Part shown: piece by piece, positions 1 through 64,000 of the stretch | Layout: every line of letters begins with the position of its first letter | Numbering within the stretch: position 1 is the first letter of the stretch | Assembly (NCBI GenBank): GCA_949285905.1 | Contig: CASDZV010000041.1 | Span: 62,001 to 126,000, forward strand | Length of the DNA: 64,000 bases | From: an uncultured Spirochaetales bacterium | Lineage (GTDB): Bacteria > Spirochaetota > Spirochaetia > Sphaerochaetales > Sphaerochaetaceae | Direction: 5' to 3' | Made by a program: the position numbers and the translations under genes | Notes under the pieces: model-generated | What the model saw: the letters and a program-made list of their open reading frames with translations, nothing else | The model's database searches: none | What the model was told of the DNA's origin: nothing

Positions 1-1
1 G

Positions 2-1306
2 CAATTTGCTATTCCTGATAACGGGGAATACATGATTCAGCTTGCTGTTGGTATAAGCACACCGGATGGATCTGCAATACCTCTTAATGTTTCCTCTGAT
101 ATGTACACAATGTCCGTAGGACCACAGATAGGACCTTCGTTTGAATCTATCTCAAATAATTATGATTATCGCCGTGTATCCGTGCGTTATGAAGGAAAGA
201 CCAGGAGCGAAGCAAGGTTTGACGATGGAATCTTCATTTCAGATGATGAGAAAGTTGTTGACTGGATGTCGCTTGCAGGAAAGTACTTTGCTTTCATACT
301 TATTCCATCCGATACATCAACGATAGCCTCAGCTGAAGCAATTCAGACTTCCAGCGATACAGGAGTATCTCAGAAGGATGTCATTTACATGTCTCGCAGT
401 GCTTCTGGAGAATCATCTGTCCGCGATATGTATTCATTCTATGCTGGTCCTAAAGTAAAGAGTAATCTTTCAATCTATGATAACGCAGATGATAATATCT
501 TCCGCATTGAAGGGAATGAGCTGACAGAAATTATTGATGGAAGCTGGCTGAGCTGGCTGGAATCTATTCTTAACTGGATTCTTCAGCTGTTTTACAGATT
601 CATTCCTAATTACGGTGTTGCTATTATCCTGCTTACTATTCTTATCAAGCTTCTTCTGCAGCCTATTGCAAAGAAAGGTCTTGACTCAACAGCAAAGATG
701 AGTGCTCTTACACCGAAGATCAATGAAATCAAAGAGCGTTATCCAGATGATCCTGAGGCACAGAATGCGGCAATGGCAAAGCTCTACAAGGAAGAGAAAA
801 TCAATCCGATGGGTTCATGTCTGCCAATGCTTATCCAGTTCCCTATCTTCATTGCTCTCTATGGACTTCTCAACACTAATTTTGATCTCAGAGGATCGAT
901 GTTTATTCCAGGATGGATACCTGATCTTTCCATTCCTGATACTATCTTCATTCTTCCATTCTCGATTCCTCTTCTTGGTGCTCAGATTCATCTTCTGCCG
1001 ATTCTCTATACTATCTCTATGATCTTCTCAATGAAGATTACACAGATGGGATCACAGGCAGGAGCAGGTTCACAGGCTGGAATGATGAAGTTCATGACAT
1101 ATGGTATGCCTATTATCTTCTTCTTTGTCATGTATAATGCGCCTTCCGGACTTCTTCTTTACTGGTCAACGGTAAACGTTATTTCCATTGGTCAGCAGGT
1201 CTTCGTAAATAAAAAGAAAAAGGGTGTCTATGCTGAGGAAATAGCAGAGCGCGATGCTGAGAAACTTGCAAAGAAAGAAGCAAAAAGAAAGAACAGGAGA
1301 AAGTAA
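2..1306 (+). CDS. yidC: Membrane protein insertase YidC (5' partial)
   Basis: YidC inserts membrane proteins with or without the Sec translocon. The reading frame is already open at base 2, so the N-terminal part, including the first membrane helix and much of the periplasmic domain, lies upstream of the window. The visible part holds the end of the beta-rich periplasmic domain and then the conserved 60KD_IMP core, starting near the first hydrophobic segment (FIPNYGVAIILLTILIK). It includes the family hallmark NPMGSCLPMLIQFPIF, several further helices, and a Lys/Arg-rich cytoplasmic tail suited to ribosome contact. The stop codon overlaps the jag start by one base (TAATG), so the two genes are translationally coupled. 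In many bacteria yidC-jag follow rpmH-rnpA close to the replication origin; those genes would lie to the left. Confidence 0.95.
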   Translation, partial: QFAIPDNGEYMIQLAVGISTPDGSAIPLNVSSDMYTMSVGPQIGPSFESISNNYDYRRVSVRYEGKTRSEARFDDGIFISDDEKVVDWMSLAGKYFAFILIPSDTSTIASAEAIQTSSDTGVSQKDVIYMSRSASGESSVRDMYSFYAGPKVKSNLSIYDNADDNIFRIEGNELTEIIDGSWLSWLESILNWILQLFYRFIPNYGVAIILLTILIKLLLQPIAKKGLDSTAKMSALTPKINEIKERYPDDPEAQNAAMAKLYKEEKINPMGSCLPMLIQFPIFIALYGLLNTNFDLRGSMFIPGWIPDLSIPDTIFILPFSIPLLGAQIHLLPILYTISMIFSMKITQMGSQAGAGSQAGMMKFMTYGMPIIFFFVMYNAPSGLLLYWSTVNVISIGQQVFVNKKKKGVYAEEIAERDAEKLAKKEAKRKNRRK

Positions 1307-1995
1307 TGCAGAAAGAATATGAAGGCAGAACTGAACAGGAAGCGATAGACAAGGCTATAAGAGAGCTTGGACTTGATCGCGATCAGTTCGATGTTGAGGT
1401 AATTGAAAAAGAGAAGAAGGGACTTTTCAGAAAAGGAAATGTGAGAATCCGTGTGTATTATGGTGATGATTCCTCTTCTGATGAGAATGTAGAAGAGGAA
1501 GAGAGTGTAGCAGAAAACACGGAGAATAATGATCCAGAGCCTCAGAACGACAATGAGCGCAGGATTCTCGAGTTCCTGGATACTCTCATTATTAAAATGG
1601 GATACAGTGGTAAGTCTACTATCTCTTTCCGCCGGGATTCGAAGATTGGAATCAATATTGAGAGTGATGATTCTTCAATAATCATCGGGCGCAAAGGAAA
1701 GAATCTGGATGCAATCCAGCTTATTACCAATGTCTATGCTGGTAATCTTGATCCGGATATCAAAGTGGTTATTGATAGCGAGAATTATCGTATGAGACAT
1801 GAAGAGCAGATCATCAGGTCTGCTTACCGTACTGCTGCTGATGTACGTCGCACAGGACGCTCGCGTCTTCTTGATCCTATGAACCCATTCGAACGCCGTC
1901 TTGTGCATACCGCACTCAATGATTTCGATGGTGTAGAGACTAAGAGCGAAGGTGATGGACTTTATAAGCAGGTTCGTATTCTTCCTAAGAAATGA
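1306..1995 (+). CDS. jag: Jag/KhpB (EloR) RNA-binding protein
   Basis: This 229-residue protein has the three-part Jag architecture. Residues 1-50 form a Jag_N domain (EGRTEQEAIDKAIRELG, then GLFRKG). An acidic linker follows at about 55-80. A KH domain carries the GRKGKNLDAIQ loop that grips single-stranded RNA, and a C-terminal R3H domain carries the conserved NPFERRLVH. In Gram-positive bacteria KhpB/EloR acts with KhpA as an RNA chaperone affecting cell elongation; the role in spirochaetes is inferred. It is coupled to yidC by a one-base overlap and followed directly by a strong hairpin terminator, so it ends the yidC operon. Confidence 0.93.
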   Translation: MQKEYEGRTEQEAIDKAIRELGLDRDQFDVEVIEKEKKGLFRKGNVRIRVYYGDDSSSDENVEEEESVAENTENNDPEPQNDNERRILEFLDTLIIKMGYSGKSTISFRRDSKIGINIESDDSSIIIGRKGKNLDAIQLITNVYAGNLDPDIKVVIDSENYRMRHEEQIIRSAYRTAADVRRTGRSRLLDPMNPFERRLVHTALNDFDGVETKSEGDGLYKQVRILPKK

Positions 1996-2001
1996 ACGAA
2001 G

Positions 2002-2025
2002 GCTCCGGATATCCGGAGCTTTCTT
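2002..2025 (+). terminator. Rho-independent terminator after jag
   Basis: A perfect 18-base palindrome (GCTCCGGATATCCGGAGC, 2002-2019) begins 6 bases after the jag stop and is followed by TTTCTT. Confidence 0.85.
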
Positions 2026-2026
2026 A

Positions 2027-2054
2027 TTGACAAAAATACATTGATAATGATACT
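2027..2054 (+). promoter_or_regulatory. Promoter of the fur/perR-rbr operon
   Basis: A consensus -35 (TTGACA, 2027-2032) and a -10-like GATACT (2049-2054) lie 16 bases apart, between the jag terminator and the Fur-family gene. The palindromic operator at 2058-2074 would cover the transcription start. Confidence 0.65.
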
Positions 2055-2057
2055 TTG

Positions 2058-2074
2058 TTGATAACAATTATCAA
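2058..2074. promoter_or_regulatory. Fur/PerR-type operator palindrome
   Basis: TTGATAA-CAA-TTATCAA is a perfect 7-3-7 inverted repeat, AT-rich like Fur-family boxes. It sits just downstream of the -10 element and 12 bases before the start codon of the Fur-family gene, which is the expected place for autoregulation. The 3-base spacer differs from the classical 7-1-7 Fur/PerR box. Confidence 0.6.
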
Positions 2075-2086
2075 TAAGGATTCAGA

Positions 2087-2509
2087 ATGGAACGCCGTAA
2101 TACGATGCAGAAAGCACTTACATATGAAACAGTGATGTCATACAACGGGCATCCGAGTGCTGATGATATTTACCGTATTATCGCTTCAGAGCATAGTTCT
2201 ATTTCAAAGGCAACAGTCTACCGTAATCTTTCCCTTCTTTCTGAAGAAGGAAAAATAGGAAGAATTGAAGCTTTTGGCAATGGTGAGGTCCATTACGATC
2301 ATCGTATAGACAGACACCACCATGGATATTGCAGAAGCTGTGGCAGGGTTGTCGATATTGAATTATCAGATGATAATGATTTCTTAGGTATGGCTACTCC
2401 TGTGGAAGATGGATTTGTTATCACATCTGGGGAGATTATATTTGAAGGTATCTGCAGAGAATGCAGAGAGAAGGAGAAGAAAAATGGAACTGAAAGGATC
2501 AAGAACTGA
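2087..2509 (+). CDS. Fur-family transcriptional repressor, probably PerR
   Basis: This 140-residue protein has a winged-helix DNA-binding domain (recognition helix in [18 protein letters not shown], about 40-57). The regulatory region carries HHH at 77-79 and a structural zinc site of two CxxC pairs (C82/C85 and C123/C126). An AAGGA ribosome site lies at 2076-2080. Its 3' end overlaps the rubrerythrin gene by 26 bases, so the two are one operon. Pairing with rubrerythrin points to peroxide sensing (PerR) rather than iron homeostasis, although the family cannot be split with certainty by eye. A palindromic operator in front suggests autorepression. Confidence 0.88.
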
Positions 2510-3023
2510 AAAGAATCTTCAGGCGGCATTTGCAGGCGAGAGCCAGGCAAGAAACAAGTATACTTATTTTGCTTCCAAGGCAAAGAAGGAAGGCTATGAG
2601 CAGATTGCAGCTATCTTCCTTGAAACAGCTGAGAATGAGAAAGAGCATGCTAAGCTCTGGTTCAAGTATCTCGAGGGTGGTGATATCAAATCAACAGCAG
2701 AGAACCTCAAGGCAGCAGCAGAGGGCGAGAACTATGAGTGGACAGATATGTATGCTGAGTTTGCAAAGGTAGCAGACGAAGAAGGATTCAAGGAGATCGC
2801 AGCAAAGTTCAGAGGTGTTGCTGCTATCGAGAAGCATCATGAGGAGAGATATCTTGCACTTCTTAAGAATGTAGAGGAAGGACTTGTATTCTCAAGAGAT
2901 GGCGAGATGATCTGGAAGTGCAGAAACTGTGGTCATATTGTTGTAGGCAAGAAAGCTCCTGGCATATGCCCTGTATGTGCTCATCCGCAGGCATATTTTG
3001 AGCTTGTAGGCCAGAATTACTGA
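2484..3023 (+). CDS. rbr: Rubrerythrin
   Basis: This is a 179-residue cytoplasmic non-haem iron peroxidase that reduces hydrogen peroxide in anaerobes. The N-terminal ferritin-like four-helix bundle carries diiron ligands, including E19, E52xxH55 and E116xxH119. The C-terminal rubredoxin domain binds one iron through C146, C149, C162 and C165 (CRNCG and CPVCAHP). The start at 2484 was chosen because AAGGAGAAG (2471-2479) precedes it and the rubrerythrin family begins there; an open frame extends 25 codons further upstream without similarity. It overlaps the Fur/PerR gene, which likely controls it. Confidence 0.95.
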
Positions 3024-3042
3024 TTTCCGTTGTTCAGACTTG

Positions 3043-3075
3043 AGGACCTGGAATAATACCGGGTCCTTCTTTTTT
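3043..3075 (+). terminator. Terminator of the fur-rbr operon
   Basis: A nine-pair stem (AGGACCTGG with CCGGGTCCT, one G-T wobble) and a 7-base loop are followed by TCTTTTTT. Confidence 0.85.
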
Positions 3076-3109
3076 GCGATAGCATTGAGTAAGATTCTCA
3101 GACATATTG

Positions 3110-3130
3110 ACTATGGAGTCGCTCTATAGT
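3110..3130. promoter_or_regulatory. Imperfect dyad upstream of the MATE gene
   Basis: ACTATGGA and TCTATAGT form an 8-5-8 inverted repeat (7 of 8 positions pair) just downstream of TTGACT (3107-3112), 26 bases before the start codon. It could be an operator for efflux control. No well-spaced -10 was identified, so this is tentative. Confidence 0.3.
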
Positions 3131-3155
3131 TTCTTATTGTAATCTGGAGGTCTTT

Positions 3156-4517
3156 ATGCCAATGGATACCACCGAGAAGCTATTTCTCGGAACGAAGCCA
3201 GGACATCTTTTCTTCAGGGCAGCTATTCCAGGAGCATTGGGAATGCTTGCCTCGTCCCTTTATTATCTTCTGGAAGCTATTCTTGTAGGAAGAGTATTGG
3301 GTGCGGAAGCTTTTGCAAGCATTAATCTTGCAATGCCTTTTGTTATCATTAATTTTGCTGTTTCCGATATGATCGGAGTCGGTTCATCAGTTCCGATTGC
3401 AATCAAGCTCGGTAGAGGTGAGAAAGAAGAGGCAAACAGTATTTTCTCATCAGCCATTGTCATGATAGTCGCGGCAGGTATCCTGACAGGATCACTCCTT
3501 TATATAACGGCACCTTCGCTTTTTGCTCTCATGGGAGCTGATGAGCACCTTATCCCATATGCTGTGGATTATCTGAGGATGTATGCGCGTTTTTCACCTC
3601 TTACAACACTTGTTTTTGCTGTTGATAACTATCTTAGGATCTGCGGTAAGATCAGAGGTTCGCTGATGATGAATATCTTCATGGCTCTTGCAGGTGTGTG
3701 TTTTGAAGTGCTTTTCCTGATCATACTTGATGGGGGAATAGCATCTGCTGCGATGGGTACATGCCTTGGTATGAGCTCTGCTGTTCTTGCAGCTCTCTCA
3801 TTCTTCGTCAGAGGTAAACTCAATCTGAGATTCCGTGTTCCAAAGTTTCATTTATCGCTGATAAAAACGATAGTATCCTGTGGTATGCCGACATTTCTTT
3901 CCAATGTCTCAGGAAGGATTATCTCAATTATTATGAATGTCCTTCTTCTTTCCATGGGAGGAGCAGATGCTGTCAGTGTCTATGGTATCATCATGTCAGC
4001 AGATGGCGTTGTTATGCCACTTTTATATGGGACATGCGATGCATTGCAACCATCGGTCGGTTATAACTGGGGAGCACGGCGTTTTGACAGAGTAGGGGCT
4101 ATAGAGAAGTACTGCTTCGGAACAGGTGCTGTTATTTCGCTTCTTTTTGGTATATTCCTCTTCTTCTTTCCTGATTTCGCTGTAACGCTGTTTATTGAGG
4201 AAGGAAATACGAACATCCATACTCTTGGTATTGCTGCACTGAGGATTTCAGCATTTGCATTTATTATCAGATGGGTAGCTGTATGTACACAAGCATTTAT
4301 GTCAGCTATAGAGAAGCCGCTCTATGCAGCTTCTATCTCTGTCTCTGCTGCGTTCATATTCCCTCTTATCCTGATTGTAGTGTTCAATCCGATAGGGATT
4401 AATGGCATATGGCTGAATCTTCCAGGAACATCTTTGATGACAGCGCTTCTTGCCCTTGTGATACTTTCACGCTATAGGAAAATCGTTAACACAGAAAAGA
4501 ATTGTCAGAACAGCTGA
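3156..4517 (+). CDS. MATE-family multidrug/cation efflux transporter
   Basis: This 453-residue inner-membrane protein has about 12 hydrophobic segments in two homologous halves, as in MATE (NorM/DinF-like) Na+ or H+ antiporters. Family signatures include the N-terminal IPGALGMLASSLYYLLEAILVGR and, in the second half, QPSVGYNWGARRFDR. The substrate is unknown; members export cationic drugs, dyes or metabolites. A GGAGG ribosome site precedes the start by about 6 bases. The 3' end overlaps the converging PfkB gene by 13 bases, so no separate terminator fits between them. Confidence 0.92.
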   Translation: MPMDTTEKLFLGTKPGHLFFRAAIPGALGMLASSLYYLLEAILVGRVLGAEAFASINLAMPFVIINFAVSDMIGVGSSVPIAIKLGRGEKEEANSIFSSAIVMIVAAGILTGSLLYITAPSLFALMGADEHLIPYAVDYLRMYARFSPLTTLVFAVDNYLRICGKIRGSLMMNIFMALAGVCFEVLFLIILDGGIASAAMGTCLGMSSAVLAALSFFVRGKLNLRFRVPKFHLSLIKTIVSCGMPTFLSNVSGRIISIIMNVLLLSMGGADAVSVYGIIMSADGVVMPLLYGTCDALQPSVGYNWGARRFDRVGAIEKYCFGTGAVISLLFGIFLFFFPDFAVTLFIEEGNTNIHTLGIAALRISAFAFIIRWVAVCTQAFMSAIEKPLYAASISVSAAFIFPLILIVVFNPIGINGIWLNLPGTSLMTALLALVILSRYRKIVNTEKNCQNS

Positions 4518-5491
4518 GTTATTTTCATTCTCAGATCTTCTGCCTTTTCCGAAGAGAACTGTGCACCGAGCTGTGAGATAATCTCTCCTGCCAGAAAAGA
4601 GGCTATTTTCCCTGATACTTCAGGGGAATAGCCTTTTTCATAGCCATAAAGGAAGCCTGCTGCATAAGTATCACCTGCACCAGTTGTATCTATAGGTTTT
4701 GTTGTACCATAAAGCGGTATTTCATACATTTTTCCATGATCTGAGATGTATGAACCGTTTTTGCCGTTCTTTACAACAGCAATCTCTGCAAGCTTGCCCA
4801 TGGAACGGCAGCATTCATAAGCATCGTAGTTGTTGAAGAGGAATCGTGCTTCTTCGCTGTTGGCAAATACTATATCTGCAGAATTCTCTACAAGGTCCAG
4901 AAAGTCTGAACGATAACGTCCGACAGCAAACGGGTCAGCAAGATCGAATGCTACCTTCACATTATTCGCTTTGGCAATTGACAGTGCTTTTCTTACTGCT
5001 CTTCTCTGGGAATCTGTATCCCACATATATCCTGTGAAATAGAATATGGAAGCGGAAGCTGCGCTTTTCTCATTTACATTGTTTTCGTCAAACATTCTGT
5101 TTGCGCCAAGAAAAGTATTCATTGTTCTTTCCCTGTCATCAGTCAGCAGAATAATCGATGTACCAGTTGCGGCATTGAAAGTCACTGTCTCATCTGTGAC
5201 TCCGCTTTCTCTGAGTCTCTGGCGATACATCTCTCCATATTCATCATTACCGACACCGCCTGCAAGGGTTGTTTCGATACCGAGCATTCTGAGAGTGACC
5301 ATAGTATTAGGACAGGATCCGCCGCATGAGATAGTCTTCTGTCTGTTTTCCATCTGGCTGAGAATTTCAGAACGCTTGTTCTTGTCAATCAAAAGCATTG
5401 TGCCTTTGTGCAAAGAGAGTAAATCTATATCAGATTCGTCTGCATAGCAGAGAAAATCTATAAGAGGATTGCCTATACCGTATATCGCCAT
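4505..5491 (-). CDS. PfkB-family kinase, adenosine-kinase-like
   Basis: This 328-residue ribokinase-fold sugar/nucleoside kinase has the substrate motif GGSCPNT starting at G57. The ATP/anion-hole motif DTTGAGD lies at 268-274, with D274 the expected catalytic base. The N-terminus (GNPLIDFL) and the spacing resemble the adenosine kinase subgroup, so purine nucleoside salvage is the best guess; another nucleoside or sugar remains possible. There is no ribosome-binding site. A TATACT hexamer ends 6 bases before the ATG, suggesting a leaderless transcript. Upstream lies the DnaA-box cluster. Confidence 0.85.
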   Translation of the reverse strand: MAIYGIGNPLIDFLCYADESDIDLLSLHKGTMLLIDKNKRSEILSQMENRQKTISCGGSCPNTMVTLRMLGIETTLAGGVGNDEYGEMYRQRLRESGVTDETVTFNAATGTSIILLTDDRERTMNTFLGANRMFDENNVNEKSAASASIFYFTGYMWDTDSQRRAVRKALSIAKANNVKVAFDLADPFAVGRYRSDFLDLVENSADIVFANSEEARFLFNNYDAYECCRSMGKLAEIAVVKNGKNGSYISDHGKMYEIPLYGTTKPIDTTGAGDTYAAGFLYGYEKGYSPEVSGKIASFLAGEIISQLGAQFSSEKAEDLRMKITQLF

Positions 5492-5497
5492 ACAAAG

Positions 5498-5503
5498 AGT
5501 ATA
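5498..5503 (-). promoter_or_regulatory. -10 element of the leaderless PfkB transcript
   Basis: On the minus strand TATACT lies exactly 6 bases upstream of the ATG, which places the transcription start at or next to the start codon. The -35 is weak. Confidence 0.5.
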
Positions 5504-5534
5504 GAATCATTTTGGATTAGACGCTATATATGGT

Positions 5535-5805
5535 TTTTCCACAGGTTTTCCACAAGGCAGTGGAATTACTGTGGAAAACGTGGATAACAGAAGAAAAAGC
5601 GAAGAAAACAGACATAATGTATATTAACTCTTTAATAAATTTAATTTCTTTATATATAAGTAAATAACTTTCATACTTAATATGCACTTAACATAGGATT
5701 TATATAATTATGATTCAGATTCAATTGCTGTCATAACATGTGGAATATCGGTTTTTCCCCAGAGTTTTCCACAGGTTTTCCACAGGTAGGGGAAATTTAT
5801 CCACA
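5535..5805. other. Candidate replication origin: DnaA-box cluster with AT-rich core
   Basis: Exact TTTTCCACA nonamers occur on the plus strand at 5535-5543, 5546-5554, 5765-5773 and 5776-5784, and on the minus strand at 5570-5578. A perfect TTATCCACA lies at 5797-5805. One-mismatch boxes occur at 5579-5587 (TTATCCACG, minus) and 5739-5747 (TATTCCACA, minus). The boxes form two arrays flanking a very AT-rich stretch (about 5610-5720), a plausible unwinding element. The boxes match the classical DnaA consensus TTATNCACA or its common TTTTCCACA variant. The region is non-coding and 3.5 kb from yidC-jag, genes that often border oriC. No dnaA gene is present, and the flanking genes are not arranged co-directionally with forks leaving this site, so a DnaA-titrating or DnaA-regulated site is the alternative. 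Confidence 0.7.
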
Positions 5806-5876
5806 TGTGATAAATAACAATGTATTCAGCAATTATTGACTTTGAAATATAAAACCATATCAGGCACCATCTAGCG

Positions 5877-6899
5877 TCAGAACCCTTGCATGTAGAGGTC
5901 TGCCTCTGTGAAAAGCTCTCTGACATTACCAGGGAAGCGGTGCATGAAAAGAGAAAAGTCATTAATTGCTCTCTCCGCATTGATGCTTTTTTTCTGATAA
6001 GCGTCCAGCAGCTCAGGAATATCCTCACTGTGTTCATCAAGGCTTGGCATTCTTATTTCAATTCCTGATATGCGGTAATAGAAATCTTTGCGTATTCTTT
6101 TCTCAGCAAGAAGTGTCGAAAGAGGAATGTTTGATGCTGTGATAAGACGGAAAGATGTCCTTAATATCCTATCCGAACCGAGTTTTCTGTACTCTCCCGT
6201 ATCCAGAACTCTGAGCAGTTTTTTCTGGATTCCTACAGGAAGATCCTGTATTTCATCAAGAAAGAGGGTGGCGCCATCCGCTGCAGATAAAAGCCCCTCT
6301 CTGTTCTCCATTGCACCTGTGAATGATCCTTTATAATGTCCGAAGAGTTCACTGTCTATGATACTTGTTGTAAGGCAGCCGCAGCTTTCGACAATGAATT
6401 TCCCGTTTTTATCGCCTAGCCGGTGAATCAGAGAGGCTGCAAGTGTCTTTCCTGTTCCTGTTTCTCCGATGATATGTACAGGAAGGTCAGAGTGTATGGC
6501 ATGTTTAAGCTGCTCTCTTGTTTTTCTCATGACTTCTGAACTTCCGATAAGTGTCCTCTGCAGAATTGTATCGATGACATCCGTTGTTGAGATATTCTCG
6601 ATTGCATTGAGAATATCCTGGTCTGTGAAATCTTCTGTAAGCAGTTCAGAAGCGCTCCATTGAGGCAGAAGTCTTGCATTTTCAGACAGTATGATGATCG
6701 GTCTTGCCTTGTTGTTTATTATTTCCCAGATGCTTTCTTTTCCCGCTGTTTCAGAATGCATGATGATAATATCATCGGAAGATAACTGAAGCATCTGAAG
6801 CCTCTGCAATGATGTGCAGCTTATAGTCTCCGTATCACTGGCAAGTTTTGAAATTCTCTGTTGAATATCCCTCCCTAATGAGTAATAAATAATTCTCAA
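5877..6899 (-). CDS. Sigma-54 interacting AAA+ activator lacking a DNA-binding domain
   Basis: This protein of about 340 residues carries a sigma-54 activation domain. Walker A (GETGTGKT) lies at 145-152, the sigma-54 contact loop GSFTGA (variant of GAFTGA) at 191-196, Walker B ending in DE near 215-216, and the FPGNVREL motif near the end. The first ~100 residues look like a degenerate receiver-type domain without a clear phospho-acceptor Asp. The protein stops right after the AAA+ core, so the Fis-type helix-turn-helix of normal enhancer-binding proteins is absent. The TTG at 6899 was chosen because GGAGG lies 8 bases before it; a GTG at 6908 has no spacing to that site. It presumably activates sigma-54 promoters without specific DNA binding. 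It sits next to the putative origin. Confidence 0.85.
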   Translation of the reverse strand: MRIIYYSLGRDIQQRISKLASDTETISCTSLQRLQMLQLSSDDIIIMHSETAGKESIWEIINNKARPIIILSENARLLPQWSASELLTEDFTDQDILNAIENISTTDVIDTILQRTLIGSSEVMRKTREQLKHAIHSDLPVHIIGETGTGKTLAASLIHRLGDKNGKFIVESCGCLTTSIIDSELFGHYKGSFTGAMENREGLLSAADGATLFLDEIQDLPVGIQKKLLRVLDTGEYRKLGSDRILRTSFRLITASNIPLSTLLAEKRIRKDFYYRISGIEIRMPSLDEHSEDIPELLDAYQKKSINAERAINDFSLFMHRFPGNVRELFTEADLYMQGF

Positions 6900-6991
6900 A
6901 ATCCCCACCTCCGGGAATTACAATGAATGTAATTGTACAGAAAAGCAAATGTTCTGTGATGAAACAATGGGAAATCGGACAGATAAGGAAA

Positions 6992-7020
6992 ATATGAAAA
7001 GGTTGTATTTCTTTTCATAT
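6992..7020 (-). terminator. Inverted repeat downstream of rsmE, possible terminator
   Basis: ATATGAAAAG and CTTTTCATAT form a perfect 10-base stem with a 9-base loop. Read on the minus strand it follows the ctp-rsmE operon and is trailed by TTTCCTT, so it may end that operon. The rest of 6900-7094 is AT-rich with no gene seen. Confidence 0.5.
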
Positions 7021-7094
7021 CAGATAAATAAAAGAACGTATCCGCTACTTTTATTACATATTATTTCTTTGTAATATCTGTTTTGCTGACTCTT

Positions 7095-7832
7095 TCAGTT
7101 CTGAAGCAGTGCCTGTATTGCAGATGCTGTGTATATAGCAGCTGTTTCAGCTCTCAGTATATTTGTAGATAACAACACGGGTATTGCTCCTTCTTCAATC
7201 GCCATATTGCATTCTCTGTCCGAGAAGCCTCCTTCAGGGCCTATCATGAAAGAGATAGCGTCATCTGTATTCATATTACAAAGAGCATCTGAGAGTTTTT
7301 CCGTTTTCCTGATTTCGCTCTGATGAAGAATAAGAAGCTTCCCTTCTTTCATTTTCAGGGCTTCCTGAAAAGAAACAGGTCCCGCAAGTTCTGGTTCTGC
7401 GCTTCCTGATTGCTGTACAGCTTCCCTTATGATGGCACCAAGCCGCTCTTTCTGGTGCTGAGAGAGGGGAGACTGTACAAACTCTGTTTCCATCAGCACG
7501 ATTTTCTTCACTCCGATTTCTGTCAGCGCCCTGATTTCCATCTCATTTTTCTTCCCTTTGAGCACTGCAATAAATGCGTAAACCGGAACAAAGGGGCCTT
7601 TGTATGATGAGAGATTATCGAGAAGGGTCTCTTCTGGAGAATCTGTTTTTTCCAGCGTTATCGTCTCACTGTCAAAAAGAAAGGCCTTGTAATACTGTTC
7701 TTTGCTGTCTTTTGCTGTGAAGACATCATTGATGTTCAGTCTCAATACTCTGAAAAGATAGTTTTTCTCTTTCTCTGAAAGGGTATATATACCATTTTCC
7801 GGACAGTCCCGTCTGAGAAGGAAGACTCTCAT
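7095..7832 (-). CDS. rsmE: 16S rRNA (uracil-1498-N3)-methyltransferase RsmE
   Basis: This 245-residue SPOUT-class methyltransferase uses S-adenosylmethionine to methylate N3 of U1498 in 16S rRNA. An N-terminal PUA-like domain (FLLRRD..., YLFRVLRLN) precedes the knotted domain. Diagnostic motifs are GPEGGFSDRE and the C-terminal LSTNILRAETAAIYTASAI, which form the trefoil-knot cofactor pocket. Length matches the family. Its start overlaps the end of the upstream protease gene by 4 bases (ATGA), so the two are co-translated. Confidence 0.95.
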   Translation of the reverse strand: MRVFLLRRDCPENGIYTLSEKEKNYLFRVLRLNINDVFTAKDSKEQYYKAFLFDSETITLEKTDSPEETLLDNLSSYKGPFVPVYAFIAVLKGKKNEMEIRALTEIGVKKIVLMETEFVQSPLSQHQKERLGAIIREAVQQSGSAEPELAGPVSFQEALKMKEGKLLILHQSEIRKTEKLSDALCNMNTDDAISFMIGPEGGFSDRECNMAIEEGAIPVLLSTNILRAETAAIYTASAIQALLQN

Positions 7833-9256
7833 TCTCCAAAGACCTCCAGTGCTTTTGTGATGTAGCTATCAAACCAGGTATCAGCAACAGGCCTTTCATC
7901 ATAATCCATAGAGTAAAGGTATTCATTGCGGATAAGGAGTATCAGAAGGTCTCTCGGAACACCGCTGTCGCTGTGAGAATCAGCAAAGCTCTCGATATTC
8001 TCTTTTGTATATTCAGGATGCTGAGAAATGTATGTAGAGATGTTATCTTCATTCAGGAATGCGGCAAATGCTTCCATTTCCTCATCTGTGTATTCAGGTT
8101 CTTCAATGATGATATCCGGAGTGATGCCCACTTCGTGGATATCATTTCCGGAAGGCGTATAGAAGTGACCTGTAGTAATCTGGATGAATCCTCCTCTGAA
8201 TGGCCTGATTTCCTGAGAGATTCCCTTTCCGAATGTCTGGCTTCCCAGAACTGTGGCTCTGCCATTATCCATCAGCGCGCCTGTGAGTATTTCGCTTGAT
8301 GAGGCTGTTCCTCCATTCACGATAAGCATTACAGGAATGTCTTCAGGAACAAGAACATCAGATCCGGCATATACTGTATTTTCTGATCTTCCAGATGCAG
8401 GCTTATACTTTGTTTCAAGCATCACACCTTCTGAAAGGAACATATCTGCAGTTTCCAGTGCGCTCTGCACAGTCCCTCCGCCATTGTTTCTGAGATCTAT
8501 TATAAGTTTCTCAGCTCCTTCAGAGAGCAGTTTTTCGATATCTGACGCAACAGAAGACCCTGTAGTGAGCGAGAATGTGTAGATGGCTATATATCCGATG
8601 TCATCAGTGAGCATCCCGGATGATGTGGATGGCGTTGTGACAACTTCCGGCATCAGGGTTATATCGAAGACAGCTGTTCCTCTGTGCACTGTAAGGGTTA
8701 TCTCTTCCCCTATATGTCCTTTCATGAGATTGGATGCTTCCGTTGCTGACATTGCTGATACATCTTCACCATTGATGGCACTGATCATGTCCCTCGGTCT
8801 CAGCCCTGCTCTGTCTGCCGGTCCCCCAGGGAATGGCGAAGCAATGATGACCATATAGCTTTCAGGATCCTCTGGATCTGCATATGCAGGATTCATCTTT
8901 GTAAGATAAGTACCTATTCCAACATACTCACCTTCAGTGTTTTCCTCAAAGTCTGAGGCAATCTCTGGAGGGATGTAGTAAGAGTACTGGTCGCCAAGGG
9001 AATCGACCATTGCTCCGATCATTTCGGTTTCCATGTTCTCAGTATCGATGTCATAGAGGAAATTGGTGCTGAGGTATGCATACAAATTGCCAAGAGAATA
9101 GAGAATCTGGGAAATGCTTCTTGAATCCTCTCTTGCTTCTGCTGCCTCAAGATGTGATGGCTGCGCAGTTACAAGTGGTGTATATTCATGCGTGGCTCCT
9201 GCTGTTACGCTGGATAAAGCAAAGAGCATGGCAAGCATAGAAATAGCTTTTTTCAT
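7829..9256 (-). CDS. S41-family carboxy-terminal processing protease (Ctp/Prc-like)
   Basis: This is a 475-residue secreted serine protease. Residues 1-22 form a signal peptide with a hydrophobic core. A PDZ domain lies near 110-205 (FPGGPADRAGLRPRDMISAINGEDV). The catalytic domain has its serine within GGTASSSEI (S319-S321) and the general-base lysine at K344 (TFGKG), the Ser-Lys dyad of the C-terminal processing peptidases. It probably trims or degrades periplasmic or outer-membrane proteins. No Shine-Dalgarno site is present; TATATT lies 6 bases before the ATG, so the mRNA may be leaderless. It heads an operon with rsmE and is divergent from lgt. Confidence 0.93.
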   Translation of the reverse strand: MKKAISMLAMLFALSSVTAGATHEYTPLVTAQPSHLEAAEAREDSRSISQILYSLGNLYAYLSTNFLYDIDTENMETEMIGAMVDSLGDQYSYYIPPEIASDFEENTEGEYVGIGTYLTKMNPAYADPEDPESYMVIIASPFPGGPADRAGLRPRDMISAINGEDVSAMSATEASNLMKGHIGEEITLTVHRGTAVFDITLMPEVVTTPSTSSGMLTDDIGYIAIYTFSLTTGSSVASDIEKLLSEGAEKLIIDLRNNGGGTVQSALETADMFLSEGVMLETKYKPASGRSENTVYAGSDVLVPEDIPVMLIVNGGTASSSEILTGALMDNGRATVLGSQTFGKGISQEIRPFRGGFIQITTGHFYTPSGNDIHEVGITPDIIIEEPEYTDEEMEAFAAFLNEDNISTYISQHPEYTKENIESFADSHSDSGVPRDLLILLIRNEYLYSMDYDERPVADTWFDSYITKALEVFGE

Positions 9257-9262
9257 ATCTGC

Positions 9263-9315
9263 AATATATTACCATATAGGAGATATTTGCATCATCAGAT
9301 AGTTCTGCGTACACT
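9263..9315. promoter_or_regulatory. Overlapping divergent promoters of ctp and lgt
   Basis: For lgt, TTGCAT (9287-9292) and TACACT (9310-9315) are 17 bases apart, and the ATG follows 6 bases after the -10. For the protease on the minus strand, TATATT (9263-9268) ends 6 bases before its ATG, and the same TTGCAT segment read in reverse (ATGCAA) lies 18 bases upstream. The two leaderless promoters would thus share one -35 region. Confidence 0.5.
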
Positions 9316-9321
9316 TACTCT

Positions 9322-10332
9322 ATGCTTGCAGAGTTTGTAGAATTTCCTCATTGGATAACCCCTTTTGTCATACCAGGTCTTCCAATCAGATGGTACGCCG
9401 TAATGTACCTCGTTGCATTCGGTATTACTTATGTGCTGTTCAGGTATCAGTGTACACATGATAACTATCTCAGGCTTTCAAGCGATGAGAGCCAGACTTT
9501 CTTTTTCTACGGCATTCTTTTCCTTCTCCTGTTTGCAAGATTGTTTTCCGTATTCTTCTACAGTGATGGGTGGTACTACCTTACGCATCCATGGATGATC
9601 TTCTGGCCTTTCAGAGATGGTCATTTTGTAGGACTTCCCGGCATGAGTTATCATGGGGGCGTTGTTGGCGCACTTGTTGGAGGCATTATATTCTGCCGTT
9701 TTTATAAGCAGAAGCTTCTGAGAATTACAGATACAGCGGTTGCTGCCATACCGCTTGGCTATACATTCGGGCGCCTTGGCAATTTCATCAATGCTGAGCT
9801 TTATGGGCGTGTGACTGAGGTTCCCTGGGGAATGGTATTCCCTACAGCTCCGCCTTTTTCCACAAATGAGGAATGGGTAAGGAACATTGCTGACAGGATT
9901 GGTTTTGAATATGTTATCGGAGATGTGATAAATCTCCCGCGTCATCCCTCACAGCTGTATGAGGCACTTTTTGAAGGAGTTGTCCTTTTCCTTATTCTCT
10001 GGTTTGTCATAAGGCCATGGAAACTAAAAAAACGATTGCCTGATGGGACGGTTTTTTCCTTTTATCTTATGGGATATGGCTTGTTCAGGTTCTTTATTGA
10101 ATATTGCAGACAGCCTGATGCAGATATTGGGTATGTCATAGCCCTTGGCGATAAAAGTGATAATATCGCGCTCTTCCAGTCATTCCTGAATATTTCGAAG
10201 GGGCAGATCTTCTGCCTGATTATGATAACAGCAGGAGCTTTGCTTCTTGCATTCCTTTTGTGGAGGTACAGACATGGATACCGGGAAGAGGCTGATAAAA
10301 TTCAGAAACGAGCTAAGGGAAAGAAACATTGA
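9322..10332 (+). CDS. lgt: Prolipoprotein diacylglyceryl transferase Lgt
   Basis: This 336-residue inner-membrane enzyme transfers diacylglycerol from phosphatidylglycerol to the lipobox cysteine of prolipoproteins. The family signature GRLGNFINAELYGRVTEVPWG is present, together with the N-terminal LPIRWYAVMY, the HGGVVGALVG segment and RHPSQLYEALFEG. About seven membrane segments are visible. The C-terminus is slightly extended and basic. The start lacks a ribosome site but sits 6 bases after a -10 element. The last 59 bases overlap the start of the aminopeptidase gene in another frame. Confidence 0.95.
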   Translation: MLAEFVEFPHWITPFVIPGLPIRWYAVMYLVAFGITYVLFRYQCTHDNYLRLSSDESQTFFFYGILFLLLFARLFSVFFYSDGWYYLTHPWMIFWPFRDGHFVGLPGMSYHGGVVGALVGGIIFCRFYKQKLLRITDTAVAAIPLGYTFGRLGNFINAELYGRVTEVPWGMVFPTAPPFSTNEEWVRNIADRIGFEYVIGDVINLPRHPSQLYEALFEGVVLFLILWFVIRPWKLKKRLPDGTVFSFYLMGYGLFRFFIEYCRQPDADIGYVIALGDKSDNIALFQSFLNISKGQIFCLIMITAGALLLAFLLWRYRHGYREEADKIQKRAKGKKH

Positions 10333-12040
10333 TGCCTATCTGATAACTGGTACCGACCCGCATCAGAGTGAGTATGTGGCAGCGCGCTGGCGTACACGCG
10401 AGTTCATATCAGGGTTCACTGGTTCTGCAGGGACTGTAGTCATCACTCATGACAGAGCGCTTTTATGGGTCGACAGCCGTTACTTCATTCAGGCAGAGAG
10501 GGAGATTGCCGGAACTGAATATGAACTGATGAAGCTTGATACAGAAGGAATCCCTGATCCTTATCAGTGGCTTGAGGATAATATGCAGCCGCATTCTTCT
10601 GTTGGTGTGGATGGTGCCTCAATTTCGATAGCGCTTTTCTCTTCCCTGTCTGAGAGATTGAAAAAGAAAAGCATAATACTTTCTGCTACAGAGGATCTTA
10701 TTGATCCAATCTGGGAGAAAAGACCTGTTGTTCCCTGTACACAGTGCGAGGAGATGGAGGCAGAATATGCTGGTGAGAGCGCGGCAGAGAAAGTGAAACG
10801 TATCAGGACGTGGCTCCGGGAAAGAAATCTCCGCTGGACATTCATTGCTTCAATTGATGATATTGCATGGCTCACAAACCTTCGAGCTGATGATATTCCA
10901 TGCAATCCTGTTTTTGTATCATATGCTTTCATTTCGCTGTCAAAGGCAGTTCTGTTTGTAGATAAAGCTAGGTTTGCTGATAAAACAATACAGCAGCATA
11001 TAAAGCAGGTCTTTGAGATCAGGCCATATGAGAATGCGGCAAGTGATCTCAGGAATCTTGCCAAAGGAGCGGGTTATTATTCTCCGGAGAAGGTAAACGA
11101 AGTATTCCACAAAGCACTCTCCGGTAAGAACAATCTCACAGGCAGAGATATTACTACGGCAATGAAGACTATCAAGAATGAAGCAGAGCTGAAGGGAATG
11201 AAGTTAGCGCATATTTATGATGCAGCTGCATATGTCTCCTTCCTTGCGCGCCTCGATTTCTCTTCGAAATACAGCGAGATTGAAATCTCTTCTCTGCTTG
11301 AAAGGGAAAGGGAACGCATTCCAGGATATCTCGGTCCTTCGTTCAACCCTATATCAGGGTATCGGGAGCATGGAGCGATGTGCCATTACAGTGCGACACC
11401 GGAGAGTTCTGCAGAAGTGTATGGGCATGGTCTTCTGGTTCTTGACACAGGCTCTCAGTTTGAATTCGGAACCACAGATATTACACGTACGCTTCTTTTC
11501 GGAGAAGAGGCCTCGGAAGAGGAAAAGAGGGATTATACTCTCGTCCTAAAAGGGCATCTGGCACTTGCAAGACAACGTTTTATCAAAGGCACACGTGGCG
11601 TTCAGCTCGATGTCCTTGCAAAACAGTTTTTATGGCAGTATGGGGAAAGCTATTATCATGGAACAGGGCATGGTGTCGGTTGCCGTCTGAATGTGCACGA
11701 GGGGCCTCTCAGGATTTCATCCTCTCTTATAGATGTTCCTCTTGAGCCCGGAATGGTGACTTCTGACGAACCGGGGGTATATAAAGAAGGGCGCTATGGT
11801 ATCAGGATAGAAAATCTGCTTGCTGTGAAAAAAGAAGCTGTTACGGAGTTCGGGGAGTTCTATTCATTTGATGTTCTTACATTAGTGCCATATGAGAAAC
11901 GGCTTATTGATAAATCTCTGCTCACAGAGGAAGAGATAAAACAGATTGACGATTATCATAAGAGGGTATATGAAGAGCTCCATGAGCTTGTAGATTCAGA
12001 TGTGCTCAGATGGCTCGGTGCAGCTACTTCACCGCTTTGA
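10274..12040 (+). CDS. Xaa-Pro aminopeptidase (M24B)
   Basis: This 588-residue cytosolic metallopeptidase removes N-terminal residues preceding proline. Two creatinase-like N-terminal domains (the first starting FRNELRERNIDAYLITGTDPHQSEY) precede the pita-bread M24 domain. Visible metal ligands are the two Asp of LDTGSQFEFGTTDITRTL, the His of GHGVGCRLNVHEGP, the Glu of TSDEPGVY and the Glu of GIRIENLL. Length and the C-terminal tail match the long, eukaryotic APP1-like form found in many bacteria. The start was chosen at 10274 because GGAGG ends 7 bases upstream and the family begins there; this gives a 59-base overlap with lgt. Confidence 0.93.
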   Translation: MDTGKRLIKFRNELRERNIDAYLITGTDPHQSEYVAARWRTREFISGFTGSAGTVVITHDRALLWVDSRYFIQAEREIAGTEYELMKLDTEGIPDPYQWLEDNMQPHSSVGVDGASISIALFSSLSERLKKKSIILSATEDLIDPIWEKRPVVPCTQCEEMEAEYAGESAAEKVKRIRTWLRERNLRWTFIASIDDIAWLTNLRADDIPCNPVFVSYAFISLSKAVLFVDKARFADKTIQQHIKQVFEIRPYENAASDLRNLAKGAGYYSPEKVNEVFHKALSGKNNLTGRDITTAMKTIKNEAELKGMKLAHIYDAAAYVSFLARLDFSSKYSEIEISSLLERERERIPGYLGPSFNPISGYREHGAMCHYSATPESSAEVYGHGLLVLDTGSQFEFGTTDITRTLLFGEEASEEEKRDYTLVLKGHLALARQRFIKGTRGVQLDVLAKQFLWQYGESYYHGTGHGVGCRLNVHEGPLRISSSLIDVPLEPGMVTSDEPGVYKEGRYGIRIENLLAVKKEAVTEFGEFYSFDVLTLVPYEKRLIDKSLLTEEEIKQIDDYHKRVYEELHELVDSDVLRWLGAATSPL

Positions 12041-12081
12041 GGCAATCGGATATATTTCATTTGAAGGAGAAGAAGATTCTT

Positions 12082-13731
12082 ATGGTCGAACCACTTAAGA
12101 AAAGCGGAAAAATCCAGCGCCGTGGACCTGTTATGCTCGTCATAATGGATGGTGTGGGTTTCGGAAAGTATAAGGATGGGGATGCTGTTGCTTCCTCAAT
12201 GACAAAGAACCTCGATGCTCTTTATGCATCATGCTCATGGACAAAGCTCAAGGCACATGGAACAGCTGTCGGTCTTCCTTCTGATGCGGATATGGGAAAC
12301 AGCGAGGTGGGACACAATGCAATGGGTTGTGGAAGAGTGTTCGCACAGGGTGCAAAGCTTGTCTCCAATGCCATTACATCCGGTGATATGTTCAAGGGAG
12401 CAACATGGCAGAAGCTTATCGCGAATGTCAAGAATAATAATTCCACGCTTCATTTCATCGGGCTTCTGTCAGATGGAAATGTCCATTCTCACATTGACCA
12501 CCTCAAGGCAATGGTAAGCGAAGCGAAGAAAGAAGGTGTGAAAAGAGTCCGTGTCCATGCACTTCTTGATGGCCGTGATGTAGGTGAGATGTCTGCACTT
12601 GAATATTTTGATCCTTTTGCTGAATACCTCAAGGAGCTTTCTGCAGATGGAACATTCGATGCAGCTATTGCTTCTGGCGGTGGCAGAATGGTCATTACAA
12701 TGGATCGCTACAATGCAGACTGGGATATGGTCAAGCGTGGCTGGGAAACTCACGTTCTCGGTGAAGGCAGAATGTTTGATAGTACACATGAGGCTATCGA
12801 GACGCTGAGGAAAGAGACAGGTGCTATTGATCAGGATCTTCCTCCTTTTGTCATTGGAAAGGATGGCAAGGCTATCGGAACAATTGAGGATGGTGATTCT
12901 GTTATCCTTTACAATTTCCGTGGTGACAGAGCCATCGAGCTTTCCAGAGCTTTCGATGAAGAGAATTTCACAGAGTTTGACAGGAAGAGATGGCCGAAGG
13001 TCGAATATGCTGGAATGATGGAATACGATGGAGACCTTCATATTCCTCATCAGTATCTTGTATCCCCGCCAGCTATCGACAGAGTCATGGCAGAGTATCT
13101 TTGCGCATCGGGGGTCAAGCAGTTCTCCATCTCAGAGACACAGAAGTTTGGGCATGTGACATACTTCTTCAATGGAAACCGCTCCGGCAAGTTTGATGAG
13201 AAGCTAGAAGAATATGTCGAGATTCCTTCTGACAAGGTGCCTTTTGAGGAGAGGCCATGGATGAAGTGTGCTGAGATTACAGATCGCGTTATCGCAGAGA
13301 TTGAGAGCGGCAAATGGGATTTCATCAAGCTCAACTTCCCCAATGGTGATATGGTCGGACACACTGGTGTTTTCGAAGCAGTTGTCTGCTCTATGGAGGC
13401 TATGGATCTGCAGATCGGACGTCTTCGCGAGGCAATCGAGAAGGCTGGCGGTGTAATGGTCGTCACAGCAGATCATGGCAATGCCGATGATATGTATGAG
13501 CATGACAAGAAGGGAGAAGTGAAGAGAAAAGAGAACGGAGAGCCGAAGGCTAAGACATCTCACTCTCTCAATCCTGTACCATGCATTGTATATGATCCGG
13601 AGTACAATGGAGAGTATTCGAAGACACTCAATGAAGGCCTTGGAATTTCTTCAATACCAGCAACTTGTATCAATCTTCTTGGATTTGTTCCTCCAGAGGA
13701 TTATGACAAGAGCATCATCAATATGAACTAA
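12082..13731 (+). CDS. gpmI: 2,3-bisphosphoglycerate-independent phosphoglycerate mutase
   Basis: This 549-residue manganese-dependent glycolytic enzyme interconverts 3- and 2-phosphoglycerate. Near the N-terminus, MLVIMDGVGFG supplies the first metal ligand and MGNSEVGHNAMGCGR carries the serine that is transiently phosphorylated. TADHGNADDMYEHD and TSHSLNPVPCIVYD near the C-terminus supply the other metal ligands. It is about 35-40 residues longer than typical GpmI, partly through a Lys/Glu-rich insertion between the last two motifs. The start at 12082 follows AAGGAG (12064-12069), a long 12-base spacing. A terminator follows directly. Confidence 0.95.
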   Translation: MVEPLKKSGKIQRRGPVMLVIMDGVGFGKYKDGDAVASSMTKNLDALYASCSWTKLKAHGTAVGLPSDADMGNSEVGHNAMGCGRVFAQGAKLVSNAITSGDMFKGATWQKLIANVKNNNSTLHFIGLLSDGNVHSHIDHLKAMVSEAKKEGVKRVRVHALLDGRDVGEMSALEYFDPFAEYLKELSADGTFDAAIASGGGRMVITMDRYNADWDMVKRGWETHVLGEGRMFDSTHEAIETLRKETGAIDQDLPPFVIGKDGKAIGTIEDGDSVILYNFRGDRAIELSRAFDEENFTEFDRKRWPKVEYAGMMEYDGDLHIPHQYLVSPPAIDRVMAEYLCASGVKQFSISETQKFGHVTYFFNGNRSGKFDEKLEEYVEIPSDKVPFEERPWMKCAEITDRVIAEIESGKWDFIKLNFPNGDMVGHTGVFEAVVCSMEAMDLQIGRLREAIEKAGGVMVVTADHGNADDMYEHDKKGEVKRKENGEPKAKTSHSLNPVPCIVYDPEYNGEYSKTLNEGLGISSIPATCINLLGFVPPEDYDKSIINMN

Positions 13732-13739
13732 ACAGGCAG

Positions 13740-13771
13740 AGACCGTCGCTCCAAAAGCGGCGGTCTTCTGT
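13740..13771 (+). terminator. Terminator after gpmI
   Basis: An 11-pair stem (AGACCGTCGCT with AGCGGCGGTCT, one wobble) and a 5-base loop are followed by TCTGTT. Confidence 0.8.
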
Positions 13772-13821
13772 TGTCTGCGGTTAATATCTGGACTACCGAT
13801 CCTCAAATCCTGCAGCTGTTT

Positions 13822-14598
13822 TCAGAATGTGTTCTTAGATGTGATTGTAAGCATCACAATACCGATTACATACAGTATTCCAGAGATTATTGAAGGCATG
13901 ATGACATTGCTCATGGAAAGAAGGTTTCCAATCATCATGAGAATAAATGCTATGGCACGGCTGATGCTGTGTGTTGAACGGTCTTTTGCTACAGCAGATA
14001 TGTATGTGATGATTGCTACAAGGTAGATAGCTATCAATGTGCCTAAAAGCAATGCATCATAGGATGAAGAGAAAACTGTAAGTGTTGCGAGATCTGTTGT
14101 TCCTGTATTCAAAGGCATTGCCAGCGCAGTGAAAAGAGCAGCTGTCAGCGCCAATGTGAGATATAAACGCAATCTTGAGGCATTCGTACCATAAAACTGC
14201 ACAGAAGTGAAAACAAATACAATTGCTGCTGCAAGCATTGCAAAGCGTTCTATAATCACGACTGCATTTGGGGCAAGAATTGTGATATCCGTCACTTCCG
14301 TATAAAGAGGAACAATCATCGTAGCTTCCAGAGCAATGAATGAGAAAAGCAGGGGCAGCAGCGAACTGTCTATGCTATGTGTCCTGTGTCTGAGCCTGAG
14401 AATGAACAGAAAGATAAGTGAGGAAACGATAATAACAAGTTGTGGCAGATATACCATGAGGTATGTATACCACCCCGATATTCTTCTTTGAAGAAGAACG
14501 ATAGTCATATGAACAAGCATTGCAGAGTATGCAATTGAAATCAGAAGCTGCAGGATAAGGGACAGCGAGAATTGCTTCTTTCTCTTTCTTTCAGGCAT
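13822..14598 (-). CDS. Multi-pass membrane protein of unknown function
   Basis: No family was recognised. The 258-residue protein starts with a basic stretch (MPERKRKKQ) and has about seven to eight hydrophobic helices covering nearly its whole length, with no large soluble domain. Its ATG overlaps the stop codon of the upstream symporter gene by one base (TGATG), so the two proteins are almost certainly made together and may work together. An accessory role for the transporter is an inference; a sensor or another transporter subunit is possible. The tail holds few charged residues. Confidence 0.8.
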   Translation of the reverse strand: MPERKRKKQFSLSLILQLLISIAYSAMLVHMTIVLLQRRISGWYTYLMVYLPQLVIIVSSLIFLFILRLRHRTHSIDSSLLPLLFSFIALEATMIVPLYTEVTDITILAPNAVVIIERFAMLAAAIVFVFTSVQFYGTNASRLRLYLTLALTAALFTALAMPLNTGTTDLATLTVFSSSYDALLLGTLIAIYLVAIITYISAVAKDRSTHSISRAIAFILMMIGNLLSMSNVIMPSIISGILYVIGIVMLTITSKNTF

Positions 14599-15845
14599 CA
14601 GATTGTATCCTTGTATGGAACTTCAATATCTGTTCCAACAGCAGAGGCCGCAATGCTGTTTGCACAAGCTGTCAGTGCAGCATCCAGCATTGTTCCGATA
14701 CCGCAGAGAAGCGGCATGAATGCAATCATTGCATTTTCACCTCCGTAGAGATTTATACCGAGAAGCTGCAGTGTGATTACTGTAATCATAAGAGCCTCTG
14801 TTCCGTTTGATGCAGATGAAATGAACGATACTGCAGCTGCTGTGAGTGCAGTTATGATAATCACAGTACTGGATGGAGATGTTTCCGTTGTTGCCTGGAA
14901 GAGGGAGAGAAGTGAGAGCACTGATATGAATGCACTTCCTCCTTTTCCTATGACTGCCATAAGCGGAGTGACAGTTGAGGCAATTCTTTTCTGTACTCCA
15001 AGGCTGTTCCTGGCAATGCTCTCATTCAGCGGTATTGCTGTGATGATATTTTCTGTTGTCAGTCCCATCAGAGCAGGTGCGAGCGCCCTGTATATGACTT
15101 TGTAAGGATTCTTCCTGAAGCCTGTGAAGATAGCATATAGAAGGGGAATTACAATAATGAAAACAGCTCCGATGGCGATTCCAAGGCTTTTTGCATACTC
15201 CGGTACGGCAAGGAGCGTCTTCTCCTGATACATCTGAGTAAACATTGATGCTGAAGCGAAGTAAACAATGAAGAATCCCAGAACAGAGTATGTACGGGAT
15301 ATTCTGTACATGACTTCAGAGAATGAATTCATCGTTGTATATGCCGGCCTTATGATATCTGCAGAAGGTTTCAGGGCAAGTCCAAGTATCCAGGATACGA
15401 CAATAAGGGGGAAGATAAAACGTGTTGTGGTTCCTATTGTCCAGAATGCGTTAATAGGGAAAAGTGAGCTTGTAGCAGTGGTCAGCATGTATGATACATG
15501 AGAGGATAGCGCTCCTGGCGCACTTCCTGCCGAACTGGTGACAGGAAAAGACACTGGATTAACAACAAATAGCAATGCAGCAGCAGAAGCCATCACCACA
15601 GCAGAGACAATTGCCCATAACAGCGAAATACCGAATGTCCTGAATCCCTTTCTGTCTTTCATCAATGAAGCAGTTCCAGAAGATAGTGTGATGAATGTTA
15701 CGGGAATTGCTATGAATACACCAATATTGATGAGATATGATGAAACTGATGAAAGAATCCCCGCTGTGGCGGGAAAAGAACTGAAAAGCAGGGACGTTGC
15801 CAGACCCATTAATATGGCTGCTATGTATGTAATCCACGTTTTCAT
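14598..15845 (-). CDS. Dicarboxylate/amino acid:cation symporter (DAACS family)
   Basis: This 415-residue sodium- or proton-coupled transporter is of the GltP/DctA type. It has about eight helices plus re-entrant hairpins. A serine-rich hairpin region (ISSASNGTEALMITVI), the helix containing GTMLDAALTACANSIAASAVGTD near the C-terminus and TTRFIFPLIVVSWILGLAL match the family. The likely substrate is glutamate, aspartate or a C4-dicarboxylate. The start at 15845 was preferred over an upstream TTG because TTGACT-17-TATCCT sits 6 bases before this ATG, indicating a leaderless transcript. It is coupled to the downstream membrane protein. Confidence 0.88.
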   Translation of the reverse strand: MKTWITYIAAILMGLATSLLFSSFPATAGILSSVSSYLINIGVFIAIPVTFITLSSGTASLMKDRKGFRTFGISLLWAIVSAVVMASAAALLFVVNPVSFPVTSSAGSAPGALSSHVSYMLTTATSSLFPINAFWTIGTTTRFIFPLIVVSWILGLALKPSADIIRPAYTTMNSFSEVMYRISRTYSVLGFFIVYFASASMFTQMYQEKTLLAVPEYAKSLGIAIGAVFIIVIPLLYAIFTGFRKNPYKVIYRALAPALMGLTTENIITAIPLNESIARNSLGVQKRIASTVTPLMAVIGKGGSAFISVLSLLSLFQATTETSPSSTVIIITALTAAAVSFISSASNGTEALMITVITLQLLGINLYGGENAMIAFMPLLCGIGTMLDAALTACANSIAASAVGTDIEVPYKDTI

Positions 15846-15851
15846 ATAGAA

Positions 15852-15880
15852 AGGATACAGCACCTCTATGCTGTAGTCAA
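15852..15880 (-). promoter_or_regulatory. Promoter of the symporter operon (leaderless)
   Basis: On the minus strand, TTGACT (15875-15880) and TATCCT (15852-15857) are 17 bases apart, and the ATG follows 6 bases after the -10. No ribosome-binding site lies between. Confidence 0.6.
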
Positions 15881-15921
15881 TCTTGCCAGTCTGCTCATTC
15901 TGGCGATGCAACTCTTTTCAG

Positions 15922-15957
15922 TATAAAAAGAAAGGAGCAGGAAATCCTGCTCCTTGT
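15922..15957 (-). terminator. Terminator of the GH13 gene
   Basis: AAGGAGCAGG and CCTGCTCCTT form a perfect ten-pair stem with an AAAT loop. On the minus strand it is followed by TTCTTTTTAT, and it begins just after the GH13 stop codon. Confidence 0.85.
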
Positions 15958-15959
15958 GG

Positions 15960-18900
15960 TTAATTCTCACTTTCTTTGAGGAGTTCTTTCAGCTTGTATC
16001 CGCTCTTTGCTTCTTTCTCAAAGAGCTCTTTCACATATTCATCTGGAGAGAAATCCTTTGATACTGGATTCAGTGCAATTGAAAGCGCGGAAAGCAGAAT
16101 CGCCCTCTGCACCTGTTCTTTGTTGTACCAGATTTCTCCCTGATACTCATTGCACTGTGCGAGGTTCTGTACGCCTTCATCATTCATTACAGCTGTGAAG
16201 AGGCTGAGAGAGGAATCTCCCTTCTTGTATTCTTTGCCAGCAGTTGTGAGTATTGCAGCTCCATGAGTTACGGCTCTTCTGCTGCTTTCATCATAACCAA
16301 GCTCATTGAATTCATATTCAAAGAAGGCATCTACAAGCAGCCTGTCTGCCTCTTCCATTGCCCCCCTGATGTCAAGCGAGGAAACGAACGGGTACAGGAC
16401 AAGAGATGAAGCAATTGTCAGGACAAGAGAGCTGTCTGCACTTGCCCAGGAAGAGAAGCATTTGCCTTTCTTGTCACGGAAGAGTGTTGCCAGTGTCCTG
16501 ATCTGTCTGATCATCGGTTTGGGTTCTATTTCTTCAGGAACAACGGCAATCTGTCCCTTGGCAGGCTCCTCAAGCGACTTGTAAACCTCCGGAATTGTTG
16601 TATAGCACTCTGCGATAGAGAGCAGGAGATCACGTTCTCCCTGCTTTGACAGTGTTCCGCTGATAAGTTCCCTGATGTGTTTCAGAGTCTCCTGAGTGCG
16701 CAGCATCTCCATTGCTTTGAAAAGCGGCTCAAGGCGAAGGAGTGCTACAGCTTTGCTGATGTTCTTGATTCCTTTTCTTCCGAACATTCTCCAGAGCTTC
16801 TCATAACTTCCATCTGTGTCCTCAACCTGTCTTATGTTCCAATAGACTTTAGCTTCATATCCATTCAGAGAGAATGAGAAGCCTTCGTCATAAAGCTGTA
16901 TGGATGGAATAATGTAAGTCAGACCATCTGTGAAGCAGTCAAGAAGCGCATAGTTGCGGCCACCGAAAGAAAGACCAAGGTTGTCGGCCAGCTTTGTCGT
17001 GACAGCTGTGCGTGAATCTTTGTCCTTCTTGAGCTTTGGTACCGAGATATTGATTGTTCCTCCACAAGCTTCGTACTGATTGTTGACAAGAACAAGTGTT
17101 CGCTCTGTGTCGATACCATTTACAAACGCATAGATTGATTCTTCCACGTTTCCATACTGATTATAGCAGTCATAGAGCTGGAAGTACTCGACTCCTGAGA
17201 ATAGGTAGCGGCGGCGGAAGAGGGGGAATACTCGTCTATAATGCTCTCCGACAAGCCATCCGTTAGGCTGTTCGTTGTAGTATGCTCTCTTGTATTCCAT
17301 GCCGTATTTCTCATGATAGCCTTCAATCTGTCCGTGTCCTACCATCGGTAGGCCCGGAAGCGTTGCGAGAAGCGTACAGACTGCGAAATACTTGTCGCCA
17401 TCTCCAAACTGCGCAATAGCAGTTTCCTCATCAGGGTTGTTCATGAAGTTAACATAACGCTTGAGAATCTCCGGCTCGAAAACAAGAGTGTTCTTGATGC
17501 CGAGTCTGTATTTCTGGTTCTCCTGATTCTTGAGCATGTTCATGAATGCGGAGTTATAGACACGGTGCATGCCGAGTGTGCGGACAAAATAGCCTTCCAT
17601 CATCCAGAAGGCTTCTGCCAGAAGAAGCGTGTCCGGAACTTCCTGGGCAATTCTGTCTACAACTTCTCTCCAGAACTCCTGCGGAATACGGCGGTTGAAC
17701 TCCTCATCACTGATAGCATAGCGTGCCCTGCCTGCAATATCTCCGCCATGTCCTGGTTTCGGATACCAAAGACGCTGGATATGGCGCTTTGCAAGAGTCA
17801 TTGCGGCATCAAAACGTATGATAGGGAAGTTCTTTGCAACATGGATAATTTTCTGAATGACAGCTTCACGTGTCGTAGGATTCAGGTAATCCAGCTGTGC
17901 TGTATCATTCCAGGGCATTGAAGTTCCATCATTTCCATGGAATATGTAACGTACCTGACCTGTGTGCTTATTGCGGAGCATGAAGGTTACAGCAGCATCT
18001 GTTCTGTTGTAATAATGATCCTCAATCTTCACTTCATAATCCGGATTATTCGATAGATCCGGACCGTTGTATGTATAAGAAGGATAAGGAGGCCAATCCT
18101 GCTGTACAAAATAATCCGGATGCTCATAGACCCAGTTTCCGTCGATACCTGTATGGTTAGGAACCATATCGGAGGCGAGACGGATGCCACGCTTTGAACA
18201 GCGCTGCCTGAGGTTATCCAGAGCCGCCCAGCCACCGATGGAAGAAGCTATCTCATAATCTTTCAAAGAGTAGGCAGAGGCTTCGGCATCTGGGTTGCCA
18301 CAGAGATTCTTGATCTTCTTGGAAGCTTCTGAACGCTCCCAGAGCCCGATAAGCCAGAGTGCTGTGAAACCGCGTTCTCTCAGGAGATCCAGCTCCTCAT
18401 CAGGAATCTGGTCGAGGCGTGTTATTGACCGCTTATACTGCTTTGAAAGCTGATCAAGCCATACAAGCGTGCATTTTGCCATCATGACAACACGGGGCAT
18501 CCAGTTTGAGTCATCAGAGAAGGCTTCGTATTCATTGAGATCGCTGTCTGAATAGTCTATGACATGTGTCGGTCCACCACCTCCGCCGACACCGCCTCTG
18601 TCTTTTTCCTCTTCGTGGATGTAATCAAGGGAAGTCATCAGAAGCTTTATAAGATCAGCGGGAAGGAATGCGCTCCATTCACGCAGAATATATCTGATCT
18701 GCTCTTCAAGAGAATTCGGATAAAGCCTTGCCGGAAGCTGCAGCATCGTGAAGATATCATCTGTATTAGGCTGTCCATTTCTCAGGTCATCCTTCACATA
18801 GGATGAGAGGATACTTGAAAGAGCTTTGCACTCTGGGGGGTATATAATCTGGTCAGGTGATACAAAGGGCTTAGATGCGGCGAGAAGAGCCGGATTCATC

Positions 18901-19325
18901 ATCAATACCTGATGAATGAAGAATCCTCTCATATCTTCTGTCATCCTCGTCGCTGCATCTGGTTTCTTTTCCTCCAGTGCTGGGGACGGGAATGTACGTG
19001 AATAGAATGACAGTGCATTTGAAAGCTCATCATTGGATGCGACAGTTGCTATACGGCGCGTGAAGAAATCACTCTGCCCATCTCCCATTCTTGCAGAGAG
19101 CACAATCTGGTAAATCAGATGCAGCACGGCAGAAGCATGAAGTTTTCCAGGAGATACAAAGCCGCTTTCAGCTCCGCTTTTCTTCAGTTCAGAGTTATAG
19201 CTGTAAGCAATAAGCGAAGCCTCTCTGTAGAGAAGATCGATGCTTTCATCGGTAGGGAATACCGGTCCGTTTATCTTTATCTTTTCCCTCGTGATAAAGG
19301 GTATTCTTAAATCCCGCTTTTCCAT
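15960..19325 (-). CDS. Large alpha-amylase family (GH13) protein
   Basis: This 1121-residue protein has no visible signal peptide, so it is probably cytoplasmic. Residues 1-300 are mostly helical and unrecognised, with a glycine run at 245-251. The GH13 barrel spans about 310-800. Region I DMVPNHTG has D386, the nucleophile motif RFDAAM has D506, and the acid/base motif LLLAEAFW has E571. The third Asp is probably D632 in FMNNPDEETA, where the usual His before it is replaced by Pro. The helical C-terminal ~300 residues are unassigned. It likely acts on alpha-glucans such as glycogen or maltodextrin; transglycosylase activity is possible. GAGGG precedes the ATG. Confidence 0.85.
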   Translation of the reverse strand: MEKRDLRIPFITREKIKINGPVFPTDESIDLLYREASLIAYSYNSELKKSGAESGFVSPGKLHASAVLHLIYQIVLSARMGDGQSDFFTRRIATVASNDELSNALSFYSRTFPSPALEEKKPDAATRMTEDMRGFFIHQVLMMNPALLAASKPFVSPDQIIYPPECKALSSILSSYVKDDLRNGQPNTDDIFTMLQLPARLYPNSLEEQIRYILREWSAFLPADLIKLLMTSLDYIHEEEKDRGGVGGGGGPTHVIDYSDSDLNEYEAFSDDSNWMPRVVMMAKCTLVWLDQLSKQYKRSITRLDQIPDEELDLLRERGFTALWLIGLWERSEASKKIKNLCGNPDAEASAYSLKDYEIASSIGGWAALDNLRQRCSKRGIRLASDMVPNHTGIDGNWVYEHPDYFVQQDWPPYPSYTYNGPDLSNNPDYEVKIEDHYYNRTDAAVTFMLRNKHTGQVRYIFHGNDGTSMPWNDTAQLDYLNPTTREAVIQKIIHVAKNFPIIRFDAAMTLAKRHIQRLWYPKPGHGGDIAGRARYAISDEEFNRRIPQEFWREVVDRIAQEVPDTLLLAEAFWMMEGYFVRTLGMHRVYNSAFMNMLKNQENQKYRLGIKNTLVFEPEILKRYVNFMNNPDEETAIAQFGDGDKYFAVCTLLATLPGLPMVGHGQIEGYHEKYGMEYKRAYYNEQPNGWLVGEHYRRVFPLFRRRYLFSGVEYFQLYDCYNQYGNVEESIYAFVNGIDTERTLVLVNNQYEACGGTINISVPKLKKDKDSRTAVTTKLADNLGLSFGGRNYALLDCFTDGLTYIIPSIQLYDEGFSFSLNGYEAKVYWNIRQVEDTDGSYEKLWRMFGRKGIKNISKAVALLRLEPLFKAMEMLRTQETLKHIRELISGTLSKQGERDLLLSIAECYTTIPEVYKSLEEPAKGQIAVVPEEIEPKPMIRQIRTLATLFRDKKGKCFSSWASADSSLVLTIASSLVLYPFVSSLDIRGAMEEADRLLVDAFFEYEFNELGYDESSRRAVTHGAAILTTAGKEYKKGDSSLSLFTAVMNDEGVQNLAQCNEYQGEIWYNKEQVQRAILLSALSIALNPVSKDFSPDEYVKELFEKEAKSGYKLKELLKESEN

Positions 19326-19393
19326 TCCAACCCTCTTTTAGTACACACTATCCTATCATAGAAACAGGGGTCTTTTAAGCTTATTTTGCGGTT

Positions 19394-20236
19394 TTAGTGT
19401 GAAGAGAGGAAAAGTCCTGCAAGTGTGAGAACTGTTCCAAGCACCGATAATGCACCCAGTGACTCTTTCAGAATGATGGATGAAGCGATTACGGTGACAA
19501 CTGGCACAAGGTATATGAATACGCTTGTTTTCATTGCGCCAAGCTTCTTTACCGCTATATTCCACAGCACGAAGCACAGTGCGGAGGCGAAGACACCGAG
19601 AAATAGCAGGTTGAATATATTTTCTGCTGTGAACATGTTCCTTTCCATGCCAATGCCATTCCAGAAAAGAAGAGGAATGGAGATGAACATAAGACCATAG
19701 ATGAAAGACCGGCGTACTGTGTGTATCTCAAGGTATCCGAATGTGCTTATTTTCTTTGTAATGATTGCATACACAGCCCAAAGCGCAGCCGCAAGAAGCG
19801 CAAGGAAGTCTCCTATGAGGCTCTCCATGCTTAGCCCAAGGGAGTCAAGGCTCATCATTGCAATGCCTGCAACGGCTGAAGCAAATCCTATGAAAAACCA
19901 TTTTGATTTCTTTTCCCGGGAAAAAAGCGCGGTGAAAAGCGGGGCTGTTGAGACGATGACGCCGCTGTTTGATGCACTTGTCCATAACATGGATGCATTC
20001 TCGAGGAAATAGTACAGGAATATGCCTGTTGCTCCTGCTGCTATGAAATACTTCTCTTCCTTCCATCCTTGGGAATGAAAGAATCTTGGAGAAATTGCGA
20101 AGAGAGCAATACTCCCGATGATGAATCTTATTGCAAGTATCTCAACTGGGGTGAATGTGAGAAGCAGAATCTTCGTTGATACAAATGTCAGACCCCAGAT
20201 CAGTACAGTAAGAGAGGCTGCTGCATAGCCATTCAT
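19394..20236 (-). CDS. EamA/DMT-family transporter
   Basis: This 280-residue inner-membrane protein has ten hydrophobic helices in two EamA repeats. The first begins VLIWGLTFVSTKILL, and the second begins near FLALLAAALWAVYAIITKK. It ends with VLKESLG-like residues and a short hydrophilic tail. Drug/metabolite transporters of this family export amino acids, nucleosides or other metabolites; the substrate here is unknown. Its start overlaps the pth stop by 4 bases, so it is the last gene of an FMN reductase-pth-EamA operon. Confidence 0.9.
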   Translation of the reverse strand: MNGYAAASLTVLIWGLTFVSTKILLLTFTPVEILAIRFIIGSIALFAISPRFFHSQGWKEEKYFIAAGATGIFLYYFLENASMLWTSASNSGVIVSTAPLFTALFSREKKSKWFFIGFASAVAGIAMMSLDSLGLSMESLIGDFLALLAAALWAVYAIITKKISTFGYLEIHTVRRSFIYGLMFISIPLLFWNGIGMERNMFTAENIFNLLFLGVFASALCFVLWNIAVKKLGAMKTSVFIYLVPVVTVIASSIILKESLGALSVLGTVLTLAGLFLSSH

Positions 20237-20754
20237 ACAACAACCTCTGCTTCATTCTCAGGTGTTGTAATTGCAGTCCTGAGCAACGGGAAGAGGGATG
20301 TGAGCGTAATTGTCTCATCCTTTGTGAATGGCGATGTGACATACAGCCTGACATCTCCGTGCTTCGGTCGTCCTATACCAATCCTGAGGCGGTAGAACTG
20401 ATCAGATCCAAGACGCTCCTTGATGTTCCTAAGCCCGTTATGGCCCTGCAGTCCCCCTCCTTTCTGCAGTCTTGCTTTTCCCATAGGCAGTTCAAGATCG
20501 TCATGTATGATAAGAATTTCCTCTGCTTTCAGTTTGTAGAACGAAGCAGCTTCAGAGACAGCTGTTCCCGAGAGATTCATCATCGTCATTGGTTTTAAAA
20601 TCTTCTTGCCCTCTGCTTCCGTGTAAGCTGAGTGGAATTTCACTTGCCATGAAGCATCCGGATAGAGATAGTCAGAGAAAAGGAAGCCAGCATTGTGGCG
20701 AGTCGTTTTATACTCCTTTCCCGGGTTGCCAAGAAAAACAAAGAGCCTGATCAT
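20233..20754 (-). CDS. pth: Peptidyl-tRNA hydrolase
   Basis: This 173-residue enzyme frees tRNA from peptidyl-tRNAs dropped by ribosomes. The N-terminal signature FLGNPGKEYKTTRHNAGF includes the catalytic His. The DDLELPMGKARLQKGGGLQGHNGLRNI segment carries the conserved Asp and the substrate-binding loop. It is slightly shorter than the usual 185-195 residues because the C-terminal lid region is trimmed. Four-base overlaps on both sides (20751-20754 and 20233-20236) tie it to the FMN reductase and EamA genes. Confidence 0.95.
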   Translation of the reverse strand: MIRLFVFLGNPGKEYKTTRHNAGFLFSDYLYPDASWQVKFHSAYTEAEGKKILKPMTMMNLSGTAVSEAASFYKLKAEEILIIHDDLELPMGKARLQKGGGLQGHNGLRNIKERLGSDQFYRLRIGIGRPKHGDVRLYVTSPFTKDETITLTSLFPLLRTAITTPENEAEVVV

Positions 20755-21305
20755 ACGCCAATGAATGAAAGAAAGCGCTCTGCCTGGTTCTCAAGCATTT
20801 TTCTTCTGTCTTCGTCGAGGAGGAACGTATCTGAAGCAAACTCTTCTCCTGTGAGTGCTATTCCGGTCTCTTCCCCATCCATATGTTTCATCTTTGCAAA
20901 AACTGCGAAGTCTGCAAGATGCTTTCTGACATTTCTCGTTCCCATCTTCCCTCCGGCACCGGAAAACGTCACAGGTATTGATGTGAGGGCTGTTATCCTT
21001 TCCGGATCATCTTTCACAAGCGGCCTTGAAAGCCAGTCCAGAAGGTTTTTCAGTCCTCCAGGGATATTGAAGTTATATTCAGGTGAGAAGATCCAGATAC
21101 CATCTGCTGCCATAATCTCATCTCTGACTCTCTGCACTTCAGGTGGAGCAGGGTACTCTTCATCCTGATTGAAAAGAGGAATTGAAGCATAGTCCAGAAA
21201 TGAAATCTGTACTCTTTCTTTTATGATGGCGGCCACCGCTTCTGAGAGTGCTTTGTTGAATGAATGCTCTCTTCTGGAGCCTACAATGAAGATTATCTTT
21301 TTCAT
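20751..21305 (-). CDS. NADPH-dependent FMN reductase family protein
   Basis: This 184-residue flavodoxin-fold protein has the phosphate-binding loop near the N-terminus (IVGSRREHSFNKAL). The family signature SPEYNFNIPGGLKNLLDWLSRP contacts the flavin and dimer interface. Members reduce FMN, quinones or azo compounds with NAD(P)H; the physiological substrate is unknown. A GAGGA ribosome site precedes the ATG. It leads a three-gene operon with pth and the EamA transporter. Confidence 0.88.
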   Translation of the reverse strand: MKKIIFIVGSRREHSFNKALSEAVAAIIKERVQISFLDYASIPLFNQDEEYPAPPEVQRVRDEIMAADGIWIFSPEYNFNIPGGLKNLLDWLSRPLVKDDPERITALTSIPVTFSGAGGKMGTRNVRKHLADFAVFAKMKHMDGEETGIALTGEEFASDTFLLDEDRRKMLENQAERFLSFIGV

Positions 21306-21391
21306 ATTGTCCTCAGTTCTTGAGGATATATAGAAATTACTTTTCAGTGAAGGCTATTCCTTTGTCTGCCTGCAAAGGGTAGAATATACGC

Positions 21392-21403
21392 GTGCATATG
21401 CAC
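21392..21403. promoter_or_regulatory. Perfect 12-base palindrome before a small membrane protein gene
   Basis: GTGCATATGCAC lies 14 bases upstream of the start codon at 21418 and just after a TAGAAT -10-like element (21380-21385). The position near the transcription start suits an operator; the regulator is unknown. Confidence 0.35.
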
Positions 21404-21417
21404 ATGGAGGAAGTTAT

Positions 21418-21828
21418 ATGGCAACTAGCAAGGTAAACGGGGATTTCATCCTCAAGATTCTTGTCGGAATCCTGTTTGTTGTGATTGGTATTGAAGGAAT
21501 TGCAGATTTCGGAGGCAACGCGCTTTATGATGAGCTTGATCAGACTTTTGATATCATAGTAGGTGTTGTGCTGCTTGTAGCAGGTCTTCTCCTGATAGTT
21601 CCGTCGTTCATTGGAGGAATCAAGGCATCTTTTATTAAGGTCTCAACACTCGTCGTTCTTGTTGCATGGATTATTTTCATCGTGCTTGAGGATTTCGTGT
21701 ATGGACTTGGCGGCCTCAATGGTGATGAGTGGTTCCTGTGGCTTGAAGACCTGATTTATCATCTGCTTATTCTTTACTGTATCTATCGTGTCGCATCACC
21801 TGCTGTAAGAAAGCTGGGAAATAAGTAA
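21418..21828 (+). CDS. Small four-helix membrane protein, unknown function
   Basis: This 136-residue protein was not recognised. It has four hydrophobic segments (about 10-30, 43-62, 73-95 and 108-125), with acidic loops such as ALYDELDQTFD and GLNGDEWFLWLEDL and a basic C-terminus. A GGAGGAAG ribosome site precedes the ATG, so it is a real, translated gene. It stands alone, divergent from the FMN reductase operon and convergent with nth, whose stop directly abuts its own. No function is suggested by context. Confidence 0.75.
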   Translation: MATSKVNGDFILKILVGILFVVIGIEGIADFGGNALYDELDQTFDIIVGVVLLVAGLLLIVPSFIGGIKASFIKVSTLVVLVAWIIFIVLEDFVYGLGGLNGDEWFLWLEDLIYHLLILYCIYRVASPAVRKLGNK

Positions 21829-22494
21829 TCAGCGGTGTTTGATGATTCCCTTCTTCGGACAGCGCTCCTGTTTCGGGCATAGCGAGCAGAAGGGAGAGAC
21901 AGGTGTACATACTTTCTGCCCATAGCGTACAAGCAGCTCATTGAGAGATATCCAGAAACGCCTGGGCAGAATTTTTCTCAGTTCTTTTTCCGTTTCTTCT
22001 GCAGTTTTTGTATCCGTCCAGCCCATACGGTTCACGATTTGATGGACATGGCAGTCAACACAGATAGCATCGAGCCCATACCCCAGGTTAAGTACAAGAG
22101 ATGCGGTTTTGATGCCAACGCCAGGAAGAGCCATGAGAGTGTCCATGTCATCTGGTATGCTGCCATGAAAATTATCAAGGAGTATCTGGGCTATATGCTT
22201 CAGCTGTTCTCCTTTCCTTCTGTAGAATCCTGCAGGTTTTATGATTTCAGCTATTGTCTCTGCATCCAGTGAGGCAAGAGTTTCCACATCCGGTGCTGCT
22301 GCAAACAGCCGCTTTGAAGCAGACAACGTGACTTCATCTTTCGTCCTGAGACTGATCAGCGTTGAGATGAGCACGCGATAAGGATTCCTGTCTTCTTCTG
22401 CAATGAGACTGACAGAAGGAAGCGGGGAACCCATGCGTTCAAGAGTCTCCTGAAAAGATGTGAATATGGTGTCGATATATTTCTCATCAAGCAT
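21829..22494 (-). CDS. nth: Endonuclease III (DNA glycosylase/AP lyase)
   Basis: This 221-residue base-excision repair enzyme removes oxidised pyrimidines. The helix-hairpin-helix LPGVGIKTA contains the catalytic Lys, and VDCHVHQIVNRMGW contains the catalytic Asp; the usual Thr of VDTHV is Cys here. The C-terminal [4Fe-4S] site follows the standard C-x6-C-x2-C-x5-C pattern (CTPVSPFCSLCPKQERC). A start 15 codons earlier (22539) is also open and has an AAGGA further upstream. I preferred 22494 because the divergent gene's promoter (-35 at 22504) would otherwise lie inside nth. Confidence 0.9.
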   Translation of the reverse strand: MLDEKYIDTIFTSFQETLERMGSPLPSVSLIAEEDRNPYRVLISTLISLRTKDEVTLSASKRLFAAAPDVETLASLDAETIAEIIKPAGFYRRKGEQLKHIAQILLDNFHGSIPDDMDTLMALPGVGIKTASLVLNLGYGLDAICVDCHVHQIVNRMGWTDTKTAEETEKELRKILPRRFWISLNELLVRYGQKVCTPVSPFCSLCPKQERCPKKGIIKHR

Positions 22495-22503
22495 GTTGTC
22501 ACG

Positions 22504-22532
22504 TTGACCAAATTCTCTGGAAAAGCTAGCGT
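22504..22532 (+). promoter_or_regulatory. Promoter of the DAHP synthase fusion gene
   Basis: TTGACC (22504-22509) and TAGCGT (22527-22532) are 17 bases apart, and the start codon follows 7 bases after the -10, with no ribosome-binding site. The -10 match is weak. Confidence 0.4.
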
Positions 22533-22539
22533 TTCCCAT

Positions 22540-24462
22540 ATGATTGTCATCCTTAAACAGGGTATAACACCCCAGGAAAAAGATAAAGTAAGGTCCTTCC
22601 TTTCTGAGAAGGGTTTTATCGTCAAGGAAATCGTTGGACAGCAGGATACTGTTCTCGGTGCTGTCGGAAAGGTCTCAATCGATCCGCGCACAGTTGAGCT
22701 TATGCCGGGAGTCAGCTCTGTTGTTCCTATCTCAAAGCCTTACAAGCTCGCTTCGCGCGAGATGAAGAAGGAAGATACAATAGTCCAGGTCGGCAAGGTA
22801 AAGATCGGAGGCAACAGAGTTGCTGTCATAGCTGGACCATGCGCTGTTGAGAACTATGATCAGATCATGACTATCGCGGAATCTGTAAGGGAAGCGGGTG
22901 CTGTCATGCTCCGCGGAGGTGCATTCAAGCCTCGTACAAGCCCTTATGCGTTCCAGGGACTTGGAGAAGAAGGACTGAAGCTGTTAAAGAAAGCCGGAGA
23001 AGCCTTTGACATGCCTATCACATCAGAAGTTGTATCTCCTTCAGATGTGAAGATGATGGCTGAATATGTCGACATGTTCCAGATCGGTGCCAGAAATATG
23101 CAGAACTTCGAGCTTCTGAAGGAGGTCGGCAAGACGGGAATGCCTGTTCTTCTCAAGCGGGGACTCTCAGCTACTATTGAGGAATGGCTTATGGCGGCTG
23201 AGTATCTGATGGCTTCTGGAACAGATCAGGTAGTGCTCTGCGAGAGGGGGATCAGGACATATGAGAAAGCAACAAGGAACACACTCGATTGCTCTGCGAT
23301 CCCTGTTGTGCAGAAGCTTACACATCTGCCTGTTATCGGGGATCCGTCACATGCAACAGGTATCCGGGACATGGTCGCGCCGATGAGTCTCGCGATTGTA
23401 GCATCCGGAGCCTCTGGAGTGATTGTAGAAGTTCACAACTGTCCGGAGAAGGCTCTTTCAGATGGGCCTCAGTCTTTGTTCCCTTCTCAGTTCAAGAAGC
23501 TTGTTCATGATATCCAGGCACTCTGTCCTGTTGTCGGTAAGAGTCTCGAGAAGATACCACGTGTGCTTCCTGAGAGCATGAAGACACAGCAGGAAGAGAA
23601 GAAGAGTGCTGATTTCTCAGCAATCACTGTTTCTTTCCAGGGCGTCAGGGGAGCCTTTTCCGAACTTGCTGCCCGCCGTTCATTTGATGAGGACGTGCAG
23701 CTGTTGCCTTGCCATTCTTTCTCTGATGCATTCGATGCTGTATCTTCCGGGAAGGCTAAGTACGGAGTTTTGCCTGTTGAGAATACTCTTGGTGGAACCG
23801 TCTATGATACGCTTGATCTGTTAGCAATGCATCCTGAGCTTACTGTCGTCGGAGAGCAGCAGGTCAGAGTCATGCATAATCTCATCACGATTCCAGGGAC
23901 AAAAATCGAGGAAATCAGAAAAGTCTATTCACATCCCCAGGGCCTTCAGCAGTGCCGTGCTTTCCTCGATAAAGAGCTTCCGGATGCAGAGCGTGTCCCA
24001 TTCTTTGATACAGCTGGGGCTGTAGAGTATATTGCAAAACTCGGAGATAAATCTGTTGCCGCGATTGCAGGTTCTCCAGCTGCGCATTACTACGGAATGG
24101 AAGTGCTCAGACAGGGTATCGAGACAGATGCCTCAAACTATACACGTTTCTATATTCTTGCAAGAGAAGAGAACGAGAGCATCTATCGTTCGCAGGCGGA
24201 GCTGAATAAGGCAGCTCTCTCGTTTTCTGTCTCAGATGAGCCGGGTGCGCTTATGGATGTTCTCAAGACCATCGCAGATGATGGTGTGAATATGACAAAA
24301 CTTGAATCAAGGCCAATACCAGGCAAGCCATGGGAGTATCTTTTCTTTGTCGAGCTTCAGCTTCCTTCTGACAAGGCGGTATTCGAAAAACTCACAGAAG
24401 AGATCAGAGCGAAAGCTGTCTCATTCAGGGTGCTTGGCGTCTATTCCTCGGTAATCGGATGA
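22540..24462 (+). CDS. Fusion of DAHP synthase (type I-beta) and prephenate dehydratase
   Basis: This 640-residue protein carries the first step of the shikimate pathway and the prephenate-to-phenylpyruvate step of phenylalanine synthesis. Residues 1-70 are a ferredoxin-like regulatory domain. The DAHP synthase barrel covers about 85-345 (VIAGPCAVEN, LRGGAFKPRTSPYAFQG, GDPSHATG). A linker leads to prephenate dehydratase at about 365-545 (FQGVRGAFSE, GVLPVENTLGGTV, NYTRFYI with the essential TRF). The C-terminal ACT domain (ALSFSVSDEPGALMDVL, ESRPIPGKPWEYLFFVE) normally senses phenylalanine. It overlaps the DUF4416 gene by 4 bases. No chorismate mutase domain is present. Confidence 0.92.
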   Translation: MIVILKQGITPQEKDKVRSFLSEKGFIVKEIVGQQDTVLGAVGKVSIDPRTVELMPGVSSVVPISKPYKLASREMKKEDTIVQVGKVKIGGNRVAVIAGPCAVENYDQIMTIAESVREAGAVMLRGGAFKPRTSPYAFQGLGEEGLKLLKKAGEAFDMPITSEVVSPSDVKMMAEYVDMFQIGARNMQNFELLKEVGKTGMPVLLKRGLSATIEEWLMAAEYLMASGTDQVVLCERGIRTYEKATRNTLDCSAIPVVQKLTHLPVIGDPSHATGIRDMVAPMSLAIVASGASGVIVEVHNCPEKALSDGPQSLFPSQFKKLVHDIQALCPVVGKSLEKIPRVLPESMKTQQEEKKSADFSAITVSFQGVRGAFSELAARRSFDEDVQLLPCHSFSDAFDAVSSGKAKYGVLPVENTLGGTVYDTLDLLAMHPELTVVGEQQVRVMHNLITIPGTKIEEIRKVYSHPQGLQQCRAFLDKELPDAERVPFFDTAGAVEYIAKLGDKSVAAIAGSPAAHYYGMEVLRQGIETDASNYTRFYILAREENESIYRSQAELNKAALSFSVSDEPGALMDVLKTIADDGVNMTKLESRPIPGKPWEYLFFVELQLPSDKAVFEKLTEEIRAKAVSFRVLGVYSSVIG

Positions 24463-24980
24463 TTCAGAAACCTTATGAGAAAGTGATGCTTTTTATGGGA
24501 GTCCTCTCAGTAAGAGGATTCCCTGAAGCTCTTAAGGATGAGCTTGAGGCGTTGTATGGACCTGTTTCCGTTATCTCTTCCCCGATGCCTTTCAGCTTCA
24601 CAGATTATTATGTGCCGGAAATGGGCAATGAAATTGAGCGTTTTTTCATAGCGTTTGACAACCTCGTTACACCTGACAGCCTTGCCAGAATAAAGACAGA
24701 AACAAATGAGATTGAGATGAAATATGCCATTGAGGGCAAACGTTCTGTAAATCTTGATCCGGGGCTTATAACAGAAGGGAATATTGTACTTGCTACAACG
24801 AAGAACAGAGCACATAGAATAGCTATCGGAATGTCTCTTTATGCTGAGGTGACGCTAATTTATCACAGCAAAGGATTTGAATCTTTTCCATGGACATATG
24901 CTGATTACCGTTCTGAAGAGGTGCAGAACATACTGCTTGCTTTCAGAAAACAATATTTGCAGCTGAGAAAAGCACGCTGA
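24459..24980 (+). CDS. DUF4416 family protein
   Basis: This 173-residue protein matches DUF4416 through PFSFTDYYVPEMG near residues 45-57, the VNLDPG motif near 100, the LATTKNRAHRI segment and a C-terminal FPWTYADYR. The family is known from spirochaetes and thermophilic bacteria; its function is undetermined. The start codon overlaps the preceding stop (ATGA), so it is made with the aromatic biosynthesis fusion protein, though a link to that pathway is only suggested by this coupling. The following 197 bases (24981-25177) hold a weak T-run hairpin near 25015-25055 and no gene. Confidence 0.85.
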   Translation: MIQKPYEKVMLFMGVLSVRGFPEALKDELEALYGPVSVISSPMPFSFTDYYVPEMGNEIERFFIAFDNLVTPDSLARIKTETNEIEMKYAIEGKRSVNLDPGLITEGNIVLATTKNRAHRIAIGMSLYAEVTLIYHSKGFESFPWTYADYRSEEVQNILLAFRKQYLQLRKAR

Positions 24981-25177
24981 TAAGTAGCTTATCTGAAAAT
25001 CCATATAAGAATGGAAAAGACCTTGTCGATTTCGATAATTGAGATCTTTTTTTGCCGTAAGCGAGTGCTCGTTAAAGCTGCAGCCAGAATGACATTAGGC
25101 TTGTCCTGAAGGTTGTTGACGCCAAATAAACATGGATGAAAGTTAGCCAGAGAGCGGGTTCTGAAAGTATATATAGT

Positions 25178-25894
25178 ATGAAATATATTCTTTTGCTGCT
25201 TCTCGTTGTCGTTTTATCATCCTGCACTTTGAGACACAGAACTGATGTTACACTCGTTATTCCAGAGACACACCCTCTGGAAGAAGTCTTTTCAGAGACA
25301 TTCTGGTTCACTCTTACATACTTTGACGGAGAAAAACTGGAAGAGCGTCACATCCCGAAAGGAACAAGGCGTATCAGTGTCTCTGTCAGATCCGGTGGCC
25401 TTTCAGTCTTTTCATTGAAACCTCTGGGTGAGCTTGGAGCAATCGGTGGCTTCTTTGAGCCCGGAGACAGGAGAACAGTCCATCTTCTGCCTGAATATGG
25501 CACATTCAGTGAAATGCTTCTCAGAGCTGCATCGTACAGGGCGGAACCTGTGTTCCTTCTTTCGATGCGGCGTGTCCTTGATACAGTCTCCAGCCTTCAA
25601 GCAGTAGATGAATCATCGTTTCTCAAAGACATCTTCGACGGAACACTGGGATATGGTATTACGCTTAATGAGAAGATTGCTGTTCATTTCGATTCCATTC
25701 CACGTGGCGAGTGGGTCTCTGAGCGTTATGATATCCAGTCATTCTCAGTTGCTTTCAGCGGAGACAATGTCACACTGCTTCTCTACCCCGGGGTATACAG
25801 GTACGCGGAAAAGACACTCAGGATGCTTGCGACCGTGATAGTGGAGGAAACAGGAGATGCATCGATGATGATTACTGCATTGCCATCATGGTGA
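25178..25894 (+). CDS. Putative lipoprotein of unknown function
   Basis: This 238-residue protein starts with a lipoprotein signal peptide: MKY, a Leu/Val-rich core and the lipobox LSSC near residue 16, followed by a basic mature N-terminus. The rest is soluble, beta-strand-rich by eye, and was not recognised. It contains one GGLSVFSLKPLGELGAIGGFF stretch typical of loops rather than membrane helices. The start at 25178 was chosen over an upstream in-frame ATG because the signal peptide begins there. No clear ribosome site is visible; TATATA lies only a few bases upstream. Lgt in this window would lipidate it. Confidence 0.75.
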   Translation: MKYILLLLLVVVLSSCTLRHRTDVTLVIPETHPLEEVFSETFWFTLTYFDGEKLEERHIPKGTRRISVSVRSGGLSVFSLKPLGELGAIGGFFEPGDRRTVHLLPEYGTFSEMLLRAASYRAEPVFLLSMRRVLDTVSSLQAVDESSFLKDIFDGTLGYGITLNEKIAVHFDSIPRGEWVSERYDIQSFSVAFSGDNVTLLLYPGVYRYAEKTLRMLATVIVEETGDASMMITALPSW

Positions 25895-25900
25895 ATGCTG

Positions 25901-25929
25901 ATGCAACGTTTCCTGAGATTTGTTAGACT
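25901..25929 (+). promoter_or_regulatory. Promoter of the serine dehydratase gene (leaderless)
   Basis: ATGCAA (25901-25906) and TAGACT (25924-25929) are 17 bases apart. The ATG at 25936 follows 6 bases after the -10, and no ribosome-binding site is seen. Confidence 0.4.
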
Positions 25930-25935
25930 CAGGCT

Positions 25936-27141
25936 ATGGAAGGGCTGAGAGAGTTATATCGCATAGGTTATGGTCCATCTTCATCCCATACGATGGGGCC
26001 ACGTACAGCGACAGAGATGTTTGTCTCTTCGCATCCGGAAGCGAAGAAAGTGAAAGCCGAGCTTTTTGGTTCGCTTGCCGCAACAGGAAAGGGCCACCTT
26101 ACAGATAAGGCTATCAGGGATGCACTGAAAGAACATGAGATAGAGTGCGAGATATATTGGTTTCCCGATGTCGTCAAGTCTTTCCATCCAAATGCTCTGA
26201 CGCTTACAGAGATTGCTCCTGGCAGCGCCACTGAGACATATTATTCTGTCGGTGGTGGCAAGGTCGTGCGTGAAGGTGATGATGGATCTGCTGCTGAAGA
26301 AGTCTATCCTGATGACAAAGTAGGTACGATGTCGAGACTTCTGAAGTATTGCGATGATAATGGTTATCAGATCTGGGAGACAGCTCTTGAGTTTGAAGGG
26401 GAAGAGATTCTTGATTACATGGCTGATATCTGGGAAGTGATGAAGGCTTCGATCAAAAGAGGACTTGATGCAGAAGGAGTCCTTCCTGGAGGTCTTCATC
26501 TGCAGCGCAAAGCCTGTCAGTCATATGCCAAGTCCAAAGATTTCACAGGATCTCTTGGCAATGCTGCCCATGCATTTGCCTTTGCTCTTGCTGTTTCTGA
26601 AGAGAATGCGGGAGGAGGAAAGATCGTAACGGCTCCTACATGCGGAAGCTGCGGAGTTCTTCCTGGTGTGCTTTTTCATCTGATGAGGGAGTATGATCTG
26701 CCAGAGATACGCGTTCTGAGGGCTCTTCTCACAGCAGGCATGATTGGCAACATCGTGAAAACGAATGGTTCAATTTCTGGAGCGGAAGTCGGATGCCAGG
26801 GAGAAGTTGGAGTGGCTTGTGCAATGGCAGGGGCTGCTGCAGCTCAGCTTACAGGCGGTACAATCCGGCAGATTGAGTATGCCGCGGAGATGGGGCTTGA
26901 GCATCACTTAGGGCTTACATGCGACCCTTTGATGGGTCTTGTGCAGATACCTTGTATCGAACGCAATGCCATGGCCTGCATGCGGGCAATTGATCATGCT
27001 ACTTACGCAATCATGGGAGATGGCACTCACAAGATATCTTTCGATGATGTCGTGGAAGTCATGATGGAAACAGGACATGCTCTTCCGTCGCTGTACAGGG
27101 AAACATCAATGGGCGGTCTTGCACGGATTCACGAAATCTGA
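25936..27141 (+). CDS. sdaA: L-serine ammonia-lyase, iron-sulfur dependent, single chain
   Basis: This 401-residue enzyme deaminates serine to pyruvate and ammonia through a [4Fe-4S] cluster. The N-terminal beta domain begins with the conserved GPSSSHTMGP. The catalytic alpha domain follows, with cysteines in APTCGSCG, GCQGEVGVACAM and LTCDPLMGLVQIPCIERN. Both halves, separate in Bacillus, are fused here as in E. coli SdaA. It would feed the pyruvate:ferredoxin oxidoreductase at the end of the window. Its stop directly abuts the stop of the converging RelE-type toxin gene, leaving no room for a terminator. Confidence 0.95.
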   Translation: MEGLRELYRIGYGPSSSHTMGPRTATEMFVSSHPEAKKVKAELFGSLAATGKGHLTDKAIRDALKEHEIECEIYWFPDVVKSFHPNALTLTEIAPGSATETYYSVGGGKVVREGDDGSAAEEVYPDDKVGTMSRLLKYCDDNGYQIWETALEFEGEEILDYMADIWEVMKASIKRGLDAEGVLPGGLHLQRKACQSYAKSKDFTGSLGNAAHAFAFALAVSEENAGGGKIVTAPTCGSCGVLPGVLFHLMREYDLPEIRVLRALLTAGMIGNIVKTNGSISGAEVGCQGEVGVACAMAGAAAAQLTGGTIRQIEYAAEMGLEHHLGLTCDPLMGLVQIPCIERNAMACMRAIDHATYAIMGDGTHKISFDDVVEVMMETGHALPSLYRETSMGGLARIHEI

Positions 27142-27435
27142 TTAAAGAGCAATATCCTTCGGAGACTTCGGTACCATCCATGTTCTGTTCTCCGGCAGTG
27201 TATGACCATGGGTTATAGCAATGATGACAATCTTCTTCTCGCTTACTCTCGCAAGTAGCCGGTAGTCTCCGATTCTGTATTGCCAGCGTTTGTTGCCTCC
27301 GAGTGAATTTCCAATGCTTTTCGGGTCAGAAAGGGGGAGGAGATGGCGCCGTATCCAGCCAATGATAAGACTTCTGGTTATATTATCCATAGCGTTCAAT
27401 TCGCTGGCAGCTCTCCTTGCGAGTTCAGTCCTCAT
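27142..27435 (-). CDS. RelE/ParE-family toxin
   Basis: This 97-residue basic protein has the RelE fold signatures WIRRHL, the GGNKRWQYRIGDYRLLARV segment and IVIIAITHGH. RelE-type toxins cleave mRNA in the ribosome; ParE-type ones poison gyrase. The ATG at 27435 overlaps the end of the antitoxin gene by 11 bases, the usual toxin-antitoxin coupling; GGAG lies about 10 bases upstream. The frame is intact although the antitoxin upstream contains a stop codon, which is unexpected for an active toxin. It may be inactive, poorly translated, or neutralised by a residual or distant antitoxin. Confidence 0.88.
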   Translation of the reverse strand: MRTELARRAASELNAMDNITRSLIIGWIRRHLLPLSDPKSIGNSLGGNKRWQYRIGDYRLLARVSEKKIVIIAITHGHTLPENRTWMVPKSPKDIAL

Positions 27436-27631
27436 TATCTGCAATCTCCTCTGTGACAGGGTCTGCCTTGTATTCCTCTAGTGCTTTTCTGTAGACTTCC
27501 AGATCGAAGTCCGCTTCGATGCGTGAAAGCACTGTCTACCTGATCATTTCAGACAAGTTCATTCCATTAAGCTCTGCATATTTCCTGAATAGAGCAGCAT
27601 CTGTGTCCGGCAAACGCAATGAGATAATCAT
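27425..27631 (-). pseudogene. Antitoxin gene (ribbon-helix-helix type) interrupted by an amber codon
   Basis: Read on the minus strand from ATG at 27631 (GGAGG just upstream), the frame encodes a RelB/DinJ-like or DUF6290-like antitoxin of 68 codons. The beginning MIISLRLPDTDAALFRKYAE is a typical ribbon-helix-helix domain, followed by NGMNLSEMIR. Codon 32 is TAG (27536-27538), where relatives usually have Gln. After it the frame continues without further damage (TVLSRIEADFDLEVYRKALE, then EYKADPVTEE) to a normal stop. The second half matches the toxin-binding tail. A GTG at codon 34 could restart translation. CAG-to-TAG is a single substitution, so the damage looks recent. Confidence 0.8.
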
Positions 27632-27636
27632 AAAAC

Positions 27637-27650
27637 CTCCTTGAAAGGAG
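27637..27650. repeat. Small inverted repeat at the antitoxin ribosome site
   Basis: CTCCTT and AAGGAG flank two bases and overlap the ribosome-binding site of the antitoxin gene. It may be an operator or a translational control element. A TACAAT-like -10 for the minus strand lies just beyond. Confidence 0.3.
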
Positions 27651-27679
27651 TGTATTTCATTGTATTTCTATACGCAACA

Positions 27680-27710
27680 TCAAAAATTCCACCCCTTGCG
27701 AGGTGGAATT
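27680..27710 (-). terminator. Terminator of leuS
   Basis: AATTCCACC and GGTGGAATT form a perfect nine-pair stem with an 8-base loop. On the minus strand it follows the leuS stop and continues into a run of T. Confidence 0.85.
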
Positions 27711-27731
27711 GAAGAGTTAATTGCTGCGTTG

Positions 27732-30245
27732 CTATTTAACGACGATATTCACGAGCTTTCCAGGAACGACAATCTCCTTGATGATTGTTTTTCCTTCTGT
27801 CCAGCCCAGAATCTTCTCATTGCTCTTGGCTTTCTCAAGCATCTCGTCCTTTGAGGCCTCGCGCGGCATCAGCATTTTCGCTCTTACTTTGCCGTTAATC
27901 TGTACGACGATTTCAATCTCATCATCAACAGTCTTTGCTTCATCGTACTCCGGCCATTTCTCGAGAGCTACTGATGGCTCATGCCCGAACATCACCCACA
28001 GCTCTTCTGCAAGGTGTGGTGTGTATGGTGAAAGGAGGAGAGTAAGAGTCTCCATTGCCTTCTTTGGTACAGTATCAAGCCTGTTGAGCTCATTGACGAA
28101 GACCATCATCTGGCTGATAGCAGTATTGAATGCAAGCGTCTCAGTATCTTCTGTAACCTTCTTGATTGTCTTGTTGAGAAGCTTGTCGAGCTCTGGATTT
28201 AGAGCAATATCCTCAATCTTCTTCTCTGTGGCGATTCTCCAGATTCTGTCGAGGAAGCGGTAAACACCGATGAAACCATTTGTCGCCCAGGGTTTTGATT
28301 CTCTCAGAGGTCCCATGAACATCTCATACATTCTTACACTGTCTGCGCCATAGTTCTTGATGAAGTCATCAGGGTTGATGACATTCTTGAGGGACTTTGA
28401 CATCTTGGCAATGACCTGTGTGAGTTCTTCTCCTGTTTCCTTGTCGAAATATTTTCCATCGTGTTCCTCGACAAGATCGGTAGGAACAAGACTCTTGTTT
28501 GCCTTCTGGTAAGCAAAGGATGTGATCATTCCCTGATTGACCAGAGAATGGAACGGCTCTGATGTGGATACCAGTCCCAGATCATAAAGTACTTTATGCC
28601 AGAATCTTGAATAGAGCAGGTGGAGAACAGCGTGCTCTGCACCTCCGACGTAGAGATCGACAGGCATCCAGTATTTCTCTTTCTCTGGATCTACAAATGC
28701 TTTGTCATTATGTGGGTCAATGTATCTCAGATAATACCAGCAGGAGCCAGCCCACTGTGGCATTGTGTTTGTTTCCCTTTTCGCATCTCCGCCGCACTTC
28801 GGACACTTGCAGTTCACCCAGCTGTCAACATTTGCAAGAGGGGACTCGCCTGTGCCTGTCGGTTCGTATTTGTCAACCTCTGGGAGGCGCAGAGGAAGCT
28901 CATCCTCTGGTACAAGCACTGTACCGCAGTGAGGGCAGTGGATGAGAGGTATAGGCTCTCCCCAGTAGCGCTGGCGGGAGAATACCCAGTCACGCAGTTT
29001 GTAATTCACAGCTTTATGTCCGTATCCGTTCTTTTCGAGGAACTCAAGCATTTTCCTGATGGCATCCTCTTTGTTCAGACCATCAAGCCACTCTGAGTTG
29101 ACATGGATACCATCCTCTGTCCATGCCTCTTCCTGTACATCAACCTTTCCCTTGAGCACTTCGATAATCGGCAGATTGAACTTCTTTGCAAATTCCCAGT
29201 CCCTTGTATCATGAGCAGGAACAGCCATGATAGCACCTGTTCCATAGCTGATAAGTACGTAATCTGCAATCCAGATAGGAATACGCTTGCCGTTGACCGG
29301 GTTTATTGCATATGAGCCGGAGAATACACCTGTCTTCTCTTTTGCAAGATCGGTCCTCTCAAGATCGGATTTATGCTTTACCTCATCGAGGTATTTATCA
29401 ACAGCTTCCTTCTGCTCTGGAGATGTCAGTTTCGAGACAAGCGGATGCTCTGGAGCTATAACCATGTATGTAGCGCCAAAGAGCGTGTCACAGCGGGTTG
29501 TGTATACTTCAAGCTTGTCACCTGTTCCATCCACAGTGAAGAAGACAGCGGCTCCTTCTGAGCGACCGATCCAGTTGCGCTGCATGGTTTTTACCGATTC
29601 CGGCCAGTCAAGTTCATCAAGACCTTCCAGAAGCTTGTCTGCATATGCAGTGATTCGGAGCATCCATTGTCTGATATTCTTCTTCTCGACTTTTTCGCCA
29701 CAGCGCTCACAGCGGCCTTCCTTGACTTCTTCATTAGCAAGGCCTGTCTTGCAGCTTGGGCACCAGTTGATTGGAGTGACTGCCTCATAAGCCAGACCTT
29801 TCTCATAGAGCTTCTCGAAAATCCACTGTGTCCAGTGATAGTAATCAGGTTCGCATGTAGAGACTTCCCTGTCCCAGTCATATGAGAAGCCGAGGCTCTT
29901 TATCTGTCGACGGAATGTGTTTATGTTCTTGTTGGTTGTCTCCCATGGGTGCGTACCTGTCTTGATAGCATAGTTCTCTGCAGGAAGACCAAAAGAATCA
30001 AATCCCATCGGGTGAAGGACATTGTATCCTTTCATCCTGAGATACCTTGAGTAAATATCTGTTGCTGTGTATCCCTCAGGATGTCCTACATGAAGACCGG
30101 CTCCCGATGGATATGGAAACATATCCAGAACATATCTTCTCTTCTCGGCTGGAATTGATTCATCTTCAACAGCACGGAATGTCTTGTGCTCTTCCCAGTA
30201 CTTCTGCCATTTAGGCTCTATCTCATTGAATGGATATCTGCTCAT
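27732..30245 (-). CDS. leuS: Leucyl-tRNA synthetase
   Basis: This 837-residue class I synthetase charges tRNA-Leu. The HIGH-type motif is HVGH (52-55) within [16 protein letters not shown] zinc-binding CPSC...CERC segment follows, then the CP1 editing domain. KMSKS lies near residue 613, and an anticodon-binding domain and the C-terminal tRNA-binding domain ([12 protein letters not shown]) complete it. Length is typical. There is no ribosome site; TATTCT lies 7 bases before the ATG, so the transcript may be leaderless, and no T-box leader is present in the 267-base gap to the divergent ABC operon. Confidence 0.97.
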
Positions 30246-30414
30246 ACGGCAGAGAATATCACTAAAAGGAATGTAAAGCTATATTGCCATGACGTCTCTG
30301 GAATGGGGATTCCTATTATTTGAACGGAGTTCATCGCGGAGTTGTCAAATATAGCATTCTACTGCGGGAGATAATCTTCTTTGCAGGAAAAAGAGATGTA
30401 TAATCTTCTTGGTT

Positions 30415-30430
30415 TGTTATTATAATAACA
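30415..30430. promoter_or_regulatory. Perfect 16-base palindrome upstream of the amino-acid ABC operon
   Basis: TGTTATTATAATAACA is a perfect palindrome ending 22 bases before the -35 of the operon. It is a likely regulator site. It does not match the ArgR consensus, and the resemblance to PerR boxes (TTATAAT half-sites) is partial. Confidence 0.5.
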
Positions 30431-30452
30431 GTTAAGTTTGTATCATAACATA

Positions 30453-30481
30453 TTGACACTATTTTAACTCTTCTTTATTAT
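30453..30481 (+). promoter_or_regulatory. Promoter of the polar amino-acid ABC operon
   Basis: TTGACA (30453-30458) and TATTAT (30476-30481) are 17 bases apart, close to the sigma-70 consensus. AGGAGG follows at 30498-30503. Confidence 0.8.
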
Positions 30482-30512
30482 CCAAGCCATATACGGCAGG
30501 AGGCCTATCACT

Positions 30513-31370
30513 ATGAGAGTTAGAAAACTGGCAGCAGTAGCTATAATGATTGTTCTTTCCATTACTGCAGTATTTGCAGGAGGAAGCTCTGAAAAGAATG
30601 AAGCAGTATCCGCATCCGGACGTCCCGTGCTTCGTGTTGCGATGGAGTGTGGTTATGCTCCGTATAACTGGACTCAGCCGACAGATGCAAACGGCGCTGT
30701 TCCTATTGCAGATTCAAATGATTATGCATATGGCTATGATGTCATGATGGCAAAGCTCATTGCAGATACTCTTGGCTATGATCTTCAGATTGTGAAGCTT
30801 GACTGGGATTCACTTGTTCCAGCTGTTCTCTCAGGTACAGTTGACTGCGTAATTGCAGGACAGTCAATCACATCTGAGAGACTCCAGATGGTAGATTTTA
30901 CTAAACCTTATTACTATGCATCTATTATCTGTCTTGTGAATGCGGGCAGCCCATATGAGAATGCTGCTGGTGTTCAGGACCTTGCAGGAGCAACATGTAC
31001 AAGCCAGCTTGGTACTGTATGGTACGATGTCTGTCTTCCGCAGATCCCGGATGCAAATATCCTGCCAGCACAGGAAAGCGCACCTGCAATGCTCGTTGCT
31101 CTCAACAGCGGCAGAGTAGATCTTGTCTGTACGGATATGCCTACAGGGCAGGCTGCTTTAATAGCTTATCCTAACATGAGACTTCTGGACTTCGCTGGTA
31201 CAGATGATGATTTCCAGGTAAGCCAGGAAGAGATTAATATCGGAATATCCGTACAGAAGGGGAATACGGAACTTCTGGAAGCAATCAACAGTGTTCTCGA
31301 TACACTCACAGTAGAAGATTATAACAGGATGATGGATGAAGCGATTTCTGTGCAGCCGCTTGCTCAGTGA
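30513..31370 (+). CDS. Polar amino-acid ABC transporter, substrate-binding protein
   Basis: This 285-residue periplasmic binding protein belongs to SBP family 3. The signal peptide ends AVFAGGSSEK. There is no lipobox Cys, but the same FAGGS pattern recurs in other binding proteins here. The mature part has the family features VAMECGYAPYNWT, GYDVMMAKLIADTLGY, DWDSLVPAVLSGTVDCVIAGQSITSER and DFTKPYYYA. It would deliver a polar or charged amino acid to the permease and ATPase encoded next. It is first in the operon, with a strong AGGAGG site 9 bases before the ATG. Confidence 0.93.
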   Translation: MRVRKLAAVAIMIVLSITAVFAGGSSEKNEAVSASGRPVLRVAMECGYAPYNWTQPTDANGAVPIADSNDYAYGYDVMMAKLIADTLGYDLQIVKLDWDSLVPAVLSGTVDCVIAGQSITSERLQMVDFTKPYYYASIICLVNAGSPYENAAGVQDLAGATCTSQLGTVWYDVCLPQIPDANILPAQESAPAMLVALNSGRVDLVCTDMPTGQAALIAYPNMRLLDFAGTDDDFQVSQEEINIGISVQKGNTELLEAINSVLDTLTVEDYNRMMDEAISVQPLAQ

Positions 31371-31382
31371 TCCGGTGATGAA

Positions 31383-32183
31383 ATGACAATAGCAGAAATG
31401 AATTTTGTCGAGAGGATGATTTACATCCTCCAGCATTATGGTAGCTCCCTTTTGAAGGGAGCTGCTACTACGATGGTTATCGCGATAATCTGTACCCTTC
31501 TGGGGTGCGTTATCGGTTTCGCAGTAGGTCTTATCCAGACAACAGAGCCTCATAAGAAAGATGGTATTTTCAAAAGAGGTGTTCTCCGTGTCATAAAAGT
31601 CATCCTGACAGCCTATGTGGAGGTTTTCAGAGGGACTCCTATGATGCTTCAGGCAGCGTTCATTTATTATGGCATGAGTCAGCTGTTTGGCATTAACCTT
31701 GGTATGTGGAGTGCCGCTATCATCATAGTATCTGTCAATACAGGTGCTTACATGGCAGAGACTGTCAGAGGAGGAATCCTCTCCGTCGACCCCGGCCAGA
31801 GCGAGGGTGCCAGAGCTATCGGCATGTCTCATTTCCAGACGATGCTGCTTGTCATACTGCCTCAGGCTCTGAGAAATATAATGCCACAGATCGGCAACAA
31901 CCTTATCATCAACATCAAAGATACCTGTGTTCTTTCGATTATCGGCACTGTTGAGCTTTTCTTCACATTCAAGAGTATTTCAGGTGCGCTCTATACATAC
32001 TTTGAAGCAGCAACTGTAACGATGATCATCTACTTCGTCCTCACTTTCGTCTGCTCCAGGATTCTCCGCTTTGTTGAGAATAAAATGGATGGTCCATCAA
32101 ATTTCGACCTTGCTACAACTGATACGCTTGCCTTCACAAGCGGACTGACACGCTATGATGCGAAGAAAGGGGGTACATACTGA
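31383..32183 (+). CDS. Polar amino-acid ABC transporter, permease
   Basis: This 266-residue permease of the HisM/GlnP type has about five helices. The start ([20 protein letters not shown]) and the [18 protein letters not shown] motif are typical of the family. The EAA loop (ESVR-like [21 protein letters not shown]) docks on the ATPase. The C-terminal 35 residues extend beyond the usual end. Its stop overlaps the ATPase start by one base (TGATG). A single permease gene suggests a homodimeric channel. Confidence 0.93.
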
Positions 32184-32920
32184 TGGAAGAAATTCTGAAG
32201 ATAGAGCACCTTGTTAAGACATTTGGCACAAATGAAGTCCTGCGTGATATTGATTTCTCTGTTTCAAAGGGCGATGTAATCAGCATCATCGGTGCATCTG
32301 GCTCTGGAAAGTCAACGCTGCTGAGATGTATTAATATGCTTGAGGAATCGACAGGCGGAAAGATTCTCTATCATGGGAAGAACATCCTCACTGGCGAGGT
32401 CGATGAGGATAAGTACCGTACAAAAGTCGGTATGGTCTTCCAGTCTTTCAATCTTTTCAATAACTATACCGTCCTCGACAACTGCATGATCGGTCAGACA
32501 CATGTACTTCACAGAAGCAAGACTGAAGCGGAGACAAAAGCGCTGGAGTATCTGGCAAAAGTCGGAATGGCTCAGTACATAAAAGCAAAGCCGAGACAGC
32601 TTTCCGGTGGACAGAAACAGCGCGTTGCCATAGCACGTGCACTTGCTATGGATCCGGAAGTGCTTCTTTTTGATGAACCGACATCTGCGCTGGATCCTGA
32701 AATGGTCGGAGAAGTTCTGGATGTCATGAAAGTGCTTGCAGAGTCCGGTATGACAATGCTTGTCGTCACTCATGAGATGGCTTTTGCCCGTGACGTTTCC
32801 TCCCGTGTCATCTATATGGCAGATGGCCGCATAGAAGAAGAGGGGACACCTGAGGAGATCTTCTCTTCTCCCCGAAGCCCGAGAACGAAGGATTTTCTTT
32901 CCCGTTTCAATGCAAAGTGA
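32183..32920 (+). CDS. Polar amino-acid ABC transporter, ATP-binding protein
   Basis: This 245-residue ATPase is of the GlnQ/HisP type. Walker A is GASGSGKST, the Q-loop is [10 protein letters not shown], the ABC signature is [16 protein letters not shown], and Walker B is [13 protein letters not shown], with the switch His in VTHEM. It powers the permease encoded directly upstream, with which it is translationally coupled. A short terminator-like hairpin follows the stop. Confidence 0.95.
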
Positions 32921-32927
32921 TCAGAAG

Positions 32928-32949
32928 CTTCCCCTCCGTGGGAAGTTTT
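32928..32949 (+). terminator. Weak terminator after the amino-acid ABC operon
   Basis: CTTCCC and GGGAAG form a six-pair stem with a 6-base loop, followed by TTTT. It lies only 15 bases before the next gene, so read-through is likely. Confidence 0.55.
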
Positions 32950-32963
32950 CATAAGGAGGAGTT

Positions 32964-33479
32964 TTGTTCCGGAAAGCAGAAGACAAAGACATTCCAGCAG
33001 TAGCTGCCATTTATGAAGAAGTCCATTCAGCTGATGAGCGCGGTGAGATTACTGCCTGCTGGCAGCGCGGTGTGTATCCCACTGAGGAGACTGCCAGGAA
33101 TGCAATGAATGCAGGTGAGCTCTTTGTCGAAGAGGACAACGGTGAAATCGTTGCAGCAGCCATCATAAACAGAAAGCAGCTTGAGTCATACAAAGAGGGG
33201 CGATGGAGCACGGAGACAGATGATGTGATGGTCCTGCACACTCTGGTTGTTTCTCCTTCCCGATCACACAGCGGCTATGGCAGAGCATTTGTGAAGTTCT
33301 ATGAGGATTTTGCAAGGAAAAGTGGCTGTTGTACCCTCAGGATGGATACTAATGAAAGAAATGCAGTTGCGAGAGCTCTTTACAAGACGCTCGGATACCG
33401 GGAAGCTGGTACCATTCCTGCCACTTTCAACGGAATACCGGGTATCCGCCTTGTGCTTCTTGAGAAGATTCTTTCTTAG
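32964..33479 (+). CDS. GNAT-family N-acetyltransferase
   Basis: This 171-residue acyltransferase begins FRKAEDKDIPAVAAIYEEVH. The acetyl-CoA-binding beta-alpha region is HTLVVSPSRSHSGYGRAFVKF, followed by LRMDTNERNAVARALYKTLGY. The substrate is unknown. The start is TTG at 32964, preceded closely by AAGGAGGA (32953-32960), an unusually short spacing. It may be read through from the amino-acid ABC operon, and its end overlaps the converging araR-type gene by 4 bases. Confidence 0.85.
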   Translation: MFRKAEDKDIPAVAAIYEEVHSADERGEITACWQRGVYPTEETARNAMNAGELFVEEDNGEIVAAAIINRKQLESYKEGRWSTETDDVMVLHTLVVSPSRSHSGYGRAFVKFYEDFARKSGCCTLRMDTNERNAVARALYKTLGYREAGTIPATFNGIPGIRLVLLEKILS

Positions 33480-34543
33480 CTGCTTGCCCTCTGGTGGAGT
33501 TCCCACGGCATTCTGACAGAATCCGGTTCTTCTCCTCTTAAAACTGAGAGAAGCATATCTGCGGCAGCTTTTCCTGCCTTCATCCTGTGTCCTATAGATG
33601 TAATCGGGACAGGCCCGATATGACTGTAGAAACTATTATCGAAACTGACAACAGCTACGTCTTCTGGTATCTTTTTCCCCATGTCCAGAAGTCTTTTGAC
33701 AAGGTTGTAGGCGATTTCATCATTGTAGCATATCACAGCTGTTGAATCGGTAAGCCGTTCTTTTATGAAGCGGTCCAGCCTGTCATAGCTTGTGTCTCCG
33801 ATAATATCTGTGCGGTCGAGCGTATCGTACCAGCATATTCTCCTGTCTTCGACATTCAATCCGGCGTCAAGCATGGCAGAAATCATCCCATAGTATCTCA
33901 TCGGTCCCTGGATATCATCGCTTTTGAATATGCCTCCGATTTTTCTGTGGCCTTTAGCTATCAGGTGTTTTGCAAGCTGTTTTCCTCCAGCTTCATTGTC
34001 ATCCATGATATAAGGGAATGATTCATGGAGAGAGCAGAGTCCATGAAGAAAAAGGATAGGTATCTTCTGCTTTCTTATTTCATCGAAAAGTTCCTCGTTT
34101 GGAGTCGGTAAAGCCGTTCTTGATCCTTCGATTAATATTCCGGAAATGTCTCTTGAAAGAAGCTCCTTGAGTATTTCACGTTCCCTGAAGACATTGTTTC
34201 CTGTTGCGTATACGAGAGTGGAAAACCCATTTTCAGCAAATATGCTCTGCGCGTCATGGAGAATCGAAGGGAAGATATAATCATCAATGAATGTGGTGAT
34301 TACAGCAATCTGACGTGTCCCGTTTTCTTTTTGCCGTTTGTTGATATATGAACCACTTCCCTGCCTCCGGGATATCGTTCCGTCCCTTTCCAGCAGTGAA
34401 AGCGCATTTCTCACAGTCTGTCTGCTGACAGAATATATTGATGATATCTCCATTTCGGTAGGAAGCCTGTTCCCGCCATTCTCTGCTATCTTTCTCGCTT
34501 CAATTCTGAGCATGTCTGCAAGCTGCAAGTATTTCGGTGCCAT
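33476..34543 (-). CDS. araR: AraR-type regulator (GntR DNA-binding plus LacI-like sensor domain)
   Basis: This 355-residue repressor has an N-terminal GntR winged helix (LPTEMEISSIYSVSRQTVRNALSLLERDG). It is followed by a periplasmic-binding-protein-like sensor domain (RQIAVITTFIDDYIF through IGPVPITSIGHRMKAGKAAADMLL), the arrangement of Bacillus AraR. Its place divergent from a sugar importer and araA suggests that L-arabinose is the inducer. The start at 34543 was chosen because the HTH begins there and TATGAT lies exactly 6 bases upstream, giving a leaderless transcript; the open frame extends 35 more codons without similarity. Confidence 0.85.
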   Translation of the reverse strand: MAPKYLQLADMLRIEARKIAENGGNRLPTEMEISSIYSVSRQTVRNALSLLERDGTISRRQGSGSYINKRQKENGTRQIAVITTFIDDYIFPSILHDAQSIFAENGFSTLVYATGNNVFREREILKELLSRDISGILIEGSRTALPTPNEELFDEIRKQKIPILFLHGLCSLHESFPYIMDDNEAGGKQLAKHLIAKGHRKIGGIFKSDDIQGPMRYYGMISAMLDAGLNVEDRRICWYDTLDRTDIIGDTSYDRLDRFIKERLTDSTAVICYNDEIAYNLVKRLLDMGKKIPEDVAVVSFDNSFYSHIGPVPITSIGHRMKAGKAAADMLLSVLRGEEPDSVRMPWELHQRASS

Positions 34544-34549
34544 GGGACA

Positions 34550-34578
34550 ATCATAGCACGAAATAACGGATGTTGTAG
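34550..34578 (-). promoter_or_regulatory. Promoter of araR (leaderless)
   Basis: On the minus strand TATGAT (34550-34555) sits 6 bases before the ATG, with TCTACA as a possible -35, 18 bases further upstream. No ribosome-binding site is visible. Confidence 0.5.
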
Positions 34579-34593
34579 AATTTGTATTTAAAA

Positions 34594-34714
34594 TTGTCTG
34601 GAAAGCAGATTTGCAATTAATAATCAGTTTTTTAATCAGATTATTCATATATTATATTAGACAAAAGAATTATAAAAATCCGGCTAAAGTGGGAATAAGT
34701 AATAATATTTGTCT
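34594..34714. promoter_or_regulatory. Possible AraR operator half-sites
   Basis: TTGTCT occurs at 34594-34599 and within TTTGTCT at 34708-34714, and the inverse AGACAAA at 34659-34665. Half-sites in both orientations in the araR-importer gap resemble the ATTTGT half of the Bacillus AraR operator. The 335-base gap (34544-34878) is otherwise very AT-rich, holds TTGACA at 34786-34791 and GAGGTG before the importer gene, and contains no other gene. Confidence 0.35.
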
Positions 34715-34878
34715 TTATTAACAGAAAAGCACCTTTAATGGTATTCTTTTTTAATACTATTTCTGTGGATTCTTTAAATTTTAAGTTGACAGCTCATAAT
34801 ACCCATGGTCAAATCGTCATAAGCAAGGGAAAAAGGAGAAATATAATCCTTGCCGAAAACAAAAAGTGAGGTGTTCAA

Positions 34879-35853
34879 ATGAAGAAGCTGCTTTTAACTT
34901 TAACAGTCATGCTTATTGCACTGTCTATGACATTCGCAGCTGGCGCAGCAGAGAGCGCTGCTGAGGATAGCGGACTTATCAGAGTTGGTATCATCAACAA
35001 TGACCCAAATGAATCGGGCTACCGCACAGCTAATGATAATGATATGAAGGCTACGTTCACAGAAGAGAATGGATATGATGCATCTTTCTCATACAGCCTC
35101 CGAAATGATGAGCAGATTGCAGCCGCACAGCTTTATATCCAGGACGAAGTTGACTACCTTCTTATCTCCGCTGCCGGTACATCAGGATGGGATACAGTAC
35201 TTCAGGATGCACAGAATGCAGGTATAGGGGTTATTCTTTTCGACCGCACTATTGATGCCGATCCAAGCCTCTATCTTGCTTCCATCGTCTCCGATATGGC
35301 ACTTGAGGGTGAGACAGCTGTCAACTGGCTCGCATCACAGGGCCTTGATGAATACAACATAATCCACATCCAGGGTGTTATGGGATCTGCTGCTCAGATT
35401 GGTAGAACCGGTGCTCTTGATGCCATGGTCGCAGCGAACGACAACTGGAATCTCGTAACACAGCAGACAGCTGAATGGAATGCAGAAACAGCACAGCAGA
35501 TAACACAGGCTGTTATCGATTCTGGCGAGCCTTTCAATGTCATCTATGCAGAGAATGATGATATGGCACGTGGTGCTGTAGCAGCTCTCGACAGAGCAAA
35601 TATCTCTCATGGAGTAGGTGGCGATGTCATTATCATGGGATTCGACACAAACAAGTGGGCTCTTGAGGAGCTTCTTGCTGGAAGATGGAATTATGATGGC
35701 CAGTGCAACCCGTTCCAGGCTGCATATATCGATGAAATCATCAAGAATCTCGAGCAGGGAATCCAGCCTGCTGAAAAGGTTATCTACCTTGAAGAGAGAG
35801 GATTTGATGCTACAACAATCACTCCGGAAGATGTCGAGAAATACGGAATCTGA
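34879..35853 (+). CDS. Sugar ABC transporter binding protein, YtfQ/AraU type
   Basis: This 324-residue periplasmic binding protein belongs to the ribose/LacI-like fold (Peripla_BP_4). The signal peptide ends TFAAGAAES. Mature features include VGIINNDPNESGYRTANDNDM, the hinge-region YLLISAAGTSGWDTVLQDA, the FDRTID strand and the late VIYAENDDMARGAVAALD. The gene order (binding protein, double ATPase, two different permeases) equals E. coli ytfQ-ytfR-ytfT-yjfF and the Shewanella L-arabinose importer araUVWZ. With araA and an AraR-type regulator alongside, arabinose (probably the furanose form) is the likely cargo. Confidence 0.9.
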   Translation: MKKLLLTLTVMLIALSMTFAAGAAESAAEDSGLIRVGIINNDPNESGYRTANDNDMKATFTEENGYDASFSYSLRNDEQIAAAQLYIQDEVDYLLISAAGTSGWDTVLQDAQNAGIGVILFDRTIDADPSLYLASIVSDMALEGETAVNWLASQGLDEYNIIHIQGVMGSAAQIGRTGALDAMVAANDNWNLVTQQTAEWNAETAQQITQAVIDSGEPFNVIYAENDDMARGAVAALDRANISHGVGGDVIIMGFDTNKWALEELLAGRWNYDGQCNPFQAAYIDEIIKNLEQGIQPAEKVIYLEERGFDATTITPEDVEKYGI

Positions 35854-35879
35854 TTCGCAGGCATTTTGAGTCTGATGGA

Positions 35880-35915
35880 GGCACGGAGGATTTCCGGGAG
35901 GATTATCCCCGTGCC
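35880..35915 (+). other. Intercistronic hairpin after the sugar-binding protein gene
   Basis: GGCACGG and CCGTGCC, extended by AGGAT/ATCC with a bulge, form a stable stem followed by TTTGCTGTTTTG. Such hairpins often protect abundant binding-protein mRNA and reduce read-through. Confidence 0.6.
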
Positions 35916-35945
35916 TTTGCTGTTTTGTAATATGGAGGATATGGA

Positions 35946-37457
35946 ATGCAGCAGGAATCGGTGCTGGAGATGAGGGGAATCTATAAGAGCTTTTATAGTG
36001 TCAAAGCTCTCCAGAATGTCGATTTTACCCTACGTAAAGGCGAGATACATGCCCTTATGGGTGAGAATGGTGCTGGTAAGTCTACACTGATCAAAGTTCT
36101 TACAGGGGTTCATCCCAAAGATGCCGGAGAGGTCTTTCTTGAGGGCTTTGACAGGCCTGTCGAGATCAAATCTCCCGAAGATGCACAGAAAGCAGGTATC
36201 AGCACAGTTTATCAGGAAATAACACTCTGTCCTAATCTCACAGTGGCAGAGAATATGTATATAGGCCGAAGCAAAGGTGCTTTTACCAACTGGAGAAAGA
36301 TGAAAGCCGGGGCAACGAGAATTCTTGAGAATCTCGGTATTCCAGCAAAAGCAGATCAGCAGCTTGGCTCATGCTCTATAGCAGTACAGCAGATGGTGGC
36401 TATTGCACGTGCCGTTGATATGGAATGCAAGGTCCTTATTCTCGATGAGCCTACATCATCGCTCGATGAAAGCGAGGTTGCAAAGCTCTTTTCACTCATG
36501 CTTGATCTTAAAGCAAGGGGTGTCGGCATTATCTTTGTCACACACTTCCTGGATCAGGTCTATGAAGTCTGCGACAGAATAACAGTTCTCCGTGATGGCC
36601 ATCTTGTCGGTGAATATGCTATAGAGAATCTTCCACGTGTTGAGCTGGTCTCGAAAATGCTTGGAAAAGAGCTTGATGATCTTGCAGATATCAAAGGAGA
36701 AAGTGGTGCAGCAGCTGCAGAAGGTTCTGTTGTATATGAAGCAAAAGGTCTTTCCAGTGTTGCCGGTATAAAGCCATTTGATTTCGAGATCAGGAAAGGA
36801 GAAGTCAATGGATTCACAGGCCTCCTGGGGTCAGGCAGAAGCGAATGTGTCCGTGCAATCTTCGGTGCAGACAAAGTTACTGGAGGCGCAGTTTCTATTG
36901 ATGGGAAAAGCGTTAAGATCTCTAAGCCAAGAGAGGCGATGAAACATGGTATAGGATATCTTCCGGAGGACAGAAAACGGGATGGCATTGTCGGAGATCT
37001 CTCTGTCAGGGAGAATATCATTCTTGCACTGCAGGTTATGAAAGGTTTCTTCGGTCCTATATCACGGCAGAAGGCAGAGGAATTTGCTGATGAATATATC
37101 AGGCTTCTGGATATCAAGACAGCCTCAGCTGACACTCCGATCAAGTCTCTTTCTGGTGGAAATCAGCAGAAGGTCATACTTGCCCGCTGGCTGCTGACAA
37201 ACCCGCAATACCTGATACTGGACGAACCGACACGGGGCATTGATATCGGAACAAAAGTTGAGATTCAGAAACTTGTCCTCAAGCTTGCTTCGGAAGGAAA
37301 GAGCGTTACATTTATTTCCTCGGAGATTGATGAAATGCTCCGGACCTGTTCGCGTCTTGTCGTAATGAGGGACAGGAAAGCTGTAGGAGAGCTATCCGGA
37401 GATGATCTGACACAGGCGAAGATCATGAATACGATTGCAGGAGGGGAAGGAAAATGA
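35946..37457 (+). CDS. Sugar ABC transporter, tandem ATP-binding protein (YtfR/AraV type)
   Basis: This 503-residue ATPase contains two fused nucleotide-binding domains, as in RbsA/MglA. The first has Walker A GENGAGKST near residue 39 and Walker B LILDEPTSSLD. Its signature is degenerate (CSIAVQQMVAIARAV). The second has GLLGSGRSE as a degenerate Walker A, signature LSGGNQQKVILARWL and LILDEPTRGID. This asymmetry is usual in the family. It overlaps the first permease gene by 4 bases (ATGA). Confidence 0.93.
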   Translation: MQQESVLEMRGIYKSFYSVKALQNVDFTLRKGEIHALMGENGAGKSTLIKVLTGVHPKDAGEVFLEGFDRPVEIKSPEDAQKAGISTVYQEITLCPNLTVAENMYIGRSKGAFTNWRKMKAGATRILENLGIPAKADQQLGSCSIAVQQMVAIARAVDMECKVLILDEPTSSLDESEVAKLFSLMLDLKARGVGIIFVTHFLDQVYEVCDRITVLRDGHLVGEYAIENLPRVELVSKMLGKELDDLADIKGESGAAAAEGSVVYEAKGLSSVAGIKPFDFEIRKGEVNGFTGLLGSGRSECVRAIFGADKVTGGAVSIDGKSVKISKPREAMKHGIGYLPEDRKRDGIVGDLSVRENIILALQVMKGFFGPISRQKAEEFADEYIRLLDIKTASADTPIKSLSGGNQQKVILARWLLTNPQYLILDEPTRGIDIGTKVEIQKLVLKLASEGKSVTFISSEIDEMLRTCSRLVVMRDRKAVGELSGDDLTQAKIMNTIAGGEGK

Positions 37458-38539
37458 CAGCAAAGACACTAGGTTCCAAAATTAATGTTCTTGTCAGAAA
37501 TCAGATATTCATTCCTGTTGCTGCGCTTCTTGTGCTTGTGATTTTCAATCTGATAGCAGATCCATCGTTTTTCCAGATCTCATATGCTGAGAACAGTGAT
37601 GGTTTCCCTGTTTTATCAGGTTATCTGATCACAATTCTTGATAATGCTTCTGAGCTTGCTATCCTGGCAATCGGCATGACGCTTGTAACTGCCGCATCCG
37701 GCGGACAGGATATCAGCGTGGGTGCTGCGATTGCCATCAGTGGAAGTGTTGTTCTCCGTGTCCTTTGTGGCGATAACCCTCGTCCTGATGAGCTACAGTC
37801 AACAATTCTGGTAGCATTTCTTGTAAGCTGTCTTGTATCGATGGCGTTTGGAGCATTCAACGGCGTACTTGTATCATATTTCAACATACAGCCGATGATT
37901 GCGACTCTTATCCTCTATACAGCAGGACGCTCTATAGCTGCATGGATTAACAATAACCGGTTGCCTATCATCAGTGATCCGACATTCGGTTATTTCGGAA
38001 CATTCATTCCTGGCATACCGATTCCGACACCCATTTTCATAGCGCTCTTCTGTATGATAGTCATCGCAATTGTGCTTAAGTTCACGACACTTGGACTCTA
38101 TACACAGGCTGTGGGAATCAATCCATATTCTGCGAAGCTTAATGGTATAAATCCACAAGTGGTGAAGTTCATTACTTATGTGATCATGGGTCTTTGTGTG
38201 GCATTTGCGGGATTTATAAAAGTGACGAGGTTCTCGACAATCAATTACTCAGTCGTCGCTCTGGACATCGAGATGGATGCCATACTTGCTGTTGCTCTCG
38301 GAGGCAATGCGCTTTCAGGAGGCCGTTTTAATATGGCAGCATCGATTCTTGGTGCATATGTCATCCAGTTCCTCACCACGACACTTTTCAAATTCAATGT
38401 CTCTTCTGCAGCGCTGCCTGCATATAAGGCCGTCGTCGTCATTGTGCTGGTTGTGCTCAGTGCACCATCAGTACGTGAGAAGATCGGCAAGCTCAAGAAA
38501 AAGCTTGTGGCAGATAAACTTGGAAAGGAGGCATGCTGA
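37454..38539 (+). CDS. Sugar ABC transporter permease 1 (YtfT/AraW type)
   Basis: This 361-residue permease belongs to the branched-chain-permease-like family BPD_transp_2. It has about eight to ten helices. The family motif GMTLVTAASGGQDISVGAAIAISG lies in the cytoplasmic loop region, and LNGINPQVVKFITYVIMGL in the ATPase-facing loop. It is coupled by 4-base and 1-base overlaps to the ATPase and the second permease. Two non-identical permeases are characteristic of the YtfT-YjfF/AraWZ importers. Confidence 0.92.
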   Translation: MTAKTLGSKINVLVRNQIFIPVAALLVLVIFNLIADPSFFQISYAENSDGFPVLSGYLITILDNASELAILAIGMTLVTAASGGQDISVGAAIAISGSVVLRVLCGDNPRPDELQSTILVAFLVSCLVSMAFGAFNGVLVSYFNIQPMIATLILYTAGRSIAAWINNNRLPIISDPTFGYFGTFIPGIPIPTPIFIALFCMIVIAIVLKFTTLGLYTQAVGINPYSAKLNGINPQVVKFITYVIMGLCVAFAGFIKVTRFSTINYSVVALDIEMDAILAVALGGNALSGGRFNMAASILGAYVIQFLTTTLFKFNVSSAALPAYKAVVVIVLVVLSAPSVREKIGKLKKKLVADKLGKEAC

Positions 38540-39582
38540 TGAGTATTCTGAAGAGAAATAACAGAAGTCTTGAAAAGACACCGATGTCGGATACCAACCT
38601 CCTTCTTACCATTACGATTGTAGTCTTTTTCGCGATGTATGCCGCCGCCATGATTTTCATTGGCAGAGGATTCCTGAGGTTCCAGACGTTCTTCAATATT
38701 CTCAATGAGAACGCGGCTCTTATCATTCTTTCCTGTGGAATGAGCATTGTCATGATAACAGGAGGCATTGATATATCTGTGGGAAAGCTGACTGCTCTGA
38801 TTTGCATGAGCGCGGCTGTCAATCTGGATTATCAGGGAGGAAATCTTCTTTCAGCTGTAATGCTTTCGCTGGCTATCGGACTTGCGTTCGGTGTTGTGCA
38901 GGGGTACCTTGTCGCTTACCTGGACATTCAGCCGTTCATTGTCACTCTTGCTGGAATGTTTTTTGCAAAAGGCATGACGACAATCGTCAATTCCACGCAG
39001 TTCAATGTTGAGAATGAAGCTTTTCAGGCGTTGAAGGCTGTCCGCGTATATATTCCTGGTGCAGGTTATACAAACAGACTTGGAGCATATGTTCCTGCAT
39101 ATGTCGAGATTGGTGTTCTTGTTGCCCTTGCTGTCGTCGTTATCCTTTTCATCATGCTCAGATGGACGAAGATAGGACGTAATTTCTATGCAGTCGGAGG
39201 CAATGCCCAGAGTGCAAACATGCTAGGAATCAATGTCAGAAGGACGAAGTTCATCGCCCATCTTCTCTGCGGTCTGCTTGCTGGTATCGGTGGCTTTGTT
39301 TATTTCATGCATGTAGGATCGGGTTCTCCTTCTCATGCAACGGGAGCGGAGATGAATGCAATCGCATCTTCGATTATCGGAGGAACGATGCTCAGCGGCG
39401 GTGTTGGCAATATCGCGGGAACATTTTTTGGTGTTCTTTCTCTTAGCACAATCAAGAATATTGTAGTTCTACTTGGTCTTGATGATGCATGGTGGACAAA
39501 TATAACTGTTGCGGCAATGATCTGCATCTTCCTTGTTGTCCAGTCGGTAGTTCTGCTCAGGAAGAACAGAAACAGAGCGTGA
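38539..39582 (+). CDS. Sugar ABC transporter permease 2 (YjfF/AraZ type)
   Basis: This 347-residue permease carries the matching motif GMSIVMITGGIDISVGKLTALICM and the ATPase-contact loop LGINVRRTKFIAHLLCGLLAG. The first 18 residues are hydrophilic, then about eight or nine helices follow. The start at 38539 is preferred over ATG 38533 because AAGGAGG (38525-38531) is 7 bases away, and it overlaps the previous stop (TGATG). It should form a heterodimer with the preceding permease. Confidence 0.92.
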   Translation: MSILKRNNRSLEKTPMSDTNLLLTITIVVFFAMYAAAMIFIGRGFLRFQTFFNILNENAALIILSCGMSIVMITGGIDISVGKLTALICMSAAVNLDYQGGNLLSAVMLSLAIGLAFGVVQGYLVAYLDIQPFIVTLAGMFFAKGMTTIVNSTQFNVENEAFQALKAVRVYIPGAGYTNRLGAYVPAYVEIGVLVALAVVVILFIMLRWTKIGRNFYAVGGNAQSANMLGINVRRTKFIAHLLCGLLAGIGGFVYFMHVGSGSPSHATGAEMNAIASSIIGGTMLSGGVGNIAGTFFGVLSLSTIKNIVVLLGLDDAWWTNITVAAMICIFLVVQSVVLLRKNRNRA

Positions 39583-39601
39583 ATAAACATAAGGAGATTA
39601 T

Positions 39602-41062
39602 ATGAGACAGGAATTCTGGTTCGTGGTAGGCTCTCAGTTCCTTTATGGACCCGAGGTTCTCGATACAGTTGCTTCAAGAGCAGAGGAGATGGCTGCAGAG
39701 CTCTCTGCTGTGCTTCCGTTTCCTCTTGTGTACAAAGTGACAGCAAAGACAAATGCAGAAATCACAGAGGTGATGAAAGCTGCCAATTATGACGACAGAT
39801 GCCTAGGTGTAATCACCTGGTGTCATACATTCAGCCCGTCAAAGATGTGGATAAACGGGCTTGAACTTCTGGAAAAACCATATTGCCATCTTGCAACTCA
39901 ATACAACATGGAGATCCCTAATGAAGAGATTGATATGGACTTCATGAATCTGAATCAGGCTGCGCATGGAGACAGGGAACATGGGTTTATAGCAGCTCGC
40001 CTCAGAAAGCCAAGGAAGGTTATTGCCGGATACTGGAGAGACGAGCATGTACAACAGAGACTTGCAGCATGGATGCGGACAGCCTATGGAGTTGCATTTT
40101 CCAGATCTCTGCGGGTAATGAGGTTTGGCGATAATATGCGAGAAGTCGCTGTTACTGAAGGTGATAAAGTCGAAGTGCAGATCAGACTTGGCTGGCAGGT
40201 CAATACATGGCCAGTGGGAAAGCTTGTTGATGTGATGAACACTGTTACTGACGAGGAAATCGACGCATTGATGGAGGAATATCGCTCCTCCTATGATTTT
40301 GCCACCAATGACATAGAGACTGTACGGTATCAGGCAAGGGAAGAGATTGCTATAAAAAGGATGATGGATGAGGAAGGGTGCTCAGCATTCTCCAACACTT
40401 TCCAGGATCTCTATGGCATGAAACAGCTTCCAGGTCTGGCTTCGCAGCATCTGATGGCTCAGGGCTATGGATATGGTGGAGAAGGGGACTGGAAGGTCAG
40501 TGCCATGACTGCCATCATGAAAAGAATGGGGGAAGATGGCAACGGAGCCTCTGCTTTCATGGAGGATTACACTTACAACCTCGTTGCCGGTGCGAAGTAC
40601 AGTCTTGGTGCTCATATGCTTGAAGTTTGCCCAAGCGTAGCTGCCGGCAGACCTAGGATCGAGGTGCATCCATTAGGTATAGGGGACAGAGAGGATCCTG
40701 CGCGGCTTGTGTTCGAAGGGAAGGAGGGAGATGCAATAGTCGTCTCTCTTGTCGATATGGGAGGAAGGCTGCGCCTTATCTGTCAGGATATACATTGTGT
40801 GAAGCCGATATTGCCAATGCCCAATCTGCCAGTTGCCCGTGTTATGTGGCAGGCAATGCCGGATCTTGAAACAGGCCTTGAGTGCTGGATAACTGCAGGA
40901 GGAGCTCATCATACAGTCCTCAGTTATGATGTCTCAGCAGAGCAGATGAAGGATTGGGCTGCTATTATGGGAATAGAATTTGTGCACATTACAAAAGACA
41001 CGACCGTGGAATCGCTAGAAAAAGAATTATTCCTCAATGATATTGCCTGGAAACTGAGATAA
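39602..41062 (+). CDS. araA: L-arabinose isomerase
   Basis: This 486-residue enzyme converts L-arabinose to L-ribulose, with manganese as usual cofactor. Family features are FWFVVGSQFLYGPEVL at the start, the CLGVITWCHTFSPSKMWI segment and HLATQYNMEIP. Also present are NQAAHGDREHGFI and a central QEDYT-like FMEDYTYNL. Length (about 490-500) is normal. It is the last gene of the sugar importer operon, a few bases after the second permease, with a terminator behind it. Ribulokinase and ribulose-5-phosphate epimerase genes are not in the window. Confidence 0.96.
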   Translation: MRQEFWFVVGSQFLYGPEVLDTVASRAEEMAAELSAVLPFPLVYKVTAKTNAEITEVMKAANYDDRCLGVITWCHTFSPSKMWINGLELLEKPYCHLATQYNMEIPNEEIDMDFMNLNQAAHGDREHGFIAARLRKPRKVIAGYWRDEHVQQRLAAWMRTAYGVAFSRSLRVMRFGDNMREVAVTEGDKVEVQIRLGWQVNTWPVGKLVDVMNTVTDEEIDALMEEYRSSYDFATNDIETVRYQAREEIAIKRMMDEEGCSAFSNTFQDLYGMKQLPGLASQHLMAQGYGYGGEGDWKVSAMTAIMKRMGEDGNGASAFMEDYTYNLVAGAKYSLGAHMLEVCPSVAAGRPRIEVHPLGIGDREDPARLVFEGKEGDAIVVSLVDMGGRLRLICQDIHCVKPILPMPNLPVARVMWQAMPDLETGLECWITAGGAHHTVLSYDVSAEQMKDWAAIMGIEFVHITKDTTVESLEKELFLNDIAWKLR

Positions 41063-41068
41063 GCCTGG

Positions 41069-41096
41069 AGGCGTCGGAAACGGCGCCTTTTATGTT
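41069..41096 (+). terminator. Terminator of the arabinose operon
   Basis: AGGCGTCG and CGGCGCCT (one wobble) enclose a GAAA tetraloop and are followed by TTTATGTT. It overlaps the end of the converging radical SAM gene. Confidence 0.8.
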
Positions 41097-42199
41097 CTGT
41101 CAGGATCTTCGAACCAGGCTTCGCTTTCAGAGAGAGGACGAGTGAAGATTCGCCCGTTATCCTTCTCATATTTCGCCTGGTGATAAGAGAAGAGCAGTCT
41201 GCCGTTGATTTCACCAAGAATCTCGATCTTACCTGTCGGATGGGACATCGCATACCTGAAAGCCTTTGCCGGACCATTCATCATTCCTTTTGCTTCTCTG
41301 ACGATGGCCGCACCCCTTGATAATGGTACCTGGAACTGGTTCTTCACTCCTTCAACTGGTCTGCACTGGAAGACATAGTAAGGTTCGATGTTTATCGAGA
41401 CAAGTGAAGACATGAGATCTGAAAGAGTTGCCGGATCATCGTTAACACCATGAAGAAGTACAGTCTGGTTCCTCACAATGCATCCAGCTCCCTGCAGAAT
41501 TCTTATTGCTTTCCTCGACTCGTCTGTCAGCTCTCGTGGATGGTTGTAGTGTGTTACGACCATAATTGCTTTCTTATTGGAAAACTCTTTCAGCAGAGCT
41601 TCCAGTTCCCCGTCATCTTCAGTGATACGGTATGGAAATGTTACAGGTGTGCGAGTGCCGAAACGTATGAGTTTAATGGTTGGGATAGCTGTGAATGTCT
41701 CAAGATAGCGTCTGATGACAGCGTCAGGGTTCATGAATGCATCGCCACCGGAAATAAGGACATTGTCTATCTCCGGATGGTTTCTTACATACTCTGCCAT
41801 TTCAGGGATGTGTTTGGCCGTCTCTTCGCTTGAAAGGCCTACCATGCGTTTTCTGAAGCAGTGACGGCAGTACATGGCACATACATTTGTTGATAATATC
41901 AGGGCAGTCCTTGCATATTTATGCTGCATTCCCTGCACTACAGTGTTGTCAGCTTCTCCTGATGTGTCCGGAGTTCCTCCTTCAGAGAATTCTAAAGGAT
42001 CAGGTATGCACATCCGTCTTACAGGATCTGTGTGGCTGGCTTCCTGTATGAGCGAGAGATAATACTCTGGAACAGATATAGGATAGCGCTCTTCTATATT
42101 CTGTATGGCTTTCACTTCCTCATCGCTGAATGGAATGCGTTCTTTGATTGTCCTGATTGAATGATAGTTCTCTTTTATCAGAGCTTCCCACTTCTTCAT
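41090..42199 (-). CDS. KamA-family radical SAM protein (lysine 2,3-aminomutase-like)
   Basis: This 369-residue protein carries the radical SAM cluster motif CxxxCxxC in CAMYCRHCFRKRMVG near residue 107. It also has the KamA-type NVLISGGDAFMNPD, the GTRTPVTFPYRIT strand and VLLHGVNDDP. Relatives are PLP-dependent lysine or glutamate 2,3-aminomutases and EpmB, which makes beta-lysine for EF-P. It is shorter at the C-terminus than classic KamA (about 416 residues), and the usual PGGGGK lysine motif is replaced by HPTGK. Substrate is therefore open. A GGAGGG site precedes the ATG at 42199; the upstream open extension is rejected. Confidence 0.85.
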   Translation of the reverse strand: MKKWEALIKENYHSIRTIKERIPFSDEEVKAIQNIEERYPISVPEYYLSLIQEASHTDPVRRMCIPDPLEFSEGGTPDTSGEADNTVVQGMQHKYARTALILSTNVCAMYCRHCFRKRMVGLSSEETAKHIPEMAEYVRNHPEIDNVLISGGDAFMNPDAVIRRYLETFTAIPTIKLIRFGTRTPVTFPYRITEDDGELEALLKEFSNKKAIMVVTHYNHPRELTDESRKAIRILQGAGCIVRNQTVLLHGVNDDPATLSDLMSSLVSINIEPYYVFQCRPVEGVKNQFQVPLSRGAAIVREAKGMMNGPAKAFRYAMSHPTGKIEILGEINGRLLFSYHQAKYEKDNGRIFTRPLSESEAWFEDPDRT

Positions 42200-42299
42200 A
42201 CTCCCTCCTTTTGTTTCTCCCTCCTCTTTCAGGATAAGGGGCATTTCCGCAAACTGTCAAATCGACGAACTGCCAGCTAGGTGCTTTGTGCAGATGTAT

Positions 42300-42329
42300 T
42301 TGCAGAGAGAGCGAAAACTGTTCTATACT
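42300..42329 (+). promoter_or_regulatory. Promoter of the parE operon (leaderless)
   Basis: TTGCAG (42300-42305) and TATACT (42324-42329) are 18 bases apart, and the ATG begins 7 bases after the -10 with no ribosome-binding site, so transcription should start at or next to the start codon. Confidence 0.6.
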
Positions 42330-42336
42330 GCTATAC

Positions 42337-44142
42337 ATGGCGTATGATGAAAAAAATATCAAATCGCTGTCTTCCCTTGAACATATAAGGCTCAGGCCCG
42401 GAATGTACATCGGACGGCTGGGTAACGGTTCCCATCCGGATGACGGCATTTATATTCTCCTCAAAGAAGTTGTAGACAATTCCATTGATGAATTCATCAT
42501 GAAGCATGGTGCGAAGATTGAGGTCACTGTGCTTGATGGAACTGTTACTGTCCGTGATTACGGGCGAGGTATTCCTCTTGGAAAGGTTGTTGAATGCGTG
42601 TCTATTATAAACACGGGTGCCAAGTACGACGATGAAGCGTTCCAGTTCTCTGTAGGTCTCAATGGAGTCGGCACAAAAGCCGTGAATGCTCTTTCTTCCA
42701 CATTCTTTGTCAAATCATTCAGGGAAGGGAAGTTTGTTGAAGCATCTTTTGTGAAAGGAAAACTGAAGAAGAAGAATGAAGGCACAACCGCAGAGCCTGA
42801 TGGCACATTAGTCTCCTTCACTCCCGATCCATCCATTTTCCCGGAATATCAGTTCAATGATGATTTCATTACAGACAGACTCTGGAGTTATGCATATCTC
42901 AATACCGGTCTGACAATCGAATACAACAAGAAGATTCTCAGAAGCCGGAATGGTCTTCTGGATCTTCTTTCGAAAGTTATCGGGGATGATGGTCTCTATC
43001 CAGCTATTCATTTCAGGAATGAGCATCTCGAGTTCGCTTTCACGCACACCTCCGGTTATGGTGAAAATTACTTTTCATACGTCAATGGCCAGAACACAGC
43101 AGATGGCGGAACACACCTTGCAGCATTCAAGGAAGGTGTGTTGAAAGGAATCAATGAGTTCTATAGAAAGAGCTGGCAGGCTCCTGAGATCAGGGATGGT
43201 ATTGTTGCCGCTGTTGCTATCAAGATGCAGAATCCTGTCTTTGAAAGCCAGACAAAGAATAAGCTTGGCTCGACAGAAGTTCGCACCTGGATTGTAAACG
43301 AAGTCAAGGAAGCTGTCATGGATGCCCTGATGAAGGACAAAACCAAGGCACAGGGGCTTCAGGAAAAAGTATCTACAAACGAGAAAGTACACAAGGAAGA
43401 GCAGGAGGTCAGGAACAATTCCAAAGAGAGGGCAAAGAAGACAGCTGTCCATATCCCCAAGCTCAGAGATTGCAAGTATCATATCAACAATGCGCCTGCT
43501 GCACACAGAAAAGAAGCAGAGGAGTCCATGATTTTCCTCGCAGAGGGTGATAGCGCGGCCGGAACAATCTCAAAGAGCCGCAATCCTGATACACAGGCTG
43601 TATTTGCCCTTCGTGGAAAGCCATTCAATGTGCAGGGCTATAAACGTACAGAGCTTTATAAGCATGAGGAGCTTTACAATATAATGGTTGCTCTTGGTAT
43701 AGAGAATGGCATTGAGGATCTCCGATATTCAAAGGTAGTGATTGCAACCGATGCAGATACTGATGGCTTTCATATACGCATCCTGCTTATGACATTCTTC
43801 CTCTCGTATTTTGAGGAATTGGTCACTTCCGGAAAGCTTTTCATACTTGAAACGCCGCTTTTCAAGGTAAGGAACAAGCAGACTACGGAATTCTGCTTTA
43901 CTGAAGCAGAGCGCGATGCAGCAATGGGCCGCATAAGGGGATGCGAGGTGACTAGATTCAAAGGTCTGGGAGAAATTGATGCCTCTGATTTCAAGACTTT
44001 TATCGGGGAAGATATGAAGCTTCTTCCAGTCTCGATTACATCCATTAAGGATATCAGGGACAAAATGGAGTTTTATATGGGTGACAACACTCCTCAGAGG
44101 AGGGAGTTCATTATGGAGAATCTTCTGAATGTCTCAGGCTGA
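42337..44142 (+). CDS. parE: DNA topoisomerase IV subunit B (ParE-type)
   Basis: This 601-residue type II topoisomerase ATPase subunit has the GHKL ATP site in EVVDNSIDEF and GVGTKAVNAL. The TOPRIM motifs are FLAEGDSAAG and ATDADTDG, and KGLGEIDASDF lies near the C-terminus. It is shorter than GyrB and lacks the GyrB insertion; ALRGKPFNV matches ParE-like proteins. It decatenates daughter chromosomes with ParC. The start at 42337 follows a leaderless-type promoter; an upstream in-frame ATG is not supported. The last 14 bases overlap parC. Confidence 0.9.
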   Translation: MAYDEKNIKSLSSLEHIRLRPGMYIGRLGNGSHPDDGIYILLKEVVDNSIDEFIMKHGAKIEVTVLDGTVTVRDYGRGIPLGKVVECVSIINTGAKYDDEAFQFSVGLNGVGTKAVNALSSTFFVKSFREGKFVEASFVKGKLKKKNEGTTAEPDGTLVSFTPDPSIFPEYQFNDDFITDRLWSYAYLNTGLTIEYNKKILRSRNGLLDLLSKVIGDDGLYPAIHFRNEHLEFAFTHTSGYGENYFSYVNGQNTADGGTHLAAFKEGVLKGINEFYRKSWQAPEIRDGIVAAVAIKMQNPVFESQTKNKLGSTEVRTWIVNEVKEAVMDALMKDKTKAQGLQEKVSTNEKVHKEEQEVRNNSKERAKKTAVHIPKLRDCKYHINNAPAAHRKEAEESMIFLAEGDSAAGTISKSRNPDTQAVFALRGKPFNVQGYKRTELYKHEELYNIMVALGIENGIEDLRYSKVVIATDADTDGFHIRILLMTFFLSYFEELVTSGKLFILETPLFKVRNKQTTEFCFTEAERDAAMGRIRGCEVTRFKGLGEIDASDFKTFIGEDMKLLPVSITSIKDIRDKMEFYMGDNTPQRREFIMENLLNVSG

Positions 44143-46120
44143 TAAACTCTACCGGAATTACTTTCTTGAATATGCTTCGTATGTAGTCAGAGACAGGGCT
44201 ATTCCAGATCTTGTCGATGGCTTCAAACCTGTACAGCGCCGTATCATGCATACGCTTTTCGAGATGGATGATGGCAGGATGATGAAGGTTGCCAATGTTG
44301 TCGGAGCTACTATGAAGTATCACCCGCACGGTGATGCCTCTATCTATGAAGCTCTCGTCAATCTGGCTAACTCAGAGCTTTTCATCGAGAAAGGTGGAAA
44401 CTTCGGGAATTTCCTTACAGGGGATGGTGCTGCGGCTGCCAGGTATATTGAATGCCGTCTTAAGCCTTTTGCAAAGAAGGTCCTTTATAACCCCGAGATA
44501 ACGGAATATGTCAATTCGTATGATGGCAGAAGCAAGGAACCTGTCGTTTTTCCTGCTAAGATTCCAGTTGTCGCTGTGCAGGGTACTGTGGGTATTGCTG
44601 TCGGTATGTCCACATCTATATTGCCACACAACATCTTCGAAGTCCTTGAGGCAGAGAAGAAGGCACTCAGAGGGGAGCGCTTCCATCTCTATCCTGATTT
44701 CCCCGGTGGCGGCATCATGGATGTCTCCGAGTATAATGACGGGCTGGGAAAAGTGGCTGTCAGGGCGCGCCTCAATGCATCAGATCCGAAGAAGCTCATT
44801 ATAGAAGAGCTTCCATATGGAGTAACAAGCGATGCGATGATTGCTTCAATCGAGAAAGCAAACGCAACAGGACGGCTGAAGATAGCATCAATCAGTGACT
44901 ATACAGCGGAGAAAGCTCAGATAGAAATCTGCTGGCAGCGTGGAGTTTACTCAGAGGATATGGTCGATGTGCTTTATGCTGCGACAGACTGTGAGAAGAA
45001 GATTTCCGTTAATCCGCTGGTTATTGTCGATGGTCTTCCGAAAGCAATGCCGATAACCAAGATGATCAAATTCCACGCGAAGCATCTTGTGGAAGTTCTC
45101 ACAGCTGAACTTGAGAATGACAAGCGGCATCTTCTTGAAAGACTCCGCGCAAGAACGCTGGAGCGTATCTTCATCGAGGAGAGGATTTACAAGCGCATTG
45201 AGACAGAGAAGACAGCTGAAGCTGTGAAAGCCACAATCGTGGAGGGATTTGTTCCGTTTGAGAATGAGCTTGGTGGTGAGCCGCTTAATGATGATGATAT
45301 CGACAGGCTTCTGAAGATTCCTATCAGGCGCATAAGCTTGTTTGATATCGAGAAGAACAAGGCGGAGATAACAGAAATCCAGGCACAGATGGAGAAGATA
45401 GATTACAACCTTGAGCATATCACAGACTATGCAGAGGGTTATCTGACAGAGCTGGAGGATATGCTCGATAAGGAGACATTCAAGCGTAAGACAGAGATTT
45501 CCACATTTGAAACGCTCAATGTCCGGCAGGTTGCGGTCCGCAATATGGATATCCGGTATGATCAGGAAACAGGATACCTTGGCACGAACATAAAGACGGG
45601 AGAATCTCTTCTGAAGGTCAGCCCATATGACAAAGTCTTCTATATGAAGACAAATGGAGAGTACAGGGTTGTCAATGTTCAGGATAAGGTCTTTATCGGG
45701 ACGGAGGGTATCTTCTACATCAATTACGGTGATAAGGAAATCATCTCCAAGGAGGTGTTCACTGTAATCTACCGTGATAAGATCCGTGACAAGAATGTCT
45801 ATCAGATAAAACGCTTCCATATCTCAGCATTCACAACAGATAAAGTATATTCAGTTGTGAGCGGCGAGAAAGCGAAGGTGAAGAAGATGTCGCTCTGGCC
45901 TTCTGCTATCATCTCGATGAAGTTCAAGCCAGGTTATGGCTATAAGATCATGGAAGATACTGCACGTTTCTCTGATTTCCCTGTTTATAAGTCTCCATCT
46001 GCTGCTGGGCAGAAACTTACAGGGAAAGAACTGCAGTCTCTCTCGATACGGCAGACAAAGGATACATCGACAACTGTGGAGAAGGAGCAGCCTTCACTTC
46101 TGGATGGACTGGATGACTGA
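44129..46120 (+). CDS. parC: DNA topoisomerase IV subunit A (ParC-type)
   Basis: This 663-residue DNA-cleaving subunit begins with the conserved FLEYASYVVRDRAIPDLVDGFKPVQRR. The quinolone-contact region is HPHGDASIYEAL, and the active-site tyrosine is in AAARYIECRL. A coiled-coil tower and a truncated C-terminal domain follow. It is much shorter than GyrA (800 or more), which favours topoisomerase IV. The Ile-Glu after the Tyr and the missing beta-pinwheel repeats mark it as the short ParC form seen in some bacteria. It overlaps parE by 14 bases and the rluA-type gene by 8. Confidence 0.9.
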   Translation: MSQADKLYRNYFLEYASYVVRDRAIPDLVDGFKPVQRRIMHTLFEMDDGRMMKVANVVGATMKYHPHGDASIYEALVNLANSELFIEKGGNFGNFLTGDGAAAARYIECRLKPFAKKVLYNPEITEYVNSYDGRSKEPVVFPAKIPVVAVQGTVGIAVGMSTSILPHNIFEVLEAEKKALRGERFHLYPDFPGGGIMDVSEYNDGLGKVAVRARLNASDPKKLIIEELPYGVTSDAMIASIEKANATGRLKIASISDYTAEKAQIEICWQRGVYSEDMVDVLYAATDCEKKISVNPLVIVDGLPKAMPITKMIKFHAKHLVEVLTAELENDKRHLLERLRARTLERIFIEERIYKRIETEKTAEAVKATIVEGFVPFENELGGEPLNDDDIDRLLKIPIRRISLFDIEKNKAEITEIQAQMEKIDYNLEHITDYAEGYLTELEDMLDKETFKRKTEISTFETLNVRQVAVRNMDIRYDQETGYLGTNIKTGESLLKVSPYDKVFYMKTNGEYRVVNVQDKVFIGTEGIFYINYGDKEIISKEVFTVIYRDKIRDKNVYQIKRFHISAFTTDKVYSVVSGEKAKVKKMSLWPSAIISMKFKPGYGYKIMEDTARFSDFPVYKSPSAAGQKLTGKELQSLSIRQTKDTSTTVEKEQPSLLDGLDD

Positions 46121-46820
46121 TATAGAAAACAGAATCCTCTATGAGGATAACCATCTTATCATTGTTAACAAACTGCCAGGGGAGCTTGTGCAGGGAGATG
46201 AGACCGGGGACCGAACGCTTGCTGATGATGTGAAGAGCTATCTGAAAGAGAAATACAAGAAACCTGGCAATGTTTATCTCGGGATTCCTCATCGTCTCGA
46301 TAGGCCGACATCAGGGATTGTTGTATACTGCAAGACGGATAAAGCGCTTTCGCGCATGACTGCGCTTTTCCGTACCTCGGATGTGAAGAAAACGTATTGG
46401 GCAATCGTGGATAAGGCACCTGAGAAAAAAGAAGGGGAGCTTGTCCACTATATCACACGAGATGCCTCCAGCAATAAAAGTGTTGCTTCCTCAAAAGAGA
46501 GGAAAGGATCCAAGATTGCCAAGCTCACATATCATCTTATAGCTGCATCTGACAAGTACTACCTTCTTGAGATTGATCTCCATACAGGGCGTCACCATCA
46601 GATTAGAGCGCAGCTTGCAGCTATGGGTATGCATATCAAAGGGGACCTGAAATACGGGGCAGCGCGCTCAAATCCTGATGGTGGAATATGCCTGCATGCC
46701 CGTCATGTGTCTTTCATTCATCCAATCAGGAAGGAGATGATCTCAATAACAGCAGAACCTCCTCATTCATCGCTCTGGGATTACTTCCTGTCAGTCTCAG
46801 AGAAGGGAAGCCGCATATAG
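46113..46820 (+). CDS. RluA-family pseudouridine synthase
   Basis: This protein of about 235 residues isomerises uridines in rRNA or tRNA. The catalytic motif is GIPHRLDRPTSGIVVYCKT (Asp essential), and LEIDLHTGRHHQIRAQLAAMG and GGICLHARHVSF follow in family order. No S4 RNA-binding domain is present, so it resembles the short RluA/RluC catalytic-core form; the target base is unknown. The start at 46113 was chosen over ATG 46104 on the basis of GGATGG spacing. It overlaps parC by 8 bases and ends the topoisomerase operon. Confidence 0.88.
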   Translation: MTDIENRILYEDNHLIIVNKLPGELVQGDETGDRTLADDVKSYLKEKYKKPGNVYLGIPHRLDRPTSGIVVYCKTDKALSRMTALFRTSDVKKTYWAIVDKAPEKKEGELVHYITRDASSNKSVASSKERKGSKIAKLTYHLIAASDKYYLLEIDLHTGRHHQIRAQLAAMGMHIKGDLKYGAARSNPDGGICLHARHVSFIHPIRKEMISITAEPPHSSLWDYFLSVSEKGSRI

Positions 46821-47137
46821 CGGTATGCCTGTTAAGTACAGCAAACGCAAAAGTTCAGGTTAAGAAGATGTCAGGACTTAGAGGAATCGGGCATATCTGG
46901 TTTCTACATCCTTGAAGCAGAGTACAGTTCATCCATGTATATGGCTATATACCAGTCCCTTTGTGTTTTCCCCTCCGGTCGCAAGGTCTGAGGATGCCGG
47001 GGTGTCGGTGATTGCATTGCGCCATGGTAGAATCAGACTGATATTTGAAATTTATGATTATATAATTGATAAAATTCATGATTTTTATATTCCTATAATT
47101 GACAAAATTCTATATAATAACAACGGAAGGAGAACAA
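46821..47137. other. Intergenic region before the AAA+ ATPase gene
   Basis: These 317 bases contain no gene I can support. The left part is of normal composition; the right part (from about 47035) is very AT-rich. It carries the 17-base direct repeats described separately, a TATAAT at 47113-47118 and the GGAAGGAG ribosome site of the next gene. Confidence 0.6.
47061..47110. repeat. Direct repeat pair upstream of the AAA+ ATPase
   Basis: TATAATTGATAAAATTC (47061-47077) and TATAATTGACAAAATTC (47094-47110) differ at one base and are 33 bases apart start to start, about three helical turns. They end just before the promoter-like TATAAT, so a regulator, possibly the ATPase system itself, may bind here. 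Confidence 0.55.
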
Positions 47138-48415
47138 ATGGACCACTCTGTGCTGAAGCGGATTATTCTTGAGCAGCATGAGATAATCCGGAATATGGAT
47201 ATTGTACCACGAAGTGGAGATATAGAATGTGATAGCAACCGAATCCTTGTAGGAATAAGACGATCTGGCAAGACAACAATGCTTTATCATCTGGTCCAGA
47301 GGCTGATAAAAGAAGGCGTAGGGTGGAATCAGATAATATACATCAATTTTGAGGATGAACGTCTTGATGGTTTTTCGCCTGACGAGTTTGATGATATCCT
47401 TGCTGTCAAAACGGAGCTTACAGAGAAAGAAGGCTGGTTCTTCTTTGATGAAATACAGAATGTTCCTCTTTGGGAGAAATTCTGCCGGCGAATGGCTGAT
47501 TCAAAGCTTCATGTATTCATTACAGGCAGCAATGCGAAGATGCTGAGCAGAGAAATGGAAAGCACTTTAGGAGGAAGATATCTGTCAACTCTTGTGTTTC
47601 CGTATTCCTTTTTAGAATACCTTGATGCAAAAGGAATTAAGCATGATAAGAATTCTATTCTTGTGACATCTTCATCTGCGAGGATCCTGAATGCATTTGA
47701 GGATTATCTGCATTTTGGAGGTTTTCCGGAGAATACAGAAAAAAGCAGCAAAAGAGAATATGTTTCTTCTGTTTATAGGAAGGTTCTTGAAGGGGATATC
47801 ATAACACGGCATGACATACGTAATCCTATATCGCTTCGTCTCATGGTGAAGAAGATTGCTGAATCAGTGAAGGATACTATTTCATATAACAGGATATCTT
47901 CGGTCATGAGAAGTGTTGGCGTGAACATGAATACACAGACAGCAATAGATTATTTTTCATATATGGAAGACGCCTATTTGCTATTTCCAATCCGGAACTG
48001 GTTCTCTCCATTCTCCGAAAAGGAATCGGTCCGAAAGCATTATTTTATGGATACGGGAATACTTTCTCTATTTCTGGTGGACAAGGATCCTGTCCTTCTT
48101 GAGAATATTGTAGCCGTAGAACTGTATAGGAGATATCCTACGGATTTTGAAGAGAATGTAGCTTTCATAAAGAGCGCCAGAACGGGGCTTGATATTGACT
48201 TTTATCTTCCGTGTGAACAGACCCTGATTCAGGTAGCATACAGCCTCGATCAGAATTCAATGGAGAGAGAGGTCAATTCACTGGTTAAGGCTAGGAAAGT
48301 AATGCCTGATGTCAATAGATTTCTGATTCTCACTCAAAATGATAGCCGGGTGATATCTATGGCAAACATGGATATTGAGGTTCTTCCTGTATGGAAATGG
48401 AGTCTTGGAATCTGA
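47138..48415 (+). CDS. AAA+ ATPase of the AAA_14/DUF4143 family
   Basis: This 425-residue protein has an N-terminal P-loop (GIRRSGKTT near residue 42), Walker B FFFDEIQN, and sensor-type FITGSNAKML. A C-terminal DUF4143 domain follows, with a nuclease-like pattern of conserved acidic residues (LENIVAVELYRR and TGLDIDFYLP). Its family is common in spirochaetes, Bacteroidetes and archaea, often in scattered, strain-variable copies; its function is not established. A GGAAGGAG site precedes the ATG. The gene is AT-richer than its neighbours and stands alone between non-coding regions, which suggests acquisition. Confidence 0.9.
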   Translation: MDHSVLKRIILEQHEIIRNMDIVPRSGDIECDSNRILVGIRRSGKTTMLYHLVQRLIKEGVGWNQIIYINFEDERLDGFSPDEFDDILAVKTELTEKEGWFFFDEIQNVPLWEKFCRRMADSKLHVFITGSNAKMLSREMESTLGGRYLSTLVFPYSFLEYLDAKGIKHDKNSILVTSSSARILNAFEDYLHFGGFPENTEKSSKREYVSSVYRKVLEGDIITRHDIRNPISLRLMVKKIAESVKDTISYNRISSVMRSVGVNMNTQTAIDYFSYMEDAYLLFPIRNWFSPFSEKESVRKHYFMDTGILSLFLVDKDPVLLENIVAVELYRRYPTDFEENVAFIKSARTGLDIDFYLPCEQTLIQVAYSLDQNSMEREVNSLVKARKVMPDVNRFLILTQNDSRVISMANMDIEVLPVWKWSLGI

Positions 48416-48534
48416 TAACCCATAGCGAAAACCTTTGAGTACCTGTTGGTATCTATAGCTTTTCCTTTGTCTTGGGACCTAATGCTAGTGAGTTCTTTGT
48501 TCATAGTCGCTCGTTCCGATACGGAATCAATAAT

Positions 48535-48561
48535 CTGCAGGAAGGTATCGGTTTCCTGCAG
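48535..48561. repeat. Nine-base inverted repeat in the ATPase-ADH gap
   Basis: CTGCAGGAA and TTCCTGCAG pair perfectly around a 9-base loop. There is no T-run on either side, so it is not a simple terminator. Confidence 0.45.
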
Positions 48562-48610
48562 CAATTTCTCTGAAATATTCTTTTGTCAGCCTGCTTTCCC
48601 CGCGTTCGTC

Positions 48611-48656
48611 AGGGCTGTTGTCACTTGTTTTGCTCTTTTGTGCAACAGCCCTTTTT
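48611..48656 (+). terminator. Plus-strand terminator-like hairpin
   Basis: AGGGCTGTTG and CAACAGCCCT form a perfect ten-pair stem with a 22-base loop followed by TTTTT on the plus strand. It lies 196 bases after the AAA+ ATPase stop and just before the end of the converging alcohol dehydrogenase gene. Confidence 0.6.
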
Positions 48657-48659
48657 CTG

Positions 48660-49847
48660 TCAGCCTTTAGCTGCTTTGTAGATTGCTCTGATATCTTCTC
48701 TCTGGAGAATTTTGAATGCGCCGAGGGTTCTTTTGCCATGGAAGACTGCTTTATCAGCAAGAGTATCAAGCTGTTTATCGTCAAGCACGATTCCGAGCTC
48801 TTTGATGCTTGTCGGCATATTAATGCGCCTGAAGTAGTCCTCAAATGCTTTGATGGTCGCTTCTGCATCGTTTTCCGGCGAGGATGTACGCTTGATGCCG
48901 AATACGCCTTCACCAAGTTTTGCAAAACGTTCAGGGTTCTCCAGGAAGACATAGCGTGCCCAGGATGCCCAGATAGCAGTAAGACCTGCTCCATGTGCCA
49001 CATCGAACATTCCTGAAAGCTCATGTTCCATCTGATGGCAGGACCAGTCTCCTCTTTGTTCGTTCCCTTCCTGCATCAAGCCATTGTGAGAGAGTGAGGA
49101 GGCCCACATAAGGTTCTTCCTAGCCTCATAGTCCATCGGATTCTGCAACGCTTTCGTACCATTGTCGATGACTGTTTTCAGGAGAGCAATTGCGAGATTG
49201 TCTGTAAGATCCAGAGATTTTCCTGAGTGGAAGAAACGTTCAAGGGTGTGCATCATCATATCTGCGGTTCCGCACGATGTCTGATACGGTGAGACAGAAT
49301 ATGTCAGCTCCGGATTCAGAAGGGCGAAGCGAGGACGGCAGAAGTCTGAGTTATAGCCACGCTTCAGGTCTCCATCCTCATTTGTTATGACAGAACTGTC
49401 GCTCATTTCTGAACCTGTTGCTGAGAGAGTGAGCACAACACCAAGAGGAAAGGCGCCTTCTGGCTTCCTCGTGCCATCATAAAAGTCCCAGACATCGTTC
49501 CCTGATCTGTCATAAAGGCCATATGCAATGGCCTTTGCGCTGTCTATGACAGAACCGCCTCCGACAGCTGCTACATAGTCCACTTCTTCCTTTCTGCCAA
49601 GCTCGATGCCTTTCCGCACTAGTGCAACCCTCGGATTTGGTTTGACACCACCGAGAGTGATATAGGAAATATTTTCCTTGTCCAGCTGGTCGGTAAGTCT
49701 TTTCATCAGTCCGTCACGTACGATACGTTCAGAACCATAGTGAATCAGGACTTTTCTTGCGCCGTCTCTTTTCAGTTCCGCGCCGAAAGAATCTTCTGCA
49801 CCATGTCCAAGAGAGACTCTTGTCGGTGTCCATAATACTGTTGGCAT
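48660..49847 (-). CDS. Iron-containing alcohol dehydrogenase (YqhD/BdhA-like)
   Basis: This 395-residue group III dehydrogenase interconverts aldehydes or ketones and alcohols with NAD(P)H. The nucleotide loop is AAVGGGSVIDSAKAIA, followed by LSATGSEMS. Metal ligands are the Asp and His of GTADMMMHTLERFF and the two His of HQMEHELSGMFDVAHGAG. The pattern is closest to butanol/YqhD-type NADPH-dependent enzymes. A GGAGGAG site precedes the ATG. It is 12 bases downstream of the REC-ATP-grasp gene, probably in the same transcript, and would serve fermentative redox balance. Confidence 0.93.
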   Translation of the reverse strand: MPTVLWTPTRVSLGHGAEDSFGAELKRDGARKVLIHYGSERIVRDGLMKRLTDQLDKENISYITLGGVKPNPRVALVRKGIELGRKEEVDYVAAVGGGSVIDSAKAIAYGLYDRSGNDVWDFYDGTRKPEGAFPLGVVLTLSATGSEMSDSSVITNEDGDLKRGYNSDFCRPRFALLNPELTYSVSPYQTSCGTADMMMHTLERFFHSGKSLDLTDNLAIALLKTVIDNGTKALQNPMDYEARKNLMWASSLSHNGLMQEGNEQRGDWSCHQMEHELSGMFDVAHGAGLTAIWASWARYVFLENPERFAKLGEGVFGIKRTSSPENDAEATIKAFEDYFRRINMPTSIKELGIVLDDKQLDTLADKAVFHGKRTLGAFKILQREDIRAIYKAAKG

Positions 49848-49859
49848 TTTCTCTCCTCC

Positions 49860-52784
49860 TTAAGTCTTAGCTTCTCTTATGACAGCTCTGCCTTCAAGGC
49901 CATTGGCTTTTATCACAAGGGGAGCTGTGGCTTTAACTGCAATGAAGTGCTCTGTCTCTCTGATGAGAGGCAGTTTGGCTATCTCATTGAATCGCATGAT
50001 TCCATCGTTGTACATCGGGTTGATTGTAAGATAAATACAGCCAAGAGAGGTCATGTTCTGGAAGAAATGCGTACCCTGGCTTGGCTCAACCTGAAGCTCC
50101 TTGAGACCTGTTTCTACAATGACATGAGCCTTTGAAATCTGCGACCATGTGCACGGTATCCCGAGCCATCTGTCCGATGATCCAAGACGCCCCGCGGCTA
50201 TGAGGACATAATTTCCTTCAGCTTCCTTGTTAAGTATCTCAAGTTCCCTGGCCATGTCGACCATGTGTTTTCTATCAAACGCTTCCGGTTTTATTGATAT
50301 GATCTCGCTTATGTCTCCAACGATGCCGTTGCCCATCACTTTCTCCGCGAAAACCAGAGATGATGAGATATCCTCTTCTGTTATTGGCACATCTGTGAAA
50401 CCAGTTGTTCCGGAAATAGGGCGAATCTGCAGAATTGAGAAATCAGGGTGGTCACCATGTTCTGTGTTGACTGCGAATTCAATTTCGACAGGCTCTGCCA
50501 TGGCATTTGTTCCAAGCTTGAGCATATCATCGACAACCTTCGCAAGTGGTATTGTCTCGTATTTCAATACGCCATTGAATGTAAGCATTTTCATGCCCTC
50601 TGCACGTATTGATTCAGATAGGGAGCCGGTATAAGGATCCAGTGTTGATGTGATGCCACGGAATGCTTTCGGGAACTTCTCTATTTCCTTGTCTATCGGC
50701 AGCTGTACAAGGTTGTCAGAGTTCTTTTCCGGGTCGAATGTCTCTTTCAGGGAGAGTGCGTAGAACTGATCCTGTACAGAGGATTGCCCAGTAAGCGAAT
50801 CGGAAGGCATCTTCGGCTTTGCAGGACAGAAGCGGAGCGCTGTCCCCTCGTCGACAATTGTCTTGCCAAGCCCGAATGAGAGCATACCCACACCATCTTC
50901 TGATTTCTGCCCAGGGATGGGGTAATAATTGAGAGACCTTGCCACGCCCGAGATGTTCGGATACCAGTAATCGCCATGTTCGGACCCTGTCACCTGCTGG
51001 ATGATGACAGCCATCTTCTCTTCTTCTGGGGAGTGCAGTGTGCTTTTGAGATACTCTCTGGCTGTGCTGAAATATGTCGATGCCCAAACCGTCTTTACAG
51101 ATGTCAGAAGCTCTTCAAGTCTCTTCTCATCGCTGCCGCGGTTTGAAATCATTGTTGTCTGATACACTCCTGCAAATGGCTGGAAATGAGAATCCTCAAG
51201 GAGAGATGAAGACCTTATGGAAAGAGGCTTTGTAATGACCTTCAGGACAGCCTTCAGCTCTGTGACAAGGCGTTCAGGCACCTTTCCAGCAAGGAATGTA
51301 TGCAGGATGCTTATGTCATCAGCGTCCTGGAAATCCTTGCATGAAAAGCCGTTTTCTTCCATAAAGGTGTCGAAGAATTCTGTTGTTATTACGATTGTAC
51401 GTGGTATTGACAGATAAAGCGATGGGTACAGCTGTCTGATTCCATTTGCTTTCATTTCCATTGCAATGAATGCCAGTCCTCTCCCTTTTCCGCCAAGCGA
51501 ACCTTTTCCGATTCTGGCAAAGAGCACCGTATCGTCGTACGAAGAAGTGGAAAACTCTGCAATCACACCACGCGTGCGTTCGCTTCTGTAATCCCTTATT
51601 GTCGTATACAGCAGATCCCTTACTTCCCTGTCGCTCATACCAGTATCGAGATTGATGTTCTTGATTTTCTTTGCGAGCATATATAGCGACTGGGCCCTGA
51701 GCCAGCGTGAGAAATCATTGCGTTTGGAGTGGTATCTGAAAGAAGTGAGCGGGAGATCTCTCAGGGCCTCCTGCACTTCCTTCATTGTGTTTGCTCTCCG
51801 GATTTCCTTTCCAGTTTCCGGATCAATGAAGATGAACGGGCCGAAATTATAGTATTTCAGGAAATGGTTCTCCAGCTCCTGAAGTATGGAAGGAGAGAGC
51901 TTCCATAAAAAGTCCGCACCCATCGCCTCTGCATCTGCCTTGTTTTTAGTCTCTGTGCTCTGGATAAGGATGGGAACTTCAGGATTATCTTTCTTTATAT
52001 TCTCTGCAAGTCTGAGCCCAGATGCCTCGTTTCCTTCAGGGGAGGGGAAGTTTATGTCAGTGATGATGCCCAGGATATTGGACCTGTACTCCGTGTATAA
52101 ACCCCATGCTTCTTCGTAATCTGTGGCAAGAAGAATTTTGGGACGTCCTCTCATCCTGAGCGTCTTTCCCCATTCATTCAGCGCTTCAAGTATCGAGAGC
52201 CTGTTCTGTCTGATGAGGCATGTGTACATCTGGGGCAGGAACGATGAAGTGAAACGCACAGAATCCTCTACAAGAATTATGACCTGTACATCAGCTTCAT
52301 CTGTGTCATGTTTGACATTCATCCTGTCTTCTATGAGCTTCACCATTGCAAGAAACAGTGCGGCATTGCCTTGCCAGTAGAAGAGGTAATCGATATACGG
52401 GCAGTTCTCTCCCCTGAGTTCTTTTGCTTTCCTGTGGTCAGGGGATGGGGAGAGCGCTATGACAGGCATTCCAGGCTTCCTTTCCTTGATAGCCTTTGCA
52501 AGTCCTTCCACCCTGTTTGATCCAAGATCGAGCATGGAGATGACAAGATCGAACTGCTGGTTGTCTATCATCGATAGTGCCATCTCTTCTGTCGAGACAT
52601 GCGTGATTTTCGGAGGGCTTGAGAGACCGAGGGCTGTGTATTCCTTGTACAGCTCCTCTTCGACTCTCCCGTCTTCTTCCAGCATGAAGCGGTCATAATC
52701 TGAGCAGATCAGAAGAACACTGTAGACATGGCGGAGCATGAGGTTTGCAAAAGGAAGCCAGGTCTGATCAAGCAGATACATCAC
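49860..52784 (-). CDS. Double-receiver PEP-synthase-like ATP-grasp protein
   Basis: This 974-residue multidomain protein starts with a receiver-like domain (about 20-150; acidic D29 and D86, degenerate). A second, canonical receiver follows at about 165-310, with D174, phospho-acceptor D243 in ITDINF and K295. A linker then leads to a PPDK_N-type ATP-grasp domain (about 425-900; GSLGGKGRGLAF, PLSIRSSSLLEDSHFQPFAG, EIEFAVNTEH with ILQIRPI). The phospho-histidine and PEP-binding barrel domains of PEP synthase/PPDK are missing. It may phosphorylate or bind a small molecule or protein under receiver control; the function is unknown. It overlaps a tiny membrane protein gene by 4 bases. Confidence 0.85.
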   Translation of the reverse strand: MMYLLDQTWLPFANLMLRHVYSVLLICSDYDRFMLEEDGRVEEELYKEYTALGLSSPPKITHVSTEEMALSMIDNQQFDLVISMLDLGSNRVEGLAKAIKERKPGMPVIALSPSPDHRKAKELRGENCPYIDYLFYWQGNAALFLAMVKLIEDRMNVKHDTDEADVQVIILVEDSVRFTSSFLPQMYTCLIRQNRLSILEALNEWGKTLRMRGRPKILLATDYEEAWGLYTEYRSNILGIITDINFPSPEGNEASGLRLAENIKKDNPEVPILIQSTETKNKADAEAMGADFLWKLSPSILQELENHFLKYYNFGPFIFIDPETGKEIRRANTMKEVQEALRDLPLTSFRYHSKRNDFSRWLRAQSLYMLAKKIKNINLDTGMSDREVRDLLYTTIRDYRSERTRGVIAEFSTSSYDDTVLFARIGKGSLGGKGRGLAFIAMEMKANGIRQLYPSLYLSIPRTIVITTEFFDTFMEENGFSCKDFQDADDISILHTFLAGKVPERLVTELKAVLKVITKPLSIRSSSLLEDSHFQPFAGVYQTTMISNRGSDEKRLEELLTSVKTVWASTYFSTAREYLKSTLHSPEEEKMAVIIQQVTGSEHGDYWYPNISGVARSLNYYPIPGQKSEDGVGMLSFGLGKTIVDEGTALRFCPAKPKMPSDSLTGQSSVQDQFYALSLKETFDPEKNSDNLVQLPIDKEIEKFPKAFRGITSTLDPYTGSLSESIRAEGMKMLTFNGVLKYETIPLAKVVDDMLKLGTNAMAEPVEIEFAVNTEHGDHPDFSILQIRPISGTTGFTDVPITEEDISSSLVFAEKVMGNGIVGDISEIISIKPEAFDRKHMVDMARELEILNKEAEGNYVLIAAGRLGSSDRWLGIPCTWSQISKAHVIVETGLKELQVEPSQGTHFFQNMTSLGCIYLTINPMYNDGIMRFNEIAKLPLIRETEHFIAVKATAPLVIKANGLEGRAVIREAKT

Positions 52785-52981
52785 ATCTCCTTTTTCATTG
52801 AGGCTCTTTTCCTGATGAAGCCATAGAGCGCTGCCAGAAGTGTCACAATTGTGATAATGCCCCAGACGCGGAGGTATGTATCCGAAAGCGGTTTTGCCAG
52901 AATTGATATAATCATGACGCCAAGTTCAGCAGCGAGGAGAATCAGCGAGAGTGTATAGATGATCCTGTCTATTTTTTTCAT
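52781..52981 (-). CDS. Small two-helix membrane protein
   Basis: This 66-residue protein has two hydrophobic helices (about 8-29 and 38-56) and a basic C-terminal tail (IRKRASMKKEM). It was not assigned to a family. Its stop overlaps the start of the double-receiver protein by 4 bases (ATGA), so the two are co-translated and may interact at the membrane. TATACT lies 6 bases before its ATG and there is no ribosome site, the leaderless pattern seen elsewhere here. Because it is the promoter-proximal gene, it is unlikely to be a chance frame. Confidence 0.7.
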   Translation of the reverse strand: MKKIDRIIYTLSLILLAAELGVMIISILAKPLSDTYLRVWGIITIVTLLAALYGFIRKRASMKKEM

Positions 52982-52987
52982 ATGGTC

Positions 52988-52993
52988 AGTATA
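52988..52993 (-). promoter_or_regulatory. -10 element of the small membrane protein-receiver operon
   Basis: On the minus strand TATACT ends 6 bases before the ATG at 52981; no clear -35 and no ribosome-binding site are seen. Confidence 0.5.
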
Positions 52994-53100
52994 TCACATG
53001 TGTTCATCTGAGTTTTATTCAATAAAATGCAAAAAATACGTATATTCATGCAATCAAGCATTCACATAACACATCAATCCATGTAATATGAACCCAAACA

Positions 53101-53118
53101 GGGCATTTTACAGTGCCC
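53101..53118 (+). other. Leader hairpin before the branched-chain amino-acid operon
   Basis: GGGCA and TGCCC pair around an 8-base loop about 40 bases upstream of the first gene. There is no T-run; it may stabilise the mRNA or be part of a leader control element. Confidence 0.35.
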
Positions 53119-53159
53119 ATAACCACTGGGGGAAAAGAATTACCCGAGGGAGGATGAAA

Positions 53160-54332
53160 ATGAAGAAGAATCTGCTCTTTGTCCTGATGATGCTTCTTGC
53201 CGTTGTATCTGTCTTCGCTGGCGGATCGGGAGAGGATGATTCAAATGTCGTCAAAGTTGGAATCTTTGAGCCGGCTTCCGGAGATAACGGTGCTGGTGGA
53301 AAGCAGGAGACGCTTGGTATCCAGTATGCCCATTATCTTACTCCTACCGTGACAATCGGGGGAGTGGAGTATGCTGTCGAGCTTGTTCAGGCAGACAATG
53401 AAAGCTCCAATGACCGTGCAGCAACAGCCGCGGCAACGCTGATTAATGCAGACGTCTCTGTCGCTCTTGGCTCATATGGCTCTGGTGTATCCATCGCTGG
53501 AAGCGACACATTCCGCATCGCTGGTGTTCCTATTGTAGGCATCACATGCACAAACCCCCAGGTTACAGAGGGGAATTCACACTATTTCCGCATCTGCTAC
53601 CTCGATCCGTTCCAGGGTACAGTCCTCGCAAACTATGCATATGACACGCTTGGGGCGAGAAAGGTCTATTGCCTTGCAAAGCTTGGCGATGATTACTCTG
53701 GTGGTCTTGTGAATTACTTCGTTGAGCGTTTCGAGTCTCTTGGAGGAGAGATTGTTTCTGAGACCTTCCCTGAAGGAAACAGCGACTTCACATCATATAT
53801 CGCCAATGCTAAGAACAGTGGCTGCGAAGTCTTCTTCTCTCCTGTTTCCACAGAGGCTGCACAGCTGATCATCAACCAGTCAGACAGCCAGAATCTTGGT
53901 ATGCCTATTCTTGCAGGCGACACATGGGACAGCAACGTCATTCTTCAGGCTGCAAAGGGCAAGGATGTTGATATCACAGTAACGACATTCTATCCAGAAG
54001 GCGCTGATCCTGAGTTCGATGCCGCATTCAAGGAATGGGTCAATGCAGACTCTACGCGTCTTTCCAACAATGGAGGAGATGACACAATCTCCGCAGTTAC
54101 AGCAATGGGCTATGATGCATACTACTTCGTACTTCAGGCAATGCAGGATGCAGGAAGCACCGATCCGGCAGATATCATGGAAGCCCTCTGGGGAACAGAA
54201 ATTGATGGAGTTACAGGGCACATTGCTCTCGATCAGGTCAATGGAGATGCAATCCGCAACACTGTTTATGTAAAGCATGCCAATACAGAGACAGGTCTCT
54301 GGGATGCACTTCCAGCTGTCGTCGTTGACTGA
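53160..54332 (+). CDS. Branched-chain amino-acid ABC transporter, binding protein (LivK-like)
   Basis: This 390-residue periplasmic binding protein of the type I fold has a signal peptide ending VSVFAGGSGEDD, again without lipobox Cys. Then come VKVGIFEPASGDNGAGGKQ, the ligand-site GSYGSGVSIAGSDTFRIAGVPIVG and YDAYYFVLQAMQDAG. These match the leucine/isoleucine/valine family; short amides or urea are alternatives. The start at 53160 was chosen because GAGGGAGG ends 6 bases upstream; an ATG at 53154 touches that site. It is the first of five livKHMGF-type genes. Confidence 0.92.
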   Translation: MKKNLLFVLMMLLAVVSVFAGGSGEDDSNVVKVGIFEPASGDNGAGGKQETLGIQYAHYLTPTVTIGGVEYAVELVQADNESSNDRAATAAATLINADVSVALGSYGSGVSIAGSDTFRIAGVPIVGITCTNPQVTEGNSHYFRICYLDPFQGTVLANYAYDTLGARKVYCLAKLGDDYSGGLVNYFVERFESLGGEIVSETFPEGNSDFTSYIANAKNSGCEVFFSPVSTEAAQLIINQSDSQNLGMPILAGDTWDSNVILQAAKGKDVDITVTTFYPEGADPEFDAAFKEWVNADSTRLSNNGGDDTISAVTAMGYDAYYFVLQAMQDAGSTDPADIMEALWGTEIDGVTGHIALDQVNGDAIRNTVYVKHANTETGLWDALPAVVVD

Positions 54333-54352
54333 TAGCACTTAAGTTTTTCAAC

Positions 54353-54373
54353 GCGGCAGGGCTTTCCTGCCGC
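54353..54373 (+). other. Intercistronic hairpin between livK- and livH-type genes
   Basis: GCGGCAGG and CCTGCCGC form a perfect eight-pair stem with a 5-base loop and no following T-run, as expected for differential expression of a binding protein relative to its membrane subunits. Confidence 0.6.
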
Positions 54374-54394
54374 AATCTCATTTCAGGAGCGTTT

Positions 54395-55309
54395 ATGGCT
54401 GAATTCTTTCACCAGAACCTATCATATTTCCTTTCAGGCATATCTGTAGGGGGACAGTATGCCCTAATTGCTATCGGATATACGATGGTTTATGGTATTC
54501 TGCGCCTGATTAACTTTGCACACGGTGATGTTTTCATGTGTGCTGGTCTGATTATGGTATATCTCTCTGCCACATTTCCTTTTGCTATATCTGTCCCTCT
54601 TGTACTCATTCTCACTGTAGTACTGGGATTTGTCATAGAACGTGTTGCTTACAGACCTCTCAGGTCGGCTCCGAGAATGTCTGTAATGATCAGTGCAATA
54701 GGTGTGTCGTACCTTCTGCAGAATGCCGCCCTGTACTTCACAGGCGGACTTGCGAAAGTCTACCCTGAGCTTCCATGGCTTTCCCGTTCTGTAGTCATCT
54801 GGGGCGCCTCAACAAGAGTTGTCACGCTTGTGACACCAGTCCTGACTGTTGTTCTTGTTGTGCTACTGACAATGCTTATCAAGCATACGAAGGTCGGGAT
54901 GGCAATGAGGGCTGTATCAAGGGATTTTGAAACGAGCCAGCTGATGGGTATCAGAATCAACAGAGTCATCTCAATCACATTCATGATCGGTTCGTTGCTT
55001 GCATCTGTTGCTTCGCTGCTGTATTTCACAAACTATGCTTCCGTAACACCGACAAGCGGCGCCATGCCAGGACTGAAAGCCTTCGTAGCCGCAGTATTCG
55101 GCGGAATCGGGTCCATTCCAGGCGCTGTGATCGGAGCGTTCATCATCGGAATCTGCGAGAACATCATCAAAGGTGGTGCTTCTATCTTCGGAATCCCCGG
55201 ATCAGGGTGGACGACCTTCTCCGATGCATTCACATTCGCTTTCCTTATTATCGTTCTCGTCGTGAAACCCACCGGTCTCTTTGGCGAGAAGTCTGTGGAC
55301 AAGGTCTGA
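54395..55309 (+). CDS. livH: Branched-chain amino-acid ABC transporter permease (LivH)
   Basis: This 304-residue permease has about eight helices. Family features are GGQYALIAIGYTMVYGILRLINFAHGDVFM near the start, the MGIRINRVISITFMIGS cytoplasmic loop that meets the ATPases and FGGIGSIPGAVIGAFIIGI. It is followed after 9 bases by livM. GAGCG precedes the ATG as a weak ribosome site. Confidence 0.94.
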   Translation: MAEFFHQNLSYFLSGISVGGQYALIAIGYTMVYGILRLINFAHGDVFMCAGLIMVYLSATFPFAISVPLVLILTVVLGFVIERVAYRPLRSAPRMSVMISAIGVSYLLQNAALYFTGGLAKVYPELPWLSRSVVIWGASTRVVTLVTPVLTVVLVVLLTMLIKHTKVGMAMRAVSRDFETSQLMGIRINRVISITFMIGSLLASVASLLYFTNYASVTPTSGAMPGLKAFVAAVFGGIGSIPGAVIGAFIIGICENIIKGGASIFGIPGSGWTTFSDAFTFAFLIIVLVVKPTGLFGEKSVDKV

Positions 55310-55318
55310 GGAGGGAAT

Positions 55319-56437
55319 ATGGATAGAGCAAAAAGAAATCATCTGATACGCTTGTTTGCCGCAATTGCTGTTGTCTACCTTGCAGTGCTCGTGCTTGAAT
55401 TCACACTGCGTCCGACAAGTATTCTCTTCACTGTGCTGCGAAAGGGTGCAATTTACTCGCTTGTTGCTGTCTCGATGAATCTTCTCAATGGTTTTACGGG
55501 ACTTTTCTCGCTGGGACAGGCTGGCTTCATGCTTCTTGGTGCATATACCTATGCAATTTTCACGATGCCTGTAAGTGTCAAGGAATCTGAGCGTGTATAT
55601 CGCTATTATGAGTGCATTGTCGGCTTCGACACGGGCTCTCTCGTTGGTCTCATCGCAGCAGGCCTTGTCGCCGCATTTTTCGCATTCCTTATCGGTCTTC
55701 CTGTTCTTCGTCTCAAGTCCGATTATCTCGCAATCGCGACACTTGGTTTTGCTGAGATTGTCAGAGCAGTCTTCCAGTGGGATGTGCTTGGTCCGCTCAC
55801 GAATGGAGCGAACCTTCTGAAAGAGTATAAGGACCTTTCGAGAATTACGCTGCCATTTACAGATATCCCATTCCCTCCGACGCTCTTTGTCTTCATTGTC
55901 GCTGGTGTGTGCATCCTGCTTATAGTGCTTCTCATCAACTCATCATATGGCAGGGCGTTCAAAGCCATCAGGGATGACGAGACAGCTGCTGAGGCTATGG
56001 GCATAAATCTCTTCAGACACAAGGAGCTGTCATTTGTCATTTCGTCCTTCTTTGCAGGAATTTCCGGAGCGCTTCTTGCCACATTCCAGTACACTGTCCA
56101 GGCACAGCAGTTCAAGTCCATGATGACTTACGAGATACTTTTGATTGTCGTTATCGGAGGAATTGGTTCGATATCTGGTTCCTGTATAGCCTCTTTCCTC
56201 TATATTGCACTTTCAGAGTGGTGGCTGCGTGGTCTTGATATGGGTAAGTTCCTTGGCATTTCCGCTCCGGATCTCTTCCGTTCCGGTTTCAGACGCCTTG
56301 TTTTCTCTGTCATCATCATGGTTATCGTTCTTTTCTTCTCGAAGGGTATCATGGGTGATAAAGAGCTTTCTTTTGAGCGCTTGAAGAGCCGTGTGCTTGC
56401 CCTGAGAAGCAGAAAGGCGAAGGAGGCGGTGAAATGA
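55319..56437 (+). CDS. livM: Branched-chain amino-acid ABC transporter permease (LivM)
   Basis: This 372-residue second permease subunit has LLNGFTGLFSLGQAGFMLLGAY and LRLKSDYLAIATLGFAEIVR typical of LivM. The coupling loop is AIRDDETAAEAMGINLFRHK, and VVIGGIGSISGSCI follows. It ends with a basic tail and overlaps livG by 4 bases (ATGA). It pairs with LivH to form the membrane channel. Confidence 0.94.
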   Translation: MDRAKRNHLIRLFAAIAVVYLAVLVLEFTLRPTSILFTVLRKGAIYSLVAVSMNLLNGFTGLFSLGQAGFMLLGAYTYAIFTMPVSVKESERVYRYYECIVGFDTGSLVGLIAAGLVAAFFAFLIGLPVLRLKSDYLAIATLGFAEIVRAVFQWDVLGPLTNGANLLKEYKDLSRITLPFTDIPFPPTLFVFIVAGVCILLIVLLINSSYGRAFKAIRDDETAAEAMGINLFRHKELSFVISSFFAGISGALLATFQYTVQAQQFKSMMTYEILLIVVIGGIGSISGSCIASFLYIALSEWWLRGLDMGKFLGISAPDLFRSGFRRLVFSVIIMVIVLFFSKGIMGDKELSFERLKSRVLALRSRKAKEAVK

Positions 56438-57279
56438 AAAATCTCCTGCAGCTTGAGAATGTTACAATGCAGTTCGGCGGTGTTGTTGCTGTGAATAATC
56501 TTTCCATGCATGTGGCCGAGGGCGAGATTGTTGCTCTTATTGGTCCCAATGGAGCAGGGAAAACAACAGCTTTCAACTGCATTACCGGTGTTTATGAGCC
56601 ATCAAACGGACGCATTCTCTATGACGGAAATCCTATTATAACCAATCATCCATCTGGCAAGATGAAGAAAATCTATGCAGGTTTTGAGGAGGACCGGTAT
56701 GCGGACGAGAAAGTGCTTAATCCCACACCTGACCAGATTACCAAGATGGGTATTGCCAGGACGTTTCAGAATATCAGGCTCTTCAAGAGCATGACCGTTT
56801 TCGAGAACGTGCTTACTGCAATGCATGTCAGGGCAAAGGAGAATGTTTTCTCAGCAACGTTCCGTCTCAGCTGGAAAGAAGAGAAGCGTATGGAGAAAGC
56901 AGCTGACGCTCTTCTCGAGGAACAGGGGCTTGAAGCATACAGGAATGAGAAGGCTACAAGTCTGCCGTATGGTCTTCAGCGCAGGCTTGAGATTGCTCGC
57001 GCATTAGCTACAAAACCACATCTTCTCCTTCTGGATGAGCCTGCAGCCGGTATGAATCCGCAGGAAACTCAGGAGCTCTCTGCATTCATAAAGGAGATCA
57101 AGGAACGCTACAATCTTACTGTACTGATGATTGAGCATCATATGGATCTTGTCATGGGTATTTCAGACAGGATCTATGTTCTTGATTTCGGTTCTCTCAT
57201 CGCCGAGGGAACGCCGGAGGAGGTACAGAACAACCAGCGTGTAATCGATGCTTATCTGGGGGTGGCCGAAGATGTTTGA
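56434..57279 (+). CDS. livG: Branched-chain amino-acid ABC transporter ATPase (LivG)
   Basis: This 281-residue ATPase has Walker A GPNGAGKTT. An insertion (about 60-95) after the first strands is typical of LivG, and GIARTFQNIRLFKSMTVFENV is the Q-loop. The signature is degenerate (LPYGLQRRLEIARALA), Walker B is LLLDEPAAGMNP, and MIEHHMD holds the switch His. The last 8 bases overlap livF. Confidence 0.94.
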   Translation: MKNLLQLENVTMQFGGVVAVNNLSMHVAEGEIVALIGPNGAGKTTAFNCITGVYEPSNGRILYDGNPIITNHPSGKMKKIYAGFEEDRYADEKVLNPTPDQITKMGIARTFQNIRLFKSMTVFENVLTAMHVRAKENVFSATFRLSWKEEKRMEKAADALLEEQGLEAYRNEKATSLPYGLQRRLEIARALATKPHLLLLDEPAAGMNPQETQELSAFIKEIKERYNLTVLMIEHHMDLVMGISDRIYVLDFGSLIAEGTPEEVQNNQRVIDAYLGVAEDV

Positions 57280-57970
57280 GATACAGGGATTATCTGTCAA
57301 TTATGGTGGAATTGAGGCAGTAAGGGAAATCTCCTTCTCTGTTGAGGAGGGGACCATTGTCACGCTTATCGGCGCAAATGGTGCCGGCAAGTCCACGACA
57401 CTCAGAACAATTGCAGGACTTGTCAAGCCCAGGGCAGGGAAAATTCTCTTCATGGGGGAGGATATTACAGGAAAGGATCCTGCATATATTGTCGGCCGGG
57501 GCATAACACTGGTTCCTGAAGGACGGAAGATTTTCCCTGATCTGACTGTCCTGGAGAATCTTAAGATCGGTGCGTATCTCAGAAAGGACAGTATTGAGAA
57601 TGACCTCGAGTGGGTTTTCTCGCTCTTTCCAAGACTGAAGGAGCGCAGCTGGCAGTATGGCGGTACACTCTCCGGAGGCGAACAGCAGATGCTTGCAGTC
57701 GGCAGGGCCTTGATGTCACGGCCCAAGCTGATGATGATGGATGAGCCATCACTGGGACTCGCACCTCTTATCGTCCGGGATATCTTCTCGATTATCAAAG
57801 AGATAAAGAAAGAAGGTGTGACTATTCTTCTTGTTGAGCAGAATGCTAATATGGCACTCCAGGTTGCTGATATGGGGTATGTCATGGAAACAGGTGTTAT
57901 TACTCTCTCCGGCAGAGGAAGTGAGCTTGTTTCCAACGAGGCTGTGAAGAAAGCATATCTCGGCAAGTGA
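57272..57970 (+). CDS. livF: Branched-chain amino-acid ABC transporter ATPase (LivF)
   Basis: This 232-residue ATPase has Walker A GANGAGKST, Q-loop LVPEGRKIFPDLTVLENL, signature LSGGEQQMLAVGRAL, Walker B LMMMDEPSLGLAP and the LLVEQNANMAL switch region, all in LivF form. The start at 57272 is set by GGGGGTGG 6 bases upstream and homology; the in-frame ATG eight codons earlier lies inside livG. It ends the operon, ahead of a strong terminator. Confidence 0.94.
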   Translation: MFEIQGLSVNYGGIEAVREISFSVEEGTIVTLIGANGAGKSTTLRTIAGLVKPRAGKILFMGEDITGKDPAYIVGRGITLVPEGRKIFPDLTVLENLKIGAYLRKDSIENDLEWVFSLFPRLKERSWQYGGTLSGGEQQMLAVGRALMSRPKLMMMDEPSLGLAPLIVRDIFSIIKEIKKEGVTILLVEQNANMALQVADMGYVMETGVITLSGRGSELVSNEAVKKAYLGK

Positions 57971-58004
57971 GATAATCTTAAGATAATTTTATAGAAATTT
58001 ATGA

Positions 58005-58046
58005 ATACATCAGAATCTTGGCCGGATTCTGATGTATCTTTTTATT
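58005..58046 (+). terminator. Strong terminator of the liv operon
   Basis: ATACATCAGAATC and GATTCTGATGTAT form a perfect 13-pair stem with a 7-base loop followed by CTTTTTATT. A TTGACG (58045-58050) right behind it may be the -35 of gdhA, though its -10 is unclear. Confidence 0.92.
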
Positions 58047-58089
58047 GACGGAAGCACACCCCTGCCTTAATCTGAAATCGGAGGATGAC

Positions 58090-59427
58090 ATGTACAGACT
58101 AGATGATTTCATGCAGGAAGTTGAGCGCAGGAATCCGGCTGAGCCGGAATTCATTCAGGCAGTCAGGGAAGTGGTGGAATCTGTCATCGATACGGTTAAT
58201 GACAATCCCAGGTACATTCAGAACAGGATTCTTGAGCGTATAACAGAACCTGATCGTGTCATTTCCTTCAAAGTGGAATGGGAGGATGATGACGGTAGCA
58301 TTCACGTAAACAGAGGCTACAGAGTACAGTTCAACAACGCGCTTGGTCCTTATAAAGGCGGACTGCGTTTCCATGCTTCTGTCACAGAGGGCACGATGAA
58401 ATTCCTCGGATTTGAGCAGACATTCAAGAATGCTCTCACGACACTGCCGATGGGTGGCGGAAAGGGAGGCTCTGATTTTTCGCCGAAAGGGCGCTCCGAT
58501 GCGGAAATCCTCCGCTTCTGCCGGTCATTCATGACAGAGCTATATAAATATATAGGACCCGACACAGATGTTCCTGCCGGTGATATTGGCGTTGGTGCAA
58601 GGGAGATCGGATACCTTTACGGGCAGTACAAACGCATCGCGGGTGAGAATACAGGTGTTCTGACAGGCAAGGGCTTTGGATGGGGAGGCTCGCGCATCAG
58701 ACCGGAAGCAACGGGTTTCGGTACGATGTATTTTGCAGAGAATATGCTTCGTGAATGTGGTGAGGATATTGCTGGAAAGCGTATTGCCATCTCAGGTTTT
58801 GGCAACGTTGCATGGGGCGCGGTCATGAAGGCCTCCCAGCTTGGCGCAAAGGTTGTGACGATTTCCGGTCCGGATGGATACATTTATGACGAGAAAGGTA
58901 TCAATACTCCTGAAAAGTGGGCTTATATGCTGCAGCTGAGAGCAAGCAACAATGATGTCGTCAAGCCATATGCTGCCCGGTTCGGAGCAGAGTTCGTTCC
59001 TGGAAAAAAGCCATGGGAAGTACCTTGTGATCTGGCATTCCCTTGTGCAATCCAGAATGAACTTGGTAAAGCTGATGCGGCAGCCCTTGTCAAAAATGGT
59101 GTCAAATATGTTGTCGAGACATCAAATATGGGATGCACGGCAGATGCAATAGCTCTTTTCAGAAACAGCCGTATTCATTTCGCGCCTGGCAAGGCCGCCA
59201 ATGCCGGCGGTGTCGCTGTATCAGGGCTGGAGATGAGCCAGAATGCAATGCATTATTCATGGTCAGCTGAGGAAGTTGATGAGAAACTGAAGGGCATCAT
59301 GAAAGCAATACATGAGGAATGTGTGAGCTGTGGCAGGGAAAGCGACGGATACATCGATTATGTGAAGGGTGCAAATATCGCAGGATTCAGGAAGGTTGCT
59401 GACGCAATGTGCGATCAGGGATACTGA
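58090..59427 (+). CDS. gdhA: Glutamate dehydrogenase, hexameric NADP-type
   Basis: This 445-residue enzyme interconverts glutamate with 2-oxoglutarate and ammonia. GPYKGGLRFHASVTEG, LPMGGGKGGSDFSPKGRSD (catalytic Lys) and DVPAGDIGVGAREIGYL define the substrate domain. FGNVAWGAVMKASQLGAKVV is the dinucleotide loop, and the C-terminal part ends near KVADAM. Length fits the small hexameric class I form. The start at 58090 follows GGAGG at about 5-base spacing; the upstream ATG at 58045 lies in the promoter/terminator region. It links amino-acid fermentation and ammonia assimilation to central carbon. Confidence 0.95.
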   Translation: MYRLDDFMQEVERRNPAEPEFIQAVREVVESVIDTVNDNPRYIQNRILERITEPDRVISFKVEWEDDDGSIHVNRGYRVQFNNALGPYKGGLRFHASVTEGTMKFLGFEQTFKNALTTLPMGGGKGGSDFSPKGRSDAEILRFCRSFMTELYKYIGPDTDVPAGDIGVGAREIGYLYGQYKRIAGENTGVLTGKGFGWGGSRIRPEATGFGTMYFAENMLRECGEDIAGKRIAISGFGNVAWGAVMKASQLGAKVVTISGPDGYIYDEKGINTPEKWAYMLQLRASNNDVVKPYAARFGAEFVPGKKPWEVPCDLAFPCAIQNELGKADAAALVKNGVKYVVETSNMGCTADAIALFRNSRIHFAPGKAANAGGVAVSGLEMSQNAMHYSWSAEEVDEKLKGIMKAIHEECVSCGRESDGYIDYVKGANIAGFRKVADAMCDQGY

Positions 59428-59467
59428 TTCTGTCTGTTTTTCCGACAGTTCTGCACGTCTTTGCAGA

Positions 59468-59508
59468 TTGTCCTGTCTGCAGAGGCGTGTATATTTTTTC
59501 AGACAGGA
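59468..59508 (+). promoter_or_regulatory. Putative promoter with inverted repeat before the outer-membrane protein gene
   Basis: TTGTCC (59468-59473) and TATATT (59490-59495) are 16 bases apart. TCCTGTCTG (59471-59479) and CAGACAGGA (59500-59508) are perfect inverted half-sites flanking the -10, so a regulator could loop or block this promoter. The 59428-59528 gap has no other gene. Confidence 0.45.
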
Positions 59509-59528
59509 TCATATTTTAGGAGGATGTT

Positions 59529-60110
59529 ATGAAGAAGAAAATTCCGGTGTTATTGCTTTTGTTTTTTGCTGCCTCTTCTGTGCTTATGGCAGCACCGCTG
59601 CTACAGATAGGTCCTCTGGTCTCATACAATAAGACCGTCATTGATTTTGAAGAGGAAGACCTGGAGGATATCAACAGCTATTCATTTGGTGCAGATCTCC
59701 GTCTCAATCCTATAGAGCATCTTAGTATTGATATTCCAGCAACAATCGGATTTGGCAAGGGCGGGGCTGTCAGCATTGCGGCAATTCCGACTGTGAATGC
59801 AAACTTCCCGATAGGTGGATTGGTTGACGTGGCGCTCGGGCTTGGTACCCAGTTCGATTTCCAGTATACGGGAAAAGACGGCGACTGGACGATGAACGGT
59901 CTTCTCATGGAAGACGCCGGAGATGCTCTCAAGCATTCAAAGCTTGTCTACAGGCTCGGCCTGACATTCAATCTCTCGGTTATCAGCATTGGAGCCAATG
60001 TGATGCTCCCGGGCAGTTCCGGCTTCGGAGACGGCGATTTCCTGAAAATCTTCAATCCGATGTGGGAGTCGACAAGAGTCTCCGTTGTCGCACTGTTCAA
60101 TCTCTTCTGA
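59529..60110 (+). CDS. Small outer-membrane beta-barrel-like protein
   Basis: This 193-residue protein has a cleavable signal peptide (MKKKIPVLLLLFFAASSVLMAA, cut after AMA-like residues). The mature part shows alternating hydrophobic and polar strands (HLSIDIPATIGFG, VDVALGLGTQFDFQYT, LVYRLGLTFNLSVISIGANVML) and ends in Phe (VSVVALFNLF), the usual signal for BAM-dependent insertion. Length suits an eight-stranded barrel. It was not matched to a named family. AGGAGG precedes the ATG. A terminator follows it, so it is monocistronic, with a possible regulated promoter in front. Confidence 0.75.
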   Translation: MKKKIPVLLLLFFAASSVLMAAPLLQIGPLVSYNKTVIDFEEEDLEDINSYSFGADLRLNPIEHLSIDIPATIGFGKGGAVSIAAIPTVNANFPIGGLVDVALGLGTQFDFQYTGKDGDWTMNGLLMEDAGDALKHSKLVYRLGLTFNLSVISIGANVMLPGSSGFGDGDFLKIFNPMWESTRVSVVALFNLF

Positions 60111-60115
60111 TTCTG

Positions 60116-60138
60116 GCCTGGGTATCCCCAGGCTTTTT
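60116..60138 (+). terminator. Terminator after the outer-membrane protein gene
   Basis: GCCTGGG and CCCAGGC form a perfect seven-pair stem with a TATC loop, followed by TTTTT. Confidence 0.88.
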
Positions 60139-60152
60139 GTCAGAATCGGGAG

Positions 60153-60182
60153 TTGACAGAAAAGAGAACTCTGTGGTATATA
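60153..60182 (+). promoter_or_regulatory. Promoter of nifJ
   Basis: TTGACA (60153-60158) and TATATA (60177-60182) are 18 bases apart. A TTAGC-CATA-GCTAA dyad (60187-60200) lies at the expected transcription start. The resulting leader would be about 250 bases. Confidence 0.6.
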
Positions 60183-60200
60183 TTAGTTAGCCATAGCTAA

Positions 60201-60443
60201 TCTAAAGTCATTTGAGAGTTAAGGCGCCGGCAGGGTACAGTTCATTCTGCTTTTCCGGTATTTTCAGTCAGGATCCTTTCCTGTCCGGCCCTTCTCTTCT
60301 TTTCTTCTCCACTTATTTTTCTATGCTGCTAACATCCTCTAGGTTGTATTCTCCGCTGACTTGCGATATTCTATGTAATTGGCTAATACCCTTACTTGGT
60401 TATGGCTGTGGCATTGCCACATGAAATATTTAGGAGTGTTGAA
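60201..60443 (+). other. Long 5' leader of nifJ
   Basis: About 243 bases separate the promoter from the nifJ start and contain no gene. A pyrimidine-rich tract lies near 60285-60320. A GTGGCA-T-TGCCAC palindrome sits at 60408-60420, and AGGAGTG (60432-60438) precedes the start. No known riboswitch was recognised. Confidence 0.5.
60408..60420. promoter_or_regulatory. Palindrome just upstream of the nifJ ribosome site
   Basis: GTGGCA and TGCCAC are perfect half-sites around one T, 23 bases before the start codon. It may be a protein-binding operator or a small RNA hairpin; the regulator is unknown, and it does not match the Rex consensus. Confidence 0.4.
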
Positions 60444-63400
60444 ATGGCAGACAAGAAAATGGTTACCATTGACGGAAACACCGCTGCGGCGCATATAGCT
60501 TATGCCTTCAGTGATGTAGCCGCTATTTACCCGATTACTCCGTCCTCTCCAATGGGCGAGTATGCAGAGCAGTGGTCTTCAACTGGCCGCGAGAACCTCT
60601 GGGGCAAGAAAGTAGACATTATGGAAATGCAGTCTGAGGCAGGTGCTGCAGGTGCAGTTCATGGTGCTCTCGCCGCAGGTGCTCTGACAACCACATTTAC
60701 GGCATCTCAGGGTCTTCTCCTGATGATTCCTAACATGTACAAGATCGCAGGTGAGATGATTCCAACGGTCTTCCATGTCTCAGCAAGATCGCTCGCAGCT
60801 CAGTCACTCTCAATCTTTGGCGATCACTCCGATGTCATGGCATGCCGCAATACAGGTTTCGCAATGACATGCGCTTCCAGTATCCAGGAAACAATGGATA
60901 TGGCACTTGTGGCACATCTCGCTACACTTGAGTCACAGGTTCCATTCCTCGCATTCTTCGATGGATTCAGAACATCTCACGAGATTCAGAAGGTCGAGGA
61001 GATTTCCTATGATGACATCCGCTCACTGGTTGATGAGAAGTACATTGAGCGCTTCCGCTCACGTGCACAGCGCCCTGAGCATCCGATGACAAAGGTTGCC
61101 GCGCAGAACGAGGATGTCTACTTCCAGGGAAGAGAGACCGTAAACCCATACTATGATGCTGTTCCTGGCATTGTTCAGAAGTATATGGACAAGGTCGCAG
61201 GAGTTACTGGCAGACAGTATCATCTCTTTGATTATGTCGGTGCACCAGATGCTACAGATGTTGTCATCATCATGGGCTCTGCAGCTGATACATTTGAATG
61301 GGTTGTAGATTACATCAACAAGAAGGGCGGCAAGGTAGGTCTTGTCAAAGTAAGGCTCTACAGACCATTCTCAGCAAATGACTTCGTTGCTTGCATTCCT
61401 GCAACAGCAAAGAGGATTGCTGTCATGGATAGGACAAAGGAGCCTGGTGCTCTTGGTGAGCCTCTCTATGAAGATGTCGTAACAGCGCTTGCACAGCAGG
61501 GCAGAACAGGTATGAAGGTTATCGGAGGCCGCTATGGTCTTTCCTCCAAGGACTTCACACCGACCCATGCTAAAGCAGTCTTCGATTTCCTCTCACGTGA
61601 CGATGCATGGCATGACTTCACAGTCGGTATCAACGACGATGTGACAGGTCGCTCCATCCCAGTTGGTGACAAGATCGATGTTACACCAGAGGGTGTTGTA
61701 TCCTGTATGTTCTGGGGCCTTGGCTCTGATGGTACAGTTGGTGCTAACAAGAACTCCATCAAGATTATCGGTGACAACACTGATATGAATGCACAGGCAT
61801 ATTTCGCATATGACTCAAAGAAGTCTGGCGGTATCACAATTTCCCACCTCAGATTCGGAAAGGGTAAACTTGATATGCCATGGCTGATTGACCATGCAGA
61901 CTTCGTAGCCTGCCACAACCCAGCATATATCGGCCGCTATGACATGCTTTCAGCTCTTAAGGAGAATGGTGTATTCCTTCTTAACAGCCAGATTCCTTCA
62001 GATGAGGTCTTCGAGCACCTGACAAAGGAAATGCAGGAGCAGATCATCAACAAGCACATTCACTTCTACAATATCGATGCTCTCGATATCGCAAGAAGCG
62101 TAGGTCTTGGTTCAAGAATCAACACTGTTATGCAGGCTGCATTCTTCAAGATTGCTAATGTCCTTCCTGAGACAGAAGCTATTGATCTGATCAAGAAGTA
62201 CATCAAGAAGACATTCCTCAAGAAGGGCGAGGAGGTTGTTAACAAGAACTGGGCCGCTGTAGACGGAGCATCTGCTGCGCTTGTGGAGGTCAAGGTTCCT
62301 GCAACAATCACAAAGAGCTATGAGCCTAAGAGACTCATTCCAGATGATGCAGATGATTTCACAAAGAATGTCATCGAGCGCATCATGCACCTTGAGGGCA
62401 ATGACATTCCTGTTTCCCAGATGTCTTTCGATGGAAAGCTTCCGACAGGTACAGCTAAGCTCGAGAAGAGAGGTGTTGCAGCTTATGTTCCACATTGGGA
62501 CAGCACAAAGTGTATCCAGTGCAACCAGTGTGTACAGTCCTGTCCACATGCAGCTATCCGCGCTAAGCAGATTACTCCAGAGGATATGGAGAAAGCTCCA
62601 GCAACATTCCAGGCTATCAAGTCGAACACAAAGAACGACAGAGGCCTCCTCTTCAAGATTCAGGTCTACACAGAGGACTGCCAGGGATGTGGCGTCTGTG
62701 TTGAGGCTTGCCCTGCTAAGGAGAAAGCTCTTGAGCTTAAGCCGATTGCGGAAGAGAGAGCAAATGGAGAGATTGAGAACTGCACATTCTTTGAAGGCCT
62801 TACATATGACAACCTTGATGGTCTGAATATGAACACAGTTAAGGGGCTCCAGTTCAAGCAGCCGCTCTTTGAGTTCTCCGGAGCTTGTGCAGGATGTGGT
62901 GAGACACCTTATGTGAAGATGCTTTCACAGATCTGTGGTGAGAGAGCAGTCATTGCTAATGCAACAGGTTGTTCTTCAATCTATTCCGGTACATTCCCGA
63001 CAATTCCTTACACAAAGAGAGCGGATGGTCGTGGACCGGCATGGGGCAACTCACTCTTCGAGGACAATGCTGAGTATGGTCTCGGTATGCGCCTCGCAGT
63101 TGATTCCAACAGGAACCTCCTGAAGATCAAGTGTGATGAGCTCATGGCAAAGGGATGCTCAGATGCTCTTAAGGCAGCTATCGAGAAGTGCTACTCACTC
63201 TGGGAGGACACAACAGAAGCTTCCATCACAGCTCAGAAGGAAGTCCAGGCAGTTCTTGCTGCTGAGAAGGCTGCAGACGCAGAGTCTCAGATTCTCCTCG
63301 ACAAGATTGTAGAGCTTCAGGATTACTTCTCAGAGAAGGATGTAATCATCATTGGTGGTGATGGCTGGGCTTATGATATCGGCTTCGGTGGTGTTGACCA

Positions 63401-63986
63401 TGTTGTCGCTTCTGGCAAGAACGTCACAATCCTCGTGCTTGATACAGAGGTTTACTCCAACACAGGTGGACAGGCTTCTAAGTCAACTCCTATGGCTGCT
63501 GTTGCTAAGTTCGCTAATGCTGGTAAGAAGGTTGGCAAGAAGAACATGGGCTTCATGATGATGAGCTATGGCCACGCATATGTCGCATCCATCGCTCTCG
63601 GATACAACAGACTCCAGGCTCAGAAGGCTCTGCAGGAAGCTGTATCTTATCAGGGACCATCAATTGTCTTCTGCTATGCTCCATGTATCAACCATGGTAT
63701 CAACATGAGATATTCTCAGGTTGAGGCTAAGAAGGCTGTTGAAGCTGGCTACTGGCCACTCTATCGCTTCGATCCACGTCTTGAAGCTGGTAAGAGATTT
63801 GTCTGGGAGACAAAGCCAGCAACAGCTGATTACGAGGAGTTCATCAAGGGTGAGACAAGATACGCCTCACTGTATAAGACGAACCCAGAGCATGCAGATG
63901 AGCTCTTTGCTGCCGCTGCCGAGGATGCAAAGGAAAGACTTGCATTCTACGAGAAGTGCGGTGAAGTTCTCGGATCAACAATCTAA
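60444..63986 (+). CDS. nifJ: Pyruvate:ferredoxin (flavodoxin) oxidoreductase
   Basis: This 1180-residue single-chain enzyme oxidises pyruvate with CoA to acetyl-CoA and CO2, reducing ferredoxin or flavodoxin. The domains appear in order. The N-terminal pyrimidine-binding domain has YPITPSSPMGEYAEQW, with MQSEAGAAGAVHGA behind it. The transketolase-C-like and CoA-binding regions follow. Two [4Fe-4S] sites (CIQCNQCVQSCP and CQGCGVCVEACP) lie near the middle. The C-terminal thiamine-diphosphate domain holds the proximal-cluster CAGCGETPYVKML, GDGWAYDIGFGG and EVYSNTGGQASKSTP. Codon choice looks adapted for high expression. The start at 60444 follows AGGAGTG at 5-base spacing. The gene is complete, 14 bases before the window end. 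Confidence 0.97.
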   Translation: MADKKMVTIDGNTAAAHIAYAFSDVAAIYPITPSSPMGEYAEQWSSTGRENLWGKKVDIMEMQSEAGAAGAVHGALAAGALTTTFTASQGLLLMIPNMYKIAGEMIPTVFHVSARSLAAQSLSIFGDHSDVMACRNTGFAMTCASSIQETMDMALVAHLATLESQVPFLAFFDGFRTSHEIQKVEEISYDDIRSLVDEKYIERFRSRAQRPEHPMTKVAAQNEDVYFQGRETVNPYYDAVPGIVQKYMDKVAGVTGRQYHLFDYVGAPDATDVVIIMGSAADTFEWVVDYINKKGGKVGLVKVRLYRPFSANDFVACIPATAKRIAVMDRTKEPGALGEPLYEDVVTALAQQGRTGMKVIGGRYGLSSKDFTPTHAKAVFDFLSRDDAWHDFTVGINDDVTGRSIPVGDKIDVTPEGVVSCMFWGLGSDGTVGANKNSIKIIGDNTDMNAQAYFAYDSKKSGGITISHLRFGKGKLDMPWLIDHADFVACHNPAYIGRYDMLSALKENGVFLLNSQIPSDEVFEHLTKEMQEQIINKHIHFYNIDALDIARSVGLGSRINTVMQAAFFKIANVLPETEAIDLIKKYIKKTFLKKGEEVVNKNWAAVDGASAALVEVKVPATITKSYEPKRLIPDDADDFTKNVIERIMHLEGNDIPVSQMSFDGKLPTGTAKLEKRGVAAYVPHWDSTKCIQCNQCVQSCPHAAIRAKQITPEDMEKAPATFQAIKSNTKNDRGLLFKIQVYTEDCQGCGVCVEACPAKEKALELKPIAEERANGEIENCTFFEGLTYDNLDGLNMNTVKGLQFKQPLFEFSGACAGCGETPYVKMLSQICGERAVIANATGCSSIYSGTFPTIPYTKRADGRGPAWGNSLFEDNAEYGLGMRLAVDSNRNLLKIKCDELMAKGCSDALKAAIEKCYSLWEDTTEASITAQKEVQAVLAAEKAADAESQILLDKIVELQDYFSEKDVIIIGGDGWAYDIGFGGVDHVVASGKNVTILVLDTEVYSNTGGQASKSTPMAAVAKFANAGKKVGKKNMGFMMMSYGHAYVASIALGYNRLQAQKALQEAVSYQGPSIVFCYAPCINHGINMRYSQVEAKKAVEAGYWPLYRFDPRLEAGKRFVWETKPATADYEEFIKGETRYASLYKTNPEHADELFAAAAEDAKERLAFYEKCGEVLGSTI

Positions 63987-64000
63987 GGTTAAATCCTTGA

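Follow-up and report, generated by a model that had tools for sequence, protein, structure and literature searches.

A DnaA-box element of conserved geometry outside the replication origin of Sphaerochaetaceae spirochaetes: a probable control locus

The DnaA-box element and its surroundings

The stretch of DNA analyzed here (64 kb; G000:C41:62001-126000; here, the window) comes from the draft assembly of an uncultured gut Spirochaetales bacterium of the family Sphaerochaetaceae (89 contigs, 2.35 Mb). A non-coding gap of 385 bp (window positions 5492 to 5876), located between a pfkB-type sugar kinase gene and a gene for a sigma-54-activator-like AAA protein, houses all of the DnaA boxes that make up the element described below. 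To the left of the window, the gene order is parA-parB, gyrA-gyrB, dnaA, dnaN, recF, yidC, and jag. The dnaA gene (C41:56714-58060) ends 3.9 kb before the window begins, dnaN starts at C41:58347, and the element occupies C41:67521-67805, at a distance of 9.5 kb from dnaA. The preliminary description of this DNA reported that no dnaA is adjacent, which is explained by the window edge cutting the sequence before dnaA is reached. Two perfect parS-type sites (TGTTTCACGTGAAACA) are present at C41:51058 and 51175, just past parA at a distance of about 7 kb from oriC; a further parS-type copy, with 2 mismatches, exists at C41:57016, within the 5' part of dnaA.

The features of the gap and its two neighbors are as follows (window positions).

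4505-5491, minus strand: pfkB-type sugar kinase gene, left neighbor; some relatives have no pfkB here
5521-5805, plus strand: whole putative DnaA-binding element, a conserved unit in the family-wide alignment A1; matched by model R1 (see below) at G000:C41:67518-67788, E=3.9e-44
5521-5536, plus strand: 16-bp NrdR-box-like motif ACGCTATATATGGTTT, 13/16 to ACACTATATATAGTGT, overlapping the first DnaA box
5535-5554, plus strand: left double DnaA box, TTTTCCACA-GG-TTTTCCACA (exact boxes at 5535-5543 and 5546-5554)
5570-5578, minus strand: inverted exact DnaA box TTTTCCACA, conserved as TGTGGAAA in the alignments
5579-5587, minus strand: inverted degenerate DnaA box TTATCCACG, one mismatch, read from the sequence
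5601-5740, no strand: AT-rich core, 79% A+T (84% over 5620-5720), of fixed length and with most of its sequence drifting
5620-5679, no strand: 60-bp stretch of lowest thermodynamic stability in the 180-kb contig
5643-5669, plus strand: conserved island 1, consensus TTAATTnnTTATAATATAAAnAATTAA, from the alignments; other families show a related sequence
5695-5712, plus strand: conserved island 2, consensus ATTTATATAAnTT, from the alignments
5739-5747, minus strand: inverted degenerate DnaA box TGTGGAATA, one mismatch, from the sequence and alignment A1
5753-5761, plus strand: degenerate DnaA box TTTTCCCCA, 3 bp (GAG) ahead of the right double box
5765-5784, plus strand: right double DnaA box, TTTTCCACA-GG-TTTTCCACA (exact boxes at 5765-5773 and 5776-5784), its start 230 bp from that of the left one
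5797-5805, plus strand: single perfect box TTATCCACA, found in part of the genus
5877-6908, minus strand: sigma-54-activator-like AAA gene, right neighbor; missing from one subclade that retains the element

The preliminary description had recognized arrays of exact DnaA boxes around an AT-rich core in non-coding DNA, at a density above chance, and our analysis agrees: six exact boxes lie within 271 bp, and these account for six of the ten TTWTNCACA matches in the window. The expected number of such matches is 4.67 over all 64 kb, and a Poisson estimate gives about 5e-9 for a cluster of this kind at any place in the window. Chance clustering of the boxes is excluded. In the first array, the two plus-strand boxes and one of the two minus-strand boxes are exact as described, but the other minus-strand box is one mismatch off. 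The second array does contain three plus-strand boxes, the last of which is the perfect TTATCCACA. Two direct boxes 2 bp apart, which define a double DnaA box, occur twice in the element; exact double boxes (TTWTCCACA-NN-TTWTCCACA) are found at only three places in the 2.35-Mb assembly, namely, these two and one in the dnaA-dnaN gap.

There is no IHF consensus in C41:67501-67830, and the element contains no GATC (Dam) sites. Just to the right of it, an imperfect inverted-repeat-like stretch (TAAnT...CAnT...AnTTA; 5808-5840) is partly conserved in the genus alignment. Two other candidates were rejected: a structured RNA, as no Rfam match was obtained over 5300-6100, and a plasmid or mobile element, as no near match was found among plasmid records and conservation is vertical.

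Conservation and distribution among spirochaetes

The spacing between the starts of the two double boxes is 228 to 233 bp in nearly all scored members, other genera included, with weaker calls of 223 bp in G124 and 222 bp in G078. In one subclade (G022/G008/G027/G038), the boxes form a triple whose first box is degenerate; by our reading, counting from this degenerate box gives about 230 bp again. Within the genus, the alignment shows conservation of the double boxes (mean pairwise identity of 0.98 for the left one), the inverted box, and the two AT-rich islands, while other blocks of the core drop to 34 to 37% pairwise identity at constant length. Of about 85,000 genomes scanned, only members of this genus showed the exact double-double geometry. 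With one exception, the records of the same geometry in the public genome collection are labeled “Candidatus Ornithospirochaeta” or uncultured Spirochaetales/Spirochaetaceae. The exception, L046 (CACWNY010000019.1), is a metagenome-assembled genome labeled uncultured Ruminococcus sp. that carries the spirochaete element; this label is probably wrong.

Relatives were searched with a sequence-only model (R1), which was trained on 49 members and is hence partly self-matching on its 136 matches among 139 family genomes (21 of 22 genera; E<1e-6 in 127 genomes). Because R1 also matches oriC beside dnaA in AT-rich genomes, only matches away from dnaA were counted across the class, and oriC matches were set aside (e.g., in G279, G198, G236, G180, G188, G381, G311, G155, G286, G206, and G192). 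In 88 genomes, dnaA and the element exist on one contig; the element is on the dnaN side in all 88 and has the orientation of dnaA in 87. Among these 87 co-oriented genomes, the distance from dnaA ranges from 7.1 to 48 kb, with a median of 10.2 kb. Conservation of both the geometry of the element and its place beside oriC is thus strongly supported by the comparison of genomes. In G016, two strong copies of the element are present (C138:2976-3246 and C142:30676-30945), reflecting either a duplication or a mixed bin.

Outside the family, co-oriented matches 10 to 17 kb downstream of dnaA are seen in G167 (f4), G154 (f17), and G251 and G259 (f26). In six genomes of other families (G184, G222, G291, G374, G346, and G265), the best match and dnaA are separated by 74 kb to about 0.9 Mb, and nearness to oriC is therefore not obligatory. 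Several of these far matches precede an rsmE-S41 gene pair, like the element in the window. Weak scores and synteny together indicate that orthology at the level of the class (Spirochaetia) is likely. The constant side and orientation of the element may derive in part from the conserved synteny of the yidC-jag-...-rsmE-S41 region.

Location of the chromosomal origin

The preliminary description read the element as a candidate chromosomal origin whose AT-rich core serves for unwinding, and it proposed GC skew as one check. However, a canonical oriC is found 9.3 kb away in the dnaA-dnaN gap. This gap, 286 bp in length, contains nine exact DnaA boxes and ends in a box, a short spacer, TTACTATTATTACTA (a DnaA-trio run of 6), and a weak AT-rich stretch. 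A box followed by DnaA-trios and AT-rich DNA constitutes the basal unwinding layout (PMC8287927). The other genera examined show the same layout of the dnaA-dnaN gap, mostly with trio runs of 5 to 7. In the element, trio runs do not exceed 3, a length that shuffled cores also reach. The element thus shares with an origin its cluster of DnaA boxes and an AT-rich, easily unwound stretch, but it lacks the box-then-trios unwinding system and, in six of the seven genomes compared below, is not where the switch of GC skew fits best.

On C41, the raw cumulative skew reaches its minimum at 58,751. A skew model using third codon positions and a gene-strand term places the switch at 58,000 and disfavors the element by 14.4 log units. 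The model was applied to seven genomes, three of which are complete or nearly complete chromosomes from genus g16, probably Sphaerochaeta. The dnaA-dnaN gap fits better in six of them, and the summed misfit is 15.8 log units for the gap versus 70.4 for the element. In the seventh, G008 (60 kb only), the element fits better, with a margin of about 4 log units. Four distant relatives (G374, G346, G232, and G265), whose best matches lie far from dnaA, show no change of skew sign across the match. It is strongly supported by these sequence features that the element is not the chromosomal origin; despite the dense boxes flanking the contig's weakest 60 bp and the fit in G008, we regard an origin at this place as very improbable. 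In some other spirochaete families (G236, G311, G155, G192, G286, and G188), R1 matches DNA directly upstream of dnaA, which suggests that oriC is located there rather than between dnaA and dnaN.

DnaA binding and possible functions

Variation in the boxes points to DnaA as the likely binder. In genus g2 (loci L160 and L168-L171), the oriC boxes read TTTTCAACA, and the DnaA recognition-helix motif is DHST instead of DHTT. The boxes of the element shift likewise, fully in the right pair, although only partly in G058. G004 has shifted in parallel: TTTTTAACA/TTTTTCACA are used at the two places, and the recognition-helix motif is DHTS. Judging from its sequences, genus g2 is a natural case of co-evolution of DnaA boxes and recognition helix. 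In vivo, Escherichia coli DnaA prefers double boxes 2 to 3 bp apart as chromosomal targets (PMC11317965). We consider it strongly supported that the element is bound by DnaA under selection.

DnaA-binding loci outside oriC are known to act by titration (the Bacillus subtilis clusters), by ATP hydrolysis (datA), or by reactivation (DARS), and loci of the titration and datA types work best close to oriC (PMC5010248, PMC4585315, and PMC13220808). In our assessment, it is moderately probable that the element is an origin-proximal, non-oriC DnaA-binding control locus of negative sign, which would probably make it a brake or switch on replication timing. The preliminary description, which offered a DnaA-titration locus as its alternative, came close to this explanation, titration itself being one of two candidate actions. 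DnaA dimers would occupy the two double boxes, an HU/IHF-type nucleoid protein would bend the AT-rich core, and the DnaA complexes, separated by 230 bp or about 22 helical turns, would join in one looped complex; a loop is suggested by two double boxes held at near-fixed spacing around a flexible core. The element would be replicated very soon after oriC fires, and its doubled copies would draw DnaA off the new origins, (i) by plain titration or (ii) by promoted ATP hydrolysis as in datA, so that immediate re-initiation would be suppressed. The looping, the help of an HU-type protein, and the negative sign are steps that we infer. Counting against this explanation are the lack of an IHF-consensus site in the element, a weakness of the core that exceeds the needs of a pure DnaA sink, and the far matches in some other families.

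The weakness of the core leaves room for a reserve unwinding role, in which the element would be a remote auxiliary part of the origin: DnaA bound to it would also melt its core, providing a backup or supplementary place of unwinding, or the element would loop to oriC. Arrays that flank the contig's weakest DNA, and the constant side and orientation relative to dnaA, are consistent with such a role. Yet the element has no trios, dnaA stands between the two parts of known bipartite origins (PMC5295017), which are not 7 to 48 kb off, the distance varies several-fold, and in some other families the match is found at far loci, all of which make an auxiliary origin rather unlikely. A DARS-like site that converts DnaA-ADP to DnaA-ATP would also show a fixed box array outside oriC with conserved spacing. 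The position of the element argues against it: E. coli DARS1 inserted very near oriC raised the origin number, and most selected insertions were far from oriC (PMC5010248), the opposite of what is seen here, and we judge this reading unlikely. About as doubtful as an auxiliary origin part, in our estimation, is a class-wide spirochaete DnaA switch with a mechanism not yet described, in which the double-box loop would melt or strain the core without starting replication, altering the nucleotide state of DnaA or holding a reserve unwinding site, and in which NrdR, and thus the ATP/dATP balance, would possibly act as a gate.

NrdR enters a further explanation, according to which the element is a platform for other factors (NrdR or a nucleoid or segregation protein), with DnaA secondary, linking, for example, dNTP supply to initiation. 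Most members of the genus, as well as G055, G060, G061, and G062 of genus g2, carry the NrdR-box-like motif at position -14, where it overlaps the left box; allowing 1 mismatch, the degenerate motif has only two loci in the whole assembly. In one subclade (L117-L119, L121, L124, L125, and L127), a palindrome of 13 to 15/16 exists past the right array, at about +305 relative to the left pair. The source genome encodes NrdR, as do 57 of 61 sampled family genomes. E. coli NrdR, however, uses paired boxes about 15 bp apart (PMC12176259), and instead of two 16-bp palindromic boxes at a promoter, we found a single imperfect one at -14. Moreover, Sphaerochaeta-like genomes keep the element without the motif, and a platform of this kind is thus quite unlikely. 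The remaining suggestion of the preliminary description, a DnaA-controlled pfkB promoter, is in line with the distance of 44 bp that, in the window, separates the pfkB start codon from the left array. In seven genomes (G014, G019, G007, G010, G026, G023, and G011), pfkB is missing at the element, the left neighbor (rbr or mate) runs toward it, and the right neighbor ends at it. With pfkB absent and its neighbors convergent, the element stands alone and is not a promoter, which excludes this as a general role and leaves the reading scarcely credible.

The control locus that we favor has partial counterparts in other bacteria. E. coli datA (DDAH) is likewise an array of DnaA boxes in non-coding DNA away from oriC, and both its box spacing and its distance from oriC are conserved; it is a paired-box target of DnaA, and its changes fall mostly in spacer DNA (PMC4585315 and PMC11317965). 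The minimal region of datA comprises one IHF site and four boxes (PMC10950094). The element differs in its two direct double boxes 230 bp apart, its AT-rich core, and the lack of an IHF consensus. A spirochaete HU-type protein could act in place of IHF. The B. subtilis DnaA-box clusters, as far as the work of Okumura et al. (2012) is cited in PMC13220808, PMC5295017, and PMC5010248, resemble the element in being close to, yet outside, oriC, and their origin-proximal position matters for function. According to the same accounts, there are six such clusters in B. subtilis, whereas the sole exact double boxes outside oriC here are the two of the element, which also differs in its fixed internal geometry and conserved core islands. 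A Streptomyces DnaA-box cluster near oriC is described as repressing untimely initiation (Smulczyk-Krawczyszyn et al., 2006, as cited in PMC4585315). DARS1 and DARS2 of E. coli are also non-coding DnaA-box loci with conserved spacing, but they are set apart by the description of their box arrangement, by the dependence of DARS2 on Fis/IHF, and by the disturbed function of DARS1 beside oriC. The bipartite oriC of B. subtilis and Helicobacter pylori likewise combines two regions of DnaA boxes near dnaA on a single chromosome; in B. subtilis, the parts flank dnaA, whereas the second region of the spirochaetes lies 7 to 48 kb away and has no trios. The element is best grouped with known DnaA-box control loci by its probable working, but its architecture is its own and probably new.

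How DnaA-box loci away from the origin control initiation has been established for E. coli, B. subtilis, and Streptomyces. In the literature that we searched, an incomplete collection, there is no report of such a control locus in spirochaetes. Our findings also carry a warning, in that origin finding by box density can select a control locus in place of the origin. The existence of culturable Sphaerochaeta relatives makes the question of a control locus testable. The near-fixed geometry in nearly all sampled genomes of the family, together with the diverged copies in other Spirochaetia, would suggest that such control loci are ancient and widespread.
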